Shown here piece by piece: positions 1 through 62,324 of a DNA stretch of 62,324 bases (position 1 is the first letter of the stretch; every line of letters starts with the position of its first letter). Source of the DNA: an uncultured Candidatus Saccharibacteria bacterium (GTDB taxonomy: Bacteria > Patescibacteriota > Saccharimonadia > Saccharimonadales > Saccharimonadaceae); NCBI GenBank assembly GCA_937859515.1, contig CALMAK010000014.1:1-62324 (forward strand), read 5' to 3'. The notes below the pieces were generated by a model. It ran no database searches. It had not been told where the DNA came from and saw nothing but the letters and a program-made list of their open reading frames with translations. Both the position numbers and the translations under genes were made by a program.

Positions 1-2
1 TA

Positions 3-221
3 TTTGCGCAGATGGTTGATCCAAAAAATAGAACTAATGTTGTTGAGGCATTCGGATACAAGCAGCTCATGTTCGAGCCCTTAATGGGCGGTGGCATCGT
101 TACTGCCTTATCAATGCCAATCATACTAACCATAGGACTGCCGTTGTTCACGGCAGTCTGTGCAGGAATTATGACATTCTGGCTGATTGTTGGTTTACTG
201 TATTTTGGTCGTAAAAAGTAA
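3..221 (+). CDS. C-terminal end of a membrane transporter (5' end outside window)
   Basis: The reading frame is open from the first complete codon of the window, so the ATG at 12 is probably internal and this is the tail of a larger gene. The visible 70 or so residues hold two hydrophobic segments (about residues 28-45 and 48-65 from the ATG) separated by a few residues, and end in a basic GRKK tail, as at the cytoplasmic end of a multi-pass permease. The preceding stretch is polar and contains an MVDPKN motif, which loosely recalls the last helices of sodium/glutamate (ESS/GltS) carriers. That family assignment is a guess. It converges on gnd with a 4-nt gap. Confidence 0.45.
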   Translation, partial: FAQMVDPKNRTNVVEAFGYKQLMFEPLMGGGIVTALSMPIILTIGLPLFTAVCAGIMTFWLIVGLLYFGRKK

Positions 222-225
222 CGTA

Positions 226-1131
226 TTATTTACCCTGGATATCATGCCCACCAAATTTGTTGCGCATAGCAGCAAGAAGTTTAGTGGCAAAAGTTGTCTC
301 GCCTGCTTGAGATGCAAGACGCACATCAAATGAGGCTTGGATGCTGGGCAGCGGAATGCCTAAGTCATCAGCGGTTTCCAGTGTCCAGCGAGCCTCACCG
401 GATTCAGCAACAATACCGTCGATACCTTCCATAAATGGGTTCTCATGCAAGGCCTGACGTGTTAGGTCATTGAGCCAACTAGTAATCACGCTATTCTTTT
501 CCCAGACGTCGCCGGCGCTAGCGAGATCGATATCCTTGTACGGCCCTTCCTTAAGCATGCGATATCCCTCGGCGAGGCTTTCCATCATGCCGTATTCGAT
601 GGCATTGTGGACCATCTTGACATAGTGACCAGCGCCAGTTGGGCCAAAGTGATCATGTGCGCCACCGGGTGCTGCCAGTGTGTCAAGGGCTGGAGTGATT
701 CGCATATATGCCGTTTTGTCGCCACCCGCCATCATAGCAAAGCCGCGCTCGTAACCCCAGACGCCGCCGCTGGTACCAATATCAAGCAATGTACTGCCCT
801 TTTCAGCACCGCGTTCTGCGCGCGCCGCGTCCCCTCGGTAATCGCTATTGCCTCCGTCAATCAGGATAGAACCCTCTGGTACGAGGTCAAGCCATGCATC
901 CAGTTCGCTGTCGATGACGTTTGCCGGAATCATCAGCCAAATAATAGGTGTATCATCACCAAATGCCGCAAGGACTTCCTCTTTCGTAAATGCAGGTATC
1001 GCTCCATATTCTTTTGCCGCTTCGACTGGCTCGGGACTGCGATTGTGTGCGATAACTTCATGTCCGCCTTCGGCAAGTTTTTGCGCTATCTGTGCGCCCA
1101 TGCGCCCTAGTCCGCTGATTGCTATTTTCAT
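226..1131 (-). CDS. gnd: 6-phosphogluconate dehydrogenase, short (YqeC/GndA-like) form
   Basis: Oxidises and decarboxylates 6-phosphogluconate to ribulose 5-phosphate in the cytosol, the last oxidative step of the pentose phosphate pathway. The N-terminus carries the Rossmann dinucleotide signature GLGRMG (residues 7-12). The middle has the family signature IDGGNSDY, and the substrate/catalytic region reads GAGHYVKMVHN (Lys and His-Asn typical of 6PGDH). At 301 residues it is the short form of about 300 residues rather than the long form of about 470. It follows pgl on the same strand with a 4-nt ATGA overlap (1128-1131), so the two enzymes of consecutive steps are translationally coupled. 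Confidence 0.93.
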   Translation of the reverse strand: MKIAISGLGRMGAQIAQKLAEGGHEVIAHNRSPEPVEAAKEYGAIPAFTKEEVLAAFGDDTPIIWLMIPANVIDSELDAWLDLVPEGSILIDGGNSDYRGDAARAERGAEKGSTLLDIGTSGGVWGYERGFAMMAGGDKTAYMRITPALDTLAAPGGAHDHFGPTGAGHYVKMVHNAIEYGMMESLAEGYRMLKEGPYKDIDLASAGDVWEKNSVITSWLNDLTRQALHENPFMEGIDGIVAESGEARWTLETADDLGIPLPSIQASFDVRLASQAGETTFATKLLAAMRNKFGGHDIQGK

Positions 1132-1811
1132 ACTATGTCCTCCTTATTAATATCAGTAAAAAGCGTCACCTTCGGAATGCTCCGTATGAGGCCAGCTGGA
1201 AAATCATCAAGAGTGGTATCGGTATTGTTGACAAGTGAGCGTACGACGGACTGTTTCTGAGGGCCGTATGCCTGAACAACAGCCTCGTCAAATGTCGTCA
1301 GAAAAGAAGTGGTTGTTGTGATACGCGGGTAATCCTCTCCGCTAAACGAACACGCAGGACGATCACTGTGCACGGCAGGGCTGTGTGGTTTAACGCCTGA
1401 CGTGTGTCCGTCTTCGCCAACTCCCAACAGCGCAATGCGATAATCTGCGCTGATAGCAGCAGTATCAAGCCAATCACTGAAGTCGTCCGCTGCCTTCTCG
1501 ATAGACTTTCCGGTGAGAGGTCGGTATATAGTTGCATGAGGTAATGACAGGCCGGCGTCAATAAGCTGTTGCATATTTTCATCGGGATGGCCTATCACGC
1601 CATATCGCTCGTCGCTGACAGTGACAAAAAGGTTCGATATGTCAATATCTGCAAGGAGACGGCTAGTTTCAACGCATACCTGAATGCCTGATCCTCCTGA
1701 AAGAAGCCAAAGGACACGGTTGCCCCTACTCAGCAGTTGGCGCAGTCGATTTGCTAAGAATGGCGCAACTGATTGCTGAGGCTCATTCTGGTAATCAATA
1801 GATACGCTCAT
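1128..1811 (-). CDS. pgl: 6-phosphogluconolactonase
   Basis: Hydrolyses 6-phosphogluconolactone to 6-phosphogluconate, feeding gnd directly downstream. The protein (227 aa from the chosen start) belongs to the glucosamine-6-phosphate isomerase/lactonase fold: it has the LLSGGSG phosphate loop near residue 40, a VTVSDERY segment, and the LLGVGEDGHTSG motif typical of the family. I use the ATG at 1811 rather than the upstream in-frame start at 1877, because the longer version would run through the divergent promoter and the start of the P-type ATPase gene on the other strand. No zwf is visible in the window. Confidence 0.88.
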   Translation of the reverse strand: MSVSIDYQNEPQQSVAPFLANRLRQLLSRGNRVLWLLSGGSGIQVCVETSRLLADIDISNLFVTVSDERYGVIGHPDENMQQLIDAGLSLPHATIYRPLTGKSIEKAADDFSDWLDTAAISADYRIALLGVGEDGHTSGVKPHSPAVHSDRPACSFSGEDYPRITTTTSFLTTFDEAVVQAYGPQKQSVVRSLVNNTDTTLDDFPAGLIRSIPKVTLFTDINKEDIV

Positions 1812-1821
1812 GTAACTAGTA

Positions 1822-1827
1822 TACAAT
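1822..1827 (+). promoter_or_regulatory. -10 box of a leaderless promoter for the P-type ATPase gene
   Basis: TACAAT ends 8 nt before the ATG at 1836, leaving no room for a ribosome binding site. The transcript is expected to begin at or next to the start codon. It sits in the short divergent gap with pgl. Confidence 0.55.
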
Positions 1828-1835
1828 AAGTACAG

Positions 1836-4130
1836 ATGAAAGACTTTTTTACCATTGTATGGCGAAACTTTAAGCAACCGATTGTTATCGCGATTCTTGT
1901 CCTTGCGGCAGCACTCTTATTGCTGGGCGAGCATCGTGATGCATGGTTTGTATCATTCGTGATTATCGTTAACACCCTATTTGGAATCATTCAAGAGTTA
2001 CGCGCCAAGCGTGCTTTACGCAAGCTTGAATTAATGTCGGCGCCACACGCACGACGCATCAACGAGGACGGCACTGTATCTGATGTGTTGTTTGACCAAT
2101 TGGTGATTGGTGATCAAATTGATGTACGGATTGGCGATGAGATTCCTGCAGATGGCACAATTCTTTCTAGCAGTGGTCTCGAGGTGAATGAAAGTATGTT
2201 GACGGGAGAATCTGCCTCAATTGAAAAAGACAAGGGCGTCGTGGTTTATGCGTCCAGCTCGGTTGTAGCAGGGTCTGCCTTTGTGAAAATTAGTGCCGTG
2301 GGCGCTGAGACGCGTGTTGGAGGCATGACTGAGAAACTGAAGCGCTATACACCCGAAGTAACACCGTTGCAGCGGTCAATCGGACGAATCATTACAGTGA
2401 TGACGTATGGAGCATTGGCGTTGGCAGCGTTGATAGCGATTGTGTATACGCTATCTGGTCAAGATGCGGTGAAGATCGTAAAGACGATTACAACCGCTGC
2501 GGTAACGGTAGTGCCAGAGGGATTGTTGTTGGCAAGCACGCTACTACTAGCCTTTGGGTCGCTGAGATTAGCACAGGCCAAGGTGTTACCACAAAAACTT
2601 GCTGCGATTGAAGCGATGGCTTTATTAAATATCCTTTGTGTCGATAAGACAGGCACCCTAACGAGCGACACGATTGAATTTACAGCACTGGAGCTGTTCG
2701 ACGGTGCACCAAAAGATCTTGCAGAGCTTGCCGGTATCACTGCAGTAGAAACCAGTAGTGGCAATGCAACGGGCGATGCTATGGTGGCGGGATTGCCAGC
2801 ACCGGATGGGTACGAGATTATCGATAGATTAGCGTTTTCGTCAGAACGAAAATTTAGTGGCGTTCGCGTTAAGATGGGGCGGAACGTATCGACGGTGTGC
2901 GTTGGTGCACCTGAGTTTTTAGGACATGTTGCCCCGCTGTCAGACGCACAGAAGAATCGTATTGCTGAACTTGCTTCTGGAGGTCAACGAGTGCTGCTGG
3001 TTGCGACCTTTGGTGATACGAAGGCTGATCTTAAGACGCTAAAGAAAGGTGTCCCGCAAGGTCTCATTGTACTGTCGAATGAACTGCGCGCGGGTGTCGC
3101 CAAGACGGTCGCCTATCTGCAGCGTAATGATGTAAGTGTTCGTGTTATCAGTGGTGATAGCCCTGAGACCGTGCGTTCGGTAGCTGAGCGTGCCGGCATC
3201 AATAACGCCGAGCACGTAATTACGGGCGCTGAACTTGCCAAGTTATCCAACAAGGCATGGGACCGCACGGTAGACGAGACGACGATTTTTGCGCGCGTTC
3301 TGCCTGAGCAAAAGGAGCGCCTCATTGAAACATTTATACAAAAGGATAACTTTACGGGCATGGTTGGTGATGGAGTCAATGATGCATTAGCCTTGAAGAA
3401 GGCAAATCTGGGGGTGGCGATGTATTCGGGCGCGGTGGCGACGAGGCGTATCGCCGATATTGTTCTTTTAAATAATTCATTTAATTCTCTGCCTATCGGT
3501 ATGCGTCTGGGTAATCGTATCATGCAGGCGATTGAAATGATTGCGACACTGTTCTTTCATAAGATTATTTATGGCATTGTGCTACTAATGACGACGCTTA
3601 TCCTTGGTGTTGTTTATCCGTTCGAGCCTCGTCATGTAACATTTATGAATATCTTTCTCGTGACGCTGCCAACGGTTATGTGGACGCTATTCCCGCCGAT
3701 TCCTACCTATAAGATCTCGCCTAAGCGGTTTTGGTGGGACACTTTAGCGCCAGTCGCACCAATTGCTGCGATATCAGGTGTCGTCGTCGCATTAGTGTAT
3801 CTGCGACTTCTTGCGCTACATCCAGAAAATATCGAGGGTGTTGCCACTTCAACCGTTCTTATTGCAACCTTCTTTGGTATCTACCTTGTGTTCTTGGTCG
3901 GTAAGATGTTCAAGGCGGTTAATAACCGTACTGCCAAGCTTGCACGTCTGCTTTATATATTGATTGTGATCTTTGTTGTGACGATTAGCTTTGGATTTGG
4001 TGTAACGCGCGACTTCTTTGATTTTACGGTTCCGGCATGGCGTGAAGCGTGGCCACTTCTGCTGCTGGTTGGATTTGCTGTATTGCTGCAATGGTTGATT
4101 GCTGACCGCGTAGCAAAAACTAAAAGATAG
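1836..4130 (+). CDS. P-type cation-transporting ATPase, CtpE-like
   Basis: An ATP-driven cation pump of the cytoplasmic membrane (764 aa). All P-type signatures are visible: the actuator TGES (residues 123-126), VPEGL in the ion-binding helix (226-230), the phosphorylation motif DKTGTLT (Asp270) and the hinge GDGVND (about 511-516), with four to six C-terminal membrane helices. The order and wording (IQELRAK after the first helices, VPEGLLL, short N-terminus) resemble mycobacterial CtpE, a calcium ATPase. Specificity cannot be read from the sequence. It begins a few residues before the first helix, so the usual N-terminal cytoplasmic tail is nearly absent. It converges on the second P-type ATPase. 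Confidence 0.9.
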   Translation: MKDFFTIVWRNFKQPIVIAILVLAAALLLLGEHRDAWFVSFVIIVNTLFGIIQELRAKRALRKLELMSAPHARRINEDGTVSDVLFDQLVIGDQIDVRIGDEIPADGTILSSSGLEVNESMLTGESASIEKDKGVVVYASSSVVAGSAFVKISAVGAETRVGGMTEKLKRYTPEVTPLQRSIGRIITVMTYGALALAALIAIVYTLSGQDAVKIVKTITTAAVTVVPEGLLLASTLLLAFGSLRLAQAKVLPQKLAAIEAMALLNILCVDKTGTLTSDTIEFTALELFDGAPKDLAELAGITAVETSSGNATGDAMVAGLPAPDGYEIIDRLAFSSERKFSGVRVKMGRNVSTVCVGAPEFLGHVAPLSDAQKNRIAELASGGQRVLLVATFGDTKADLKTLKKGVPQGLIVLSNELRAGVAKTVAYLQRNDVSVRVISGDSPETVRSVAERAGINNAEHVITGAELAKLSNKAWDRTVDETTIFARVLPEQKERLIETFIQKDNFTGMVGDGVNDALALKKANLGVAMYSGAVATRRIADIVLLNNSFNSLPIGMRLGNRIMQAIEMIATLFFHKIIYGIVLLMTTLILGVVYPFEPRHVTFMNIFLVTLPTVMWTLFPPIPTYKISPKRFWWDTLAPVAPIAAISGVVVALVYLRLLALHPENIEGVATSTVLIATFFGIYLVFLVGKMFKAVNNRTAKLARLLYILIVIFVVTISFGFGVTRDFFDFTVPAWREAWPLLLLVGFAVLLQWLIADRVAKTKR

Positions 4131-4151
4131 CCCTTCGTAGGACTATCTTTT
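4122..4151. terminator. bidirectional hairpin between convergent P-type ATPase genes
   Basis: A nine-base arm AAAAGATAG pairs with CTATCTTTT across a 12-nt loop. The A-rich and T-rich flanks make it usable from both strands. It overlaps the stop codon of the plus-strand gene. Confidence 0.75.
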
Positions 4152-4170
4152 GGTGCAAAGAGTGCGTCTA

Positions 4171-6690
4171 TTAACGAGCGAGTGCTCTACGCCCAAACCA
4201 CTTGTGAATCTCAACAAGAATGATTGGTATCATGAAGGCGATAGCACCAGTGATAATGAGGTCACCAATGGCGACGCCTGGAGCAATATGGAGGAGGCTT
4301 TGCAGCGGCCCGAAGATGGCAAGAAGCTGCAAAAAGACTGATGCACCGAGGCCAACGTAGAAAGGAGTGCTCCATACGAAGAGACGACGGAACACCGACT
4401 CGTAATCCGACCTCGCATTAAAAGCACTAGCCCACTGCATAACAACTAAAGCACAAAATGCAATGGTACGGCCATACTCGTGTCCGTAGAGGCTACTAAA
4501 GATGATGTAAAGGGTGAGCGTGGTAGCGGCCATACTGATAGCAACCATGACCATACGTGAAACGAGATAACGATTGAGAATGGGTGCATTTGGCTTTTCT
4601 GGCTTACGTGTCATGCTGTTCTTCTCGCCTTTTTCAAGGCCAAGTGGAATGACCATTGTCGTATCGGTGACAAGGTTTACCCAAAGGATTTGCACCGCGA
4701 CAAGAGGAACGGGCATGCCAATAAGCAGTGCGCCAACCATCGTTAAGACTTCACCAGTGTTAGTTGCAAGGAGGTAGTACAGCATGCGACGAACATTGCT
4801 GATAATAGTACGGCCTTCGCGCATTGCATCAATAATGGTCTTGAAGTTATCGTCCAGAAGGATAATATCGCCAGCGTCTTTGGCGATTTGAGAACCCGAT
4901 CCCATGGCAATACCGACGTGTGCATTAGAAAGCGCAGGGACATCGTTAACGCCGTCACCAGTCATAGCAGTAATATTGTGACGTTTGAGGATGGACAGTA
5001 AACGATACTTGTTTTCTGGAATAACACGTGAGAAGACGCGAGTATTTTGAATTGCTTCAGCCAGCTCGTCATCGGTCATCATATCCATACGCCGGCTATC
5101 GAATACCTGATCGCGTGATTGCACCATGCCCATTTGTTTACCGATATGATAGGCAGTCTCAAAGTGATCACCTGTCACCATACGCACCGTGACGCCTGCA
5201 GCAAGCGCAGCATTAATAGCACGCTTTGCTTCGGGACGAAGTGTATCTGCTACAGCAATAAGACCGACAAAATCAAATCGAGCCTTGACTGGAAGGCTGG
5301 CGAGAGATTCGATCGGCTTCTTTAGTTCGGTTTGCGCGAGTGCTATGACTCGATAGCCTTGGGATGTGAGTTTCGCCAGTGCTTGCTCGGACTCTTCCCT
5401 TTCAGATTCGGTGAGGATTGACCGAGCGATAATAGTCTCGGGCGCACCCTTGACGGTCAAGCGGTACTGATTGCCATGATGCCAAAGATTACCACTCATG
5501 GCATGATCGTGACTGAACGGAAGCGTGTGCAGAGGCTCTCCTTTCAACTTGACGATCTTCTCGGCATCAGCATATTCGACCATAGCAATATCAAGAGGGT
5601 CATGTGTTTTTGTAGCAGAATGATTTGCGCTATGACGGATTGAGGTTGGCAGATGATGCTTGATCCAGTCAGGTTGCCAGATCTCCTGAACAGATAACTT
5701 ATTCTTTGTGAGAGTGCCAGTTTTATCTGTCGCAATAGTTGTAATGACGCCAATTGTCTCAATGGCGCGCATATTAGTAACTAGTGCTTTTTTTGCTGCC
5801 ATGCGGCGCATGCCGAGGACAAGGACGACCGAAATTGCGATTGGAAGGCTTTCGGGAACCGCGCTCACCGACAGCGCCATAACGAAACGAATCGCCTCAA
5901 TAAGATCAGTGCCTCGAATGAGTGACAGTACTAATGTGATGGTGGCGACACCGCCAATGGCGGCAATAATTTGGTTGACCAGTTTATCGATTTTCTTCTG
6001 AACAGGACTACGAATACCCGTTTGTTCAGACAAAGCTGCAAGACGGCCGAATTCAGTATCGTTGCCCGTACGGACAACGACGGCAGTTGCCTCACCTGAA
6101 ATAACGAAGGATCCCTGAAAGAGAAGATTTGATTGTTCGTAGATTTGTTTTTCACCACGTAAGGTATCGCTTGTTTTTGTAATTGCCTCCGATTCGCCTG
6201 TTAACAGTGCTTCGTCGAAACGAACGTTGCTGCCATCAAGTAGCCTGGCATCAGCAGGAACCTTCTCGCCTTCACCCAGCACAATGATATCGCCAGGTAC
6301 GAGCTTGAGGGAATCGACAGTACGCACCTTGCCGTCTCTAATAACAGAAACAGATTGCGCAGTGTGTTTTTGCAAGCTGCGCAGTACTCTGTCGGTTGAA
6401 AAACGCTGAACATAGTAAATGACGGCACTGATTAACATGATGCCAATGATAATAATGGCATCAATTGCGGCATGATGAACGATACTCAATGCAGCTGCAA
6501 TGAACAACACGAGCATGAAGATGTTGGCAAATGGTTCAATGATTTTACGCCATAGTGGTTCGCCTTTGATGCGAATGGTGTTTGGCCCATACGTAGCGAG
6601 CCGCTTATTCGCCTCAGTAGGGTGTAATCCTGCTGGTGACGAATTGAGTTCTTTGAGAGTTGCAGTTGTGGATTTATTATAATAAAGCAT
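4171..6690 (-). CDS. P-type cation-transporting ATPase, SERCA/PMR-like calcium pump family
   Basis: A second, unrelated P-type ATPase (839 aa) of the larger type II family. It has an N-terminal cation-ATPase domain (LHPTEANKRLATYGPN), TGES (164-167), a PES segment replacing PEG in helix 4 (SAVPESLP), DKTGTLT (Asp322), an MTGDH element, GDGVND (578-583) and a C-terminal set of six helices. PEx-type helix 4 and a full-length C-terminal transmembrane domain are typical of Ca2+ or other divalent cation pumps, but the ion is unknown. The ATG at 6690 is chosen over an upstream frame opening at 6720, because 6720 lies inside the greA terminator and a TATAAT box (6698-6703) sits 7 nt before 6690, giving a leaderless mRNA. 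Confidence 0.9.
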   Translation of the reverse strand: MLYYNKSTTATLKELNSSPAGLHPTEANKRLATYGPNTIRIKGEPLWRKIIEPFANIFMLVLFIAAALSIVHHAAIDAIIIIGIMLISAVIYYVQRFSTDRVLRSLQKHTAQSVSVIRDGKVRTVDSLKLVPGDIIVLGEGEKVPADARLLDGSNVRFDEALLTGESEAITKTSDTLRGEKQIYEQSNLLFQGSFVISGEATAVVVRTGNDTEFGRLAALSEQTGIRSPVQKKIDKLVNQIIAAIGGVATITLVLSLIRGTDLIEAIRFVMALSVSAVPESLPIAISVVLVLGMRRMAAKKALVTNMRAIETIGVITTIATDKTGTLTKNKLSVQEIWQPDWIKHHLPTSIRHSANHSATKTHDPLDIAMVEYADAEKIVKLKGEPLHTLPFSHDHAMSGNLWHHGNQYRLTVKGAPETIIARSILTESEREESEQALAKLTSQGYRVIALAQTELKKPIESLASLPVKARFDFVGLIAVADTLRPEAKRAINAALAAGVTVRMVTGDHFETAYHIGKQMGMVQSRDQVFDSRRMDMMTDDELAEAIQNTRVFSRVIPENKYRLLSILKRHNITAMTGDGVNDVPALSNAHVGIAMGSGSQIAKDAGDIILLDDNFKTIIDAMREGRTIISNVRRMLYYLLATNTGEVLTMVGALLIGMPVPLVAVQILWVNLVTDTTMVIPLGLEKGEKNSMTRKPEKPNAPILNRYLVSRMVMVAISMAATTLTLYIIFSSLYGHEYGRTIAFCALVVMQWASAFNARSDYESVFRRLFVWSTPFYVGLGASVFLQLLAIFGPLQSLLHIAPGVAIGDLIITGAIAFMIPIILVEIHKWFGRRALAR

Positions 6691-6697
6691 TAGGGTT

Positions 6698-6703
6698 ATT
6701 ATA
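6698..6703 (-). promoter_or_regulatory. -10 box of a leaderless promoter for the second P-type ATPase
   Basis: On the minus strand TATAAT ends 7 nt before the ATG at 6690. This spacing decides the start choice. Confidence 0.55.
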
Positions 6704-6706
6704 TCA

Positions 6707-6734
6707 AAAATACCTCCCAATCGGGAGGTATTTT
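6707..6734 (-). terminator. rho-independent terminator of greA
   Basis: A perfect 12-bp stem AAAATACCTCCC / GGGAGGTATTTT with loop AATC, followed by T on the minus strand, lies just after the greA stop. Confidence 0.88.
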
Positions 6735-6755
6735 GATAGCTAACGGGCTACACTG

Positions 6756-7229
6756 TTACTGAATGCGGACAAGCTGTAATGATCGTTGTTGCTTGCCCGT
6801 TGCAAGATCAATCGTGTCTTTGATAGTTTTACCAAGCAGGTTGCGTCCTAATGGGCTTTCAACCGAAATACGTCCGTCGCTTGGGTTGGCCTCGAAGCTG
6901 TCAACGATAGTATAACGAAAGAGTCTTCCCTGCTGGTCGATAAGATCAACCACACTGCCAATGGCAACTTTTAGTCGAGTACGCTTACTAGGGAGCAATT
7001 TTGCGCTGGCAAGAAGCATGCGTTTGTCGGCTAACTCACTTTCAATTGATTCGAGATACGAAAGTCGTTCAATATGTTCAAGGCGCTCCTCATGGGCACT
7101 TCCCTTGTCCATTTCGCGTAGTGCTTGGATTGCTGCTTTCTGGTCGTGCTCAAGTTGTGCGGTGCGTTTTCGTAATTCTTTCATACCTTTTTTACTCAGT
7201 AAAATGTAGTCTTTATTCAAATGTGTCAT
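6756..7229 (-). CDS. greA: transcription elongation factor GreA/GreB family
   Basis: Binds RNA polymerase through the secondary channel and stimulates cleavage of backtracked RNA. The 157-aa protein has the usual two parts: an N-terminal coiled coil (residues about 10-75, starting LSKKGMKELRKR and rich in Glu, Lys and Leu), then the globular C-terminal domain beginning near KVAIGSVVDLID and ending with SPLGRNLLGKTIKD, the GreA signature (SP.G.aLlGk..GD). The coiled-coil tip carries an MDKGSAHEERLE segment where GreA factors place their acidic catalytic residues. It lies downstream of the two-component genes, with a hairpin in between, and has its own terminator. Confidence 0.88.
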   Translation of the reverse strand: MTHLNKDYILLSKKGMKELRKRTAQLEHDQKAAIQALREMDKGSAHEERLEHIERLSYLESIESELADKRMLLASAKLLPSKRTRLKVAIGSVVDLIDQQGRLFRYTIVDSFEANPSDGRISVESPLGRNLLGKTIKDTIDLATGKQQRSLQLVRIQ

Positions 7230-7258
7230 GATGCTACTCCTTTTGTTTAGGTGTTACA

Positions 7259-7286
7259 ACTGACCGCTAAGGGTCAGTTGTAGTAT
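7259..7286 (-). terminator. hairpin between the sensor kinase gene and greA
   Basis: An inverted repeat of about 11 bp, ACAACTGACC / GGTCAGTTGT, lies in the gap. There is no strong T-run, so it may be a weak terminator or part of the greA leader. Confidence 0.4.
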
Positions 7287-7331
7287 GACAATCGAAACTG
7301 AGTCTAACCTGAAAATTGAGCATGTTTATGC

Positions 7332-8327
7332 TTATTTTTTCAGAGGAAGTGTAAACGAGAATGTTGTGGATTCATCCGGTACACTATGAACGTCAAGATC
7401 TGCTTGGTGAAGATCACTAATCTGACGTGCTAGTGCTAGTCCCAGTCCGTAGCCATCACGGGTGTTGCGACTGGCATCAGCCTGGTAAAAGCGATCAAAT
7501 ATCTTTGCCAGGTGTTCTTGGGCGATGCCTTGTCCTGTGTTCGCGATGCGGAATGTCGCCTTTTGTCCAGTAGAAATAACAATAACGATATCACTTTTTT
7601 CAGGGCTATATTTAATAGCATTATCTATCAAAATGGTGATGAGTTCTTCGATGCTTGGTCGATGCGCGATAACGTGGATCGCTGGGTAGGATGTCTGTAG
7701 TGTAATGGTTCGTCCGGTATCGGAAAATCTATCGATGGCCATGTTTACCACCAGCACAAGATTAAAGGATTCGCGCTTAAGAGAGGCTGTTTTGCCCGCT
7801 GAAAGTGCTAACAACATATTAGACAGCGTCGTGAGGCGTCCCACTTCTTCGAGGTTACTATCGAGAAGTTCTCGCATTTCTTTTTTACTGAGAGTCGGGT
7901 CGCGTAGGGAAACCTCAAGTTCAGTTGTCATGGTGGCAAGTGGTGTGCGCAGTTCATGACTGGCATCACTAATAAACCGTGCATGCCGTTCATGTGCTTC
8001 CTCTATTGGACGAAGTGTTCGTTTGGCGAGAAAATAGGCTCCCACCCCGCCTGATACGACGATAATTATGTTTGTATACAATAAAATAGCAATAAGATTT
8101 GCTCGTGTTTCGGCCAGCTCTCGTACACGTAACTCTCCGAGTAATTGCCGGAAAGGTGGCGTAGGTTTCAGCTCCTCGGTGTGTAAACCGTAACTATCGA
8201 GCCGCTGCTTTACCTCATTAATGGCGATTTGGTAGACGATAACACTAAACATCAGGCAAATAGCGGCAAGAATCATGACATACCATGTTGTCAGCCGTAC
8301 TGTTGCTGAGTGAAAAAGCTGGTTCAT
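7332..8327 (-). CDS. sensor histidine kinase
   Basis: Membrane sensor (331 aa) that autophosphorylates and passes phosphate to the response regulator encoded just upstream. Two transmembrane helices (about residues 13-35 and 78-100) bracket a short extracytoplasmic loop of about 40 residues. A HAMP-like linker follows. The HisKA dimerisation box ASHELRTPL has the phospho-acceptor His124, and the HATPase domain shows the N box DNAIKYSP and glycine boxes GQGIA and GYGLGLA. The start overlaps the end of the regulator gene by 4 nt (8324-8327). The signal is unknown; the small sensor loop suggests a membrane or small-ligand cue. Confidence 0.92.
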   Translation of the reverse strand: MNQLFHSATVRLTTWYVMILAAICLMFSVIVYQIAINEVKQRLDSYGLHTEELKPTPPFRQLLGELRVRELAETRANLIAILLYTNIIIVVSGGVGAYFLAKRTLRPIEEAHERHARFISDASHELRTPLATMTTELEVSLRDPTLSKKEMRELLDSNLEEVGRLTTLSNMLLALSAGKTASLKRESFNLVLVVNMAIDRFSDTGRTITLQTSYPAIHVIAHRPSIEELITILIDNAIKYSPEKSDIVIVISTGQKATFRIANTGQGIAQEHLAKIFDRFYQADASRNTRDGYGLGLALARQISDLHQADLDVHSVPDESTTFSFTLPLKK

Positions 8328-8995
8328 GCTTCTATTTTATATCCAAAGCCTCGAACGGTACGTATAAATGGCTTGAATGGACTAGCATCGAGTTTTTTGC
8401 GGAGATACTTGATATATACCTCAACGGTGTTGGGCAATATGTCGGCATCATAATCCCAGACATGACTCATGATCATTTCTTTTGATAATGTTCGGCCTGG
8501 GTTTCGCATGAGATATTCAAGAAGTGCGTATTCTTTTTGGGTAAGTTGTATGGGGGTGTTGCCCCGCTTTACTTCAAATGATACCGTATCGAGCGTAACA
8601 TCGCCGACCTGCAGCACGGTGGACTCCTGTTCGCGCGGACGGCGAATCAATGCCCTGACTCTGGCGAGAAGCTCCTCAAGAGCAAATGGCTTGACGAGAT
8701 AGTCGTCTGCCCCTGCGTCGAGGCCCTCGGTTTTATCCCTGACCGACCCTAAAGCAGTGAGTAGTAATACTGGTGTATGGATATGCAATGTTCTTAGTTC
8801 CTTGACAATGCGCAGGCCATCATATTCTCCTGGAATCATACGGTCAATAACCATCGCGTCATATGGTTCAGTGTGTGCCATTGCCCAGCCGTCGTCACCG
8901 TCATACGACACGTCAACGGCATATTTTTCCTGCTGTAAGGCACGTTTGAGGGCATTGGCAATTTTATGCTCGTCTTCGATAACTAATATCCGCAT
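8324..8995 (-). CDS. OmpR/PhoB-family response regulator
   Basis: DNA-binding partner of the sensor kinase (223 aa). The receiver domain has the acidic pair Glu7-Asp8, the phospho-acceptor Asp51 (VIDRMIPG) and Lys102 (LVKPF). A C-terminal winged helix of the Trans_reg_C type follows, with the typical TQKEYALLEYLMRNPG helix and the VRGFGYKIE end. It is first in a two-gene operon with the kinase. A TATACT box at 9004-9009 ends 8 nt before the ATG and no Shine-Dalgarno sequence is seen, so the mRNA is probably leaderless. Targets are not evident. Confidence 0.93.
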   Translation of the reverse strand: MRILVIEDEHKIANALKRALQQEKYAVDVSYDGDDGWAMAHTEPYDAMVIDRMIPGEYDGLRIVKELRTLHIHTPVLLLTALGSVRDKTEGLDAGADDYLVKPFALEELLARVRALIRRPREQESTVLQVGDVTLDTVSFEVKRGNTPIQLTQKEYALLEYLMRNPGRTLSKEMIMSHVWDYDADILPNTVEVYIKYLRKKLDASPFKPFIRTVRGFGYKIEA

Positions 8996-9003
8996 ATCTT
9001 CAT

Positions 9004-9009
9004 AGTATA
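9004..9009 (-). promoter_or_regulatory. -10 box of a leaderless promoter for the response regulator operon
   Basis: TATACT on the minus strand, 8 nt before the start codon at 8995. Confidence 0.5.
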
Positions 9010-9146
9010 GCGCGAATCTGAGAAGAAGCTGTAGTTAGCGGATGATAGCGTGACAGCTCAATACGCACAAAATAATGATACTAACAAGTGTGCTGATTGC
9101 GGTAAGAGCAATCAATACGGTATAAAATCAATCTTAAGACTCGTGG

Positions 9147-9152
9147 TACACT
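9147..9152 (+). promoter_or_regulatory. -10 box of a leaderless promoter for tgt
   Basis: TACACT, 7 nt before the GTG at 9160. The 150 nt between the regulator and tgt otherwise shows nothing I can name. Confidence 0.45.
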
Positions 9153-9159
9153 GGATAAC

Positions 9160-10368
9160 GTGAAGAAACCCTTTTATTTTACCGTCAAGACGCGACTTGC
9201 GGGGACGTACGCGCGAACTGGCGTTATAACGACACCGCATGGTGAGATTAAAACACCAGCATTTATCCCTGTAGGGACGCAGGCAACATTAAAGGCGCTG
9301 ACACCTGAACAACTAAAGGCGACGGGCGCGCAAGCAGTCCTCGCCAATGCCTATCATCTGTATTTACGTCCAGGATACGATATTGTTGACCGTGCGGGTG
9401 GATTACATGCATTTATGAACTGGGACCGTCCGATATTCACTGATAGTGGTGGGTTTCAGGTGATGAGTCTTGGTGTTGGGTTTAAAAAGATTATCGATAT
9501 GGTAGGCAAAGAGGTTGATGCACCCTTGGCAAAGAAAGAAAAGCTTGCTTGGATTGATGACGATGGAGTCACCTTCAAATCACACCTAGATGGCAGCACG
9601 CATCGCTTGACCGCCGAGACTTCGATGCAGATTCAGCATGGATTAGGGGCGGACATCATATTCGCCTTTGACGAGTTGACGACACTGCACCATTCGCGGG
9701 CATATCAAGAGGAGTCTCTCGAAAGGCGCACCCATCCGTGGGCGCTGCGCAGTCTTGCCGAGCACAAACGCCTTACCAATGAGCGCATCGGTAAACCCTA
9801 TCAAGCACTGTTTGGTGTGGTGCAAGGTGCAAATTACGAGGATTTACGTCGTGAATGTAGCCGATTTCTTGCGGCACAAGACTTTGATGGCTTTGGCCTT
9901 GGCGGTGCGTTCACCAAAGAAGATATTGGTACGATTACGGGCTGGATGGCCGAAGAGTTACCCGACGATAAGCCTCGACATATGCTAGGCATCAGTGAAC
10001 CGAATGACATCTTCGACTGTATCGAAAATGGTGCTGATACTTTTGATTGCGTCTCACCTGCCCGCGTTGGACGTAACGGCGCGCTGTACACACCTACTGG
10101 TCGCATCAATATTACCAATCGGAGATACAAAGAACAGTTCGCCCCACTGGTTGATGATTGTACTTGTTATACCTGCGAGAATTACACTGCTGCCTATCTC
10201 CACCATCTCTTTCGTGCGGGCGAGATGCTCGCCTCAACCTTGGCGACTATTCATAACGAACAGTTTATTGTTGAATTGGTTGACGGCATTCGAAGTAGTA
10301 TCGATGATGGATCATTTCATAGCTTTAAAGAAACATGGATGACAAAGTATTATTCATCGGCTTCGTGA
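9160..10368 (+). CDS. tgt: tRNA-guanine transglycosylase
   Basis: Replaces guanine 34 of GUN-anticodon tRNAs with a deazaguanine base. Seen here: the base-binding DSGGFQ motif (Asp95), the nucleophile in FDCVSPARVGRNG (Asp296), and the zinc site C334-x-C336-x2-C339 with His365 at the expected spacing. At 402 aa it is slightly longer than the usual 370-380. The base-recognition loop that reads GGLAVGE in preQ1-using bacterial enzymes reads GGAFTKE (248-254) here, so substrate choice may differ (queuine rather than preQ1 is possible). It starts with GTG, 7 nt behind a -10 box. The convergent neighbour yhhQ overlaps its 3' end by 19 nt and encodes a likely uptake system for the base. Confidence 0.93.
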   Translation: MKKPFYFTVKTRLAGTYARTGVITTPHGEIKTPAFIPVGTQATLKALTPEQLKATGAQAVLANAYHLYLRPGYDIVDRAGGLHAFMNWDRPIFTDSGGFQVMSLGVGFKKIIDMVGKEVDAPLAKKEKLAWIDDDGVTFKSHLDGSTHRLTAETSMQIQHGLGADIIFAFDELTTLHHSRAYQEESLERRTHPWALRSLAEHKRLTNERIGKPYQALFGVVQGANYEDLRRECSRFLAAQDFDGFGLGGAFTKEDIGTITGWMAEELPDDKPRHMLGISEPNDIFDCIENGADTFDCVSPARVGRNGALYTPTGRINITNRRYKEQFAPLVDDCTCYTCENYTAAYLHHLFRAGEMLASTLATIHNEQFIVELVDGIRSSIDDGSFHSFKETWMTKYYSSAS

Positions 10369-10991
10369 CGTTTGACGAGCGCAACGACACGATACGTGAC
10401 CGGTAGAAGTATAATCTCCATTGCTACCTTGTAGGCAACACCGACAACAACATAATTTACAAATGTCCAGCCAGTAATGACACCGTAAAACGCGATGGTG
10501 CAAAAGATAATAGTATCAACCAGCTGACCTGCAATTGTCGATCCGATCAGACGCGCCCAAAGGTTTCTCTCACCCCACTTTTCCTTCATCTTCACAAGAA
10601 CGTAGGCGTTAATGAACTGACCACAGAAAAACGCGGCAAGGCTGGCAATAACGATTTGCGGTACAAAACCAAGCACCGCTTCGAACGCCGCCTGGTTCTC
10701 ATACTCAGGTGCACCTGGCAGATACTGCACGGCGAGAAATGTAAGAGCAGCCAGTGTACTGACGCCAAAAGCCGTAACAATTGCGCGTTTGGCTGCCTTG
10801 AGACCGTAGACCTCAGCAAGCACATCACCAATAATGTAGGTCAAAGGAAAAAGAATAGCACCGCCATCCATAATGAATGGGCCGATGGCCAGTAATTTAG
10901 TAGCAGCGATATTTGAAATAAGCAGAAGTGCAACAAAAAGTGCAAGGAGAATATCAAAATGTCGATACCGTGAGCCAGTGTGCTTTTTCAT
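10350..10991 (-). CDS. yhhQ: queuosine precursor transporter, YhhQ/VUT family
   Basis: An integral membrane protein (213 aa, six hydrophobic segments) of the ECF-like YhhQ family, which imports queuosine precursors (preQ0/preQ1, perhaps queuine). Family landmarks include ISNIAATKLL in the first helix, the FPLTYIIGDVLAEVYG motif near residue 50, and FCGQFINAYVLVKMKEKW before helix 5. The pairing with tgt indicates Q-base salvage, since no preQ biosynthesis genes lie in the window. I use the ATG at 10991: a GTG at 11000 sits only 1 nt after the TATAGT box (11002-11007), whereas 10991 is 10 nt from it. Confidence 0.88.
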   Translation of the reverse strand: MKKHTGSRYRHFDILLALFVALLLISNIAATKLLAIGPFIMDGGAILFPLTYIIGDVLAEVYGLKAAKRAIVTAFGVSTLAALTFLAVQYLPGAPEYENQAAFEAVLGFVPQIVIASLAAFFCGQFINAYVLVKMKEKWGERNLWARLIGSTIAGQLVDTIIFCTIAFYGVITGWTFVNYVVVGVAYKVAMEIILLPVTYRVVALVKRHEADE

Positions 10992-11021
10992 GTCGTTCAC
11001 TACTATACCACATGATTATGC

Positions 11022-11027
11022 TACAAT
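11022..11027 (+). promoter_or_regulatory. -10 box of a leaderless promoter for the AI-2E family gene
   Basis: TACAAT ends 6 nt before the ATG at 11034, in the 42-nt divergent gap shared with yhhQ. Confidence 0.5.
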
Positions 11028-11033
11028 GGCAAC

Positions 11034-12170
11034 ATGAAAGTACGCATTGATATAGACACACGAACCTTTGTTCGATTTTGGCTGGTGATGATTGGTTTTG
11101 CGCTGGCGGCACTAGCTATTTATAGCGCTCGAACAGCACTTATTATCTTGGGAACCTCGTTTTTCTTGGCAATGGCCTTGAATGTACCAGTGGCAACCCT
11201 ATCAAAGTGGCTGCCAGGCAAAAGTCGTGTTGGCGCAACCGCGCTATCGTACCTAGCGGTCGTCGCCATATTGATTGGTGTTGTGGCGTTTGTGATTCCG
11301 CCAATTGTCCAGCAGACAGCTAAGTTTGCCCAAAATATCCCAACAATCGTTGAAGATGCTACCACGCAATGGCGTGGCATCGGTGGCTTTATCGAAGAGT
11401 ATCAATTGCAAGAACAAGTTGATACGGCAATGGAGTCGATCAAAGATAATGCATCTTCATGGGCGGCTGGTATTGGTAAGGGATTCGTTAACGGCATTGG
11501 ATCATTCTTTGGCTTTGTGACAGCCGCTATCCTCGTACTGGTACTCACCTTCCTGATGTTGATTGAGGGTCCAATGTGGCGCCGTCGCTGGTTTGACATG
11601 TACCAAGATAAAGATCGCATGAAGCGACACAAGATGCTGGTTGATCGCATGTACGGTGTCGTGACTGGGTACGTAACGGGACAGCTGACTGTCTCGGCAA
11701 TTGGCGCAGTATTTGCCGCATTGATTGTGTTTATTATGAGTATATTCATTCCCGAGATTCCTGCCAACCTTGCGATGCCAACAGCAGCCATTACATTCGT
11801 GCTGTCGTTGATTCCAATGTTCGGTGCGATGATCGGAGGCACGATCATTACCCTACTTCTTATCTTTAACAGTCTTCCTGCCGGTATCATTTACGCCGTC
11901 TACTTTATCGTATATCAACAGATTGAAAATAACTTCATCTCACCACGCATTCAGGCTAAGAAAATTGATCTTTCGGCATTGGCGGTTCTGGCATCGGTAA
12001 CGATTGGTATTTATGTATTCGGTGTCGTTGGTGGTATTATTGCTATTCCAATTGCAGGATGTATACGCGTACTGATTGAGTATTATCTCGTCAAGGCCCG
12101 CACTAAGCGAGAACAAAGCTCAAAGCCGCTCGCAAAGCTGGTGAAGAAGCTACAAGGTAACGAGTCTTAG
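11034..12170 (+). CDS. AI-2E family (PerM/YdiK-like) membrane permease
   Basis: A multi-pass membrane protein (378 aa) of the PF01594 family. It has paired N-terminal helices (residues 12-50), a helix near 68-90, a central amphipathic coiled region (about 95-150), a helix near 155-175, and the C-terminal four-helix core. The core contains the LIPMFGAMIGG and QQIENNFISPRIQ motifs that define the family. Members range from autoinducer exporters to sodium/proton antiporters, so the substrate is not assigned. The last 25 residues are basic and cytoplasmic. It is a single gene that starts leaderless and ends at a strong hairpin shared with cysS. Confidence 0.85.
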   Translation: MKVRIDIDTRTFVRFWLVMIGFALAALAIYSARTALIILGTSFFLAMALNVPVATLSKWLPGKSRVGATALSYLAVVAILIGVVAFVIPPIVQQTAKFAQNIPTIVEDATTQWRGIGGFIEEYQLQEQVDTAMESIKDNASSWAAGIGKGFVNGIGSFFGFVTAAILVLVLTFLMLIEGPMWRRRWFDMYQDKDRMKRHKMLVDRMYGVVTGYVTGQLTVSAIGAVFAALIVFIMSIFIPEIPANLAMPTAAITFVLSLIPMFGAMIGGTIITLLLIFNSLPAGIIYAVYFIVYQQIENNFISPRIQAKKIDLSALAVLASVTIGIYVFGVVGGIIAIPIAGCIRVLIEYYLVKARTKREQSSKPLAKLVKKLQGNES

Positions 12171-12188
12171 GTTCGCCTTATGATACGT

Positions 12189-12217
12189 AAAAGACTCCTG
12201 TGCCGGGAGTCTTTTAG
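12189..12217. terminator. bidirectional terminator between the permease gene and cysS
   Basis: An AAAAGACTCC / GGGAGTCTTTT stem with a short GC loop, flanked by A and T runs on either side. Confidence 0.85.
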
Positions 12218-13662
12218 TTTGTGTATGCCCAGATGCTGCCGTGTGGAGTGTCGCGAATTGTCAGATTATAATCATGTTGCAGCTGATCACGAAGGTTATC
12301 CGATCGTGCCCAGTCTTTGTCTTCGCGTACGCGCTCGCGCTCGATAATGAGACGCTTGGCGTCATCTGGGATGTCTGGAGTGTGTGCAATGAGACTAAGG
12401 CCAAGGGTGTCGTCAATTGTCTCAATAAGGCCAGTAAGAGCACTATGACGAATGAGGTCAATATTATGGAGTGGTAATGCATCGAATGTCTCGTCAATGA
12501 TACGTAAGGCGTTTGGTGTATCGAGGTCGTTTGATAGTGTCTCGATAATTGCCTGACGGGCTGCGAGAGGCGAATGAATAGCGTCGTCGGTGGCAGACTT
12601 GTCGGTGATGGTCTCGTGAATTTGGTGACGCAGCGCAGCAATCGCGCGCCAATGACGCAGTCGATTAGTTGCTGCCTCGACATTGTCAAAACTAAAATTG
12701 GTCTGATTGCGATAGTGAGATTGCAATATAAGGAGACGAAACGCCAATGAATCAATGCCCTTTTCAATCAAGTCTTTTAAGGTATAGAAGTTACCGAGAC
12801 TTTTGCTCATTTTGCGACCATCTACTAGAATATGTTCATTATGTACAAACATTGAGGCATAGGTCGAATCATCACGTCCTGCAGTACTCTGAGCGATTTC
12901 GTTCTCATGATGAGGAAAGGCAAGGTCGATACCGCCAGTATGAATATCAAATGGTACACCGAGTCCTTGTTGGCTCATTACGGAGCATTCGATATGCCAG
13001 CCCGGACGACCACGGAGCTGCTGGCCATCCAATTCGAAACTCCATGCTGGTTCACCTGGTTTCTCTCGCTTCCAGAGCGCAAAGTCATGTGCTGATTCTT
13101 TGTCGTACTCGTCATTAGCAATACGTGCAGCACTGGTATTTTCGGTGGTAATCTCGACCAGCTGACCGTAGGTCTTGCCAGATTTGCGATATGCCTCAAT
13201 CGAGAAGTATATGCCATCGTCGGCGGTGTAGGCAAACCCCTCATCGTGGAGGCGGGTGATCAGTTGACGCATACCCTCAATGGTACTATCGTCGGCAGCA
13301 CGTATGAATGTCAATGCGTCAACATCGTTGCCAATAGCCTTCATGTCTTCGATGAAAATGTCAGTATAGGTGCGCGTCGAAGTTCGTAAAGCGTCGAGCG
13401 GTGCAAGGTCAGGATACTCCTCGCGACTGCGTTTGATAGTCTTGTCGTCAATATCAGTAAAGTTCATGACGTGCGTAACGTTATATCCATTAGCAGTCAC
13501 GACTCGTCGCAATGTATCAGCCATCACGAAGGCGCTCAGATTACCAATGTGTGCATGGTCGTAAACAGTCGGGCCACAACTATAAATACGTACCCTATCA
13601 TCTGTAAGAGGTACAAGCGTATCAACATGCTTGGTGAGTGTATTATGCAGCTGTAGTGTCAT
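12214..13662 (-). CDS. cysS: cysteinyl-tRNA synthetase
   Basis: Charges tRNA-Cys. This class I synthetase of normal length (482 aa) has the zinc/cysteine-binding CGPTVYD (Cys29), the HIGH-like HIGN, and the second zinc ligands in WHIECSVMS and HHENE. The KMSKS loop is seen as GRKMSKSLGN. It ends the dnaX-dnaB-GT39-ybaB-recR-DHH-cysS run and overlaps the DHH gene upstream by 20 nt, implying coupled translation. The catalytic zinc ligands are kept, unlike the structural zinc sites of RecR and DnaX in the same run. Confidence 0.96.
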   Translation of the reverse strand: MTLQLHNTLTKHVDTLVPLTDDRVRIYSCGPTVYDHAHIGNLSAFVMADTLRRVVTANGYNVTHVMNFTDIDDKTIKRSREEYPDLAPLDALRTSTRTYTDIFIEDMKAIGNDVDALTFIRAADDSTIEGMRQLITRLHDEGFAYTADDGIYFSIEAYRKSGKTYGQLVEITTENTSAARIANDEYDKESAHDFALWKREKPGEPAWSFELDGQQLRGRPGWHIECSVMSQQGLGVPFDIHTGGIDLAFPHHENEIAQSTAGRDDSTYASMFVHNEHILVDGRKMSKSLGNFYTLKDLIEKGIDSLAFRLLILQSHYRNQTNFSFDNVEAATNRLRHWRAIAALRHQIHETITDKSATDDAIHSPLAARQAIIETLSNDLDTPNALRIIDETFDALPLHNIDLIRHSALTGLIETIDDTLGLSLIAHTPDIPDDAKRLIIERERVREDKDWARSDNLRDQLQHDYNLTIRDTPHGSIWAYTN

Positions 13663-14632
13663 ATTCCTTTAATGCCTTGTCGGTTGCAGTTACTAACTCT
13701 GAAACTATTGTGTCATAGTTCTCATACACGCGAAAGCCTGCAGCGTAAGCATGGCCACCACCACCAAAGTAACCTGCCACAGCCTCAGCGATCGGTAGGT
13801 TGCCGCGCAGGCGGCCAGTCACCCTGCCATCCGGATAGGTCTTTACTACTACACTTAATGCAACGTTCTCGACGAGACGCAGCTCATCGCCAATCAATGC
13901 GCCAGGATTATATGCGTCGCTGTATTTCTCAATTTCATCCCATGGCACATGTACTAGTGCCAACTTGCCGTTCAGCAAATACTCAATTTTGCGGATGAGT
14001 TCACCTTTGTATGCCAATATTTCTGGAGACTTTTTCATAAACTCGCGACGGCGCTCTTCGATGACGCTGTTGCTGGCGCCGAGTTCGGCCAAGTTACCGG
14101 CAAAATGAAAGGTTCCGGGTGTGACATTTGGCGTTGTTAGGCCAAGGCTATCACTCATGAGAGCGATCATAAGGTTCTCAGCGGCTTGCGCGTTAATAGT
14201 CCACCTTGCATGGGCGGATAGGTCGTATATAACATGACTCGTTGCCACTGCCTCGCTAGACAACAGAGTGTGATCGAATGATAGTGTTGGTAAAGTAGTG
14301 TGATGATCAAGAACGAGTACCGGATGCGATTCAAGAAAATGTCGTGCACCAGGAGTATCAAGAACCTTTGATAACAGTATGTCTGCCGTCGTGTCGACAA
14401 TAATAGCAAGATCTGCCGAAGGATCAACATCGGTTACTACCCTATCCCAGCCATTGATATAGCGTAGATACTTTGGAATCTCAACGGGACAGTACAGTAC
14501 GACATCTTTACCTAGGTCACCCAAGATGTCTTCCAGTGCCAGTGAGCTGCCGAGGCTATCGCCATCAGGATTCTCTGCCTGAATAACAATGATTTTTTGT
14601 GCGTCTTCAATCAGCTTTTGTGCCTCGTCCAT
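13643..14632 (-). CDS. DHH/DHHA1 phosphoesterase, NrnA-like
   Basis: A 329-aa member of the DHH superfamily, probably degrading nanoRNAs or pAp, as in bifunctional oligoribonuclease/pAp phosphatases. The motifs are complete: NPDGDSLGSSL (motif I, residues about 20-31), IIVDTT (motif II), the DHH signature in VLDHHTTLP, and the C-terminal DHHA1 substrate loop GGGGHAYAAGF. The gene starts 1 nt before the end of recR upstream and overlaps cysS downstream. Related DHH proteins cleave c-di-AMP, but no CBS, GGDEF or PAS domains precede the DHH core here, so the NrnA role is preferred. Confidence 0.88.
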   Translation of the reverse strand: MDEAQKLIEDAQKIIVIQAENPDGDSLGSSLALEDILGDLGKDVVLYCPVEIPKYLRYINGWDRVVTDVDPSADLAIIVDTTADILLSKVLDTPGARHFLESHPVLVLDHHTTLPTLSFDHTLLSSEAVATSHVIYDLSAHARWTINAQAAENLMIALMSDSLGLTTPNVTPGTFHFAGNLAELGASNSVIEERRREFMKKSPEILAYKGELIRKIEYLLNGKLALVHVPWDEIEKYSDAYNPGALIGDELRLVENVALSVVVKTYPDGRVTGRLRGNLPIAEAVAGYFGGGGHAYAAGFRVYENYDTIVSELVTATDKALKEYDTTAA

Positions 14633-15247
14633 TTACAATGTTCTCCTACCTTCTAGCGCATGGCTTAGTGTAATTTGATCGGCATATTCGAGATCGACTC
14701 CCACAGGAATTCCCCGCGCTAAACGACTCATCTTGATATCGATGCCTTTGTCTTTGAGATATCGCTGTAAAAAGAGTGCCGTAGATTCACCTTCAACACT
14801 GGCATTAGTTGCAATGATAATCTCCTCTGCGTTATCCTTTTTGACGCGCTCGAGTAGCTCCGGGATATGTAATTGCTCGGGGCCAATACCATCAATAGGT
14901 GAGATTGCTCCACCTAGCACGTGATACGTCCCCTTGAACTGTCCCGTTCGCTCTAGTGCGATAATGTCGAGTGGCTCTTCGACAACAGCAATTAATGCTT
15001 TGTCACGGGTGGGGTCGCTGTAAAGTGGCGATACTTCCTCATCGGCATCAATCAGTGCAAAGGTAATAGGACAGTAGCCGACACCACTTTGTAGCTCGTT
15101 GATTGCGGTGGCTAGTTTTTGGCCGGTCACCCTGTTACTGCGCAAAAGGAAATACGCGTACCGTTCAGCGGTACGCACACCAACGCCAGGCAGTTTGCCA
15201 AGCTCGTCGATGGCGTTTAGTAGCGCCTTGGGAAGTAACTGGGTCAA
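14633..15247 (-). CDS. recR: recombination protein RecR lacking the zinc finger
   Basis: Part of the RecFOR gap-repair machinery, forming a ring clamp on DNA. The helix-hairpin-helix region (LPGVGVRTAERYAYFLL, residues 19-35) and the Toprim domain (VVEEPLDIIALE, then LGGAISPIDGIGPE) are well kept. The central C4 zinc finger is degenerate: only Cys59 survives, and the positions of the other three cysteines hold Thr62, Ser73 and Tyr76. The length (204 aa) is near normal, so the finger is substituted rather than deleted. It lies between ybaB and the DHH gene, as in many bacteria. Confidence 0.93.
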   Translation of the reverse strand: MTQLLPKALLNAIDELGKLPGVGVRTAERYAYFLLRSNRVTGQKLATAINELQSGVGYCPITFALIDADEEVSPLYSDPTRDKALIAVVEEPLDIIALERTGQFKGTYHVLGGAISPIDGIGPEQLHIPELLERVKKDNAEEIIIATNASVEGESTALFLQRYLKDKGIDIKMSRLARGIPVGVDLEYADQITLSHALEGRRTL

Positions 15248-15258
15248 AATAGTATCCT

Positions 15259-15549
15259 TTACAGACCCAGGTTGCCAAGTCCACCCATGAGGGGCTTCAT
15301 CTTTTCTGCGGCCACTTCCTGTGCTTTGGCCAAGCCATCACGAACAGCGATTTCAATCCAGTGCTCAAGCTCTTCGATATCCTCAAAATCAATGAGTTCC
15401 GGGTTAAGGCTAACGTTCTTGATCTTTAGCTCGCCAGTGATCTGAACGGTCACAGCGCCGTCACCAGCAACAACTTCAATAATTTCTTTCTTAAGATCTT
15501 TTTGGGCTTTTTGTAATTTAGCCAACATCTTCACTTGGTCGAATGCCAT
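15259..15549 (-). CDS. ybaB: YbaB/EbfC nucleoid-associated protein
   Basis: A small DNA-binding dimer (96 aa). The fold is recognisable from the N-terminal amphipathic helix (MLAKLQKAQKDLKK), the central strands around GAVTVQITGELKIKNVSLNPELID, and the C-terminal helix ending in a Gly/Leu-rich tail (MGGLGNLGL). It sits 11 nt upstream of recR, the classical ybaB-recR arrangement, although dnaX is separated from it here by dnaB and a glycosyltransferase gene. The start ATG at 15549 is preceded by a GAGGAG-type ribosome binding site. Confidence 0.92.
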   Translation of the reverse strand: MAFDQVKMLAKLQKAQKDLKKEIIEVVAGDGAVTVQITGELKIKNVSLNPELIDFEDIEELEHWIEIAVRDGLAKAQEVAAEKMKPLMGGLGNLGL

Positions 15550-15607
15550 GTCTACTCTCCTCTTATCAGTACAATTTCAATAGTAGTATTGTACCACTTT
15601 TCATGAC

Positions 15608-17020
15608 TTATTTATAGACATAAAAACGTGCAGCGTCCGACGAAGTGCCAACTGTCACGATGCTCGATGGAATCTTCTTTCCCGTGTAGGCCTTGGCAGT
15701 TACTGCGTGCGGCGTAGCACGAGGTTGTGTTGTCATCACTGTCAAACCGTCGTCATACGTTGCCACTGCGTCATACAAAGACTTTTCACTGTCCGCGACG
15801 ACAAGTATCGGTACCTCGGGGATAATCAATAGATCATGCGAGAAGTTCTTAACAATATCTGGTGCATAGCGATACCCGTAGCCATAACGCTCAAGACCGA
15901 AGAGAACAAGCCCTCCGACCAGCACGACAAGTGGAATGAGCCCAGCGACGCGTGCGTATGGATTGAATGGAAAGATTCCATACCATGTTCTAAGGATTCG
16001 CTCGAGGCCCGTTGCCAGTAAGAGAAGGAGCGGGACAAACATAATGCTTGTAAAGTCAGGGTTGATGACGAGCACTGGAAACAATAATACAATCCACGCG
16101 AGGATAACATAGCTCTGTACGGTTTCGTAGGTGCGAATTGATCGATACAATCCATAAAGAATAATAAGCATTGACCCAAGGCCAAATACTGGCAGCATAA
16201 TACTTTGGGTTCCTAATGACAAGAAGCCGAAATAGTGACTTGCCAATTCGGCGAGGCTAGCCAAAATTGACGATGGCCATTCGTCGGGAATACCGAGAAG
16301 TTTCAAGCCAACTGATGGGTCTTTAGTGATAGTAATAATGAGTGGTGCAAGAATCAGAAGACAGGCAGTCATGCCGATTGCTAGGCGTCTGCGAGGAAGT
16401 TTTTTGATGATATATCGCAAATGTGGATGCAAGAGGGTGGCACTGCCGAGAGAAATGAGTACATAAATACTGAGCGGCGTATAGAGACTCAGCGCTGCCG
16501 ATACAAAGAATAATACATTCCATATGCCATGATATTTCACGCGTTTTGCAACGAGTGTTGCCAGCAGAAGAAGAATGACTGGCCAAAACAGGTACAACAC
16601 ACTGACCGAGCCTTGTTGCGTAAGGAAAAGGAACTGTCCTGTTGTCACGGCAAGAAGCGACGCCAGTACGGCAATTCCATGACTGAACCATTGTCGTAGC
16701 AAAAGAATCATGCCGAGTGCCGTAATGACACCTAAAACTATTGATAGGAGTTTAATTCCAACAAGGTTTACTCCGAATATCGATAAAATCGCATGTTGGG
16801 CGATATAGAATGGCGCATCAAGCACGACGGTGTGCCACATAGTTGAGAAGTCGAGTTGACTGCTGTTGATAATGCTTTGGTGTGCTTGCTCGGTGAGGCC
16901 ACTTGGAACGAGAAACGCCGCAATACCGATGAGACTAATTAGAGCAATCGCAATCAGCGAATGCCCTACCCAGTACCTCCGTCGGTATAAAAATGAAGTC
17001 GTAATATCAATTTTGCTCAT
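15608..17020 (-). CDS. membrane glycosyltransferase, GT39/ArnT/PMT-like
   Basis: An integral membrane protein (470 aa) with about eleven hydrophobic helices, built like GT-C glycosyltransferases that use polyprenyl-phosphate sugars. The first extracytoplasmic loop carries acidic residues (LDFSTMWHTVVLDAPFY), and the following helices match the dolichyl-phosphate-mannose-protein mannosyltransferase pattern (FGVNLVGIKLLSIVLGV). The C-terminal 80 residues form a soluble extracytoplasmic domain. It may glycosylate surface proteins or lipids; acceptor and donor are unknown. It is embedded in a replication/repair gene run, between dnaB and ybaB, probably only as a transcriptional passenger. Confidence 0.7.
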   Translation of the reverse strand: MSKIDITTSFLYRRRYWVGHSLIAIALISLIGIAAFLVPSGLTEQAHQSIINSSQLDFSTMWHTVVLDAPFYIAQHAILSIFGVNLVGIKLLSIVLGVITALGMILLLRQWFSHGIAVLASLLAVTTGQFLFLTQQGSVSVLYLFWPVILLLLATLVAKRVKYHGIWNVLFFVSAALSLYTPLSIYVLISLGSATLLHPHLRYIIKKLPRRRLAIGMTACLLILAPLIITITKDPSVGLKLLGIPDEWPSSILASLAELASHYFGFLSLGTQSIMLPVFGLGSMLIILYGLYRSIRTYETVQSYVILAWIVLLFPVLVINPDFTSIMFVPLLLLLATGLERILRTWYGIFPFNPYARVAGLIPLVVLVGGLVLFGLERYGYGYRYAPDIVKNFSHDLLIIPEVPILVVADSEKSLYDAVATYDDGLTVMTTQPRATPHAVTAKAYTGKKIPSSIVTVGTSSDAARFYVYK

Positions 17021-17047
17021 AAAGCTTCGCTTACTATTGTACCACGC

Positions 17048-18406
17048 CTAATCGTGCCGCTTATCTAGTGACATGAATCGCAGACGTTCCGGATGGAAGT
17101 ATAGCTCGACCTTGCCAGTCGGACCGTTACGATGTTTGGCGATAATCAGATCAGTAATATTTTCACGTTCGGTTTCTGGATTGTAATATGCCTCGCGGTA
17201 GATAAACATGACAATATCGGCATCTTGCTCAATCGATCCTGACTCACGGAGGTCGGCCAATTGAGGTATCTGTGGGCTGCGCGACTCGACGCTACGTGAC
17301 AGCTGACTCAATGCAATAACTGGCACGTTTAACTCACGAGCAATAAGCTTAAGCCCGCGACTAATCTCTGAAACCTCCTGTACACGGTTGCCATCACTCC
17401 GACCGCTGGCCTGCATAAGCTGTAAATAGTCAACAATAATGAGACCAAGTGGTGCCTCGTGTGCCTGGCGACGTGCTTTGGTGCGCATCTCTAGGACCGA
17501 AAGACCTGGTGTATCGTCAATGTAAATTGGTGCCTCTGCCATCTCACCCATTGCCTCAGATAGTTTTGAAAAGTCATCATCTGACAAATTACCCGTACGA
17601 ATATTCCAGCTATCGACGCCTGATGCGTCGGCCAGCATGCGATCAACCAGTTGTTCCTTGCTCATCTCAAGACTGAAGAATAAAACTGATTGCTTGGCAA
17701 TAGTCGCAACATTGTATGCTAGGTTCGTCACAAGTGTAGTCTTACCCATTGCAGGACGTGCTGCTAGAATGATCAGATCACTGCGCTGCAGACCAGCGGT
17801 CATATTGTCGAGGTCACGATACCCGGTTCGTACGCCGCGAATGGCGCCCTTGTTGCGATGCAGCTCCTCAAGACGATCAAAGCTCTCGGTCAGGATACTC
17901 TCGAGACTAACGAGGTCTTGCTTGAGTGACTGGTCGCTAACGCTAAATAATTCCGCTTCGGCCTTTTCGAGAAGCTCCTGCGTTGAGGTGTCTTCGTCAA
18001 ATCCCATTTCGGAAATTTCAGCACTGGCCTTAATGAGGCGACGACGTACGGCTGCGGTGGCCACTAGTTCGGCGTAGGCCTCAGCATGCGCAGCAGTCGG
18101 AACATAGTTTGTTAGTTCACTGAGGTAGGCTGAGCCACCAATGACGTCCAGTTCGTCCTTCTTTTTTAGCTCGTCAGTAAGTGTTAAAAGATCAACAGGT
18201 TTGTGCTTTTCATAAAGACGCATCATACCGCCAAAGATGATACTGTGGCGCTTTTCGTAGAAATCATCTGGTCGAACATGTTCTGATACATCCGCTAGTA
18301 CCTCTTCGTCAATCAAAACAGCACCGATCAGACTTTTCTCGGCGTCAAGATTTTGCGGCGGTACCTTGCCAGCAACGACTTCTTTAGCGGTATTATTTTT
18401 AGGCAT
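17048..18406 (-). CDS. dnaB: replicative DNA helicase DnaB
   Basis: The hexameric helicase of the replication fork (452 aa from the chosen start). The N-terminal DnaB domain begins PPQNLDAEKSLIGAVL. The RecA-like C-terminal domain has Walker A ARPAMGKTT, the LSLEMS motif, the Walker B region LIIVDYLQLM, and the DLRESGSIEQDAD arginine-finger region. No intein is present. I take the ATG at 18406 over an upstream in-frame start at 18448, since the conserved N-terminus follows soon after and 18406 gives an 8-nt overlap with dnaX, consistent with coupling. Confidence 0.95.
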   Translation of the reverse strand: MPKNNTAKEVVAGKVPPQNLDAEKSLIGAVLIDEEVLADVSEHVRPDDFYEKRHSIIFGGMMRLYEKHKPVDLLTLTDELKKKDELDVIGGSAYLSELTNYVPTAAHAEAYAELVATAAVRRRLIKASAEISEMGFDEDTSTQELLEKAEAELFSVSDQSLKQDLVSLESILTESFDRLEELHRNKGAIRGVRTGYRDLDNMTAGLQRSDLIILAARPAMGKTTLVTNLAYNVATIAKQSVLFFSLEMSKEQLVDRMLADASGVDSWNIRTGNLSDDDFSKLSEAMGEMAEAPIYIDDTPGLSVLEMRTKARRQAHEAPLGLIIVDYLQLMQASGRSDGNRVQEVSEISRGLKLIARELNVPVIALSQLSRSVESRSPQIPQLADLRESGSIEQDADIVMFIYREAYYNPETERENITDLIIAKHRNGPTGKVELYFHPERLRFMSLDKRHD

Positions 18407-19883
18407 CAGATAACTCCACTTCTTCTCCTCCGCCCATAATAGCAGCAACAGCGGCAGCCTGGCTATCTTTTAAGGGTGCACCGGTCGGAATTGTCTCGAT
18501 TGTGAGCTCTTCTACATTGAGTTCTTCAAGTGCTTTATGCAGTAATGGCTGATATTTTGCATCGTCAAGCTTCTTTTTCCAGAAAGTGGTGTTGGTATAG
18601 ATATTTAGCCTATCGCCGTCTCGTTCGGTCTTACACTTAGCGAGGATGCTATATAGTGCGATATGATGCTCTTTCATATAGCTAAGATACGTATCCCAGT
18701 CAAAGGCATTGGCTGGAGTCTTTTTCTTTTTGGCAGACGGTGGCTCAGTCACTGGCTTATCAACAGATGACTCAATAGTTTTTTCTTTAATATGCTTTTC
18801 CACACGCTTCTCGTTTGGACGAGGCTTGATAGCCTCATTTGCTAGCACTTCAAGTTCGGGTGCAACGGGCGTCACAACGGTGGCAACGCTCTTTTTTGCG
18901 GTTGCGGGCTCAGAAGATACTGACAGTAGTGAAGTCAGTAGCAGTATATCAGGACGAGGAGATTTAAGAACGGGTACGAGTGCGTCAAGCAGCGTGATCC
19001 AGCGCGGATGCGTGGCAAGTCGTGGACGTATGACGCTAATAATCTGATCAACTATCTGTCTGGCATCGATACCCTGTCGATCCAGGGAATCTAAGGTTTC
19101 GATAATCGTCTGGTTGTCTTGAGATTCGTATGCTGCCAACAGCGATGCAATCTCATTCGTCGGGGCAAGGCCAATCATTTGCTCGACAAGACTAGCGCTA
19201 ATGAGACTCTTTCCATCGGACAAACTGCGTAGTTGATCGAGCATACTAATGCTATCCCGAAAACTACCTCTACCGTGTTCAGCAATCAATATTAACGCGT
19301 CATCATCAATTCCAATGTCCTCTTTATCAGCAATCATACGAAGATGCTGCTGCGCGTCGGATGGATTAATCGAACGGAACGTGAAGCGCTGAGTGCGACT
19401 AAGAATAGTATCAGGTACTTTGTGAATATCAGTGGTTGCCAGGATGAATACTACATGTTCCGGTGGCTCTTCAAGAGTTTTTAATAACGCGTTAAATGCA
19501 GGCTTGGAAAGCATGTGAACTTCGTCAATAATATACACCTTCTTGGCAGCTGAAATGGGTGCGATCTGCACCTTCTCGCGTAGATCTCGCACATCATCAA
19601 CGCCGTTGTTGCTGGCTGCGTCAATCTCGATAATATCAAGGTGGGTTGAGTTGTCGTCGTAAGGTAGCTTATTTATCTCATGCGCTAAAATACGAGCGAT
19701 CGAGGTCTTGCCAACCCCCCGTGGGCCGGTCAGTAAATAGGCATGAGCGATCTGGCCTTGCTGTAACGACCGCGACAAGATGTCAGTGACATGACGCTGA
19801 CCCACCACCTCATCCAGTGATTTGCTGCGGTATTTACGATACAATGCGCGATTATCTTGCGCCTTAGGCTCCCCTTTGCTCAT
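18399..19883 (-). CDS. dnaX: DNA polymerase III gamma/tau clamp-loader subunit, zinc module missing
   Basis: An AAA+ motor of the sliding-clamp loader (494 aa). Walker A reads GPRGVGKTS (residues about 53-61), Walker B IIDEVHML, and the SRC-like motif LSRTQRF, followed by lid and collar domains and a Pro/Lys-rich linker to a C-terminal tau-like domain. Between Walker A and the IEIDAASNNG strand the usual four-cysteine zinc module is absent: a spacer of about 10 residues with no cysteine joins the helix to the strand. It is the first gene of the operon. A TAGAAT box (19892-19897) lies 8 nt from the ATG, so the message is probably leaderless. Confidence 0.93.
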   Translation of the reverse strand: MSKGEPKAQDNRALYRKYRSKSLDEVVGQRHVTDILSRSLQQGQIAHAYLLTGPRGVGKTSIARILAHEINKLPYDDNSTHLDIIEIDAASNNGVDDVRDLREKVQIAPISAAKKVYIIDEVHMLSKPAFNALLKTLEEPPEHVVFILATTDIHKVPDTILSRTQRFTFRSINPSDAQQHLRMIADKEDIGIDDDALILIAEHGRGSFRDSISMLDQLRSLSDGKSLISASLVEQMIGLAPTNEIASLLAAYESQDNQTIIETLDSLDRQGIDARQIVDQIISVIRPRLATHPRWITLLDALVPVLKSPRPDILLLTSLLSVSSEPATAKKSVATVVTPVAPELEVLANEAIKPRPNEKRVEKHIKEKTIESSVDKPVTEPPSAKKKKTPANAFDWDTYLSYMKEHHIALYSILAKCKTERDGDRLNIYTNTTFWKKKLDDAKYQPLLHKALEELNVEELTIETIPTGAPLKDSQAAAVAAIMGGGEEVELSDA

Positions 19884-19903
19884 ATATTCTTATTCTAACA
19901 TAA

Positions 19904-19931
19904 AATACGCCCCATTCAGCAGGGGCGTATT
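19904..19931 (-). terminator. terminator of the 172-residue unknown gene
   Basis: The AATACGCCCC / GGGGCGTATT stem is followed by a T-rich tract on the minus strand, directly before the dnaX promoter. Confidence 0.85.
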
Positions 19932-19954
19932 GTGCTTATCGCATCAGATGTGGG

Positions 19955-20473
19955 TTACAACGCTGCTTCGACAGCCGCCCAAGTAGCATCTGGATTATCA
20001 GCAGGGACAATAATAGTAACTTGATCACCAATGTTAATACGGAAGTATGTGACGCTGGCGAGCAAAATGCGGTACTCATGACCATTGGCCTCAACAAAGT
20101 ATGCACCATCATGCTGTACCAAGGTACCAATGATTTGCTTGCGCTCGATCGGACCGATTTGTTTGTAGATAAAGCTGCCGTCGTCGGCAATCGTCAGCTT
20201 GAGGATATCACCTTCAACCAGCTTTGATTTTGATGCATAGTTAGCAGGCACGGGATATTCCTTGCCATCGGGGCCCGCAAACTTTTGGCCATCAAACACA
20301 CCTTCGATCACCTTACCGCCAACTTCTTCATGAGTGTTGGTTCGTGGCGTCACAACAGCACCGTCGTCGCCGATAATGCTAATGAGGAGTTCTTTTGCTG
20401 CAGCTAAATTAGTTTCAGCCTCTTGAATAAGCGAGTGAAGTCGCTTTACTTGCTTCTCTGGTAATTCAGACAT
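19955..20473 (-). CDS. conserved-looking protein of unknown function, two beta-rich modules
   Basis: Not recognised. The 172 residues start with a short helical region (KQVKRLHSLIQEAETNLAA), then read as two beta-barrel-like modules: residues about 55-110 (VGGKVIEGVFDGQKF onward, with VEGDILKLTIADDG) and about 111-172 (IIGTLVQHDGAYFV, with INIGDQVTIIVP). The repeated xGDxxxxxI pattern resembles SH3-like or OB-type nucleic-acid-binding barrels. The start at 20473 is chosen because an optimally spaced promoter (TTGACA, 17 nt, TATAAC) lies between it and the upstream in-frame ATG at 20620. It stands alone between rplL and dnaX, so a role in transcription or translation is only a guess by position. 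Confidence 0.6.
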   Translation of the reverse strand: MSELPEKQVKRLHSLIQEAETNLAAAKELLISIIGDDGAVVTPRTNTHEEVGGKVIEGVFDGQKFAGPDGKEYPVPANYASKSKLVEGDILKLTIADDGSFIYKQIGPIERKQIIGTLVQHDGAYFVEANGHEYRILLASVTYFRINIGDQVTIIVPADNPDATWAAVEAAL

Positions 20474-20522
20474 GGTTTTTCTCGCAGTTCCTTTTGTCTC
20501 TGTTTTGAATAATACTGCCTTA

Positions 20523-20551
20523 GTTATAGCAATCAATCTGTTTGGTGTCAA
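20523..20551 (-). promoter_or_regulatory. sigma70-type promoter of the 172-residue unknown gene
   Basis: On the minus strand: -35 TTGACA (20546-20551), 17-nt spacer, -10 TATAAC (20523-20528). The 5' UTR is about 45 nt, unlike the leaderless neighbours. Confidence 0.75.
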
Positions 20552-20623
20552 TCTTTTTTGACCATTTCCACAGCTCCACAAGATATGGCAACAAGAATGT
20601 TGTATATTTTGCTCTTGCAATCA

Positions 20624-20653
20624 AAAACACCGTCTGATATAGACGGTGTTTTT
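20624..20653 (-). terminator. terminator of the rplJ-rplL operon
   Basis: An AAAAACACCGTCT / AGACGGTGTTTTT stem with a 4-nt loop, placed just after rplL. Confidence 0.9.
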
Positions 20654-20686
20654 GCCATAATATTCGATCGAAATTGTATACGGTTA

Positions 20687-21064
20687 TTAGGCAACTTCTA
20701 CAGTTGCGCCAGCTTCTTCCAAGGTCTTCTTTGCAGTCTCAGCCTCGTCCTTGGTTGCCTTTTCCTTTACAGGAGCTGGAGCACCATCAACGATAGCCTT
20801 TGCTTCGCCAAGGCCAAGGCCAGTAATTTCCTTAACAGCCTTGATAACAGCTACCTTCTGGGCACCTGCGTCTTTAAGAGTTACGGTGAACTCGGTCTTC
20901 TCGTCAGCAGCGTCAGCAGCAGGACCTGCAGCTGGGCCGGCAACAGCAACAGCAGCCGCAGCTGGCTCGATGCCGTATTCGTCCTTAAGGACAGTTTTTA
21001 GTTCGTTTACTTCAAGTACAGTAAGCTTAGTTAGCTCTTCTGCTAGTTTCTTTACGTCAGCCAT
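20687..21064 (-). CDS. rplL: 50S ribosomal protein L7/L12
   Basis: The flexible stalk protein that recruits translation factors to the ribosome (125 aa). It shows the N-terminal dimerisation helix ([22 protein letters not shown]), an Ala/Pro/Gly hinge ([16 protein letters not shown]), and the C-terminal factor-binding domain with [20 protein letters not shown] and [10 protein letters not shown]. It lies 52 nt downstream of rplJ in the usual order and is expected to be translated from the L10-controlled message. The start has a GAGGAG ribosome binding site. Confidence 0.97.
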
Positions 21065-21116
21065 TTGGAGACTCCTCTTTTATTCAAATTTAAAATTTTA
21101 ATGCTAAAACGTTTGG

Positions 21117-21641
21117 TTATGCGTTAGCTTTCGCTTCAACACCATCAAGTAGTGCGTGCAAATTGCCAGAAAGTGCATTTGTAACATCGTGAACTGGTGA
21201 AAGCAGCTGTGCCACCACTTCAGCAATAAGCTGGTTCTTGCTTGGGAGACCGGCAAGTGCCTTGATTTCTTCTGTAGAAATCGCTGCACCTTCGCCAGAA
21301 AATCCACCAACCAACTGCAGCGCTGGATGTGTTTTTGCAAATTCATCCAGTACCTTTGCTGGTGCAACTTCGTCTTCGCTACTAACAGCGTAGACCAATT
21401 GACCAGTTAGTAGTGATGTGTCAGCATCTTTGTAGGTGTCGTTTGCTGCCAATGCAACGCGTACAAGGCGGTTCTTAACTACCTTGATTACTACGCCTGA
21501 TTCGCGTGCCGCACGGCGGAGCGCCTGTACGTCAGCAACTGACAAACCTTGATATGATGCAAATGCAGTACCTTTGGCTGTGGCCAAAAGCTCTGAAAGT
21601 TCCGCAACCAAAGCGTTCTTTTTATCGCGTGAAATTGCCAT
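21117..21641 (-). CDS. rplJ: 50S ribosomal protein L10
   Basis: The stalk-base protein (174 aa) that carries L7/L12 dimers. The N-terminal rRNA-binding domain (MAISRDKKNALVAELSELLATAKG, then the VADVQALRRAARESG helix and VVKNRLVRVAL) is followed by a C-terminal helix, seen at the end as the Ala/Leu-rich segment that binds L7/L12. The gene is preceded by a 180-nt leader with an L10-binding element and an attenuator hairpin. It is separated from rplA and rplK, with which it normally clusters, by about 8-11 kb. Confidence 0.97.
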   Translation of the reverse strand: MAISRDKKNALVAELSELLATAKGTAFASYQGLSVADVQALRRAARESGVVIKVVKNRLVRVALAANDTYKDADTSLLTGQLVYAVSSEDEVAPAKVLDEFAKTHPALQLVGGFSGEGAAISTEEIKALAGLPSKNQLIAEVVAQLLSPVHDVTNALSGNLHALLDGVEAKANA

Positions 21642-21701
21642 AAAAATCCCTTCTTTATTTGGTTATTTTTCGACCGAATTATTAAGGTGATTCTTTGAGG
21701 T

Positions 21702-21737
21702 AAAGAAAAAGTCTTTGATCCTCGCATCATCAAAGAC
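21702..21737 (-). terminator. attenuator hairpin in the rplJ leader
   Basis: GTCTTTGAT and ATCAAAGAC form a 9-bp stem followed by TTTTTCTTT on the minus strand. It lies between the L10-binding fold and the rplJ start, so it can stop transcription early. Confidence 0.75.
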
Positions 21738-21738
21738 T

Positions 21739-21824
21739 ATCATCGGGTATAACTGTTTGTTACATCCTCGGTAGCGTTATTAAGTGTCTCGATTGATTCA
21801 CTGCCACTGTCTCTGGTAATGTCT
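21739..21824 (-). ncRNA. ribosomal protein L10 leader (cis-regulatory)
   Basis: On the minus strand the leader contains an AGAGACAGTGGCAGTGA element and, about 25 nt later, CGCTACCGAGGATG. These resemble the conserved L10-leader blocks (AGACAGTAGG... and ...CCTACCGAGGT) in which a kink-turn binds the L10(L12) complex. It is followed by the attenuator at 21702-21737 and then rplJ. The match is by pattern only. Confidence 0.7.
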
Positions 21825-21830
21825 TTACGA

Positions 21831-21859
21831 AGTATACACCCCCTCCGGTATTCCGTCAA
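21831..21859 (-). promoter_or_regulatory. promoter of rplJ-rplL
   Basis: On the minus strand: -35 TTGACG (21854-21859), 17-nt spacer, -10 TATACT (21831-21836). The start point is expected near 21824. Confidence 0.8.
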
Positions 21860-21877
21860 GATACGATGTTGTGATAA

Positions 21878-21906
21878 TTGACTTTTCTAACCTATTCGGT
21901 TATAAT
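21878..21906 (+). promoter_or_regulatory. promoter of the GC-rich orphan gene
   Basis: -35 TTGACT (21878-21883), exactly 17 nt, -10 TATAAT (21901-21906): close to consensus. It is divergent from and only about 20 nt away from the rplJ promoter. Confidence 0.82.
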
Positions 21907-21913
21907 AATTAGG

Positions 21914-21976
21914 TTGCTTTCGCGACAATTTTCTGTCGCTTGAGGGCAAAGAAGTCTTGTGCCACCCCGGCACAAG
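21914..21976 (+). promoter_or_regulatory. structured 5' leader of the GC-rich orphan gene
   Basis: Two hairpins lie in the 95-nt leader. The first is GCGACA / TGTCGC (21922-21939) with a 6-nt loop, set inside flanking TTGC / GCAA arms. The second is CTTGTGCC / GGCACAAG (21956-21976) with a CCCC-containing loop. A purine-rich ribosome binding site (AGAAAGAAGGA, 21983-21993) follows. No known riboswitch is recognised. Confidence 0.6.
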
Positions 21977-22000
21977 CAGATCAGAAAGAAGGATTGTCAT

Positions 22001-22339
22001 ATGAGCACAATCGCACCGATGACAAAGCTGACGATCGACGGCATGACCGCCGAGCTGATGAAGCACGGCACCATTCTCGGTCACAGCACCATCAAGGAGC
22101 TGGAGAGCGCCGAGATCGGCGTCGAGCTCTTCGTCCAGGAGGACGGTGTCGACGAGGACAGCCGCCTCCGCCAGCTGGGTGGTGTCGCCCTCTCCAGGGG
22201 TATGACGTACTCCCAACTGACGGCGCAGCTCCACCGCGAGCTGATCACGCGCCTGCGGGATCGACTGCAGTCGATGAAGAGTGGTGGCGGCCTCGGTGGT
22301 CGCTACTCCGGTCTCTTCGGCGAGATCGTCACCTTCTGA
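22001..22339 (+). CDS. GC-rich orphan gene, unknown 112-residue protein
   Basis: Not recognised. The protein starts MSTIAPMTK behind a clear ribosome binding site and has no signal peptide or membrane helix. It is acidic in the middle (LESAEIGVELFVQEDG), then has an amphipathic helix (SQLTAQLHRELITRLRDRLQSM) and a glycine-rich end (SGGGLGGRYSGLFGE). Codon use is striking: almost every third base is G or C (CTG, CTC, GAG, ATC, GCC), unlike the AT-tolerant codons of the genes on both sides and more like actinobacterial genes. It has a near-consensus promoter, a structured leader and a tetraloop-capped 3' hairpin. Transfer from a high-GC host is an inference. Confidence 0.65.
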   Translation: MSTIAPMTKLTIDGMTAELMKHGTILGHSTIKELESAEIGVELFVQEDGVDEDSRLRQLGGVALSRGMTYSQLTAQLHRELITRLRDRLQSMKSGGGLGGRYSGLFGEIVTF

Positions 22340-22344
22340 TCCAT

Positions 22345-22382
22345 GGCCTCGCTCTGGTTGCTTCGGCAATCGGGGCGAGGCC
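22345..22382 (+). terminator. UUCG-capped GC-rich hairpin after the orphan gene
   Basis: GGCCTCGC / GCGAGGCC encloses GGTTGC-TTCG-GCAATC, an extremely stable stem with a UUCG tetraloop. No T-run follows, so it may protect the 3' end of the mRNA rather than terminate by the intrinsic route. Confidence 0.6.
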
Positions 22383-22394
22383 GGTCGCATATTA

Positions 22395-22423
22395 TGGACA
22401 TATGATATTTTTTATGCTATAAT
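22395..22423 (+). promoter_or_regulatory. leaderless promoter of the RelA/SpoT-like gene
   Basis: -35 TGGACA (22395-22400), 17-nt spacer, -10 TATAAT (22418-22423), which ends 7 nt before the ATG at 22431. Confidence 0.7.
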
Positions 22424-22430
22424 AGTAACG

Positions 22431-23987
22431 ATGACTATCCCCACATTTCCTGGCGATTCAGACCAGCAGTTTCGCTTCTTTCCTGATGAGCTGTCAGATA
22501 GTGCTAAAGACGCCATTACAACATACCTTGATACCGCAAAGTCTGCGGGCGATAAGGACATCTTGTCTCGCACTAGCCGCGTCATTGGCAGCCTGGCGGT
22601 ATTCGCTGACGGTAACCTTCCACCTCATGCATATGACGTGGCAGCCTTGATGCCTCTTGCTAGGCAGCTTGAACACCCTAATCAGCCCCTGCGTTACCGT
22701 GCCGCCAGTGACGGTCTTTTTCAGTATTTTACGCGCACCGATCGACCACCTACCCGTACAGGCGGATACGTTGGTACTCTTCTCGGCGATATGCCACATC
22801 TTCGTGCCTCTGCCGGTGCCTACAGGGAGCGCCTTGATGATGTGCAACGGAGGATATTCGAGGGTGACGAACCTATATCCAAAAGGCAGTGGCTTGATTT
22901 TACGGTCGGTGCTGACATTCCGGAAATTGCACGTATTCACGACAAGACAAACGTTGAGTCGCAACTTATCATGGCGGCCGATGCAGTTGATCGTATTGCC
23001 CATGAGTCCGATGATGACCAGGAGCTTTTTGACCACATTATTCGTGCCGAGTCGTTCCACTCTGTACCACTTGAGGTATACGGTTTTCATGCATTTGACA
23101 TGATGCTGCAGAGCGCTGCAGGTAAAAAGCGTGTCCTTAGATCGGGTAACGAGCAAGTTCTCGAACAGACAACGAAGATAATCGAACGTGCAAAAAATAT
23201 CGAAACCGAAGATATCTTGTATCATTATTTCGGTGTGCACCCAAAGCAACATGCCTTTCAGACTGCTCATGAACCGCTTTATGACGAGCCAATCATCTTT
23301 AGCTCAACTCATCTACCGGAACTGAGTCCAGGGGCAGAACAAGGAATACTTCATGCCCGATTCAAGACCATTGGTAAGTACGCGCTCAAGACGCTACGTA
23401 ACGATCATTATGACATCGAAGGCATCGAGGACATGAAACTGCCATCCGACCTTTTCGGCATGCTGGCGGTCGTGCCCGACGAAGAGGCGTTAGGCAAGCT
23501 GTTCGCCCAGCTTATACATCGTGCTATGAAGAACGAGGCCATAGAGCTCAAGACTGCCGCGTCAAAAGAAAGGCCCTTCTTCGTAAAAGGATCACCCGAT
23601 TATGTACAACGAGTATTTGAGCAGCTACCACCCGAGCTTCACCGTCATGTGCAGGTAGAGGAAATCAAAAACGCACCGGCTGATCACATTTATCAAGTGG
23701 CAAAATTCACCAGCATCTTGCATATCGGCAACGAGACACTGCCTGTTGAGTTTCAATTCCAGACTGAAGCAGATCGTGCCAACGCGCGCCTCGGTAGGCC
23801 ATCACACATGAGCCACAATGCGGGTAAAGGCGTTGGTGCTTCGCGAATCATTCCTGGAACAGAGGACGACTTACAGAAGATCTATGCCAGAAAACACAAA
23901 ATTGATCCAAACGGTGAATACGTCAACCGGTATTCTATTCCGAACGGATACGAAATGCGCCGTCGTTACCTGTCATCGCTACGCTAG
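22431..23987 (+). CDS. divergent RelA/SpoT-like protein (tentative)
   Basis: A 518-aa cytosolic protein. The N-terminal half is helical. Residues about 190-270 (QLIMAADAVDRIAHESDDD, RAESFHSVPLEVYGFHAF) recall the degenerate HD region of long RelA/SpoT homologues. Residues about 320-500 resemble the nucleotidyltransferase half: a Lys-rich entry helix, IEDMKLPSDLFGMLAVV where the family has I-x-D-x-x-GIRV, and VEFQFQTEADRANARLG where it has VEIQIRT...AE.G. No TGS or ACT domains are seen. If correct it would make or break (p)ppGpp, but several catalytic positions look altered and it may be inactive or bind another nucleotide. The start at 22431 is fixed by the promoter; an upstream frame opening at 22281 would overlap the GC-rich orphan gene. 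Confidence 0.5.
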   Translation: MTIPTFPGDSDQQFRFFPDELSDSAKDAITTYLDTAKSAGDKDILSRTSRVIGSLAVFADGNLPPHAYDVAALMPLARQLEHPNQPLRYRAASDGLFQYFTRTDRPPTRTGGYVGTLLGDMPHLRASAGAYRERLDDVQRRIFEGDEPISKRQWLDFTVGADIPEIARIHDKTNVESQLIMAADAVDRIAHESDDDQELFDHIIRAESFHSVPLEVYGFHAFDMMLQSAAGKKRVLRSGNEQVLEQTTKIIERAKNIETEDILYHYFGVHPKQHAFQTAHEPLYDEPIIFSSTHLPELSPGAEQGILHARFKTIGKYALKTLRNDHYDIEGIEDMKLPSDLFGMLAVVPDEEALGKLFAQLIHRAMKNEAIELKTAASKERPFFVKGSPDYVQRVFEQLPPELHRHVQVEEIKNAPADHIYQVAKFTSILHIGNETLPVEFQFQTEADRANARLGRPSHMSHNAGKGVGASRIIPGTEDDLQKIYARKHKIDPNGEYVNRYSIPNGYEMRRRYLSSLR

Positions 23988-24614
23988 CGTATCTCCAACG
24001 AGTGCCCAAATCTCATCGCTAATCTGCTCAGGTGTCCCTATTGCTGAAACAATAGGTATATCCTTGTCAGTGGCAATCTTTCGATATCCTGCAAGTATTT
24101 GCTGCTGAAAATCTTCATCTCGCGACTCAAAAGTATCGGGATTTTTTAGCTTGCCACGCTCTTTGATACGCCGTTCACGCTCAGTTTCGTCGAGAATATC
24201 AAGAATAATACGATGGTCTGGCTGAACGTAGCGTTCGTCGGTTGCCTGTAGAGTAATTTGTTCGATGAGATTAAGATCAAGCCCCTCGGCCAATCCTTGA
24301 TATACCAGCGTCGACGTATAGTCCCTCGCAGAAAGTACCCATGTGCCTGCTGCAAGTGCTTGTTTGCCAATCTGGAACCAGTTTTCACGACGACACGCAC
24401 TAAAAAGAAGGAGGTTGGTTAAGGCGCTACGGTCAAGGCTGCCGTTTTTAATAATCAATCTCACCTCACTTGCGATGGGCACTCCGTCGGGCTCGTGAAA
24501 TGTAACCGATGGAATGCCTTGGCTTTTTAGGCGTTCGGCGAGTAAGTCGACTTGGGTTGATTTACCTGTGCCGTCAGTCCCTTCGATAACAATATACTTG
24601 CCGCTACTCGCCAT
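23979..24614 (-). CDS. tmk: dTMP kinase
   Basis: Phosphorylates dTMP to dTDP (211 aa). The P-loop EGTDGTGKST (residues about 11-20), the substrate motif FHEPDG in place of the usual TREPGG, and the LLFSACRRENW and LSARDYTST segments (the DR(Y/F) motif area) all fit. The lid carries ERRIKERGKL. The ATG at 24614 shares one base with the stop of dcd (TAATG), so the two are coupled; the in-frame upstream ATG at 24704 would lie deep inside dcd. With dcd, thyA and folA close by, the region holds most of a dTTP pathway. Confidence 0.92.
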   Translation of the reverse strand: MASSGKYIVIEGTDGTGKSTQVDLLAERLKSQGIPSVTFHEPDGVPIASEVRLIIKNGSLDRSALTNLLLFSACRRENWFQIGKQALAAGTWVLSARDYTSTLVYQGLAEGLDLNLIEQITLQATDERYVQPDHRIILDILDETERERRIKERGKLKNPDTFESRDEDFQQQILAGYRKIATDKDIPIVSAIGTPEQISDEIWALVGDTLA

Positions 24615-25336
24615 TATTTTACGCCTTCTGGTAGTCCTGGAATAATTGGCGCTGGCTGACGTTTGTCTTTGTAGGCACGTGGTAGCATTTGTTCGGGCGA
24701 CCACGTGCCGATGAGTTCATCTAGATCGTCGGTGTGTTGGTATTTGCCGCTCATGCCACCGCGTCCTTCGGCGTAGCCACCTTCGACAGGACCTGTTGTA
24801 TGGAATATAAGCTGTCCAATACGCTCGCCAACAGGCAACACGACCGATTCATGCATGTTAAGATTATAGATCTCAAGGGTAATGCGATTGATGTAGCCTG
24901 GGTCAACCCAGCCAGCATCAAAACAGACAGCCACACCATTGCGCCCCCAACTGCTGCGACTCTTAACTTCGCAGGCGCCTCCATGAGCACGAATACCAAC
25001 AAATTCATGGGTGTGCGCCAGGATACGCTCGCCAGGACGTAAAACGATGATTGGATGATCCTCAGGGATATTATCAAATAACTTCAGGCCATTACTATCA
25101 CACCACTCCTTGTGGGGCATTGCCTCCAGTGGACCCTTGAAATACCGTGCCACATCGTCCTGGTCAAATGGATTATAGACACCGCTTGCCTCTGGCTGAT
25201 CTTCTTGTTTGTAAAAATAGTGTCCTAGAGTGAAGTCCAGACTAGCCTCCGAGACATGCCTTGGGTTAAACGGCACGCAAACAATCGTCCCATCCTCCAC
25301 GGCAGCATTAATCTGTGTGTTGCTATATACTCCCAT
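24614..25336 (-). CDS. dcd: dCTP deaminase family protein
   Basis: Converts dCTP to dUTP (or to dUMP if bifunctional), feeding thymidylate synthesis. The core signature is present as VKSRSSWGRNGVAV, then WVDPGY and the catalytic-Glu strand ITLEIYN, followed by IGQLIF. At 240 aa it is longer than typical Dcd (about 190), with extra residues around YNPFDQDDVARYFKGP and a C-terminal tail rich in Pro. Whether it also hydrolyses dUTP cannot be told. The upstream gap has a TAGAAT-like box on the minus strand, 12 nt from the start. Confidence 0.88.
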   Translation of the reverse strand: MGVYSNTQINAAVEDGTIVCVPFNPRHVSEASLDFTLGHYFYKQEDQPEASGVYNPFDQDDVARYFKGPLEAMPHKEWCDSNGLKLFDNIPEDHPIIVLRPGERILAHTHEFVGIRAHGGACEVKSRSSWGRNGVAVCFDAGWVDPGYINRITLEIYNLNMHESVVLPVGERIGQLIFHTTGPVEGGYAEGRGGMSGKYQHTDDLDELIGTWSPEQMLPRAYKDKRQPAPIIPGLPEGVK

Positions 25337-25354
25337 AACGTTGTACTTATTCTA

Positions 25355-26137
25355 TCACAGACCTTCTGGCCGCGTAATAGGCACGGGAACTGCACTCCCT
25401 TGAGCTCGACGAATTAGTGCGCTGCTGCTCCACCTTTCGCCAGTTTGTGGGTTCAGCTCGTCATCTTTGCCGTCGTCGCTGACAACAATAGGGTCAAGTT
25501 GCAAATCGTGTGCTTCATCAACCGTTGCGTCGTGCTCACCAAACACAATAAAGGTATCAAGAAGCTTTTCTGATTTCAAAAATGCCGCTAACGCCAGGGA
25601 TGACTCTAGTGGCGTACCTCTATGCTGCTCGTCACCCTCAACAGTTACAAGGTCGACGGTTTGATGCAACCGGCCGTTCAGTGAAAAGTGATAGCCGGCT
25701 AATCGCCCTGCACGCGCAATCCATGGGTAGATTGGTCGCTGAACGCCGCCCTTGTGATTCAGGCCAGATTTTTTGTGAGCAACCTTGTCGTCGGCATCAA
25801 CAGTCACCGCAAGACTAGCCGTATCGATAATTTCAGGTTGAGAAGGGAGACGCGCCGCCATTTCTTCAAATGTTATGTCGGCTCCATGGCGCGCCTTAAA
25901 GGCAGCAAATACTCCGATCATTTTACAGTGCCGAAGATACCATTCGTGATTGTTGTGTGGTACGTCAAAGGCACCGTCCACGAGGGTAACACCCCCCTTA
26001 TTGCGTAACGCGCTGAACCGTGTAACAATTCGCGACTCAACACTTTCGCTATCATCGACTGGATATAATAGCCGGTGTTTATCATGTAAGTCCCCACCAA
26101 ACAAACCTAAGACATCTTTTCTAAGAACTTCTGACAT
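25355..26137 (-). CDS. cytidylyltransferase-fold nucleotidyltransferase with HNNH motif
   Basis: A 260-aa protein of the HxGH nucleotidyltransferase superfamily. The signature strand-loop-helix VDGAFDVPHNNHEWYLRHC (residues about 53-71) has His-Asn-Asn-His where the family has HxGH, and a C-terminal WSSSALIRRA matches the ISSTxIR nucleotide-binding motif. The middle, from residue about 110 to 190, is unusual and carries a KKSGLNHKGG segment. The substrate is unknown; NMN/nicotinate or sugar/alcohol-phosphate adenylylation are possible. It lies between a HIT gene and dcd, so a nucleotide-linked job is plausible. The start has an AGGGAG ribosome binding site. Confidence 0.65.
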   Translation of the reverse strand: MSEVLRKDVLGLFGGDLHDKHRLLYPVDDSESVESRIVTRFSALRNKGGVTLVDGAFDVPHNNHEWYLRHCKMIGVFAAFKARHGADITFEEMAARLPSQPEIIDTASLAVTVDADDKVAHKKSGLNHKGGVQRPIYPWIARAGRLAGYHFSLNGRLHQTVDLVTVEGDEQHRGTPLESSLALAAFLKSEKLLDTFIVFGEHDATVDEAHDLQLDPIVVSDDGKDDELNPQTGERWSSSALIRRAQGSAVPVPITRPEGL

Positions 26138-26145
26138 ATAACTCC

Positions 26146-26610
26146 CTACCTTGTCACTAAAATGTGAGGTTTTCTTAAATATATTATATACTTTTTGCGG
26201 CGCTTACCAAGGCGTATGAAGTGAGTATGATGATGTAATATTGAGCGAGTAATATTATCAGGCGAGCGCGAATAAAGTGAATAGCCTTTTTTCTCATACT
26301 TAGTACAGACTTCAGCCCATTCGTTGAGTTCTTTTTTTGTAAATCCGTCTAGTGCGTCCCGGTGTGCCTTTGGTATCACCATCAGATGTTCGAGCACCTC
26401 ACACCCGTCCCACACGGTGTAGCCAAAGCGATTGTTAATAACAAGAGTGTACTCGTTGTCTTCGACGATTGAGGTCGGTTCGGTGATCAATACAGCGCAA
26501 AAATCACAATCGACCGTCTTCGGTGTGTTGAGATAGTCGAGATATTTTCTTTGCATTGCATGCGATCGTGTTGAAGGACCAGCCTGTTGTAGCCTCTTTT
26601 TTATTCCCAT
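26146..26610 (-). CDS. HIT-family nucleotide hydrolase/transferase
   Basis: A 154-aa histidine-triad protein. The catalytic triad appears as HHHTHF near residue 127-132, the FxVIPKxH strand as LMVIPKAHRDAL, and the N-terminal CDFC dyad (residues about 35-38) as in many bacterial HIT proteins. The N-terminus is basic (KKRLQQ), as is the C-terminus (KRRKKY). HIT proteins hydrolyse AMP-lysine or dinucleoside polyphosphates. It starts an apparent HIT, nucleotidyltransferase, dcd, tmk run. A CATACT box lies 9 nt before the ATG. Confidence 0.8.
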   Translation of the reverse strand: MGIKKRLQQAGPSTRSHAMQRKYLDYLNTPKTVDCDFCAVLITEPTSIVEDNEYTLVINNRFGYTVWDGCEVLEHLMVIPKAHRDALDGFTKKELNEWAEVCTKYEKKGYSLYSRSPDNITRSILHHHTHFIRLGKRRKKYIIYLRKPHILVTR

Positions 26611-26654
26611 AATGATCGTAGTATGCCACAGAGTTCAACGTCTGCGCAACCTGT

Positions 26655-26660
26655 TACAAT
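26655..26660 (+). promoter_or_regulatory. -10 box of a leaderless promoter for folA
   Basis: TACAAT ends 7 nt before the ATG at 26668. Confidence 0.5.
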
Positions 26661-26667
26661 ATAAAGT

Positions 26668-27165
26668 ATGAAGAGTATTGTGGTAGCTTATGATAAACAT
26701 CGGGGTATTGGGGGTGATAATGATTTGCTATGGGGGCGCGACCTACCGGCTGATCTGGCTCATTTCAAGAAACTGACGATAGGCAAAAGTATTGTCATGG
26801 GACGTAAAACCTTTGAATCTATCGGCTCGCGCCCCCTGCCGAATCGTCAAAATATTGTCGTAAGTCGGCAAGGTGCGACAGGCATTAGAGGCGTACTGAC
26901 AGCAGCGTCACTAGAGACGGCATACGCACTGGCGCAATATGACGTGATGGTGATCGGTGGCGGCGAGATTTACCGACAGGCCCTGACAGATGTCGACACT
27001 GTCTATGCGACAGAGGTCAACGCTGCGTTTGACGAGGCGACGGTGTTCTTTCCGGTGCTCGATACTAATGTTTGGCAAGTGGTATCGCGCATACATCACC
27101 CGTCTGATGACGGAAATAAATATGCGTTCGATTTTACAGTCTATAATAGAGTTAAGGACGATTGA
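26668..27165 (+). CDS. folA: dihydrofolate reductase
   Basis: Regenerates tetrahydrofolate after thymidylate synthesis. The 165-aa protein has the N-terminal strand VVAYDKHRGIGGDNDLLW, the LPADLAHFKKLTIGKSIVMGRKTFESIG core with the catalytic acidic residue (LPAD), the NVVVSRQ-type segment, and VIGGGEIYRQAL near residue 95. It converges on thyA with a 20-nt gap, so the two enzymes of the thymidylate cycle are tail to tail. Leaderless start. Confidence 0.95.
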   Translation: MKSIVVAYDKHRGIGGDNDLLWGRDLPADLAHFKKLTIGKSIVMGRKTFESIGSRPLPNRQNIVVSRQGATGIRGVLTAASLETAYALAQYDVMVIGGGEIYRQALTDVDTVYATEVNAAFDEATVFFPVLDTNVWQVVSRIHHPSDDGNKYAFDFTVYNRVKDD

Positions 27166-27185
27166 GCCGATGCCGGCCGCTATGC

Positions 27186-28106
27186 CTACACGGCAATCGG
27201 TGCTTTGATTGGTGGATATGGGTCGTACCCTTCGAGGCGGATATCATTGAATGTGAAGTCATCAATACTCTTGATATCAGGATTTAGCCAGAGTGTCGGG
27301 AGCGCGCGAGGCTCTCGAGATAATTGCTCCTCGACCTGCTCCATATGGTTGAGATAGAGATGCGTGTCAGCGAGCGTATGGACAAATTCACCAGCCTCAA
27401 GACCCGTTACCTGTGCAACCATGGCCAACAGCAGTGAATAGCTGGCGATATTAAACGGCACACCAAGGAAGGTGTCGGCACTACGCTGATAGAGGTGGAG
27501 GTCGAGCTTGCCATTTGCGACATTAAACTGAAACAGGCTATGGCATGGAGGCAGTCCGCCGATTTCAACGATTTCGGGGATTTCAGCAACATTCCACGCA
27601 CTCACAATGATGCGACGACTATCTGGTGTGTTCTTAATCATGTTAATCACGTTGGCAATCTGGTCAATCTCTCCACCCTTGCCATCAGGCCATTTGCGCC
27701 ACTGAACGCCGTAAACAGGTCCGAGGTCGCCCCATTTCAAGGCAAACCCGTGGTCACTGGCAATGCGATTGATAAATTCTTTCATCTGCGTCTTCCATTC
27801 GGGCGAATTGACTTCAGGGATTGGAAGATTATTCTTCTCAAGATATGCCTTGAATGGCCACTCATCCCAGATATGGACATTATTCTGAGCGAGGTATTCG
27901 ATATTACCCGTACCCTTTAAGAACCATAACAGTTCATGAACGACACTATTAAAATATAGCTTTTTCGTTGTCACAGCTGGAAATCCATCGGTCAGATTAT
28001 ATCGGATCTGACGACCAAAGACGCTTTTTGTTCCAGTGCCCGTACGGTCGGTCTTTATGATGCCATTATCCTTAATATCCTGCAGTAGTGCCTGGTATTG
28101 CTTCAT
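27186..28106 (-). CDS. thyA: thymidylate synthase (ThyA type)
   Basis: Methylates dUMP to dTMP using methylene-tetrahydrofolate (306 aa). Visible are the phosphate-binding [11 protein letters not shown], the active-site cysteine in [10 protein letters not shown], the [17 protein letters not shown] signature, and the THLYLNH segment. The length and C-terminus (PIKAPIAV) are normal, the final Val being the usual closure residue. The start is preceded by a GGGGAG ribosome binding site and a TATACT box further upstream (28129-28134), so this gene is not leaderless. Confidence 0.97.
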
Positions 28107-28184
28107 GTTCTCCCCTTTATCTTCTTTTAGTATACAGTATTTTTTGTTTGCAGTAACGTCACTCTAGGATATTTCATAAAATGC

Positions 28185-28213
28185 TTGCTATTTTATATCA
28201 TTTATGCTATACT
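28185..28213 (+). promoter_or_regulatory. promoter of the 185-residue unknown gene
   Basis: -35 TTGCTA (28185-28190), 17-nt spacer, -10 TATACT (28208-28213). A leader of about 50 nt with a GAAGGGAG ribosome binding site precedes the ATG at 28268. Confidence 0.7.
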
Positions 28214-28267
28214 TAATGACATATAGAATGCAAAGTAAGATAAATACGCAGAAGGGAGATTTCCGCT

Positions 28268-28825
28268 ATGTCACCAGAAGGGTATGCAAAGCGAATTTTT
28301 GGCGAAAAGCCATCACCTACTGAGGCCGGGAAACATGCATTCGTTGAAGTACTGGCTCGTGACGTTGCAACAGTTGAGATTGTTCGCCAAGATAACCCTC
28401 AACTTGCAGATAATGCCAAGGTGAAAGTTATCCACGAGCTGAGTCGTCATGTACCACCTGATATACTGAGTAAGCTTCCCTTCCCTGAGGATATTGAGGG
28501 TAATCTTGAAAAACTTGAGGTTATTGCTGAAGAATATATTGACAGAGAGCGTCCTGAAGCCGAGAAAGAGATTATTGATCAATCCATTCCTGTTCGAGTC
28601 GTCAATTCAGATACAGGCAAAGTGATTCCCGTTCCAGCAGCCGAGTTCTTCAATGTATCTAACGAGGATAGTACAGACAATGAGACTCCTCGTGCCGAAC
28701 CGGAGACGGTTGTACCGCAACAGTGTGATCCCATAACTCGTCGCACAATGGGTGCAAAGATTATTGCCAAGGTAAATGAGTTTCTCAGGCTACCTCCAAA
28801 ACCTCCTACTGAGATGTTGCCGTAA
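28268..28825 (+). CDS. unknown acidic protein, 185 residues
   Basis: Not recognised. There is no signal peptide or transmembrane helix. The first 110 residues are mostly helical and charged (ending EEYIDRERPEAEKEI), followed by a short beta-like stretch (PVRVVNSDTGKVIPVPAAEFF), a low-complexity acidic linker (SNEDSTDNETPRAEPET) and a C-terminal helix with a Pro-rich tail. The gene is real by its clean promoter, ribosome binding site and even codon use. Its last 20 nt overlap the end of the convergent esterase gene. It stands alone in its transcript, so context gives no clue. Confidence 0.55.
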   Translation: MSPEGYAKRIFGEKPSPTEAGKHAFVEVLARDVATVEIVRQDNPQLADNAKVKVIHELSRHVPPDILSKLPFPEDIEGNLEKLEVIAEEYIDRERPEAEKEIIDQSIPVRVVNSDTGKVIPVPAAEFFNVSNEDSTDNETPRAEPETVVPQQCDPITRRTMGAKIIAKVNEFLRLPPKPPTEMLP

Positions 28826-29786
28826 AGAAGTCCCATATTACGGCACTCGTTGTCTGATGTGACAGAGCGCCCTTGGGTGTTAGTGGTGCATCAGAGACGT
28901 GTAGCCAGCCGTGTGGCTGCCTATGAGTGATGATAAGCGAAATGTGCTGATCGTTCTTACATTGGCTCCATGATAGGCGTTCAACGTCCCGCCCTCCTGT
29001 GCGTATGAACCGTCGACAATGTGCAGCACTACTCTGGTCATGAGCGTGTGCGTAGATAGATGGTAACTTGCGCTGAAGGCTACCTGCATAGGGAACTAAT
29101 GCATCGTCAACGCTGTGAATATAGAGCATTCGCTGGGCTGGCATGTGCGCACATGGCTGATAGTAGGCACCTGATATGCCTGCGACACCTGCAATCCGAT
29201 CACCCAACTCGCAAGCCGCAAGATGGGCAAATCCTGCGCCGTTAGACATACCCACTAGATAGACTGCATCAGTGTCAATACAGAACTCCTTTGTTAGCTT
29301 CCTCAGCATGTCACCAATAAATTGCACATCGTTAATGCCTGCCGGTGAATATGGTGCACCTTGCCATGCTGTTGCACCGGTCGTACCAATAAGGGCATCA
29401 GGATAGACGGTCAGTGCTGGCGCTTCATTGAGCCCTGATTTAGCTTCGGCACGTCGTGAAGTGCCATTCAGCCCATCAAATACAACTATCACAGGATAGC
29501 GTCGGTCGACAGTATAGTCTGAGGGCGTATGAACGCGATAGCTCCGCAGGACATCATCGCTCGTGACCGTCGCTGGATAGTCGCGCCCCGCCTTCCATGT
29601 ATATGTTTGTTCGCAGTGTTGCGCCTGCTCTAGGGCAAGCTGCTGACGTAATTCAGTAATTTCTTGCTTTGCCTGACCAAGTTGGTGAGATACTGATGCA
29701 TTATGGAGAAACATGACAAATAACGGCACCGAGATAATCGCTAGCGCCAACAATATGGAAGATATATGTGGGGTAATCTTTTTCAT
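28806..29786 (-). CDS. exported PHB-depolymerase/feruloyl-esterase-like hydrolase
   Basis: An alpha/beta-hydrolase (326 aa) of the LpqC/polyhydroxybutyrate depolymerase family, anchored or secreted through an N-terminal hydrophobic segment (residues about 8-28) followed by a short coiled coil. The catalytic triad is visible: Ser in GMSNGAG, Asp in SVDDALVPY, and His in QPHGWLH near the C-terminus. Such enzymes cleave ester bonds of polymers or plant phenolics; the true substrate here is unknown. The ATG at 29786 is preferred to a TTG six nt upstream. A TATACT box (29810-29815) sits in the loop of the rplA terminator hairpin, a compact promoter-terminator overlap. Confidence 0.75.
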   Translation of the reverse strand: MKKITPHISSILLALAIISVPLFVMFLHNASVSHQLGQAKQEITELRQQLALEQAQHCEQTYTWKAGRDYPATVTSDDVLRSYRVHTPSDYTVDRRYPVIVVFDGLNGTSRRAEAKSGLNEAPALTVYPDALIGTTGATAWQGAPYSPAGINDVQFIGDMLRKLTKEFCIDTDAVYLVGMSNGAGFAHLAACELGDRIAGVAGISGAYYQPCAHMPAQRMLYIHSVDDALVPYAGSLQRKLPSIYAHAHDQSSAAHCRRFIRTGGRDVERLSWSQCKNDQHISLIITHRQPHGWLHVSDAPLTPKGALSHQTTSAVIWDFFTATSQ

Positions 29787-29790
29787 ATTC

Positions 29791-29834
29791 AAAACGTCGT
29801 CTTACGGCAAGTATACCAGATAAGACGACGTTTT
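29791..29834 (-). terminator. terminator of rplA, enclosing the esterase -10 box
   Basis: A perfect 14-bp stem AAAACGTCGTCTTA / TAAGACGACGTTTT with a 16-nt loop that contains TATACT on the minus strand. Confidence 0.85.
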
Positions 29835-29853
29835 ATTGAGAGGTTATCGCTAT

Positions 29854-30876
29854 TTAGTTAACGACGTTCTCGACCTTAATGCCAGGACCCTGTGAGGTGC
29901 TGACAGCCGTTGTCTTCACATAACCACCCTTAAGGCCAGTTGGCTTTTGTGATTGTAGGCTTGCAAAAAATGCATCAGCATTCTGGCGAAGCTTTTCAGC
30001 ACCAAATGACACCTTACCAATTGAAAGGTGAACGATCGCTTGCTTGTCGACGCGGTATTCAACCTTACCGGTCTTAGCCTCGGTAACGGCCTTGGCAACA
30101 TCAGTTGCAACAGTGCCGGCCTTAGGATTCGGCATAAGGCCGCGTGGACCCAAAAGACGTGCGTACTTACCAAGACGAGGCATATATTGCGGAGTTGCAA
30201 TCAAAGTATCAAAATCAAGCACTTCTTTATCAAGCTGCTTCAAGAAGTCTTCGTCACCAATGATATCAGCACCCGCCTTCTTAGCTGCAGCGTGATCACC
30301 CTCTGGTGCAAACACTGCAACACGAATTGTCTTGCCAGTACCATTTGGTAGGCTGACCGTCGCACGGATGTTTTGATCAGCCTGACGTGGGTCAACACCA
30401 AGTCGAACGTGGACTTCTACACTTGCGTCAAACTTAGCAGGATTTGTCTTTACTGCAAGATCAAGAGCGTCTGTAAGGCTATATACTTTGTTTGCTTCAA
30501 CCAATTTTGCCACTGTTTGGTATTTTTTACCGCGGCGCTCGATTGTAGGACGAGTCACGGGCGCCGGGCCCTTCTTGGCGCGAGCCTCGGCCTCAGGGTC
30601 CTGAGGAGTGGTGTCACCCGCTTCCTTACGGGCTTCCTTTTCAACTTTTGCCTCAGCCTCAGCGAGAGCCTTGGCGCTACGCTTGCCAGCCTTTGCAGTG
30701 AATGTATCTGCCTTTTCGGCAACAACCTCTTCGGCTTCTGCCTCAATAAGCTCTGGCGCAGCCGTAGTGTTTTCTACGTTTGCAAGTGCAGCTTCGATTT
30801 CTGCGATAGTATTCTTCTCGGTCACATCGAGACCAAAAGTTGATGCTTTTTCAAGCAAGTCGGCTTTTTTTGCCAT
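29854..30876 (-). CDS. rplA: 50S ribosomal protein L1 with a long N-terminal extension
   Basis: The mobile L1 stalk protein that binds 23S rRNA and assists E-site tRNA release; it also represses its own mRNA. The standard L1 (about 230 aa) begins at RGKKYQTVAKLVEANKVYSL and includes the signature KYARLLGPRGLMPNPKAGTV. Ahead of it are about 113 extra residues. The first 35 (KADLLEKASTFGLDVTEKNTIAEIEAAL split over two helices) look like a HeH/SAP/LEM-type helix-extension-helix nucleic-acid-binding motif; the rest is a Glu/Ala/Lys-rich linker. The gene has its own promoter and an L1-type leader, and is cut off from rplK by a pilin gene and a cdsA gene. Confidence 0.94.
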   Translation of the reverse strand: MAKKADLLEKASTFGLDVTEKNTIAEIEAALANVENTTAAPELIEAEAEEVVAEKADTFTAKAGKRSAKALAEAEAKVEKEARKEAGDTTPQDPEAEARAKKGPAPVTRPTIERRGKKYQTVAKLVEANKVYSLTDALDLAVKTNPAKFDASVEVHVRLGVDPRQADQNIRATVSLPNGTGKTIRVAVFAPEGDHAAAKKAGADIIGDEDFLKQLDKEVLDFDTLIATPQYMPRLGKYARLLGPRGLMPNPKAGTVATDVAKAVTEAKTGKVEYRVDKQAIVHLSIGKVSFGAEKLRQNADAFFASLQSQKPTGLKGGYVKTTAVSTSQGPGIKVENVVN

Positions 30877-30892
30877 GGTATAAACCCTTTCT

Positions 30893-30924
30893 GTGGTACA
30901 AGCGGCTGTTCTTGGCCTCCCAAC
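30893..30924 (-). promoter_or_regulatory. probable L1-binding autoregulatory site in the rplA leader
   Basis: On the minus strand the leader reads TTGGGAGGCC, a short loop, then CCGCTTGTACCAC. The GGGAGG and CCG...ACCAC blocks with complementary ends resemble the 23S L1-site mimics in bacterial rplK-rplA leaders. The match is by pattern only. Confidence 0.5.
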
Positions 30925-30943
30925 ATTGATTTGTTATACCTTC

Positions 30944-30973
30944 ATCATATCACATCAGAGGTCGTTGTGTCAA
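30944..30973 (-). promoter_or_regulatory. promoter of rplA
   Basis: On the minus strand: -35 TTGACA (30968-30973), 18-nt spacer, -10 TATGAT (30944-30949). The -35 touches the stop codon of the pilin gene. Confidence 0.7.
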
Positions 30974-31483
30974 TTAGCTGCCATTGACCCAGGGTCGCCA
31001 CGTACCGTTCCAGCCCTCAGGTCCTGCGTTTGATGTACCGCTAAGGATACTTGAGCAGATGGTCGCCGCAGCGGTGCCTGTCCAAGAAGTCATACCTTTA
31101 TATTCTTCGGGTGATCCTGTGTTTTTTATGTAGAGACGCTTGCCTTTTTTTGTCACAGCTGTCAGCACATAATCATCATACGGAGATTTACTGCAATAAA
31201 TAAGGTTGAGATTGATGTCAGTTGAAAATAAGCCCGGAGTAAATGAAACTCGATAATCACCGGTCAGCTCATTAGTTGATGAGGGATACGCGCCATGATT
31301 CGCCTTGTATTTCACCAGTGTTCTTCCGAACTGAGATAGCTCCTCGCTTGCTTCGGCGTTACGTGCAGTTGTTTGTACGTTACTATATGAGACACTGCCA
31401 ATAGCCATCAGGATGCCGATCACAAGTAAAACAACGGCTATCTCGACGATGGTAAAACCTCTGTATGCATATAATCGTGTCAT
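30974..31483 (-). CDS. type IV pilin-like protein
   Basis: A prepilin (169 aa) with a classical class III signal: a short basic leader, Gly before Phe (AYRG then FTIVEIAVV), Glu at mature position 5, and a 20-residue hydrophobic helix, then a variable extracellular domain with two cysteines. Prepilin peptidase would cleave before FTIVE. Type IV pili in this lineage mediate twitching and host attachment, so this may be a major or minor pilin, but no assembly genes are nearby. I prefer the ATG at 31483 to the GTG at 31507. It is a single gene inserted between rplK and rplA. Confidence 0.85.
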   Translation of the reverse strand: MTRLYAYRGFTIVEIAVVLLVIGILMAIGSVSYSNVQTTARNAEASEELSQFGRTLVKYKANHGAYPSSTNELTGDYRVSFTPGLFSTDINLNLIYCSKSPYDDYVLTAVTKKGKRLYIKNTGSPEEYKGMTSWTGTAAATICSSILSGTSNAGPEGWNGTWRPWVNGS

Positions 31484-31577
31484 GGTTATGGTTTTATAGT
31501 ACCACACTTCGTGGTATGGTATGCTTGGATTTAATCCATCCGCACCTGTACAACTCGACTCTTAGGGGGTGGTCGCA

Positions 31578-32291
31578 GTGTCGACCTTTTTTCGTAACAA
31601 GACCGGCCGAGGCCTACTGCTTGCGGCAGGCCTTCTGATCATTGTGGCTCTCGGGCCACAGGCAGTGTTCGTGCTGCTCTTTGTCATTCTCCTGGCGTGT
31701 GCCGTTGAACTGGCGTCGTTCGCTCATTTTTCCGAGTTTACTCAGAGAAATGGTGCGCTGACGGCGGTGGCCCTTCAGGGGGCAATCGTGGCATTCGGAG
31801 CACTGGCCCTGATGTACATCATCGACCAGCATGGACTGGGGCTGACGATGGTAATCGTGGCTGCAGTCTATTGTGAAAACGCTGGGGCTCAGATCTTCGG
31901 TAAGAAGTATGGACGTACGCCACTCTCGCCTCGCTACTCACCCAACAAAACTCTTGAAGGAGCAATGTGGGGCTGGGTGTGTGGATCCGTCTGCGGCCTC
32001 CTTTTCTTGGCACTCGCTGTTTGGCAGAACGCTGTCGAATCACCGATGATTTGGGTGGTTGTAGCAGCAATTGCCCCGCCGCTTGCCGAGCTCGGTGATC
32101 TGATCGAATCTCGGATGAAGCGTCTGGTCGGCGTCGACGACTCTGGCGACCTGACTCGCGGGAGTACGCGCTTTGTTCGCATCGCGAGCTTGTCCGGGCT
32201 GTTCGGCAAGCAGGGTGGCGCCCTCGATAAGACTGACTCGCTGTGGCTGGTGGCATGCGCCTCGGCGCCGCTGTTGGTTATCCTCGCATAG
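31578..32291 (+). CDS. cdsA: phosphatidate cytidylyltransferase-like protein, GC-rich copy
   Basis: An integral membrane enzyme (237 aa, six to seven helices) of the CdsA family, which makes CDP-diacylglycerol from phosphatidate and CTP. Family features are SPNKTLEGAMWG in the middle and a C-terminal signature with SRMKRLVGVDDSGDL and QGGALDKTDS. In the canonical signature the last block reads HGGxxDRxDS, so the His is Gln and the Arg is Lys here, and about 15 extra residues separate the two halves. The GTG at 31578 is chosen, behind the ribosome binding site AGGGGGTGG. Codon use is GC-rich compared with the neighbours, suggesting transfer. A second cdsA lies at 53.6 kb. Confidence 0.72.
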   Translation: MSTFFRNKTGRGLLLAAGLLIIVALGPQAVFVLLFVILLACAVELASFAHFSEFTQRNGALTAVALQGAIVAFGALALMYIIDQHGLGLTMVIVAAVYCENAGAQIFGKKYGRTPLSPRYSPNKTLEGAMWGWVCGSVCGLLFLALAVWQNAVESPMIWVVVAAIAPPLAELGDLIESRMKRLVGVDDSGDLTRGSTRFVRIASLSGLFGKQGGALDKTDSLWLVACASAPLLVILA

Positions 32292-32314
32292 TCAGCAACC
32301 AAGAGAGTCTTGAG

Positions 32315-32376
32315 TTCAAGGGTGCAAGTCCCTCTGGTGTTCACGGCGACGTGATATCAGAGGGCAACTCCTTGAA
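32315..32376 (+). ncRNA. three-tier hairpin RNA element after the GC-rich cdsA
   Basis: Three nested stems are visible: TTCAAGG / CCTTGAA (32315-32321 with 32370-32376), CCCTCTG / CAGAGGG (32330-32336 with 32358-32364) and TCACG / CGTGA (32341-32345 with 32350-32354), capped by a GNRA tetraloop GCGA. The asymmetric internal loop GTGCAAGT opposite CAACT looks designed. It is not an intrinsic terminator; that follows at 32388-32416. Its function is unknown; it could be a 3' UTR regulatory or stability element, or a small RNA. Confidence 0.55.
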
Positions 32377-32387
32377 ATTACTATAAT

Positions 32388-32416
32388 AAAATACCCCTCG
32401 TAACGAGGGGTATTTT
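32388..32416. terminator. bidirectional terminator between cdsA and rplK
   Basis: A 13-bp perfect stem AAAATACCCCTCG / CGAGGGGTATTTT with a TAA loop. Confidence 0.92.
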
Positions 32417-32431
32417 ATATGCCTACTGAGA

Positions 32432-32857
32432 TTATTCAGCGATTTCAACGCCCATACTGCGTGCAGTACCAGCGATGATCTTCATGCGAGCTTCATCGTC
32501 ATTGGCGTTGAGAAGATCCTTCTTAGCCTCGGCAATTTCAGCCAGTTGAGCTTTAGTGATCGTGCCAACCTTGTCGGTGTGCGGTTTGCCGCTACCCTTC
32601 TTGATGTTTGCTGCCTTACGGATCATGTCGTCAGCCGGCTCGCCCAGACTCTTCCAAGCGAAGGTACGGTCTTCGAAAACCTGGATATGAACGATAACGT
32701 CCTTGCCCATGTCACCTTTAGTTGCGTCGTTAAATGGATTAATAAAATCCATCATGTTTAGGCCCCACTGACCAAGTGTTGATCCTACAGGAGGACCTGC
32801 AGTTGCGCGACCAGCTGGGATACGAAGTTTGAGGTTACCAATAACCTTTTTTGCCAT
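32432..32857 (-). CDS. rplK: 50S ribosomal protein L11
   Basis: Binds the GTPase-associated centre of 23S rRNA (141 aa, standard length). The N-terminal domain shows LRIPAGRATAGPPVGSTLGQWGLN with the proline-rich helix. The C-terminal RNA-binding domain shows KGSGKPHTDKVGTITKAQLAEIAEAK, then the SMGVEI end. It is third in a secE-nusG-rplK run; the expected next gene, rplA, has been displaced by about 1.5 kb. The 68-nt nusG-rplK gap contains a TGCAGT / ACTGCA hairpin (32905-32921). Confidence 0.97.
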   Translation of the reverse strand: MAKKVIGNLKLRIPAGRATAGPPVGSTLGQWGLNMMDFINPFNDATKGDMGKDVIVHIQVFEDRTFAWKSLGEPADDMIRKAANIKKGSGKPHTDKVGTITKAQLAEIAEAKKDLLNANDDEARMKIIAGTARSMGVEIAE

Positions 32858-32925
32858 TCTAAAATTTCCTTTTTATAGATTTACTGCTAAATAGTTGAAG
32901 CGATTTGCAGTGCGTAACTGCAGTA

Positions 32926-33471
32926 TTATACCTTTTTTACCTGCAATGCGTCAAGCTCAACTGGCGTATCACGACCAAACATACTGACCATAACCTTGAT
33001 CTTGCCCTTAACCGCATCGATTTCAGAAATAGCTCCGTCGAATCCCTTGAATGGACCGTCGACGATTGATACCACTTCACCCTCAGAGAAATCAATTTGA
33101 TGCTTTGGATCTTCCACACCCATGCGCTTTTTGATTTTGCTGATTTCACTATCAGATACTGGAGTTGGTTCGGTGCCAGACCCTACAAACCCAGTTACAC
33201 CCGGGGTGTTGCGCACAATGTACCATGTCTCATCAGTAAGCTTCATCTCAACCAAAGCATAACCCTGGAAGATTTTTGCCTCGACAACCTTACGCTTGCC
33301 GTTCTTGATCTGAATCTGCTTTTCTTTTGGCACCATGACATCAAAGATTTTGTCTGCCATGTCCACTGCGTTGATTCGCTGACGAATACTGTCCGCTACC
33401 TTCTCCTCATACCCACTATACGTATGGATTGCATACCACTGACGAGTACTGTCATATCGTTTTGTTGCCAT
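32926..33471 (-). CDS. nusG: transcription termination/antitermination factor NusG
   Basis: Couples RNA polymerase to Rho and the ribosome. The 181-aa protein has the NGN domain (WYAIHTYSGYEEKVADSIRQR, then IFDVMVPKEKQ and GYALVEMKLTDETWYIVRNTPGVTGFVG) and the C-terminal KOW domain (EGEVVSIVDGPFKGFDGAISEID). There is no inserted domain. It lies 19 nt downstream of secE and upstream of rplK, the universal bacterial order. Confidence 0.97.
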   Translation of the reverse strand: MATKRYDSTRQWYAIHTYSGYEEKVADSIRQRINAVDMADKIFDVMVPKEKQIQIKNGKRKVVEAKIFQGYALVEMKLTDETWYIVRNTPGVTGFVGSGTEPTPVSDSEISKIKKRMGVEDPKHQIDFSEGEVVSIVDGPFKGFDGAISEIDAVKGKIKVMVSMFGRDTPVELDALQVKKV

Positions 33472-33490
33472 AATGACGTGTTATATCTCC

Positions 33491-33868
33491 TTAACCTAAA
33501 ATTTGTTCAAATACTAATTGAAATACGTAGTCCAGTACAGTAATGAGAAGGACAAAGAAGGCGGTAAATACCAACACTGCAAATGTCAAACTCCATGTCG
33601 TACGACGGTTCGGCCAGCGAACTTGACGAAGTTCTGCCCATGAACCTTTAAAATATTCGCCGATTGCCTTAAAAAATCCTTGCTTTTTTTCGACTGTCTT
33701 TTTTGGTGTGGTCTCAGCCTTTTTTGTTACTTCCTTCTTTGCCGAAGCAGTTTTTGTTTTGGTCGTTTTCTCTTTTGGTGTTGAATCTGCGGCAGTAATA
33801 CGCGTTACCTTTGTCGATGTAGATGACGACTTAGCTTTGCTGCCTGATGCTTTGCTTTTTTGTGCCAC
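33491..33868 (-). CDS. secE: preprotein translocase subunit SecE with a long basic N-terminus
   Basis: The clamp helix of the SecYEG channel. The conserved part (residues about 68-125) has the amphipathic helix FFKAIGEYFKGSWAELRQVRWPNRRTTW and one transmembrane helix (SLTFAVLVFTAFFVLLITVLDY). The preceding 65 residues are a low-complexity Lys/Thr/Ser/Ala tail, probably disordered and cytoplasmic; it is longer than in usual single-helix SecE proteins of about 60 residues. It is the first gene of the secE-nusG-rplK operon, with a promoter whose spacer is a palindrome. Confidence 0.93.
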   Translation of the reverse strand: MAQKSKASGSKAKSSSTSTKVTRITAADSTPKEKTTKTKTASAKKEVTKKAETTPKKTVEKKQGFFKAIGEYFKGSWAELRQVRWPNRRTTWSLTFAVLVFTAFFVLLITVLDYVFQLVFEQILG

Positions 33869-33887
33869 GTTGGTACTTCTCCCAATT

Positions 33888-33915
33888 AAAATAGTCTGCC
33901 ATCGCAGACTGTCAA
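33888..33915 (-). promoter_or_regulatory. secE operon promoter with palindromic spacer
   Basis: On the minus strand: -35 TTGACA (33910-33915), 16-nt spacer, -10 TATTTT (33888-33893). The spacer is nearly filled by the inverted repeat AGTCTGC-CATC-GCAGACT (33893-33910), which could be an operator or a transcript hairpin. Confidence 0.5.
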
Positions 33916-33919
33916 GTAC

Positions 33920-33925
33920 TATAAT
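33920..33925 (+). promoter_or_regulatory. -10 box for the glycosyltransferase gene
   Basis: TATAAT, 11 nt before the GTG at 33937, divergent from the secE promoter. Confidence 0.45.
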
Positions 33926-33936
33926 ATATCACCTTA

Positions 33937-35130
33937 GTGGAAACGTCAATATCGGCCATGATACTATGGAAAGGTATGACGCTTATACTTTACATTGTTC
34001 TATCCGCTAGTTTTATTACTGCATCCACAATGGGCGTACGCCTTCTCCGTCTCCTTCGGCGCTTCACCGCTCGTCAGGTTCCGGAACTTCCTCCTTCTGA
34101 AGATAACCTACCGACCGTATCGGTCTGTATTCCAGCACGCGATGAAATGCACGCCATGACCAGATGCCTGGAGGCGGTGATAGCAAGCACCTATCCGAAA
34201 CTTGAAATCATCGTTCTGGACGATGCCTCAAAAGATAATACCTCTATCCTCATTAAGTCGTTTGCCCATTCAGGCGTACGTTTTGTCGAAGGATCGCCGC
34301 TTCCTGATGGGTGGCTTGGCAAAACCCATGCCGAGCACGAGCTAATTCGCGAGGCTAGTGGCGACCTTATCTTGTTCCTCGATGTCGATACCCACATTCG
34401 TCCACGCACTATTGACACATTAGTCGCGCTGATGCTGTCCGAGAATGCAACTATGGTTTCAGTTATGCCAACACGCGATGACGTGTGGCGCAGCAGTGTT
34501 TTGTTTGCCACTCTCCGCTATTTCTGGACGATTATCCTTCACCGCCCATCACTTCCTTCCGTAGCAAGCAGTGCATGGCTCGTACGTCGTGACTACCTCA
34601 GCACACAGTTTCAGAACCTCGAAACACTGCGCCTTACCGTCGAACCGGAGCGCCTGATTGCCGCTGAGGCAGCCCGCCATAATGCCTACCGTTTTTATGT
34701 CAGTTCTCACCTGATCGGTGTATCTTACGAGAAAAAGTGGCGCTCACAGTTGGAGACGAGTATTCGCTTGCTTTATCCGTCACTAAAAGGACGTCTTATT
34801 CAGGTTGCCATCGCATACATAACCATGGGGCTGATGCTTGTTCCGTTTGCATGGGTACCCACCGCAATTATATTGGGATGGCATACTTCTCACCTCGTTG
34901 CCGCGATTCTGTCGCTACTCATGATTGGCGTCTATACACTCTATACCACGCGCGTATGGAGTAAGGGCTGGCTAATTGGCGGCGTTGTTTTTCCGTTTGT
35001 TCTCCTTCAAGAGATGTATCTTCTCACGAGGAGTGTGTACGCCTATTCAACGCGAACGGTTACCTGGAAAGGTCGCCCTATCATGGGGTCGGCAAAAGCA
35101 GTTATGCGTCCGACTAAAGATGCAGTCTAA
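33937..35130 (+). CDS. membrane-anchored family 2 glycosyltransferase
   Basis: A GT-A fold sugar transferase (397 aa) with an N-terminal membrane helix (residues about 15-35), a catalytic domain, and two to three C-terminal helices (about 290-365), like CrtQ/HpnI-type enzymes. The donor-binding start VSVCIPARDEMHAMTRCLEAV, the IIVLDDASKDNT strand, the metal-binding DVDTHI (DxD) and the acceptor region are all present; the usual QxxRW motif is weak (VEPERLIAAE). It may glycosylate lipids or carotenoid-like acceptors. A start at the ATG at 33958 is possible; the GTG is preferred because it is nearer the -10 box. Confidence 0.78.
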   Translation: METSISAMILWKGMTLILYIVLSASFITASTMGVRLLRLLRRFTARQVPELPPSEDNLPTVSVCIPARDEMHAMTRCLEAVIASTYPKLEIIVLDDASKDNTSILIKSFAHSGVRFVEGSPLPDGWLGKTHAEHELIREASGDLILFLDVDTHIRPRTIDTLVALMLSENATMVSVMPTRDDVWRSSVLFATLRYFWTIILHRPSLPSVASSAWLVRRDYLSTQFQNLETLRLTVEPERLIAAEAARHNAYRFYVSSHLIGVSYEKKWRSQLETSIRLLYPSLKGRLIQVAIAYITMGLMLVPFAWVPTAIILGWHTSHLVAAILSLLMIGVYTLYTTRVWSKGWLIGGVVFPFVLLQEMYLLTRSVYAYSTRTVTWKGRPIMGSAKAVMRPTKDAV

Positions 35131-35149
35131 TTCGCCAGCTTCTATCCCT

Positions 35150-36055
35150 TTAGATTTTCTTGCGCTCCTCAAGCGTCTTACGTTCCTCTTCAATTCTATC
35201 CTGCTCACGTAGTATCGCATCGATCCCAGCCACCATAACCTCTATTACCTTGCGCTGATCCTCATGCGGCAACTTATCCATTTCGCTCAAGAGCGCAACC
35301 AATACGTTTCCATATGCTACGTTGAGATCGGGATGCATATACTCTTCGTCGAGTACTAGACCCAAGAACTCATCAGATATATTAAGCGCCTCACCCGGAA
35401 CCCAACCATTTAGGTCAACTAGTCTACGCCTATATGCCCTTAGCGCGTCCTTGGTCGTATCATCTATCGAATGCCGATTGGCGTACTGCATATCGAGCTC
35501 CACTTCCTTTGAATCGGGTACATATAGGACAGCTGTGGGAGCGCCCAGCCCATCGAAAATCTCATCCCACGGAGCAACGACAGGAAAATCCCCTCCTATC
35601 CACTGACCACTTTCATGTGATATAAGATCTACACTTTTGAATATCGTATCCACAAACTGATGAAATGAGATCACTGGAAGCGGCTTGCCCTCGCCGCCAA
35701 TCTTCGTTGGTACGTAGTATTTTAGCCAAGTTACCGGAATAAGCGGCGGCGCGGCTCGAATCACCTCAAGTGCTCGTGCAACCCTGTCACCAAGAGCATC
35801 TGGCCTCAAGCCAAATAGAGCTGGCCAGTAGCTGTCGTTATTCTCCAGATCAAACCTAAGCGTACTCTCAAATAACTCATCTTGCTTTTGCTTAATTTCC
35901 TGCGGATTAATACGCCAAGTTAAGCCATCAATAACCTCGTCGTCTAAGTGACGTCGTAAATACCCTCTAAGCTCCAATGGTAACTCCACACCATAGACAC
36001 TCTCAATGTTGCGTAGTGCATCCTCGTCAGTGGGTCGTCTTTTTCTAAATATCAT
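35150..36055 (-). CDS. SMI1/KNR4 (SUKH-like) family protein, probable immunity protein
   Basis: A 301-aa cytosolic protein. The central block is characteristic of the long SMI1/KNR4-type proteins next to polymorphic toxins: YWPALFGLRP, then AALEV-like helix and PPLIPVTWLKYYVP, then the PVISFHQFVDTIFKSVDL strand-helix. The N-terminus (ESVYGVELPLELRGYLRR) matches the usual opening of SUKH domains. The C-terminal 40 residues form a charged coiled coil (REQDRIEEERKTLEERK). It is last in a string of small genes downstream of the RHS gene and may protect against a toxin tail not present here. Confidence 0.6.
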   Translation of the reverse strand: MIFRKRRPTDEDALRNIESVYGVELPLELRGYLRRHLDDEVIDGLTWRINPQEIKQKQDELFESTLRFDLENNDSYWPALFGLRPDALGDRVARALEVIRAAPPLIPVTWLKYYVPTKIGGEGKPLPVISFHQFVDTIFKSVDLISHESGQWIGGDFPVVAPWDEIFDGLGAPTAVLYVPDSKEVELDMQYANRHSIDDTTKDALRAYRRRLVDLNGWVPGEALNISDEFLGLVLDEEYMHPDLNVAYGNVLVALLSEMDKLPHEDQRKVIEVMVAGIDAILREQDRIEEERKTLEERKKI

Positions 36056-36134
36056 CAGTCGCGAGATCCTCTTGGTCTTATTATCACATAAACCATGTCG
36101 TATGTCTCAGTTGAGAGGTCTTAGTATTTGAAAC

Positions 36135-36479
36135 TTAACCTCTTAACTCTTCAAGGCACCGTCTCGCAACAACCCGCACGGCTTCCCATTCCGGGTCGTC
36201 GATCATAAGCTCGGGAGAAGGTAAACTCGAGCTATGCGATGGATAGGCATCAAGCGCATCAATTAGCTTATAGCACGCTTCTTTCTGAGATTCGGTTAGT
36301 CCGTTCTCTTTTAGTTTTAAAAAGTCCTCGAAGATAAAATCATAAAGGAGGATAGCATACACCTCTTCAGGAGAGGAGACTTTATCGCTTAGCCCAAACC
36401 AAGCAGTACGCTGAAAGTCTTCATCGGCTATGTCTTCTATTGCTTCTATGATGTTCTTTTTCCAGAATGTACTATCCAT
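36135..36479 (-). CDS. SCO4402-like small acidic protein, probable immunity protein
   Basis: A 114-aa protein, all-alpha by appearance, with no membrane segment. The pattern WKKNIIEAIEDIADEDFQRTAW, an aromatic AILLYDFIFED segment, a Leu-rich middle helix and DPEWEAVRVVARRCLEEL at the end matches the SCO4402 family layout (a small immunity-like family common in actinobacteria). It sits among toxin-locus genes, which supports the idea; the toxin it would neutralise is not known. Confidence 0.5.
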   Translation of the reverse strand: MDSTFWKKNIIEAIEDIADEDFQRTAWFGLSDKVSSPEEVYAILLYDFIFEDFLKLKENGLTESQKEACYKLIDALDAYPSHSSSLPSPELMIDDPEWEAVRVVARRCLEELRG

Positions 36480-36590
36480 TGTATTTCCTAGAATTTACTA
36501 ATACCTCTATTTTCCTATATAACTACGTTTCCCTTTTCATCGTAGTCAGACACTAATCCCCATAGAGTGCATCATCAAGAGGATCAATAT

Positions 36591-36911
36591 TTAAATATCG
36601 ACATCGTCGAGCTGCAGATGTATATTATCATGCTCACGTATCATATCAATAATCACACGATACAGTCCTCCTGCACTATCGTCAAGAATGATTGATTTAT
36701 CCCTATTTAGTCTTTTCTTACTTTTTTGGTTATTTTTCCAGATAATTGTGACTTCCTCTCCCTCTTCGAAGCCAATAACACCTCCGTAGAGGACATCATC
36801 TAGTCTATCGAGTCCAGATACTGGAAATGTGGTATTGAACTGCTGGTAGAGCTCACGCACAAAGCCTTCATAATCCTTAAAGGCTCGTCCATCTATCTCA
36901 AATACTTTCAA
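36591..36911 (-). CDS. barstar-like RNase inhibitor, probable immunity protein
   Basis: A 106-aa protein that reads like barstar: an opening strand FEIDGRAFKDYEGFVREL, then FPVSGLDRLDDVLYGGV, the counterpart of the barstar helix that plugs a ribonuclease active site (YGxNLDALxDxL), then the strand VTIIWKNNQKS and a final helix-strand ending HLQLDD. Barstar proteins block barnase-type RNase toxins. No such RNase tail is present in the adjacent RHS gene, so this looks like an orphan antidote kept in the array. Confidence 0.6.
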   Translation of the reverse strand: MKVFEIDGRAFKDYEGFVRELYQQFNTTFPVSGLDRLDDVLYGGVIGFEEGEEVTIIWKNNQKSKKRLNRDKSIILDDSAGGLYRVIIDMIREHDNIHLQLDDVDI

Positions 36912-37050
36912 AAATGTAATCCCCCAATTACTAGTTGTTTAAAAAATCTCTATGAAATAATCACCTGGTAACTTACAGCCGTGGATCTGCTCCTCGCGTC
37001 ACCTTTTTTCCAAAAAACATAAGCTCCTTCCTTCTTTCATTAAAGAATCT

Positions 37051-37362
37051 TTAGTCCAGAGGATTCTCGTAAGACTTGCTCTCTTCTTCTAGCGACTCCT
37101 TGTATTCATGGTACCACTCCACATAAGACTTGTTGTTGTATAATAGTGAGTCTTTTGTGTCTTGAGGCAGATCGGCCATAGACAAGCTATTAAACAGGTC
37201 TGATAGGCTCGGACTTGACTCTATGATGACTTGATTATCCCCATCAAAGTATGTCGTATGCGCCCATAGGCTCGCCTCCGCCGGAGCTAGCAAGCCAGCA
37301 ATAAGCTGTCTCATTGTTTGCTCGGCCTCATTGCGTAAAATTTCTTGTCTATGTGATATCAT
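37051..37362 (-). CDS. unknown 103-residue protein in the immunity array
   Basis: Not recognised. It is a soluble acidic protein without cysteines or membrane segments; the N-terminal half is helical (RNEAEQTMRQLIAGLLAP), and the C-terminus is aromatic and acidic (YVEWYHEYKESLEEESKSYENP). Size, charge and position among small genes behind an RHS toxin suggest an immunity protein of an unlisted family. A modest AGGGATG-type ribosome binding site lies upstream of the ATG at 37362. Confidence 0.45.
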   Translation of the reverse strand: MISHRQEILRNEAEQTMRQLIAGLLAPAEASLWAHTTYFDGDNQVIIESSPSLSDLFNSLSMADLPQDTKDSLLYNNKSYVEWYHEYKESLEEESKSYENPLD

Positions 37363-37400
37363 TTTTAGAACATCCCTGTGTAGTTACATAGCCTTGAAAC

Positions 37401-37802
37401 TTACGGTTTGAGTTCCCTGGCTCTACTAAAATCGTACAGTCTCTCGGGCAGCTCACCACTATCTTGTCCTGCTAAGTAATCAACACGAACAGATGTACCA
37501 TAGAACTCGTCAGTTGACGTATTCACAGCACTAACTTGCCATCCATCAACTCCCTGCATACTAGGTGGTGACGAAACAGTAACCTCGAGATTATTACAAA
37601 ACTCTCGTGACTTTCCATCGTCCAGGCAACGATTCAGTAAATAGAGATGGCCTGCATATTGCGCGCGTAGTTGAGGGATTTTGGTAACTTCATCAGAATA
37701 TTTATTAAAACAATAGATTGCGACTGCCAAGAATCCTACCGATACTAGAGCAAGGGCTGTAATGGTAATTTGATATTTATTCAGTCCACGTTTGGTTGAC
37801 AT
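37401..37802 (-). CDS. single-pass membrane protein, tandem immunity paralogue 1
   Basis: A 133-aa protein with an N-in signal anchor: basic residues (STKRGLNK), a 23-residue hydrophobic helix (about 12-34), then an exported domain holding two cysteines ([11 protein letters not shown], residues about 59-69) that could form a disulfide. Residues 1-72 are identical to the next copy at 37877; the remaining 61 are only about half identical. The layout matches colicin-M immunity proteins (Cmi), which are anchored the same way with a periplasmic domain. It lies 75 nt downstream of copy 2 and shares its ribosome binding region. Confidence 0.6.
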   Translation of the reverse strand: MSTKRGLNKYQITITALALVSVGFLAVAIYCFNKYSDEVTKIPQLRAQYAGHLYLLNRCLDDGKSREFCNNLEVTVSSPPSMQGVDGWQVSAVNTSTDEFYGTSVRVDYLAGQDSGELPERLYDFSRARELKP

Positions 37803-37830
37803 AGTATACTCCTTCGAAGTTCATTGTGTA
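37588..37830. repeat. 243-bp near-identical tandem repeat, copy 1
   Basis: It appears identical to 38064-38306 (offset 476 nt). It covers the N-terminal half of paralogue 1, its ribosome binding site and about 25 nt matching the last codons of the RHS gene, a scar showing that the duplication unit included the toxin 3' end. Confidence 0.85.
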
Positions 37831-37876
37831 GTCTCATCGACGATTCCAAGGTTGAGCTTTGGATCTTATATTATAA

Positions 37877-38278
37877 TCACTCTCGCTGCTGGGAATCTCG
37901 ACCGAAATCCGAAAATCCTCTGGGAAGTTCATCGAATTTTTGCCCAGGCAGATAATCAACACGAACAGATATACCGTAGAACTCATCAGTTGCGGTATTT
38001 GCAGCACTAACTAGCCACCCATCAACTCCATGCACACCAGATGAGTGCCAGACACTAACATTAAGATTATTACAAAACTCTCGTGACTTTCCATCGTCCA
38101 GGCAACGATTCAGTAAATAGAGATGGCCTGCATATTGCGCGCGTAGTTGAGGGATTTTGGTAACTTCATCAGAATATTTATTAAAACAATAGATTGCGAC
38201 TGCCAAGAATCCTACCGATACTAGAGCAAGGGCTGTAATGGTAATTTGATATTTATTCAGTCCACGTTTGGTTGACAT
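37877..38278 (-). CDS. single-pass membrane protein, tandem immunity paralogue 2 (overlaps RHS gene)
   Basis: A 133-aa paralogue of the gene at 37401, with the same anchor helix and cysteine pair, and a diverged exported C-terminal part from residue 73 on ([10 protein letters not shown] against EVTVSSPPSM). Its start codon lies inside the last codons of the 2122-residue RHS gene, a 26-nt overlap, with the ribosome binding site GAAGGAG inside the toxin coding sequence. That tight coupling is the usual place for the cognate immunity gene, so this is the best antidote candidate for the adjacent toxin tail. The exported domain suggests that the toxin acts outside the cytoplasmic membrane. Confidence 0.65.
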
Positions 38279-38306
38279 AGTATACTCCTTCGAAGTTCAT
38301 TGTGTA
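38064..38306. repeat. 243-bp near-identical tandem repeat, copy 2
   Basis: The partner of 37588-37830. The identity stops abruptly on both sides, which suggests a recent duplication or gene conversion. Confidence 0.85.
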
Positions 38307-41300
38307 ATCATTTGGTGAGATACCGCCATGCGACCAAGTTTGCACAGCCACGCCAGAAGCAAGACCAGCACGAGTTGAGAACTCGCCAGCATTACTTCTA
38401 CTACCCCAGGGCTTTGGATCAAAATTGTAGCTGTTTGGGTATATACTGTAAGCACCTTGAGCCCTGTAAGTATTTCCTGTTTTTGTTACAACTCCATGAA
38501 ATGTTCCGCTTACTCCGCCAACATGAGCACCGCCATTAAAACCTTGCGCCCCCGCACCGATATTAGCTATCGTCACTGCACCTTTCGAGGCGCTCTTCAT
38601 TAGCCTATCAGTACTCAAGTCCAGCCGAAGCGTAGAGGCTTTAATTGTCATACTCTTCCCGCCGCCGAACAACCAATGTAAATACCCGCCAGCCGCATTC
38701 GGAGCCCCTGGCTTCGGCGTGACAACACGAGGGCCTGTCATAATTCTCAAGTTACTTAGGAGCCCCTTCAGATTAATGAACTGTCCGCTCAAATCCCACT
38801 GATTCACCGGATCCATGGCATACACATAGTTATTGAGTGTACCGCCTTCAATCGGGTCTACTGATGTGAAGCGTCCAAGCTCTGGGATGTATACTCTGGC
38901 ACCCATCTGGATGATGCCCGTCGCGAGAGATGATTCAGTAATCTTATGGTACTTGCCGACGTAACCATAGGTTGTGTCAGTGGTGGCATTAGCGGGATTT
39001 GCCGAGATAGTATTCTCAAGCACTTCACCAAACGGCCCAGTGATATAGGTACCAGTCAACACACCATCGGCATCGACTGTTGCCATTGTATCACCGTGGA
39101 TGTTGGAGAGGCTATAGGTAGTGGCGCCGGCGCTGGTGCTTTGGGGGTTGAGCTTGACGTTGATTCCGCCGGGGAGCGAGAGGTATTTGGCAATCACCGT
39201 GTCGCTGCTGTCCAGGATAGCAGCCGGCGACGATGAGCTGCCAGTGTACACGTGCTTTTCGTGCGAAGTTGTCGAACTGCCATCTGTCGATACGCGCCCG
39301 ATAATACGGTCAGTGACGTCGCGGGTATACTCAACACGCTTGGCGCCTTCTTGGATTACTGTGTTTCGATCACTGACATCATATTCTAATTGGGTTTGCG
39401 TGCTACCCGTGCCGAGAGTGACAGTGTTGCCATGGCTGTCATACGTCGGCGTGCTGAATCGCGAGTCCGAGCTATCGACCAAGCGATCAGCATAGTCGTA
39501 GCAATAGGTCGTAGTCTGGCTATTTTTGATGAGTTTGGTGCGGTTACTATTTTTGGCGGCATTTGGATTAGTGCCAGATATGGCGTTACACGTTATATCT
39601 GGGGCGCCGAACTCATAGGTAAAAGTGTCGTCACCAATCGTAGCTTGTGTCAAACGACCAGCTTTGTCATAAGTGTATGACTTACTCACGCCGTTCTCTA
39701 GGCCACTAGTGATGATGCCGCTGACCGAACGGGTAATCTCGTCAGTAACGTACTCGTCACCCACCTTGTAGGTTACTTTGTTAACTCTATCGAGTGCATC
39801 GCGCTGTGCTGGCTCAAGCGAAAGTCCGGCTGGATATTGTATCGATTGCACGCGGCCATAGGCGTCATGCGTAATCGTCGCAAAAGTGATGCCGTCAAGC
39901 TTGTAAGTAGTCGGCCGGTCATAGGTATCGTAGGCATAGGTTTCCGTACCCAAGACACTTGTGCGGGCTAGTAACTTGCCGTACGTGTCATATGAGCTGG
40001 TCGTTACGGATCCTGTAGCATCGGTGTATTCAAGGATACGCCCCAAGAGATCCGTTTTTGTCGTAACGGTGCCATTTTCATCTGAAATACTGGTGACGAA
40101 TGGATCACCGCCAACGTCGTAGGCATTCGTAATCGTACGCGCCGGTTTGCTGCCGCGAGCTGGGATAGACGTTTCTACCGTGCGACCACGAACATCATAC
40201 GTAGTGCATGTCCATGCATCCTGATTAAAGCGACTAGCTATAACCCTGCCGGCATGATCGTATACCGTTTCACTGGTGCGACCTACCTGTGGTCCGTTGC
40301 CGTCCGGGTCGGCTTCAACTTTCCCCTTTGGCCGACCGCCCTGGTGAATAGCCTCAACCTCACTAGTGCACGGATTATCTCGTGTTTCAGTGGCACCGTA
40401 ATGTTGATATGTCGTCGTGCCGCCACCAGGTAATGTCTTGTTAGTTTGGCGCAGGAATCCTGTACCAGGGGCCTCATATACCGCCTGATTCTCGTAATTG
40501 AGCCCGGCTGGATCGACAACGGTCTTGTCTACGAGGCCATAGGCAGGGTCGTCATACACCGTCTTTGATTCAGAGTCGCCGATCTGAGCATCATAGATTT
40601 TTGTGCTTGTCGATAAGTTGTAGCCCGGCTTCAGATATGCAGACCAATCACGAGTACCTGTCCCATCGCCCATACTGTCTGGAACGCCCGCGCCCTTCAC
40701 GGCTAGCGCAAACCTTCCTTTTGTGTTGCCGTCATACCCATAACGCAGTTCAAATTTATATGATTTACCGGCCGTTGCAGCGAATGTACCTGTGTACATG
40801 TTTGTTACATCATTGGCAGTTTTTGTACCCCAGTTGCTCACCACTTGTTTATTATCGATAAAGAGAGCAATGCTATCATCACTATGGATAGTAACTGTGT
40901 AGGTGGCAGTTTGTGGCATAGTAACTTTGCCGGTAGCAATCATTCCGTAACCGGTTACGCCATTGGTTGACCCAACGGTGATAGGTAGTGATTGCGTGCC
41001 ATAGACATGCCGTAAATAGGCGGGATTACCGTTCTCTGGGGCACCATTGCTAGCAAAACCTGTCGTATGAAGTTTGGGCGCTCCTGAGAATGACATAGTA
41101 GCACCTTTCAGGTCATACCATGATACGGCGGGACCCTTTAGATTTTCGTCATACTTTGTCTGTGTGCGCGGGGTGTTGGCAGCATGCGCAGCCAGCGGTT
41201 TGTTATCACTGCCAAACCACGCGGACGGAGCGGCGCCATAGCTGTCTACAGGAAGATCGTCTTCGTTATAGATAGTTGTAGATTTTAGTCCGGTCGGGTC

Positions 41301-44300
41301 GGTTACCGATAAAACAAGATCCTTGTCTGCGTGCCATTGGGTGGTAGTCGTAAGGTTCGCCACGTTAGTATCGCTTATGGTGCGAAAGAGGCTATCGTAG
41401 GCGATCTTACGAGAAAAGCCATGTGGCTCCGCAGCGCCAACGACATGGAAGGCGGTGGCCCCAGAGAGATAGTCGGTGGTAACTTCTTGACGTCCTGCAC
41501 CGGTGGTTGCCGCAGGCGCTTTGACGCTAGTAACTTTACCAGACACATTATAGTTAATTTCTGTTCTTGTACTCGCATCATCCGAGCGCACACCATAGGC
41601 GACTGCATCATTCGCAAGGGTATCGCGGTAGGTGATTATACGCCCGAGGCTATCATATTGATAATCTTCATACGTGTCCCCAGGCTGTGCAATACGCGCT
41701 AAGTTGCCATTTTTATACTGGAAAGTTGTTTTATCTCCATCGGTCGTCTTGAATGCGCACAGATATCCAGCAGGTACCGCGTCAAAGGTACTCATCACTT
41801 GACACTCACTACTACCGGAGTAGTAGAGGGTACCATTACGCGCTGCATTAACCCCATCAGATATCTTTGCAAGACGAGATAATCCGTCATATTCATATTT
41901 TAGGGCAGCCGGTTGCCGATCGTCCTGAGGTGAGGTCACGGAAGTGAGTCTACCTTCAGGATTAAATATGTAAGTCCTTCCATCCGTATCGATAACAGTG
42001 TGCGTTCCATCATTATTGCGAATAAGTGATGCCTCGGTGCCCTTGGGCGGTGTATAGGTACCACTCTTCCACGTGTACTCATATTTCTGTCCCGTACTGT
42101 CGAATAAAATCGCCGTACTGCTTGATACTTGGATTCTCTCATAGTTTACTCCGCCACTGCCTTGCGCAAGTTCCCACCCGTCAGGTAACACATTAGCATT
42201 AGGCGCAAGCCATGTTGTTGGTATCTCTTGCTCGGCCAAGCCCGTAGCCTTAATGAGTGTTTTAAATGACGCTCCACCTGCATCTTCAACATATTCTATC
42301 TTGATACGAGTTGGCTGGTTAGCAGTTAGGGTCCTTGCCGTTCCCCAGCGATTACCCGCCACGAAGTTCCAGCTATCAAGAGTCGTCTCGTACGCACCTC
42401 CAGACCCAGTGCCAACCCAGATGCGCGCACCGTCATCAGCACCTGCACCAAGAGTGTAGCTCTTTGTCTCTGGTACTGTGATATAGCCTTCCCAGCGAAC
42501 CAAGAACTTGTCGTCAGGTAGTCCAGGTGATGCAGCTCCACTACCCCAGTTAAAGTTTATTCTATTGTCGTTTCGTACCATTAGTAAGCGGTTAGGGTCT
42601 GAGGCATTAGAAGGAAACGCCCTACTACCGCTAGGGTCATTATAGTAGCGACCTATCAACCCGTACTTAGCGAGAGTTTTCTGTGCAGTACCAGAAGCCA
42701 CTAGGGCTGGTGTATTGTAATCCAACTTCAGGCCAATATCACCACCAAGTGCCGAGATGCTATGGGACCCCGTACTTGTTGTGGCATTGCCAGTTGCAAG
42801 ATCAACCGCTATTGGTCCGACCTCCTCATATGCTTGCGTGCTGTTTTTGCCTGTACGCAAATCTACCTTGAATGACCTCACCCAGTTTGGCGGCGTGTTC
42901 GGTGCATTTGTATTACCTCGAGTATACACGTGCCAATAGTAGGTGCGTCCGTCTTGAAGAATATGCTGAGGTATGGTGTATTGACGAGATGACTGCCAAC
43001 CTGAGTTGATTACCGCACCCGTCTCAGCATCAGAGTTTGTGGCAACACGGAAGTAATACTGTACGGCATCTCCATCAGCATCAGTAGCCGCATTAACCTG
43101 TAGTGTTGGCTGTGTAGAAACCGTCACCGACTTATCTGCCGGGGAGGATGGTACTGACATTTGAGTAGGGGTATCATAGGTGACTGTCACCTTCGTGTCG
43201 TAATACGGTTTATATGTATGAGCGCCCTGTTCCTGCCCTACAAGTACCCACCAGGAACCTAAGTCACCCGCACTGACACGCTCCTGCAGTTTGCCGGTAA
43301 ATGAGATATTGTAGTTAGTTGATGCATGTGCGTCTCCAGCCCAACTACCGTAGCAGTGGAACCCACTCGTGCATCCGGCATGACCAAGAGTCATAAGCGT
43401 AGTAACGTTTGTACCACCAACTCCGCTCTTATAAAAACCTTCCATATTCGCACTGATAATATTTTTTCCACTCAGTACATCGTAGTTAAAACGAATATAC
43501 GTTCGCCAGTGCTTCCAACCGCCATCATTGATCGAACCTGTACTGATATAGCAATTGGTTGCATTACACTGATAGCCATTCGATTTGATCATCTTGTATG
43601 AATAGCTAGCATCCCCTTGTCGAGTTAGTGTTGGATCAATTCGCATCGGAAATGCAGAGGCTGGCTGGCTCTTAAACCAACCTTCATCAAATGCAATCTG
43701 AATACCTGTGCTCGTCGGTACTTGTGCTATGCGCTCTTCATCAATAACACCACGACCATTTACATCAAGTGTTAATGCACTAAAGCTGTAGTCGTTGGGG
43801 AGACCTTTTATTGCAAGTTCACCCTTACGCTCTGGATGATAAACCACCTGACCGCCACTTACATTAAAGTCGAAGACAGTTGGAGCATTTTTATCCCGAA
43901 CAATAATGACTTCTTTTACAGACTCGCCTCGTAGTTCATACTCAATATCTACGTTCTTCCAGACATTACGGTAGATGACTGTCCGATCATCAACTCTCTC
44001 TGGCTGCACATCATTGGCGCCAACAGGTTTCACGACAATACTCTTGCCCTCAGCATCAACCTCTATACCTTGCGATAATTTCTTGATAGTACTAGACATA
44101 GCACCCGCCTTACCCTCAAAGAGACGGGTTCCATCAGCAGCTCTCTTTTGTTCAAGACGATTGTCTATATCCTTCCAGGCAGCGTCACCTTGCTTCTTGT
44201 AGTGTCTCTGGTCGGCTGTATACTCCAAGGTTTTTGTGCCGTCAGAGTTTAGGAAGGTCTTACCGTGTGAAGTTCGTTCACTAACCAGCTCTTTTACCGT

Positions 44301-44621
44301 ACTGCGCTTCGTCGCTTTATCTTTTGGTGGATCTAGCTCTTGCGCTTCAAGGAGAAACTGGTTGGTATCTTTTGTGTTCGGTAAAGTAATAGAAGGGTTA
44401 AGAGGGCTATTAAGTGCCTTGACATTGCTACGCTGTACTTCGGGTGGATTAAGTGCATTAAATAGCTGTAATGTCTGTGCAGGGTTAACAACGGCAAAGG
44501 CAATAAGTCCTGCCATTACAAAAAGACCGCCTTGCTGAAGGCGCTTCTTTGCACGAATATTCTTGCTTATTTTGGATGTAGATTTTTTGAATTGAATGCG
44601 AGAGTTCTTAAACGTCAGCAT
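38253..44621 (-). CDS. giant RHS/YD-repeat polymorphic toxin with PA14 modules
   Basis: A 2122-aa surface or secreted toxin. Order: basic N-terminus and one membrane helix (about 33-52), an RHS N-terminal region, a DNRLRE-like carbohydrate-binding stretch (about 335-490), an Fn3-like unit, PA14-like module 1 (about 650-790, YYNDP to RIWVGTG), a first YD-repeat block, PA14-like module 2 (about 1180-1310), a long YD-repeat shell with many GRL/YDxxGR units, and the core-associated end [11 protein letters not shown]...VNQWDLSGQ. After that comes a 175-residue variable tail from residue 1948, with YNFDP (Asp2068), Arg2075 and EFSTRAG near the end. YD shells encapsulate the tail and release it into target cells. 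The start is ATG 44621, behind GGAGAG and a short leader ORF. Confidence 0.92.
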
Positions 44622-44671
44622 GTCGCAGACTCTCCAACCATGACGCTACTTTTACATGTCTGACTCAACAT
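44615..44671 (-). CDS. 18-residue leader ORF overlapping the RHS start codon
   Basis: On the minus strand an ATG at 44671 sits behind a strong ribosome binding site (GGGAGGGTGAAG) and opens an 18-codon frame (MLSQTC... ending ESATC). Its TGA overlaps the RHS ATG (ATGCTGA). The layout suggests translational coupling or control of the toxin by a short upstream ORF. It is too short to test for coding constraint by eye. Confidence 0.4.
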
Positions 44672-44704
44672 ATCTTCACCCTCCCACAGTTGCTAATTTC
44701 CTTC

Positions 44705-44733
44705 ATAATAGAACAGCGTAGCAGAAATCACAA
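44705..44733 (-). promoter_or_regulatory. promoter of the toxin locus
   Basis: On the minus strand: -35 TTGTGA (44728-44733), 17-nt spacer, -10 TATTAT (44705-44710), with the leader ORF about 30 nt downstream. The rest of the 44622-44872 gap shows no further structure I can name. Confidence 0.6.
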
Positions 44734-44872
44734 TAGTTTTTCAGCATCTTCTCATTTTCATATGCTAAACGGGGGCAATTACACAATCACCCTTATATTA
44801 ATTTTCCCGAAGACCGGAGGTATTTCTTACATCTTTTCTTATCAACGAGCGACCATCCTTGAGCGAGCACTG

Positions 44873-46501
44873 TTATTTTTCTTTATAAACAGGCAGTGTG
44901 AAGCTGAATGTTGATCCGTGATTGAGACGGCTCTTAAGATTAATCTCCGTACCCACTTTGCGCGCAAGCTTTGTGACGACATACAGACCGAGGCCCGTGC
45001 CACCTGTTTCACGAGTACGATAGTCCTCGCTACGGTAGAACTTTTCAAACACCTTTGCCTGCTCGCTTTTACTGATGCCTATGCCCGTATCCTTGACTGC
45101 AAAAGTAATCGTATCACCACTGCGAGAAGCTGTTAATTTAACTGAACCCTTTTTAGTGTATTTGATAGAGTTTGTAATAAAGTTTTGCAGCAGCTCTTCA
45201 AGGTATAATCGGCTCACTTCAACCTGACCCAACTGTGCTCCTGCGTCGAGATCGAATGCAAGACCTTTCTCGTGAGCATGCGGTGCGTACGTGTCGTATA
45301 GCGACTTCAGAAGCGACTGAACATCGATATGCTCTTTTACATCAGCAGTTCCTCGTTCGGCACGAGAGAGCGTACTAAGATCATTCACCATTTTCGAAAG
45401 ATACAAAATCTGGTCATGGGCAAGGTCAACCGCGTCCCGAAGTACTTTTTTGCTGACCTTATCTTTATCTATCATTACTTCAAGATTAGATAGTGAACCT
45501 TCAACAACTGTAATCGGTGTACGTAACTCATGGCTAACAACACTGATGAATTCGTCGCGCTCCTCCTCAAGGCTCTTGGATTTTGTAATGTCACGAAGAA
45601 TAATAATATGCCCATCTTCAGTATTGGAGGTACGACGAAATGTCTTGCGAATAGGAGAAATCGTCATCTCAAGTCGTGTACGCTCACCGTCATCAAACAC
45701 ATACCAAACATCATCAAATATCTGCGAAGAGGTAACCGATTTGGCGAGTGTCGTTACTTCGACGGGCTTGTTCTCCGCGTTTACAAGAGGGAGTACTATA
45801 TCGATATGATGACCGTTGAGGCTATCATTTGTATCAAGTAGGTCAAGACTTGCAGCGTTATAGACGCGTATGATTCCTCGTTTGTCAGTACTCAGCACTG
45901 CATCCGTTAGGTTATTGACGATAGTTAAGATACGATCCCGTTGTAAGACCTCCTGCTCATGACTGCGACGTAATTCACTTCGGTCAATCGCTTGCGCACG
46001 GCCCATGCTCATGACAACAACTGCACATATTAATACAGCAACCAGCACTGCGAGATCGTAAAGAACAGTTGAAACGCTGACATTACCCCAGGTAAATATA
46101 TCGGCAAGTACGGTGATCAAGAAAACTGCGACGCTAAGAAGAACCGCCAATCGATTAAAATACACACTTGCTGTAATCAATAGCAGAATCCAGCAAGCAG
46201 CAAATGGCGTCACGATACCCGTTACAAACAATAAGTAAAATGCCGCCAGCACATGATATAACGAGAGTCGCAAGGCGACAGTCATTCTTGTCTTACTGGG
46301 TACAAGAAATTGCCAGACAGCAATAATCATCCACGAGACGGAAATGAGCGTCAGCATTTCAAAACTAATAAAATTTTTGCTATCAATGATATTGACTGCA
46401 TGCAAATAACCGTAACCAGTCAAAATAAATGGCACAATGAGTGCAGCAAAACTAATAATGCGCGCCACTTGAGGAGAATAGCCAGTACCACCCGTATACA
46501 T
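44873..46501 (-). CDS. PAS-containing membrane histidine kinase
   Basis: A sensor kinase (542 aa) without an adjacent response regulator. The N-terminal 195 residues hold about seven membrane helices with almost no loops, so the cue is probably in or near the membrane. A PAS domain follows (about 205-320, LTDAVLSTDKRGIIRVYNAA), then HisKA with SVVSHELRTPI (His near 332), a HATPase with FITNSIKYTKKG, DTGIGISKSE and GGTGLGLYV, and no receiver domain. It resembles WalK/VicK-type kinases. TATACT (46508-46513) ends 6 nt before the ATG, so it is probably leaderless. It lies just upstream of the toxin locus, but no link between them is shown. Confidence 0.9.
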   Translation of the reverse strand: MYTGGTGYSPQVARIISFAALIVPFILTGYGYLHAVNIIDSKNFISFEMLTLISVSWMIIAVWQFLVPSKTRMTVALRLSLYHVLAAFYLLFVTGIVTPFAACWILLLITASVYFNRLAVLLSVAVFLITVLADIFTWGNVSVSTVLYDLAVLVAVLICAVVVMSMGRAQAIDRSELRRSHEQEVLQRDRILTIVNNLTDAVLSTDKRGIIRVYNAASLDLLDTNDSLNGHHIDIVLPLVNAENKPVEVTTLAKSVTSSQIFDDVWYVFDDGERTRLEMTISPIRKTFRRTSNTEDGHIIILRDITKSKSLEEERDEFISVVSHELRTPITVVEGSLSNLEVMIDKDKVSKKVLRDAVDLAHDQILYLSKMVNDLSTLSRAERGTADVKEHIDVQSLLKSLYDTYAPHAHEKGLAFDLDAGAQLGQVEVSRLYLEELLQNFITNSIKYTKKGSVKLTASRSGDTITFAVKDTGIGISKSEQAKVFEKFYRSEDYRTRETGGTGLGLYVVTKLARKVGTEINLKSRLNHGSTFSFTLPVYKEK

Positions 46502-46507
46502 ACTGCC

Positions 46508-46513
46508 AGTATA
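46508..46513 (-). promoter_or_regulatory. -10 box of a leaderless promoter for the PAS kinase
   Basis: TATACT on the minus strand, 6 nt from the ATG at 46501. Confidence 0.5.
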
Positions 46514-46539
46514 TCACGCTCATGTTTGTTTTTAGTACA

Positions 46540-47229
46540 TTAAATAGTAGGTACTTCTCGCTTCAGACGAGCTCGATGGCTTTTATAGTGAGGATCATAC
46601 TCTGCTACGATTTTCCAAAATGCGTCACTATGGTTCATTTGCATCGTATGAGCAAGCTCGTGAATCAGGACATAATCGATCAATTCAAACGGCAGCTTCA
46701 TCAATGCAATATTGAGACTGATTGTGCCACTACTACTGCAGCTCCCCCACCGTCCACTGGCGTGCGAGAACCGCACACGTTCATACGTAAAACCATGCTG
46801 GTCTGCCAAGTATTTTAGTCTTTTGGGCAGATATCCCTTCGCCTCCCTTTTCAGAGCATTGATAATTTCCGGGCGAAGCAACGCTTGCACCTCAGAAGAT
46901 TGAATGCTTGCGCCACTTGCCAGTGTAACAATGATACGAAGCCTATCTCGCTCAACAGTCGTCGCCAGACCTTCACGCACCATAATACTGTGACTTTTGC
47001 CAATTTGATCGCCATCACTATACTGCAACATAGGGCGATGCCGGTCGAGCAACTCTTTGAGGTCTTTCTTTGATGATGCAATTGATCGCTTGATAATAAA
47101 CAGTGGCGTATACATTGGCGCTGCCACTCGTAAACTGCCGTCGGGAGCCACCCGCATCGTGATGTGTTTCGATCGAGCACTGCGACGTATCGTTATCTTT
47201 CCCAGTTCATTATCATGGATAACTGGCAT
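46540..47229 (-). CDS. YgjP/WssP-type zinc metallopeptidase (DUF45)
   Basis: A 229-aa cytosolic protein of the M48-related YgjP family. The zinc-binding HELAH is in VLIHELAHTMQMNHSDAFW (residues about 190-208), with the third ligand region after it, and the family block FSHASGRWGSCSSSGTISLNIALMKLP precedes it. The N-terminal half matches the domain that opens these proteins (ITMRVAPDGSLRVAAP). Its role is unknown; relatives are linked to DNA-protein repair or restriction contexts. It lies 11 nt after a P-loop kinase gene and is probably co-transcribed with it. Confidence 0.85.
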   Translation of the reverse strand: MPVIHDNELGKITIRRSARSKHITMRVAPDGSLRVAAPMYTPLFIIKRSIASSKKDLKELLDRHRPMLQYSDGDQIGKSHSIMVREGLATTVERDRLRIIVTLASGASIQSSEVQALLRPEIINALKREAKGYLPKRLKYLADQHGFTYERVRFSHASGRWGSCSSSGTISLNIALMKLPFELIDYVLIHELAHTMQMNHSDAFWKIVAEYDPHYKSHRARLKREVPTI

Positions 47230-47240
47230 CTATGCGTGCC

Positions 47241-47813
47241 TTACTGTATTGAGACTTTATTGCCAGTTGGGCGCAAGCGAGGCTTGGCGTTTGGCACAGT
47301 ACGTGCGCCGACAAGCCGCATTAAAACGATCTTCAGTTGCGATGCGTAGGTGTGTTTACCACTGATAACAACAGGATTATCAGTAGGCTTAGGCTGCGTA
47401 AAAGTGCTGTCATAGCGCGCAAACTGTTGAGGCGTCATACCACTTTTTGCTGCACGCGATTTAGCCGTGGCTGCGTCAACTTGAGACCATACAAGCAATG
47501 CCTCATAGTCTGCATCTTTGGCGCGTTTTGAAACTATCTGACGATGTGCCTGCGACTGAACATCGCTTTCATACAGAATGGTCGCACTTGTTTTGTATAG
47601 CTCATCCAACATATGCAGTGCGACGCGCTCAACAATTGTATCTTCATCTTTTGTATAAGCTGGCTCGTTAAATAATTCAGCACGAATATTTTTCCAGCTT
47701 ACCAGCGGCGCTGAAAATGTCCCGGAAAAGCGTTCAGCAAAAAAGCTTTTACCTGCGCCTGGAACCCCCACCATAATAATCACATGTGGTTTTGAAAGAC
47801 TGAGTGACTTCAT
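47241..47813 (-). CDS. P-loop kinase/zeta-toxin-like AAA ATPase
   Basis: A 190-aa small kinase-like protein. Walker A reads GVPGAGKSFF (residues about 16-25), there is a lid region rich in Arg/Lys (VDAATAKSRAAKSG), and a YESDVQSQAHRQ segment that may be the Walker B/substrate site. It resembles polynucleotide-kinase or zeta-toxin-type ATPases that phosphorylate nucleic acids or sugar nucleotides. No partner antitoxin precedes it, so a toxin role is not favoured. I choose the ATG at 47813 because TATACT (47820-47825) ends exactly 6 nt before it; the frame also opens at 47819, which would abut the -10 box. Confidence 0.75.
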   Translation of the reverse strand: MKSLSLSKPHVIIMVGVPGAGKSFFAERFSGTFSAPLVSWKNIRAELFNEPAYTKDEDTIVERVALHMLDELYKTSATILYESDVQSQAHRQIVSKRAKDADYEALLVWSQVDAATAKSRAAKSGMTPQQFARYDSTFTQPKPTDNPVVISGKHTYASQLKIVLMRLVGARTVPNAKPRLRPTGNKVSIQ

Positions 47814-47907
47814 AACCATAGTATATCAGATTTATCTTCTTGCCGCCAACGGACAACAGATAGCACGTCCTACCACAACTCGACAGATACAAAACAGTAA
47901 TCTTTGC

Positions 47908-47913
47908 TATACT
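47908..47913 (+). promoter_or_regulatory. -10 box for glgB
   Basis: TATACT, 9 nt before the ATG at 47923. Confidence 0.5.
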
Positions 47914-47922
47914 AAAAAGGTT

Positions 47923-49890
47923 ATGACTACAAAAACCATCGCAGATGTTGACCCGTGGCTCGAGCCGTATCGCGAGAAGCTGACACGGCAATTGGCGTAC
48001 CGCAAATCAGCGCAAAATCGGATGCTCGATGGTGCCAGTTCTATTCAAGATTTTGCCCTTGGTCATCTTTATTTTGGTCTCCATAGAACAACAGATGGTT
48101 GGATATTTCGCGAGTGGGCACCTAATGCGACAAGGATTTCTTTGCTATGCGAAGCAACCAAATGGAAAGAGACTGATGCGTATGAACTTACCTTAAAGGA
48201 TCATGGTGTATGGGAGCTGCACATGCCCGAGTCGGCACTGTCACATGGCGATCACTACAAACTGCGCACCCACTGGGCCGAAGGGTCGGCCGAACGCATC
48301 CCCTCTTACGCAACCTACGCTGTCCAGGACCCGTCGACGCACCTCTTTGATGCTGTCGTCTGGGCGCCAGATGAACCGTACGCATGGCAGCATATGGCGC
48401 CAGGTGCACCAGCAACGCCCCTTATTTACGAAGCGCATATCGGCATGAGCAGCGACGCATCAGGTGTTGCAACGTACCAATATTTCACAGACTTCATCCT
48501 ACCTCGCATCAAAGATCTTGGGTACAACACCGTACAGCTCATGGCCATCCAAGAGCACCCATATTACGGTAGTTTTGGGTATCATGTCTCTAGCTTTTTT
48601 GCCGCCAGCAGTCGTTTCGGCACTCCTGATGACCTCAAGCGACTGATAGATACCGCACATGGTATGGGGCTTCGTGTCATTATGGACATCGTCCACTCGC
48701 ATGCAGTTAAAAACGAAAACGAAGGCCTTAGTCGTTTCGATGGCACCCTGACACAATATTTTCATGCCGGCAATCGTGGTGACCACGAGGCATGGGACTC
48801 GCGTGTATTTGATTATGGCAAACCTGAAGTCGCGCATTTTCTCTTGTCGAATATTCAATACTGGCTTGATGAATACCACTTCGACGGCTTTCGTTTTGAT
48901 GGAGTGACAAGCATGATATATCACGACCATGGGCTTGGCCGAGCATTCGGAAGTTACGATGACTACGTGTCCGACAACATTGAGCTTGACGCATTGGCAT
49001 ACCTCCAGACTGCGACGCAATTGGCGCATGAGATACGGCCGGATGTAACACTTATTGCCGAGGATACCAGCGCATTCCCGGGCCTTGCCGCGCCAATCGA
49101 AAAAGGCGGCATCGGCTTTGATTATCGCCTCAGTATGGGCGTGCCTGATTTATGGATAAAAACATTGAAAGAGAGCCGTGATGAAGACTGGAATCTCGGC
49201 CACCTCCTTCATGAACTTACCGCACATAGACCCGAAGAAAAGACTATTAGCTATGCCGAAAGTCATGATCAAGCACTAGTCGGCGATAAGACACTTATTT
49301 TTCGCCTTATCGATAAAGATATGTATGACCACATGCAAATAGATGACAGCAATTTAGTTGTTGAGCGTGGCATTGCGCTACACAAGATGATTCGCTTGTT
49401 TACCGCTAGTACTCATTCTGGCGGGTACCTCAACTTTATGGGCAACGAGTTCGGCCACCCAGAGTGGATTGACTTCCCTCGTGAAGGTAATAATTGGTCA
49501 TATCATTATGCACGCCGCCAGTGGAACCTTGCCGACGACAAAACGTTAAAATATCGATGGCTTGAATCATTTGATACATCCATGATTAAACTGATCAATA
49601 TACTTGTTGATCCGACATATCACTACATAACTATCGACGAAGAGCGCAGATTGGTATCTTTTGTACGTAATGACCATTTGTTTGTTTTTAACTTCTCACC
49701 TACCACATCGTACACCGACCATGCCATTGCAACGTTTGACGGCACCTATCGTCTTGTTCTCTCAAGCGACGACTCTCGATATGGCGGTCACGACCGAGTC
49801 GACTCCACCATGATGTATCGCGCCTCAAAAGAAAAGCTTCTTCTCTATCTTCCCAGCCGAAGTGCACTCGTCTTTAAACTAAGCAGGTAA
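47923..49890 (+). CDS. glgB: 1,4-alpha-glucan branching enzyme
   Basis: Makes alpha-1,6 branches in glycogen (655 aa, GH13). It shows an N-terminal CBM48-type domain (LYFGLHRTTDGWIFREWAPNA), the barrel motif MDIVHSHAVKN, the nucleophile region FDGFRFDGVTSM (Asp), the acid/base LIAEDTSAFPG (Glu), and the third acidic residue in SYAESHDQ, with the C-terminal beta domain (YHYITIDEERRLVSFV). No other glycogen genes (glgA, glgC, glgP) lie in the window. The 3' end overlaps the convergent PQ-loop gene by 12 nt. Leaderless-type start. Confidence 0.94.
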   Translation: MTTKTIADVDPWLEPYREKLTRQLAYRKSAQNRMLDGASSIQDFALGHLYFGLHRTTDGWIFREWAPNATRISLLCEATKWKETDAYELTLKDHGVWELHMPESALSHGDHYKLRTHWAEGSAERIPSYATYAVQDPSTHLFDAVVWAPDEPYAWQHMAPGAPATPLIYEAHIGMSSDASGVATYQYFTDFILPRIKDLGYNTVQLMAIQEHPYYGSFGYHVSSFFAASSRFGTPDDLKRLIDTAHGMGLRVIMDIVHSHAVKNENEGLSRFDGTLTQYFHAGNRGDHEAWDSRVFDYGKPEVAHFLLSNIQYWLDEYHFDGFRFDGVTSMIYHDHGLGRAFGSYDDYVSDNIELDALAYLQTATQLAHEIRPDVTLIAEDTSAFPGLAAPIEKGGIGFDYRLSMGVPDLWIKTLKESRDEDWNLGHLLHELTAHRPEEKTISYAESHDQALVGDKTLIFRLIDKDMYDHMQIDDSNLVVERGIALHKMIRLFTASTHSGGYLNFMGNEFGHPEWIDFPREGNNWSYHYARRQWNLADDKTLKYRWLESFDTSMIKLINILVDPTYHYITIDEERRLVSFVRNDHLFVFNFSPTTSYTDHAIATFDGTYRLVLSSDDSRYGGHDRVDSTMMYRASKEKLLLYLPSRSALVFKLSR

Positions 49891-50223
49891 TAGCATTGGT
49901 GCAAGCATCATTGGCGTCTGCACCACGAGCCATAGTATCTGAGGTATCCAAATTGGTTTAAGACGGTGACGCAATCCATAAATCAGCACGATAACACTCG
50001 CGATATTATAGGCAAACCACATCAAAAGAGAGATACCTATCGAAGTTCCCAGCGAATACACTAAAATGATCTGCGGAATAGTTGCCAGCGGCTGAATAAT
50101 TCCTACCCAAAAGGCTAAGAAATCGATAGTTTTCGTATCCTTCTTTGATTTTCCACGAAGGTGTTTGTGAAGCTTATGGTGCGGTGCATGTTTACGATGC
50201 ATACCGCGCGGGATATGACGCAT
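49879..50223 (-). CDS. PQ-loop (SemiSWEET-like) small membrane protein
   Basis: A 114-aa membrane protein. It has a basic, His-rich N-terminus (HRKHAPHHKLHKHLRG), then three helices (residues about 36-52, 58-80, 85-110). The first contains IIQPLATIPQIILVY, the PQ-loop motif with conserved Pro-Gln; three helices form half a transporter, as in SemiSWEET sugar carriers that dimerise. Its place next to glgB is in keeping with sugar handling but not proof. The TATAAT box (50231-50236) lies 7 nt from the ATG. Confidence 0.65.
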   Translation of the reverse strand: MRHIPRGMHRKHAPHHKLHKHLRGKSKKDTKTIDFLAFWVGIIQPLATIPQIILVYSLGTSIGISLLMWFAYNIASVIVLIYGLRHRLKPIWIPQILWLVVQTPMMLAPMLLPA

Positions 50224-50230
50224 ACTAGGG

Positions 50231-50236
50231 ATTATA
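50231..50236 (-). promoter_or_regulatory. -10 box of a leaderless promoter for the PQ-loop gene
   Basis: TATAAT on the minus strand, 7 nt before the ATG at 50223. Confidence 0.5.
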
Positions 50237-50254
50237 TCATAAGCATAATCGCAT

Positions 50255-50947
50255 CTATGCGTAAATTTGCGATACGCGCATCAACAGCATTGTGAAAATC
50301 AAAACAGCAAGTATAAATAAGATGCCATAATGCTTCCTTACGAATGAATGAAGGAATGGAAACAGTGCCCTCGTAATCTCGTAGGCAACAAAATACCGCA
50401 ACATACGCGCCAGCACTGCCAATACGATAAAGAATGGTATAAAGAATCCAAAATCGAGCGCCTGATGATTAAATACCTTGAACGGTACACCTGAAAATGG
50501 CTGAAAAAATACGCCCCACATTCCCCATTCGCTGAACCATGTGTGCACTTGATCGAGCATGTCTTGATACACAAATGGGAGTTTCAGCAAGAACTCTGTA
50601 GGTGCATGCCACAAAATACCAATTACTGTGCCTATGACGGTTCCGATAATGTCAAATTTTAACAAGTCAAATTTATGCCGTACCTTCATAAATATCACGA
50701 GAAACAGCAGGAATTCAGGCAACACAAACCAAATGAACGCTTCTGCAGCCGCCCAGCTTGCGATTAGCACGTTTGACTCCTTGCTCATAAAAAATTGTTC
50801 GGCAAATTGGTTAAAGCTTGGCTTTTTGGCCGCTATTGCCCGTCGATGTCGCCACCAAAATATCAAAACAAAAGGTATAAAAAACGCACTTATCGATCCG
50901 AACACGAGGAGGAAATTACCAATTAAACCGAAAAGGTAGTCAACCAT
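50255..50947 (-). CDS. membrane protein, possibly YqaA/DedA-like
   Basis: A 230-aa protein with five to six helices. The middle has HAPTEFLLKLPFVYQD and the block FQPFSGVPFKVFNHQA followed by a helix ending VLARMLRYF, which resembles the YqaA branch of the DedA/VTT family (GTPxEPFxxxxG...R..RY). DedA-type proteins move lipids across membranes. The second part of the motif is loose, so the family is tentative. It overlaps ubiA by 25 nt (50923-50947), so the two are translated together. Confidence 0.6.
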   Translation of the reverse strand: MVDYLFGLIGNFLLVFGSISAFFIPFVLIFWWRHRRAIAAKKPSFNQFAEQFFMSKESNVLIASWAAAEAFIWFVLPEFLLFLVIFMKVRHKFDLLKFDIIGTVIGTVIGILWHAPTEFLLKLPFVYQDMLDQVHTWFSEWGMWGVFFQPFSGVPFKVFNHQALDFGFFIPFFIVLAVLARMLRYFVAYEITRALFPFLHSFVRKHYGILFILAVLIFTMLLMRVSQIYA

Positions 50948-51786
50948 AGGACAATATACCCATAAAATACTAACTCATAGTGAAGACATTGATGGAATTG
51001 ATGATTAAGTTCATCGTATGTTCGTCGAGGATGTAACCGAATACGTTGCGCAACAAGCCACCCTGCAATGACTATACCGACAAATACCCAGTAGAGCGGA
51101 GGGTTGTTGCTATACCACCAAAGACACCCTATAACGCCTGCGTACCCAAGGACTGAAAAAAAGACACTTAAATACCGTACATTACTACGACCATACACCA
51201 ACAAAAACGTCTTTTTTTGATGCAGAGCATCACCATGCGCGTCTTTATAATCTTTCAATATCGATAACGATATCCTTCCAAACGCTACACTCGCCCCAAA
51301 TAGCACATCGGCAATAGTCACACTACTATCTAGTGATGCCCCTATCATAAACGGTACGAAGCCATAACAAATACCCAGCACAATAATAGACCCCAGTGGG
51401 CGCCGAGAGAGTCGAAGTGGGTGTGCGTTATATGTCCAGGACAGAATCATTAGCAGGGCCACAAATCCGGTTGTTGCTGATGGCAAGGCAACGATACTTA
51501 CCAATAACGAAACGGCAGCGATGACGTAAATAGCCATCGTTACCTCTCGCGGGGATATTGTCTTATACCATGACACATCACGGTGGTTACTTGCATCGAC
51601 TTCGACATCCTCGACATCATTATGCAGTGTTGCAATGCTGTGAAGCAGAAGAATTATTATCATCGCCGTAAGCGTCACCGTATAGCTTGCCCCGGCCATG
51701 ACAGACCCTACATAGACCAACAGTATTGGTAGAACACTGTTATATGGGCGTGCCAATGACACAAATACACCAAGAGGTCTATCCAT
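50923..51786 (-). CDS. UbiA-family prenyltransferase
   Basis: An integral membrane prenyltransferase (287 aa, eight to nine helices). Both Asp-rich motifs are visible: NDVEDVEVDASNH (residues about 57-69) and KDYKDAHGD (about 177-185). The second is typical of UbiA-type lipid-building enzymes that attach isoprenoid chains to aromatic or glycerol acceptors. No quinone genes are in the window, and these small-genome bacteria usually lack respiratory quinones, so an archaeal-type lipid or other small acceptor is possible. It is in a run with three membrane-protein genes (50255-53003). Confidence 0.85.
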   Translation of the reverse strand: MDRPLGVFVSLARPYNSVLPILLVYVGSVMAGASYTVTLTAMIIILLLHSIATLHNDVEDVEVDASNHRDVSWYKTISPREVTMAIYVIAAVSLLVSIVALPSATTGFVALLMILSWTYNAHPLRLSRRPLGSIIVLGICYGFVPFMIGASLDSSVTIADVLFGASVAFGRISLSILKDYKDAHGDALHQKKTFLLVYGRSNVRYLSVFFSVLGYAGVIGCLWWYSNNPPLYWVFVGIVIAGWLVAQRIRLHPRRTYDELNHQFHQCLHYELVFYGYIVLWLTTFSV

Positions 51787-51811
51787 ATAGATACCTCAAG
51801 CGGCTCTTATC

Positions 51812-52321
51812 CTAAGAGCCAACTTCCTGCCCCGTCAAAAGCATGAACATTAAGAAAAGAATCATTAACGCAAATGGCGCAACTGGGATAAATAGTGCCA
51901 GCAAAATGATAGCAAGAACAATTTTTCCTGCACTCGACTTTTTCGTTGGCGCGACAACAGTACCTGCTGGATACAATCCTCCAACACTCGCCGGCTTGAC
52001 AAGCGACTTGACCGCAAGTGCGACAAATACCACCAGTGCAATCATAAGCGGCACCGTAAATAACGAGCCTGTCTGGCTTGTCATACCAATAAATACCAAG
52101 ACCGCAGCCGCACCACCAAGGTACGTCCAGAGGTTCTTCTTTACGCCATCTGCCGGCACAACAACATTGGTCGCGATAGACGCTTGCGCTGGCGACTGGA
52201 CTTGTGATGTGCCGCTGCGCAAACGCTCGTATTCTTCTTGACTGAGCCACACACCAGCCGTTTGCGGTTCCTGTTCAGGTACTGGCGGTTGAAACTGAGG
52301 TACGCCACTATTATTTTCCAT
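51812..52321 (-). CDS. small membrane protein with Pro-rich N-terminus
   Basis: Not recognised. 169 aa: a soluble Pro/Gln-rich N-terminus (QFQPPVPEQEPQ) and an EEYERLRSG segment, then a membrane pair (about 72-110), a short Gly-rich loop (VGGLYPAGTVVAPTKKS) and a final helix pair. I use the ATG at 52321: it lies within the end of the upstream gene (11-nt overlap) and removes an Arg-rich stretch that would only be read in the longer form. It is probably co-transcribed with ubiA downstream. Confidence 0.5.
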   Translation of the reverse strand: MENNSGVPQFQPPVPEQEPQTAGVWLSQEEYERLRSGTSQVQSPAQASIATNVVVPADGVKKNLWTYLGGAAAVLVFIGMTSQTGSLFTVPLMIALVVFVALAVKSLVKPASVGGLYPAGTVVAPTKKSSAGKIVLAIILLALFIPVAPFALMILFLMFMLLTGQEVGS

Positions 52322-53003
52322 GCTTTTGCTCCTTGTGCTTGCTCGCGACCTGGAGGGCACGCGAGTATCTATTAATCAGGGAGGGAATAAACGAAAGGAT
52401 GAGGAACGAAAATGCCAAGGCAGCAAAGCTAGCAATCACCATTAGATCTTGTCGCGCGCCGATAAACACAGCCGCACACACTAACGAAACGATAAAGGCA
52501 ACAGCAATCACTCCACTAAATTGATTAAGGCCTTTTGACTGCACCGCTAGCTGCGTAATGCGTGTCCCAAGCGGCATCCACAGGAATGCTAGAAGCGCTA
52601 AGATCAAGATACGTGGTTCACCCTCGAGGTTAAAATGTAGAATTCCATTTTGCACAAAGGCGGCTGGTTCATAGATAAACGCACGCATGCCAATTATAAT
52701 GGCACCGATCAGCGACATTGCCACAATAGATATAGCCGAAAAGCGCTTAAATTGCGCCTCCAACAAAAAGCCACTTCCGATCAGCAATAGCACATCTCCA
52801 ACGAAGACAATAAACGGAGTAGTTGCTTCATTATTCAAGAGAGGTGCAATACCCCATACAAATAATGCCGCCGCGAGCATCAGGAATGCAACAGAAAAGT
52901 ACGCACGCTGTCTGAACGCTAATTCATTAAACGACCGATAAAACGAAACCGCAAACCACCCTATGATGATTGCTGCGATAAGAAATCCAATAAACCCTAC
53001 CAC
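52311..53003 (-). CDS. seven-helix membrane protein of unknown function
   Basis: Not recognised. 230 aa with seven evenly spaced helices and short loops; the layout recalls membrane proteins of the hemolysin III/MASE or histidine-kinase sensor type but carries no signature. The GTG start at 53003 follows a strong GAGGAGGG site 5 nt upstream. It is the first gene of a four-gene run on the minus strand. The C-terminal basic tail (KHKEQKHGK) would face the cytoplasm. Confidence 0.5.
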   Translation of the reverse strand: MVGFIGFLIAAIIIGWFAVSFYRSFNELAFRQRAYFSVAFLMLAAALFVWGIAPLLNNEATTPFIVFVGDVLLLIGSGFLLEAQFKRFSAISIVAMSLIGAIIIGMRAFIYEPAAFVQNGILHFNLEGEPRILILALLAFLWMPLGTRITQLAVQSKGLNQFSGVIAVAFIVSLVCAAVFIGARQDLMVIASFAALAFSFLILSFIPSLINRYSRALQVASKHKEQKHGK

Positions 53004-53032
53004 GCACCCTCCTCTTCTTCGCGTTGTTACTC

Positions 53033-53038
53033 TATACT
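53033..53038 (+). promoter_or_regulatory. -10 box of a leaderless promoter for plsY
   Basis: TATACT, 7 nt before the ATG at 53046. Confidence 0.5.
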
Positions 53039-53045
53039 ATATATC

Positions 53046-53609
53046 ATGCTCTTGTTTATATCCATGTTATTTTTGGGGTACCTATGTGGCTCATTTCCTT
53101 CAGGCAAGATTATCGCTCTGAGGTACAACATCGACATCCAACGACGAGGCAGCGGTAATATAGGATTTGCGAATGTACTACGTGTCATCGGGTGGCGTGC
53201 TGCGCTTCCAACACTCGTTATCGACGTTGTCAAAGGCTTTGCACCAACACTTCTTGCGGTTTCATATTTTGATATTTCAATGGGCTTCATTGTTGGTATT
53301 TGCGCCATCTTGGGCCACTTGTTCCCGATTTGGCTCAAGTTTAAAGGTGGCAAGGGTGTCGCAACTGGCCTTGGCGTACTATTGGGAACAACTCCTCTCA
53401 TAGGTGGTGCTGGTTTTGTCACGTATGTGCTGCTGTCACTATTGTTTCGTAACTCAAGCTATGCCTCATTTGCGGCCGGCATTGTCGTCCTCGTTAGCGG
53501 CATTCTTTTGTTCCCGACATACTCGTGGGCATATATAGCCCTTATCCTTATTGCACTCTGGACACTACGCAAAAACTTATTCGGAACGGTGCCAAATCAT
53601 GACCACTGA
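53046..53609 (+). CDS. plsY: acyl-phosphate:glycerol-3-phosphate acyltransferase
   Basis: The first step of phospholipid synthesis in the membrane (187 aa, five helices). PlsY signatures are present: GSFPSGKII (motif 1), the glycerol-phosphate site RRGSGNIGFANVLR (motif 2), and GHLFPIWLKFKGGKGVATGLG (motif 3). The gene overlaps cdsA by 11 nt, placing two consecutive lipid enzymes in one transcript, although PlsC for the middle step is not in view. Leaderless start. Confidence 0.92.
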   Translation: MLLFISMLFLGYLCGSFPSGKIIALRYNIDIQRRGSGNIGFANVLRVIGWRAALPTLVIDVVKGFAPTLLAVSYFDISMGFIVGICAILGHLFPIWLKFKGGKGVATGLGVLLGTTPLIGGAGFVTYVLLSLLFRNSSYASFAAGIVVLVSGILLFPTYSWAYIALILIALWTLRKNLFGTVPNHDH

Positions 53610-54342
53610 CCTACTAATTCGCCTAACGATGCTCCTTTTTGGAATTATTATTCTCGGAACACTTGCGTGCGTTCCTCTCTACAAGTGGAATATTTCAAAA
53701 TTACTCCATTCATCACTATTTATCAAAATCATGTGGTGGATACCAATTTTTATCATTATCATGGCCATTGCATACGGCGGTCTCGTCCCGGCAATCATCA
53801 TAACAACCGGAGTTATTGCACTCGGAACCAGAGAGTTCATGCGTCAAAAGGCATGGAGTCTGGCAGTTCCGCGCATTTACTATGCGTTGTTCGTCATCTG
53901 GATGCTTCACTTGCTACTGTGGTTTTTAGTACTTCCATCCCAGCTTGCCGTTACTGGATTTATTGCCGTCTGCAGCATATCAATCTTCTCTGATGTATGC
54001 GCCTTCTTCCTTGGAAACTACGCTGGCAAGCACAAGCTCCCTAAATGGCTTAATAATCATAAAAGTTGGGAGGGCGTTGCTGGACAACTGATCGGTGCCA
54101 TTATAGGAGGACTTATTGTCATACATTATTTATCGGTCCCCGTCTCACCATTAGCCATCGGCATCATCGGTATCGCCAGCGCAATAGGAGATCTTGCAAA
54201 TAGCGCCGCAAAGCGTGTGCTCTCAATCAAGGATTGGGGCACGACAATCCCTGGACATGGCGGCATAATGGATCGCCTATCAAGCCTATCGCTTTCTCTT
54301 GCGGTCGTCTTTTGGATAATACACCTTACTAGCAGCCTCTAG
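53599..54342 (+). CDS. cdsA: phosphatidate cytidylyltransferase, main copy
   Basis: Makes CDP-diacylglycerol (247 aa, about eight helices). The C-terminal signature is nearly complete: SAAKRVLSIKDWGTTIPGHGGIMDRLSSL. The final Asp of DRxD is Ser here, but HGG and KRxxxxKD are kept, so this copy looks functional, unlike the divergent cdsA at 31578. I take the ATG at 53599, which overlaps plsY by 11 nt; an in-frame ATG at 53551 lies further inside plsY. Confidence 0.88.
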   Translation: MTTDLLIRLTMLLFGIIILGTLACVPLYKWNISKLLHSSLFIKIMWWIPIFIIIMAIAYGGLVPAIIITTGVIALGTREFMRQKAWSLAVPRIYYALFVIWMLHLLLWFLVLPSQLAVTGFIAVCSISIFSDVCAFFLGNYAGKHKLPKWLNNHKSWEGVAGQLIGAIIGGLIVIHYLSVPVSPLAIGIIGIASAIGDLANSAAKRVLSIKDWGTTIPGHGGIMDRLSSLSLSLAVVFWIIHLTSSL

Positions 54343-54343
54343 T

Positions 54344-55234
54344 CTAAGCGCCTAAATGTGGATACTGACCATACGGGATAAGAACGACCTCGCGTACATT
54401 ACAGCGCGCATCGACAACATATCGTACCGCATCACCAATCTGATCGGCGGTAAAGACCGGCTTGTCCTTTGGAGCATACGCATATCCAATATCCTTTGAG
54501 TGCTCCAGAGAAATCTCGAACGTTGCATCATTGTCATAATAACCGCCGTCAGTACTCCCTGCCATAATCTCGGTAACAAATATCTTCTCGCGTGTCAGCT
54601 CAAGCGCAAGCGTACGCATAAGGCTGTGACCCGCCGCCTTCTGAATACTATCAAGACTGAGCTTCGCAAGTGGACGAACAGCCGCAACGGCGCTCAGTGA
54701 TATAACCTTAGATACTTCCTGGCCTTCGAATATATTCTGTCGCTTCATCTCTTGCAATATATTCAGTAATGTCGCACAGTTTGCAAGAACCAAATCACTT
54801 ACTGCTTCCCCCGGTGCCTCCCAGACGCTATGGCGCAAGCTCCCCTTAGGGAGAGTGGTCTGGACTTCCGATGCCGACCCGTAATGAACGAGATGCACCG
54901 GTAATCCTGTTTGTTCTTTAAGTGCTCCGATTACAGCGACAAAGTTTTTCACCTCTTCTTTATCAAGGAGGTTAACTGCGCAGTAACGACCCTTATCAAG
55001 CAAACCAAGTTGCTCTAAACGATCAGCCTCATCCGGTGAAGCACCCTGGCCAATGATTTCGTACTCATCATGCAGCTTTAATACACTGCCTGCTGCGGCA
55101 TTCATTTTGTATATCCCATCACGCAACTCGAAATATCGTACATCCTTATGATGATCAAAGCGCCGTTTAGCTTTTGTAAATTTCACTCCAGCTACAACCA
55201 CGATTGCCTTCTTCGACGTCTGTCTAGCCACGAA
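54344..55234 (-). CDS. degenerate short-chain dehydrogenase-like protein
   Basis: A 296-aa SDR-fold protein. The C-terminal half aligns with the SDR catalytic end: KVISLSAVAAVRP (Ser), then DSIQKAAGHSLMRTLALEL where the usual YxxSK has lost its Tyr (Asp at that place) but kept Lys, then IFVTEIMAGSTDGG. The N-terminal cofactor loop TGxxxGxG is absent; a basic segment (KFTKAKRRF) stands there. So it is probably not an oxidoreductase and may be structural or regulatory. The GTG at 55234 overlaps the end of the ATPase gene by 11 nt, behind an AGAGAA site; an ATG at 55255 is the alternative. Confidence 0.55.
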   Translation of the reverse strand, partial: FVARQTSKKAIVVVAGVKFTKAKRRFDHHKDVRYFELRDGIYKMNAAAGSVLKLHDEYEIIGQGASPDEADRLEQLGLLDKGRYCAVNLLDKEEVKNFVAVIGALKEQTGLPVHLVHYGSASEVQTTLPKGSLRHSVWEAPGEAVSDLVLANCATLLNILQEMKRQNIFEGQEVSKVISLSAVAAVRPLAKLSLDSIQKAAGHSLMRTLALELTREKIFVTEIMAGSTDGGYYDNDATFEISLEHSKDIGYAYAPKDKPVFTADQIGDAVRYVVDARCNVREVVLIPYGQYPHLGA

Positions 55235-56180
55235 ATTTCTCTTTCTCAAATGCATAATCAGGGTCGATATGTCCCAGCGTATCGCCATATTTGTCAATCG
55301 TGAATTGCTGCGCGGCAAATACGCGGTGAAGATCATGTAGCTTATGGAGATGCCGCACAGAGTCAATCACATTATATCGTGCATCATACTCGACATCTGT
55401 CAGGGCGCGCTGTACGTCATCTGCTATCGAAATAGGGGCGCCGTCGCGGCGCTGCTGCCGCAGTTTTTTGTTATATCCAACTGATGTGACGATCGACTGC
55501 TTGGTCTGATCCTCGATATAGGCAACATCATCAGGATCTTCAACCTTATTCGCAATAACTTTGATACGATCACGCACACCGGCACGCTCGGCGAGGACAG
55601 CAAACTGCGCGAACACTGCCACAGATTCGACCGTTGGTTCGACGATCATATAAATACAGTCAAACATCGCATGTAACGGCCCAGAAAAGGCATCAGTCCC
55701 GGCCACCATATCAACAACCACCCATTCGTCACTTTGATTGATGTGGCTATGCGAAAGAACATTTTCTAAAACCGAAAGGCTGCTGTGATAACAACTCATA
55801 CCGATGCCGTCTTCTTTATACGTCCCGACTTGAAGGAAGAATCCGTTAGGTGCAAAACGCGTACCATATGTTGCGATAATCTTGTCATCAGGGCTGATAC
55901 GAACCAGTCCAGAACCATTACCAGGTGGCGTTGTTTTAATCATCCTCTTTGTGGCTCGTACGCGTTGATTATCGCCCACTAAATGATCTCTGATATCCGC
56001 CCCGTGGAGATCAAGTGCTTTTTCGGCAACAAACTCTGCACCGATCATCGACGCAAGATGCTGATTAATATCTGCATCAATGGCGATAACTTTTTGTTCT
56101 GACTCTACAAGATGGCGGATAAACAGTCCTGAGATAGTGCTTTTACCGCTACCACCCTTTCCAACAAATGCAATTTTCAT
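55224..56180 (-). CDS. CooC/ParA-family ATPase
   Basis: A cytosolic deviant-Walker P-loop ATPase (318 aa) of the MinD/ParA/CooC branch. It has FVGKGGSGKSTISG (residues about 5-18, with the signature first Lys), switch I ADINQHLAS with Asp, VVVDMVAGTDAFSG (switch II), and KVIANKVEDPDD (the NKxD-like base motif). CooC proteins load metal into CO dehydrogenase; here the partner is instead the degenerate SDR gene downstream, and no CODH is in view. It faces the Fur gene across a 69-nt gap with shared inverted repeats. Confidence 0.75.
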   Translation of the reverse strand: MKIAFVGKGGSGKSTISGLFIRHLVESEQKVIAIDADINQHLASMIGAEFVAEKALDLHGADIRDHLVGDNQRVRATKRMIKTTPPGNGSGLVRISPDDKIIATYGTRFAPNGFFLQVGTYKEDGIGMSCYHSSLSVLENVLSHSHINQSDEWVVVDMVAGTDAFSGPLHAMFDCIYMIVEPTVESVAVFAQFAVLAERAGVRDRIKVIANKVEDPDDVAYIEDQTKQSIVTSVGYNKKLRQQRRDGAPISIADDVQRALTDVEYDARYNVIDSVRHLHKLHDLHRVFAAQQFTIDKYGDTLGHIDPDYAFEKEKFRG

Positions 56181-56219
56181 AACTTGTATTATTACGAGTC
56201 GTGCATATTATTGCAAATA

Positions 56220-56247
56220 TGTCGCAATTTATAGTATAATTGCAACG
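56220..56247. promoter_or_regulatory. inverted repeats in the ATPase/Fur divergent promoter
   Basis: GCAATT-TATAGTAT-AATTGC (56224-56243) overlaps the TATAAT box (56235-56240) for the Fur gene. A related TTGCAAATATGTCGCAA lies just upstream. The AT-rich dyad is the sort of site Fur-family regulators bind, so autoregulation is likely. Confidence 0.45.
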
Positions 56248-56249
56248 AC

Positions 56250-56681
56250 ATGGTATCAGAGATTGATAATTTTACTCAACTACTACGTACACATAGTGTA
56301 AACGTCACGGCTGTTCGATTGGCAATTTTCAGGACATTATTAAAAAGTGATACCACCTTAAAAAACGGTGAAGTCGCCTCTCGGACACCTTCCGTAAACA
56401 GGGCATCGGTCTACCGAACTCTTGAACTTTTTGACCGACTTGGTGTCACAACAACCCTTGTCCGCGGCTGGACACCGTTTATCGAGCTGGCCGAACCATT
56501 CAAGCCACATCATCATCACCTCATATGCGAGAGGTGTGACGTCGTTACTGCTATCACCTCTGAAGAGATTGAGAAATTAATCCATCAACTTGCCAAAATG
56601 CATTCATTCGCACCCTCTTCGCACCACTTCGAGATAAAAGGACTATGCGAAAACTGCCAACGCAGTACAGCCTCTGATTAA
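56250..56681 (+). CDS. Fur-family metal-responsive regulator 1
   Basis: A 143-aa winged-helix repressor. The DNA-binding half has VTAVRLAIFRTLLKS and RASVYRTLELFDRLGV, the Fur recognition helix. The metal sites follow: HHHHLICERCDVV (His cluster and first CxxC) and LCENC near the C-terminus, the structural Zn(Cys4) site. It may sense zinc, iron or peroxide. It starts 9 nt after a TATAAT box and lies divergent from the CooC-type ATPase gene, so it may control it. Its stop overlaps the end of the next, convergent gene by 4 nt. Confidence 0.9.
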   Translation: MVSEIDNFTQLLRTHSVNVTAVRLAIFRTLLKSDTTLKNGEVASRTPSVNRASVYRTLELFDRLGVTTTLVRGWTPFIELAEPFKPHHHHLICERCDVVTAITSEEIEKLIHQLAKMHSFAPSSHHFEIKGLCENCQRSTASD

Positions 56682-57367
56682 TTAATTATCTCCTCGCAGT
56701 CTTGATAGGCATCAAGGTAGACCTGATACTGATAGGCGCCGATTTCATCATTTGGGTAGCGGGCACCCAGTTCCTCATGGCACTGAACATACTCGTTTGC
56801 TGCACGAAACTCGCTTTCAAGTTGCGACACCGCTTGACGAATAGGATACTGCGAATGCACGACGGCAACAATTCCCACGCCAAATATAATTGCCGTCATC
56901 ACCGCAAGCCATTTAACATACACATCTTCTGCGTCTTTCTGGCTATTTATCCCCATTTGAAGATAATAGATCGCCAATGGTGAGAAGAAGAGTGCCATTA
57001 AAACAAGAGGCGTCCTCTGTTGATTCTCGCAAATCCCTGTCAGGTACGCTACCAGCCACCATGCAGTGATCGCCTGCACAATGCCCCACAATGCATAATA
57101 GCCATATGCCGTGATTACCGCACCAACATGTGGCTCAAACATGAATGGCAGAAATGTCGTCAGATTAAAGCCCACATATACCGCAAGTACGCTTACCGCC
57201 GTCGGAACTAGCCAGTGACTTGTCCATCCAGCTTCGGGGGTTATCTCTCTGTACCGACGCGACGTCCAGATGAAGGAATAAAGGCCGACCGTTACAACAC
57301 TAATGCAGAACGTCAATAATGGAGACATGTGCGGGTGTATAGATACGGGCTGTTTCTTTTTTACCAT
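56678..57367 (-). CDS. DUF4234-like membrane protein
   Basis: A 229-aa membrane protein. The opening FCISVVTVGLYSFIWTSRRYREI matches the DUF4234 pattern of a helix followed by YxxxW...R. The remaining helices (about 48-75, 85-115, 120-150, 165-185) are followed by a soluble C-terminal tail of about 45 residues that would sit outside the membrane, with acidic residues and two cysteines. Function unknown. It stands alone, convergent with Fur. Confidence 0.55.
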   Translation of the reverse strand: MVKKKQPVSIHPHMSPLLTFCISVVTVGLYSFIWTSRRYREITPEAGWTSHWLVPTAVSVLAVYVGFNLTTFLPFMFEPHVGAVITAYGYYALWGIVQAITAWWLVAYLTGICENQQRTPLVLMALFFSPLAIYYLQMGINSQKDAEDVYVKWLAVMTAIIFGVGIVAVVHSQYPIRQAVSQLESEFRAANEYVQCHEELGARYPNDEIGAYQYQVYLDAYQDCEEIIN

Positions 57368-57387
57368 GCATCTAGTATACCTTGCAA

Positions 57388-58443
57388 CTATACCGTCCGT
57401 CGCTCATATACAGGCAAATCACCAGCGGTTAGTGTTCCTGCTACCGCAAGAGTCCGAATAAGAAAGTCAGCGTATGCAAGCTTTCGCACTTGATCCAAGT
57501 CAGCCATCGGATCTTCTTCGTGCGCAATTTCGACTACTTCGTCGACAATTGCCTTACCTCGCCATACATCAACAGAAAACGCCTGAACAATTCGTGGGCG
57601 CTCGTCTCTACCCGCATTCTTTACAGTTTCGGTAAAGAACTGCTGGTCGAGTGTCGTACCTTCAACATCATTAATAACAATTGTTTCTTCGATGTGATGA
57701 CCTGCCAACTCCTTGACGACAGCACCCGAGTCAAGAATCTGCTCCATTGACTGCTTTCCACTAGCATCAGCAAAATAACCATTGCTCTCTGCAAGTGCTT
57801 CATACACACCGAAAACTTGTTCGATCTCTGATTTATTGTTTTCAAACTCATCACCGTACAAGGCTTCTAGCACACCTGTGATTTGCGGACGATATTTGAT
57901 AGCATTCGCGGTAATAACAGGATATTTGTCAATTGCTCCGCAGCCGCAATTTTCGCCTTCCGCATGGTCATCGCTATGCGCACCATGACTAAACTCTCGT
58001 ATCGCTAGCTTACTAGACATAAACACACGATCGCCGCCAACGGTCTGCTCATCTCGAGGTACACCTTGGATGGCGCGCCACATGCTAGCTGCCGTGACCA
58101 ATCCGCCGCCAAATACCTTCGCGCGCAGTTTTGATTTTCCGAAGAACTGAACCTTCTTGTCTCCGTTCTCATCACGGTATTCCTGAATAATCTTTGTCCA
58201 TGGGCGACCATCACCGCAGCCATCATCGTCGACCTCAACCTGCTTAAACGCATTAGGGTTATTTATTAGAAACTCATGAATATGCCGAGGTGTATTGGGC
58301 ATTAGGATACCTTGTTCGATTTGAGACTTAACACTGATTCCACCTTCGCCAAAACCAAGTCCATCCGGAGCTATACATTCGACAACTACTGTTTCGCGTT
58401 CTTTTTCTGAATAGTTCATAGGGCTATGTTCATTTACACTCAT
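57388..58443 (-). CDS. cadmium carbonic anhydrase (CDCA/zeta-CA)-like protein
   Basis: A 351-aa soluble protein. It shares the layout of diatom CDCA repeats: a Cys-containing DDGCGDGR (Cys76; CDCA has CVDGRG), a KVFGGGLVTAASMW glycine turn (MPGGIYAIA in CDCA), a His/Asp-rich HGAHSDDHAEGENCGCG (His153/His156, Cys166/Cys168; HGDHSSDMLGCG in CDCA), and GHHIEETIVIND in the C-terminal part (SHTEKVVYIN). So a Cys2-His metal site can be placed. If it works, it hydrates CO2 with Zn or Cd. No signal peptide. There are about 55 extra residues at the N-terminus. The homology is my reading, not verified. Confidence 0.5.
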   Translation of the reverse strand: MSVNEHSPMNYSEKERETVVVECIAPDGLGFGEGGISVKSQIEQGILMPNTPRHIHEFLINNPNAFKQVEVDDDGCGDGRPWTKIIQEYRDENGDKKVQFFGKSKLRAKVFGGGLVTAASMWRAIQGVPRDEQTVGGDRVFMSSKLAIREFSHGAHSDDHAEGENCGCGAIDKYPVITANAIKYRPQITGVLEALYGDEFENNKSEIEQVFGVYEALAESNGYFADASGKQSMEQILDSGAVVKELAGHHIEETIVINDVEGTTLDQQFFTETVKNAGRDERPRIVQAFSVDVWRGKAIVDEVVEIAHEEDPMADLDQVRKLAYADFLIRTLAVAGTLTAGDLPVYERRTV

Positions 58444-58733
58444 TACGACGTGCCATTCCTTATTATTTATTATTTTAACCAGGTTTGAATTATACTCCCG
58501 TAGTTATTAATGCAAAAGGGATTTTGAATATTTTATAAAAAATGTCATCGATGACCAGAGTGCAGGCTATCGGGAAAGTACCTAATCTGAACAGTAATGA
58601 AATAAACAAAAAAGACCTCAAAACTGAGATCTATTCTGTTTGGCAGGGGCTTCAGGATGATTACCGAACCTATTGCAGCTAAATGCTGATAGCGTATGCG
58701 ACGTGACTATACACTGTGACGTATATGGTTTAG
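58444..58733. other. 290-nt gap: promoter, terminator copy and tRNA 3'-end remnant
   Basis: Next to the CDCA-like gene lie a TATAAT box (58491-58496 region, minus strand) and an AT-rich leader. Then comes the left 52-bp direct repeat (58598-58649) with a terminator and a tRNA end, and after it 84 nt with no gene I can support. No intact tRNA 5' half is present. Confidence 0.7.
58598..58649. repeat. left direct repeat: tRNA 3' end and terminator (candidate att site)
   Basis: It matches 62273-62324 in 49 of 52 positions. On the minus strand it reads the tRNA acceptor end CCCCTGCCA, then a hairpin AGATCTC / GAGGTCT followed by TTTTTG. Beyond it (58650-58680) the tRNA T-arm sequence degenerates, as in a displaced 3' end. 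Confidence 0.8.
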
Positions 58734-58979
58734 TTACGATTCGAGAATTGTAGCTAGTTTCTTACGGTCAAACCCTAATATTTTGTCAAGCGTACCATCT
58801 TCATGCTCTATTGTCGTGAACGGAACACCCATTTGCCCACTCTGACGAATCATGATTTGCGCTGCATATGGATTCTTGTCAACCGAATAGTCAGTATACT
58901 CATAACCTTTTTTGTCAAGCCACTGTTTTAGTTGAACACAAAATGGGCATGTTTGTGTGCTGTAGACTGTAATTTTCAT
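58734..58979 (-). CDS. glutaredoxin/NrdH-like redoxin
   Basis: An 81-aa thioredoxin-fold protein with the active site CPFC (Cys11-x-x-Cys14) right after the first strand, and the later DYSVDKNP and MGVPFTTIEHED segments (cis-Pro in VPF). The sequence is nearest to NrdH/Grx3-like small redoxins, which reduce ribonucleotide reductase or mixed disulfides. It probably takes electrons from the TrxB encoded upstream. It is the last gene of the trxB, fur, rhodanese, glutaredoxin run and has a GAGGAG ribosome binding site. Confidence 0.85.
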   Translation of the reverse strand: MKITVYSTQTCPFCVQLKQWLDKKGYEYTDYSVDKNPYAAQIMIRQSGQMGVPFTTIEHEDGTLDKILGFDRKKLATILES

Positions 58980-58992
58980 AACAACTCCTCTT

Positions 58993-59388
58993 TTACTCTA
59001 TTAATTTTCCACCCATTGACTGGACGTTGCTTAAGCCACCAAGATCAACGACATTTGTGAAACCAGCTTCTTGTAGCGCCTGGACTGCTTGCGATGATCG
59101 GTTGCCGCTCCGACAATATACGTATATTTTTCTATCCTTTTCTTCATCGGGATAAGCACCCTGCTGCATGTCTTGCACGTCGTGTGATTTAGCTCCTGCA
59201 AAGTGTCCGGATGCATATTCTTCCTCTGTCCTGACATCGTACAATGACGCATTGTCAGAACTAACTTCTTCCTCGATAGTCGCGAACGTCAGTGTATTCT
59301 CATTCTTATCATTGTTCTGGCGTCCAAGAAATGCCATCGTCCCAACGACAAGTACCGCACCTATGATTATCCATACAATTCTATTCAT
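58993..59388 (-). CDS. membrane-anchored rhodanese domain protein
   Basis: A 131-aa protein with an N-terminal signal anchor (residues about 3-19, MNRIVWIIIGAVLV) and a single rhodanese domain outside the membrane. The active-site loop is VYCRSGNRSS (Cys near residue 92). Rhodaneses carry persulfide sulfur. I choose the ATG at 59388: GGAGG sits 8 nt upstream and it overlaps the end of the Fur gene by 4 nt. The in-frame ATG at 59418 is less likely. Confidence 0.85.
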   Translation of the reverse strand: MNRIVWIIIGAVLVVGTMAFLGRQNNDKNENTLTFATIEEEVSSDNASLYDVRTEEEYASGHFAGAKSHDVQDMQQGAYPDEEKDRKIYVYCRSGNRSSQAVQALQEAGFTNVVDLGGLSNVQSMGGKLIE

Positions 59389-59783
59389 ATTTGTTGCCTC
59401 CTTTTGCAGTTTTTGCACACACCAGTTACTGTCAGATCACCAGATATCGAGCAGCCGTTACTAACAAGTGTTTCAATTTGCTGTCGAATAGAGCGATCAA
59501 ACATAGTATCCTTCAGTTGCTCACAGACGGTGCACATAAAATGATCATGCGGTGCAGCGTTATCATCAAATCGCATTGCGTTATCCCTTTTAGTTGGTGC
59601 TAGGCGAATCTCACCGCGTTCGAGCAATCTCGCAGTCACACGATGAATGGTGGTCGCGCTAACTGCTGGATACTGTGCTTTTACTTTGTTAAGTATCTCT
59701 GCGTTACTTGCGTGCCCCATTTCTTGTAGGGCATTGCGAACTGCAGCCACATACCGTGTAGTGCGATCTACGTATGTTGTCAT
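59385..59783 (-). CDS. Fur-family regulator 2 (PerR-like)
   Basis: A 132-aa winged-helix protein. The DNA-binding part has MGHASNAEILNKV and SATTIHRVTARLLERGEI, the regulatory part HDHFMCTVCEQ and VCKNC (structural CxxC pair). The N-terminal metal-ligand region is thinner than in the other Fur. It lies between trxB and the rhodanese gene with overlaps of 4 nt on each side, so it is part of the redox operon and probably binds the long palindrome before trxB. PerR-type sensing of peroxide is possible. Confidence 0.85.
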   Translation of the reverse strand: MTTYVDRTTRYVAAVRNALQEMGHASNAEILNKVKAQYPAVSATTIHRVTARLLERGEIRLAPTKRDNAMRFDDNAAPHDHFMCTVCEQLKDTMFDRSIRQQIETLVSNGCSISGDLTVTGVCKNCKRRQQI

Positions 59784-60703
59784 AGCGCCTCCAGGTATTC
59801 ACGTATGCGAAGGGCGGCAGTCGCACCATCACCAACAGCGCTCGCTATTTGCGCTGTTGACCGGCTCCTTACGTCACCAGCAGCAAATACGCCAGGCATA
59901 GCTGTTTCGAGATTGTTATCAGTCTTGATATGACCCGCTTTATCAAGCTCAATAGGAGTGTCTTTGAGAAATTGTGTATTTGGGATTAACCCAACAAAAA
60001 TGAACACCCCATCAACTGGTATAACACGTGAACTGTTACCGCTTGTCACTCTTACGCCGGTAACAACATCGTCTGTGGCAACAACCTCATCTGTGGCTGT
60101 TTCAAGGTGGACGGTTATTTTATCCCTCAAGGTAGCAAGTTTTTCTTGCAGCACTTCTGATGCGCGCAGTTTGCTACGGACAAGCAGGTCAACATGACTC
60201 GCAAAGCGAGTAAGAAATATCGCTTCTTGTACGGCGCTATTTCCACCCCCAACAACCGCAATTCTCCTGTTCTTATAGAATGCTCCGTCGCACGTTGCAC
60301 AATAATGAACGCCTCTTGAGTAATATTCATTTTCTCCTGGTACATTAAGTGTTCTATGATTACTACCGGTCGCAATAAGGACTGCACGGGCAGACAACAC
60401 ATCACCTTTTGTAGTTGTAAGTTGAATATGATTGTCATGCCTACGTAAGGTAGCTATCTCTTTAAATGATAGTTTTGCACCAAAACGCTCAGCTTGCTGG
60501 CGCAGTTCATCTGCTAGCTTAATGCCTTCAATTCCTTTTGAATAGCCCGGATAGTTATCAATCCAATCTGTTGTGGCAGCTAAACCGCCGGCGATTGATT
60601 TTTCGAACAATACGGTATCTATCTCTTCTCTTGTCGTATAGATTGCTGCAGTGAGCGCGCTTGGGCCTGCCCCTATCATAACTACATCATGGTCAACTGA
60701 CAT
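59780..60703 (-). CDS. trxB: thioredoxin reductase
   Basis: A flavoprotein of the low-molecular-weight TrxR type (307 aa). The FAD-binding GAGPSALTAAIY (residues about 11-22), redox centre CATC (CATCDGAF), NADPH-binding VGGGNSAVQEA, and the final GVFAAGDVRSR are in the right order. It supplies electrons to a thioredoxin-fold protein; the operon holds a glutaredoxin-like partner. It is preceded by a promoter with an embedded palindromic operator, and starts the redox operon. Confidence 0.94.
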   Translation of the reverse strand: MSVDHDVVMIGAGPSALTAAIYTTREEIDTVLFEKSIAGGLAATTDWIDNYPGYSKGIEGIKLADELRQQAERFGAKLSFKEIATLRRHDNHIQLTTTKGDVLSARAVLIATGSNHRTLNVPGENEYYSRGVHYCATCDGAFYKNRRIAVVGGGNSAVQEAIFLTRFASHVDLLVRSKLRASEVLQEKLATLRDKITVHLETATDEVVATDDVVTGVRVTSGNSSRVIPVDGVFIFVGLIPNTQFLKDTPIELDKAGHIKTDNNLETAMPGVFAAGDVRSRSTAQIASAVGDGATAALRIREYLEAL

Positions 60704-60733
60704 ACTCTATATTTCCCTTTTATTACATTTTCT

Positions 60734-60762
60734 ATTGTACATATTATATTTATTATTGTAAA
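60734..60762 (-). promoter_or_regulatory. promoter of trxB overlapping the operator
   Basis: On the minus strand: -35 TTTACA (60757-60762), 17-nt spacer, -10 TACAAT (60734-60739). The -35 box is inside the left arm of the palindrome. Confidence 0.7.
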
Positions 60763-60778
60763 CTATTTACAATAATAA
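60750..60778. promoter_or_regulatory. 29-bp perfect palindrome, operator between trxB and rhodanese genes
   Basis: TTATTATTGTAAA-CTA-TTTACAATAATAA: two perfect 13-bp arms around a 3-bp centre. The AT-rich dyad in the divergent gap is well placed to regulate both sides, most likely through Fur-family regulator 2. Confidence 0.75.
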
Positions 60779-60801
60779 ATGCACAATAAGGAGCTAGTAT
60801 A

Positions 60802-61062
60802 ATGGATACAATTTTTATCGACGTACGAGAACCATACGAGTTCTCGTCAGGACACGTAAAAGGCGCCCTCAATATCCCGCCGGCCGACATCATGCAGGGC
60901 CTACCACCGCAACTAAAGGATACGCCCAAAGATACCGAGATAGTTCTCTATTGTCGAAGTGGTGCTCGCTCAAACATGAGTATGCAATTTTTGCGAAAAT
61001 ATGGATTTACCAACCTAGTTAATGGCATTAACCAGGATCATGTCGAAGCAAACTATTTCTAG
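60802..61062 (+). CDS. small single-domain rhodanese
   Basis: An 86-aa cytosolic rhodanese. It shows VREPYEFSSGHVKGALNIPP, the active-site loop YCRSGARSN (Cys near residue 52) and the final LVNGI. It carries persulfide sulfur; with the membrane-anchored rhodanese and redoxins it suggests a sulfane-sulfur response. It has an AAGGAG ribosome binding site, starts 24 nt after the operator palindrome, and overlaps the next gene by 23 nt. Confidence 0.88.
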   Translation: MDTIFIDVREPYEFSSGHVKGALNIPPADIMQGLPPQLKDTPKDTEIVLYCRSGARSNMSMQFLRKYGFTNLVNGINQDHVEANYF

Positions 61063-62050
61063 TTACTATACTCGACTTGTCCACCTGCCGCTTCTCGCCT
61101 TTGGCTCAGTTATGGGACTGACAGGTCTTGCCATTGCGATACATTCAGTGGCTAGATCATGGTGGACAGTAGACATAATATCTATGGTGGTAGCGGTGAT
61201 TGCATCGCTGCTATTTCTACTACTGCTAACCCTATACAGTGCAAAAATGTTCCGCTATCCAGATGAAATTAAGGCCGAACTACAGCACCCAGTGCGCCGA
61301 AATTTTATCGCTTCTATACCAATTAGCTTTCTGCTACAATCTATTGCTTATCTTACAATATTACCGCAGCTATCATGGCTGCTATGGGTGATTGGAGCGC
61401 TACTGCAACTTACTACCACTATCTATATAGTAGGATCATGGATATGGGGGTCCGTATCGCTAAGCCACATAACTCCAACTTGGTATCTTCCTGCAGTTGG
61501 CAATGCTGTTGTCCCTATTGCAGGAGTATATCATGCGCCGTTAGACGTTTCTTGGTGGTTTTTTGCTATAGGCGCCTTTTTATGGATTCCAGTAACTACG
61601 CTACTCATCACCCGTTTATTAACAGGAGAGAAACTGCCGCGCTTTTTAGGCCCGACCTTCTTTATTATGTTGGCGCCTCCGATGGTTATGAGTACAGCAC
61701 TAACGCAGCTTGATGACGCACTGGCCGTTCTATCAAAAATATTTTTCTTCATCGGAGCATTCGTACTCGTATTACTGATTGCCAATATACGGAAGATATG
61801 GGGACCTACATCACTAACGGCATGGTCATATGTTTTTCCGCTCGCCACTGCCACAGTCGCTGCAACAACCGTTTATGGCTGGATGCTAGGATTGCCGCTA
61901 CTTATACTAACTGTCTCGGCAAGCGGTCTTGCGATTCGTCATACCATTAATACCGTATTGGTCGAAACAAAAAATCGCGATGTTATCGGACTAAAATATA
62001 ACGACAACAAAGGATTAAGGAATAACCTCCATAACAGCTCACCCAGTTAG
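61040..62050 (+). CDS. TDT/SLAC1/TehA-family permease
   Basis: A ten-helix membrane protein (336 aa) of the tellurite-resistance/dicarboxylate transporter family. The alternation of five helix pairs and the family pattern PTWYLPAVGNAVVP (middle) and LTAWSYVFPLAT (later) are kept; members conduct anions or export sulfite. In a rhodanese/redoxin operon, sulfite or another sulfur anion is a sensible guess. The ATG at 61040 is preferred to 61022; both lie inside the end of the upstream rhodanese frame. Confidence 0.8.
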   Translation: MSKQTISSYYTRLVHLPLLAFGSVMGLTGLAIAIHSVARSWWTVDIISMVVAVIASLLFLLLLTLYSAKMFRYPDEIKAELQHPVRRNFIASIPISFLLQSIAYLTILPQLSWLLWVIGALLQLTTTIYIVGSWIWGSVSLSHITPTWYLPAVGNAVVPIAGVYHAPLDVSWWFFAIGAFLWIPVTTLLITRLLTGEKLPRFLGPTFFIMLAPPMVMSTALTQLDDALAVLSKIFFFIGAFVLVLLIANIRKIWGPTSLTAWSYVFPLATATVAATTVYGWMLGLPLLILTVSASGLAIRHTINTVLVETKNRDVIGLKYNDNKGLRNNLHNSSPS

Positions 62051-62059
62051 TAATATATA

Positions 62060-62270
62060 GCCAAGGAGTGCCACCTGGATAGTTGAAGACACTGACCACG
62101 GTCGACTTTCAGGCGAACTATTTGAATCCGTGACACTAAAAGACAATTCCGTATCTGTTAAATACACTTTCTTTGCTGAATCAGTCGCTAAAAGAAGCCG
62201 TAAAACTAAGGAAATTATGGAGGGGCAAAATATGCTTAACCGAACCGACAAAAATAGCGAAAGTAACAGA
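62060..62270 (+). pseudogene. possible gene remnant before the right repeat
   Basis: The 270-nt gap after the permease has an open frame on the plus strand from a TAG near 62058 to the window end, with no good start. Its first part reads like protein (GRLSGELFESVTLKDNSV), but the frame runs on through the terminator repeat, which is not coding. Probably a truncated gene left by a rearrangement, or chance. Confidence 0.25.
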
Positions 62271-62272
62271 GG

Positions 62273-62324
62273 TGAAATAAACAAAAAAGACCTCAAAAAT
62301 GAGATCGATCCTGTTTGGCAGGGG
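62273..62324. repeat. right direct repeat: terminator and 3' end of a tRNA cut by the window edge
   Basis: It matches 58598-58649 except for three bases. On the minus strand the last visible bases read CCCCTGCCA, then a hairpin and T-run. A tRNA gene (acceptor AGGGG...CCCCTGCCA, as in many tRNA-Trp) very likely continues beyond the window on the minus strand. Confidence 0.75.

Follow-up and report, generated by a model that had tools for sequence, protein, structure and literature searches.

A predicted colicin M-type tail with an altered active-site motif on an Rhs polymorphic toxin of a probably host-dependent bacterium

The window, by which we mean the whole 62,324-nucleotide stretch of DNA analysed here, encodes an Rhs polymorphic toxin of 2122 aa as a single intact ORF on the minus strand (38253..44621). 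The protein contains RHS/YD repeats (PF05593), a GLEYA/PA14 region (residues 706-791, 42249..42506; Pfam), a PA14 domain (residues 1227-1300, 40722..40943; Pfam, E 1.3e-28) and an Rhs-associated core (residues 1863-1947, 38781..39035; TIGR03696, E 2e-14), the sole Rhs core detected in the 907-kb assembly. A hydrophobic segment near the N terminus (about residues 31-51, 44469..44531; hydropathy 1.76 at residue 33), located downstream of a basic stretch, may act as a Sec-type signal or anchor. Residues 108-406 (43404-44300) also gave a hit (E 6e-18) to a PHROG annotated as a virion structural protein. The core ends exactly at residue 1947, as does the DPxxxWDLSGQ-type junction (residues 1937-1947), and the remaining 175 residues (1948-2122, 38256..38780) form the toxin tail, the part of which homologous to colicin M (ColM) was placed at about residues 1978-2122 by hhalign with ColM profiles and by an AlphaFold2 (AF2) model with a PDB search. 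Within the tail, the motif stretch occupies residues 2061-2075 and is followed by GEFSTR (2079-2084) and by FEG in the last strand. The ORF, the tail length, FEG and the identity of Asp2068 as the D of YNFD are all as given in a preliminary description of this DNA.

The toxin gene is followed on the same strand by two putative immunity genes and an array of further candidates. The first 26 nt of the first gene (immunity 1, 133 aa, 37877..38278) lie within the end of the toxin gene. The second (immunity 2, 133 aa, 37401..37802) is located 476 bp beyond it, behind a 54-bp exact repeat of the toxin end; this remnant of the toxin 3' end (37777..37836) encodes the same 18 residues and stop. Over their first 71 codons the two immunity genes show no DNA difference, and the exported halves have diverged by 28 amino acid changes, with 47 nucleotide differences in changed codons vs 14 synonymous ones. 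The tandem copies (37401-38278) look like the result of a duplication or recombination by which an immunity allele belonging to a related toxin would have been imported. Both products have a single hydrophobic segment near residues 10-32 followed by approximately 100 residues, and are thus predicted to consist of one N-terminal membrane anchor and an exported domain. MurB-like proteins of relatives were rejected as matches to immunity 1, being partial, at about 26 bits and outside an immunity gene context. Farther along the minus strand lie a 103-aa ORF that is a possible immunity gene and falls in no family in Pfam/NCBIfam searches (37051..37362), an orphan barstar-family immunity gene (36591..36911; PF01337, above cut-off), an SCO4402-like gene that is likely an orphan immunity gene (36135..36479; E 1.6e-6, below the curated cut-off), and an orphan SUKH-like immunity gene (35150..36055) recognized by a profile match and by its product, which shares 48% identity across 164 residues with that of the gene immediately following an unrelated Rhs tail in locus L091. 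As in Rhs polymorphic toxin loci, a predicted immunity ORF lies directly downstream of the toxin, overlapping it, and an orphan array follows. The window appears to hold immunity to toxins that are no longer, or never were, made there. Neither the 54-bp repeat of the toxin end nor the array had been noticed in the preliminary description.

Of the 151 genomes of the family, 14 have the Rhs shell, counting that of the window, and core identity is about 43-56% among nearly complete matches. The tails carried on this shared shell are diverse and many are unrelated to each other, demonstrating tail swapping across the family. Genome G032 (L098:1-3183 and L093) contains a tandem set of several partial Rhs cores whose tails differ, arranged as orphan tail cassettes. 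At L085, L087/L096, L088 and L093/L097, Rhs tails of the family are followed by polytopic membrane proteins, suggesting that membrane-damaging tails are also found on the same shell.

The tail could not be assigned by standard searches. Residues 1948-2122 gave no match at a useful level in Pfam, NCBIfam or PHROGs and no toxin family, and single-sequence searches of the PDB and of plasmids returned nothing useful. The curated colicin M model PF14859, for which cma scores 514.9 bits as a control, did not match the tail, and nothing was above its cut-off in 153 phylum genomes, the window's own among them. Among the weak PDB matches, PaeM (E 0.35) was the earliest hint of ColM; those to GFP, antibodies and a sliding clamp were regarded as chance. 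Among 84,980 species genomes scanned, two Bacteroidota relatives of the tail, L017 and L018, were detected, and a search of 295 genomes from the order of L017's genome added L021 (DNYDFDSKEWGQRS). L017 and L018 have a 12-residue stretch in common. L017 is followed by a lipoprotein-like ORF; L018 (L018:5605-6135) starts with a lipobox-like signal, is devoid of an Rhs part and may represent either a standalone lipoprotein toxin or another use of the domain. No close relative of the tail was found in the other 379 sampled phylum genomes, the 380-genome search giving chance matches besides the window tail; the tail is rare. A sibling ColM-like tail, L081, occurs on the same Rhs shell in genome G1196 (AWLHGGGKKQTVKAS ... 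DRYDF ... DYSLDAVG) and is related both to the window tail (P 3.9e-7) and to ColM (94%). At L099:4416-4841 this second ColM-like Rhs tail, with its DRYDF intact, ends at 4416 and has its own anchored 133-aa neighbour.

The reference set for comparing the tail with the colicin M family comprised colicin M from the E. coli plasmid pSMS35_130, bacteriocins annotated as ColM-type in Klebsiella, Pantoea, Rahnella, Serratia and a Pseudomonas phage, and 22 loci taken from viral contigs. Scanning viral contigs with a degenerate DNA motif had yielded an unrelated phage protein. The tail by itself matched a profile of 22 ColM domains over 124 columns (P 5.9e-6) with a score of 38.3, vs 20.2 for the best of 120 column-shuffled ColM decoys, none of which (0/120) reached the real score. 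In hhalign, the tail and its three Bacteroidota-type relatives were aligned with six ColM domains at 94% (E 1.4e-7, 112 columns), and the pair formed by the tail and its sibling L081 was aligned with ColM at 97% (E 1.1e-10, 128 columns). The N-terminal part of the tail, which is matched to HYLWGNG..SV and excludes the motif noticed in the preliminary description, scored 33.0 vs 17.6 for the best decoy. The C-terminal part of the window tail was non-significant by itself, with 12/120 decoys as good, and the motif region was significant when compared via the Bacteroidota relatives (28.2 vs 20.3). Homology thus extends over the length of the ColM catalytic domain, and on these profile comparisons the tail is to be considered a distant homologue of it. 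With about 20% identity to colicin M and no curated family match, the tail might instead be an unrelated domain that resembles colicin M by chance. This is very improbable, as the profile scores are far above those of the decoys, two separate regions match in register and the sibling has the canonical DxYD. The colicin M-like character proposed in the preliminary description is thereby supported, and the profile search it had called for retrieved a ColM match outside the curated toxin families.

Structure prediction gave a compatible picture. AF2 run on three tail rows only (L021 was left out of the alignment) reached a pLDDT of 31.5, which rose to 71.2 after ColM rows from viral contigs were added. 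The latter model had 14 PDB matches at E < 0.001, all of them colicin-M-type and starting from 1.5e-7, with the next match at E ~1. DALI-like Z scores against ColM structures were 5.5-8.4 over 116-133 residues, compared to 3.1 for the first unrelated chain. The model had no fold match among viral structures. Because ColM sequences sit in the input alignment, these matches indicate consistency and are not independent evidence.

Alignment of the tail with ColM domains revealed an altered active-site motif at residues 2063-2075 (38397..38435, minus strand), N.YN.D......R in place of D.YD.....HR. The canonical DxYDx5HR is broken by Asn2063 in place of Asp226, Asn2066 in place of Asp229 and Ser2074 in place of His235, and two extra residues precede the Arg. 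Tyr2065 (Tyr228) and Arg2075 (Arg236) are kept, and G1986, G1988 and E2080 are likewise conserved. The loss of the first motif Asp to Asn had been overlooked in the preliminary description, which proposed Asp2068 as an active-site residue; the colicin M counterpart of this residue is Asn231 rather than the catalytic Asp. In the ColM set, 15/16 rows have Asn at position 231 and one has Asp. Colicin M requires D226, Y228, D229, H235 and R236, and its D226A, D226E and D226N variants are almost inactive (PMC8469651). Because D226N nearly inactivates colicin M, the active site of the window tail would be either shifted or dead.

The relatives of the tail bear on both possibilities. At positions 226, 229 and 231, L017 and L018 have D, N and D and L021 has D throughout, and the sibling L081 retains the DxYD lost in the window tail. 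The motifs can be arranged in a possible series from DxYDxN (ColM) through DxYDxD (L021 and a ColM-type domain from a viral contig, L067) and DxYNxD (L017 and L018) to NxYNxD (window), which hints that the metal-binding acid may have moved. The full reading of this series is tentative: the acid would have been relocated from 226 to 231, and the window tail would be an active hydrolase of polyprenyl-linked precursors in a host-dependent bacterium. Alternatively, this copy may have kept the ColM fold and be catalytically dead, a degenerating or decoy toxin retained with its immunity genes. The equivalents of D226, D229 and H235 are all lost, PmnH has an HxYD domain that is regarded as inactive (PMC8469651), and the first Asp is still present in the Bacteroidota relatives and the sibling. 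An intact ORF of 2122 codons, the upkeep of two immunity copies whose exported half diverges mainly by amino acid changes, and the Asp at 231 common to the window tail and all three Bacteroidota-type relatives speak against a dead copy, which we regard as unlikely. The divergent motif might also mean that the tail acts outside the membrane with a different lipid-linked substrate or without catalysis, as a pectocin M1 mutant inactive on lipid II may retain the ability to lyse cells from the periplasmic side (PMC5821083). We consider this improbable, as ColM homologues of known activity cleave lipid II and there is no sign of another substrate here.

The immunity genes point to the side of the membrane on which the tail would act. 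The L081 tail is followed, 23 nt downstream, by a 133-aa single-anchor protein with an exported domain and two Cys, so that both ColM-like tails directly precede a 133-aa protein with one anchor, an exported domain and two Cys. For 16 other tails on the same shell, the neighbour is cytosolic in 11 cases, polytopic in four and absent in one, and the type with an anchor and an exported domain was found in 0/16. The immunity proteins of the window and L081 loci have no detectable homology to each other, which makes their shared topology more telling, and no homology to Cmi-type proteins was found for them. The predicted topology at both loci fits immunity that acts from the membrane or outside it, and supports the earlier view that the target of the toxin is located outside the membrane.

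Taken together, we consider it rather probable that the locus encodes a polymorphic toxin-immunity system in which the ColM-homologous tail acts outside the membrane on a polyprenyl-linked wall precursor, and membrane-anchored immunity protects from it. The Rhs protein with its PA14 adhesion-type domains would be secreted and would deliver the C-terminal tail to a neighbouring, probably related, cell, where the tail would most likely act at the outer face of the cytoplasmic membrane, cleaving lipid II or a similar precursor as colicin M does; Asp2068 or another residue would compensate for the lost Asp226, and the two exported immunity proteins would protect the producer. Of the lipid-II-toxin interpretation advanced earlier, the ColM-like tail and the immunity arrangement stand, and precursor cleavage by this copy is hypothetical because of the Asp226 and Asp229 replacements by Asn, the first of which nearly abolishes activity in colicin M (PMC8469651). 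The tail is best described as a ColM-domain homologue with an altered site rather than as a lipid II hydrolase of the canonical type.

Judged by the linked immunity genes, the first candidates for the target are kin or self. The actinobacterial host cell might be the target instead. The 16S gene of the assembly contains, with 0 mismatch, what we take to be the target sequence of probe TM7-905, suggesting that this small, probably host-dependent bacterium belongs to the Saccharibacteria; cultured Saccharibacteria live on actinobacteria. Use of this probe for TM7 is documented (PMC3118805), and a title cited in PMC8469651 reports that colicin M hydrolyses the branched lipid II of Gram-positive bacteria. 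We nevertheless regard a toxin directed at the host as quite improbable, as an obligate epibiont is unlikely to kill its host at once, and competition among related producers is what linked, duplicated immunity genes with an orphan array usually signify.

The tail resembles colicin M (Cma, PF14859), PaeM, pectocin M and syringacin M in catalytic-domain homology (112-128 columns), with GxG, Tyr228, Arg236 and the following Glu shared, and in an anchored, exported immunity protein, here a predicted one. It differs from these TonB-dependent bacteriocins in being carried on an Rhs shell, in having NxYN...SR with the longer spacing before Arg instead of DxYD...HR, in escaping PF14859, and in immunity that is not of the YebF/Cmi type. 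DUF3289-DUF943 (PMC11148199), the pair of a T6SS colicin M homologue and its immunity protein, corresponds to what is predicted for the tail in having a ColM-fold toxin of contact-type delivery that is toxic in the periplasm, but its toxin is a proteobacterial effector to which the tail has no Pfam match. The lipobox polymorphic toxins with novel Colicin-M-like domains (PMC12419801), compared by description, combine a ColM-fold tip with membrane-anchored immunity, as predicted here, but have a cystatin-like carrier and BamE-like immunity; L018, with its lipobox-like start, may belong with them. TelC-TipC, a T7SS lipid II phosphatase and its immunity protein, is similar to the proposed role in that the toxin acts on lipid II outside the membrane, but TelC belongs to the lipocone superfamily (PMC12419801) rather than the ColM fold, and the PDB search with the tail gave no sequence match to it. 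A 2018 survey described the ColM family in proteobacterial bacteriocins (PMC5821083), and ColM folds were subsequently recognized in T6SS effectors and in lipobox toxins (PMC11148199, PMC12419801), so ColM domains as polymorphic toxin tips are already known. What is new here is the Rhs carrier in this lineage, the reach past PF14859, the altered motif and a natural sibling pair for tests of catalysis. With a DxYD sibling and an NxYN copy on the same shell, the metal-binding residue of ColM-fold enzymes becomes directly testable. The relocated-site reading, if true, would mean an active polyprenyl-precursor hydrolase with a moved active site in a host-dependent bacterium. A ColM-type tip on the Rhs protein of a reduced-genome bacterium hints that such bacteria may attack the envelope of their neighbours from outside.
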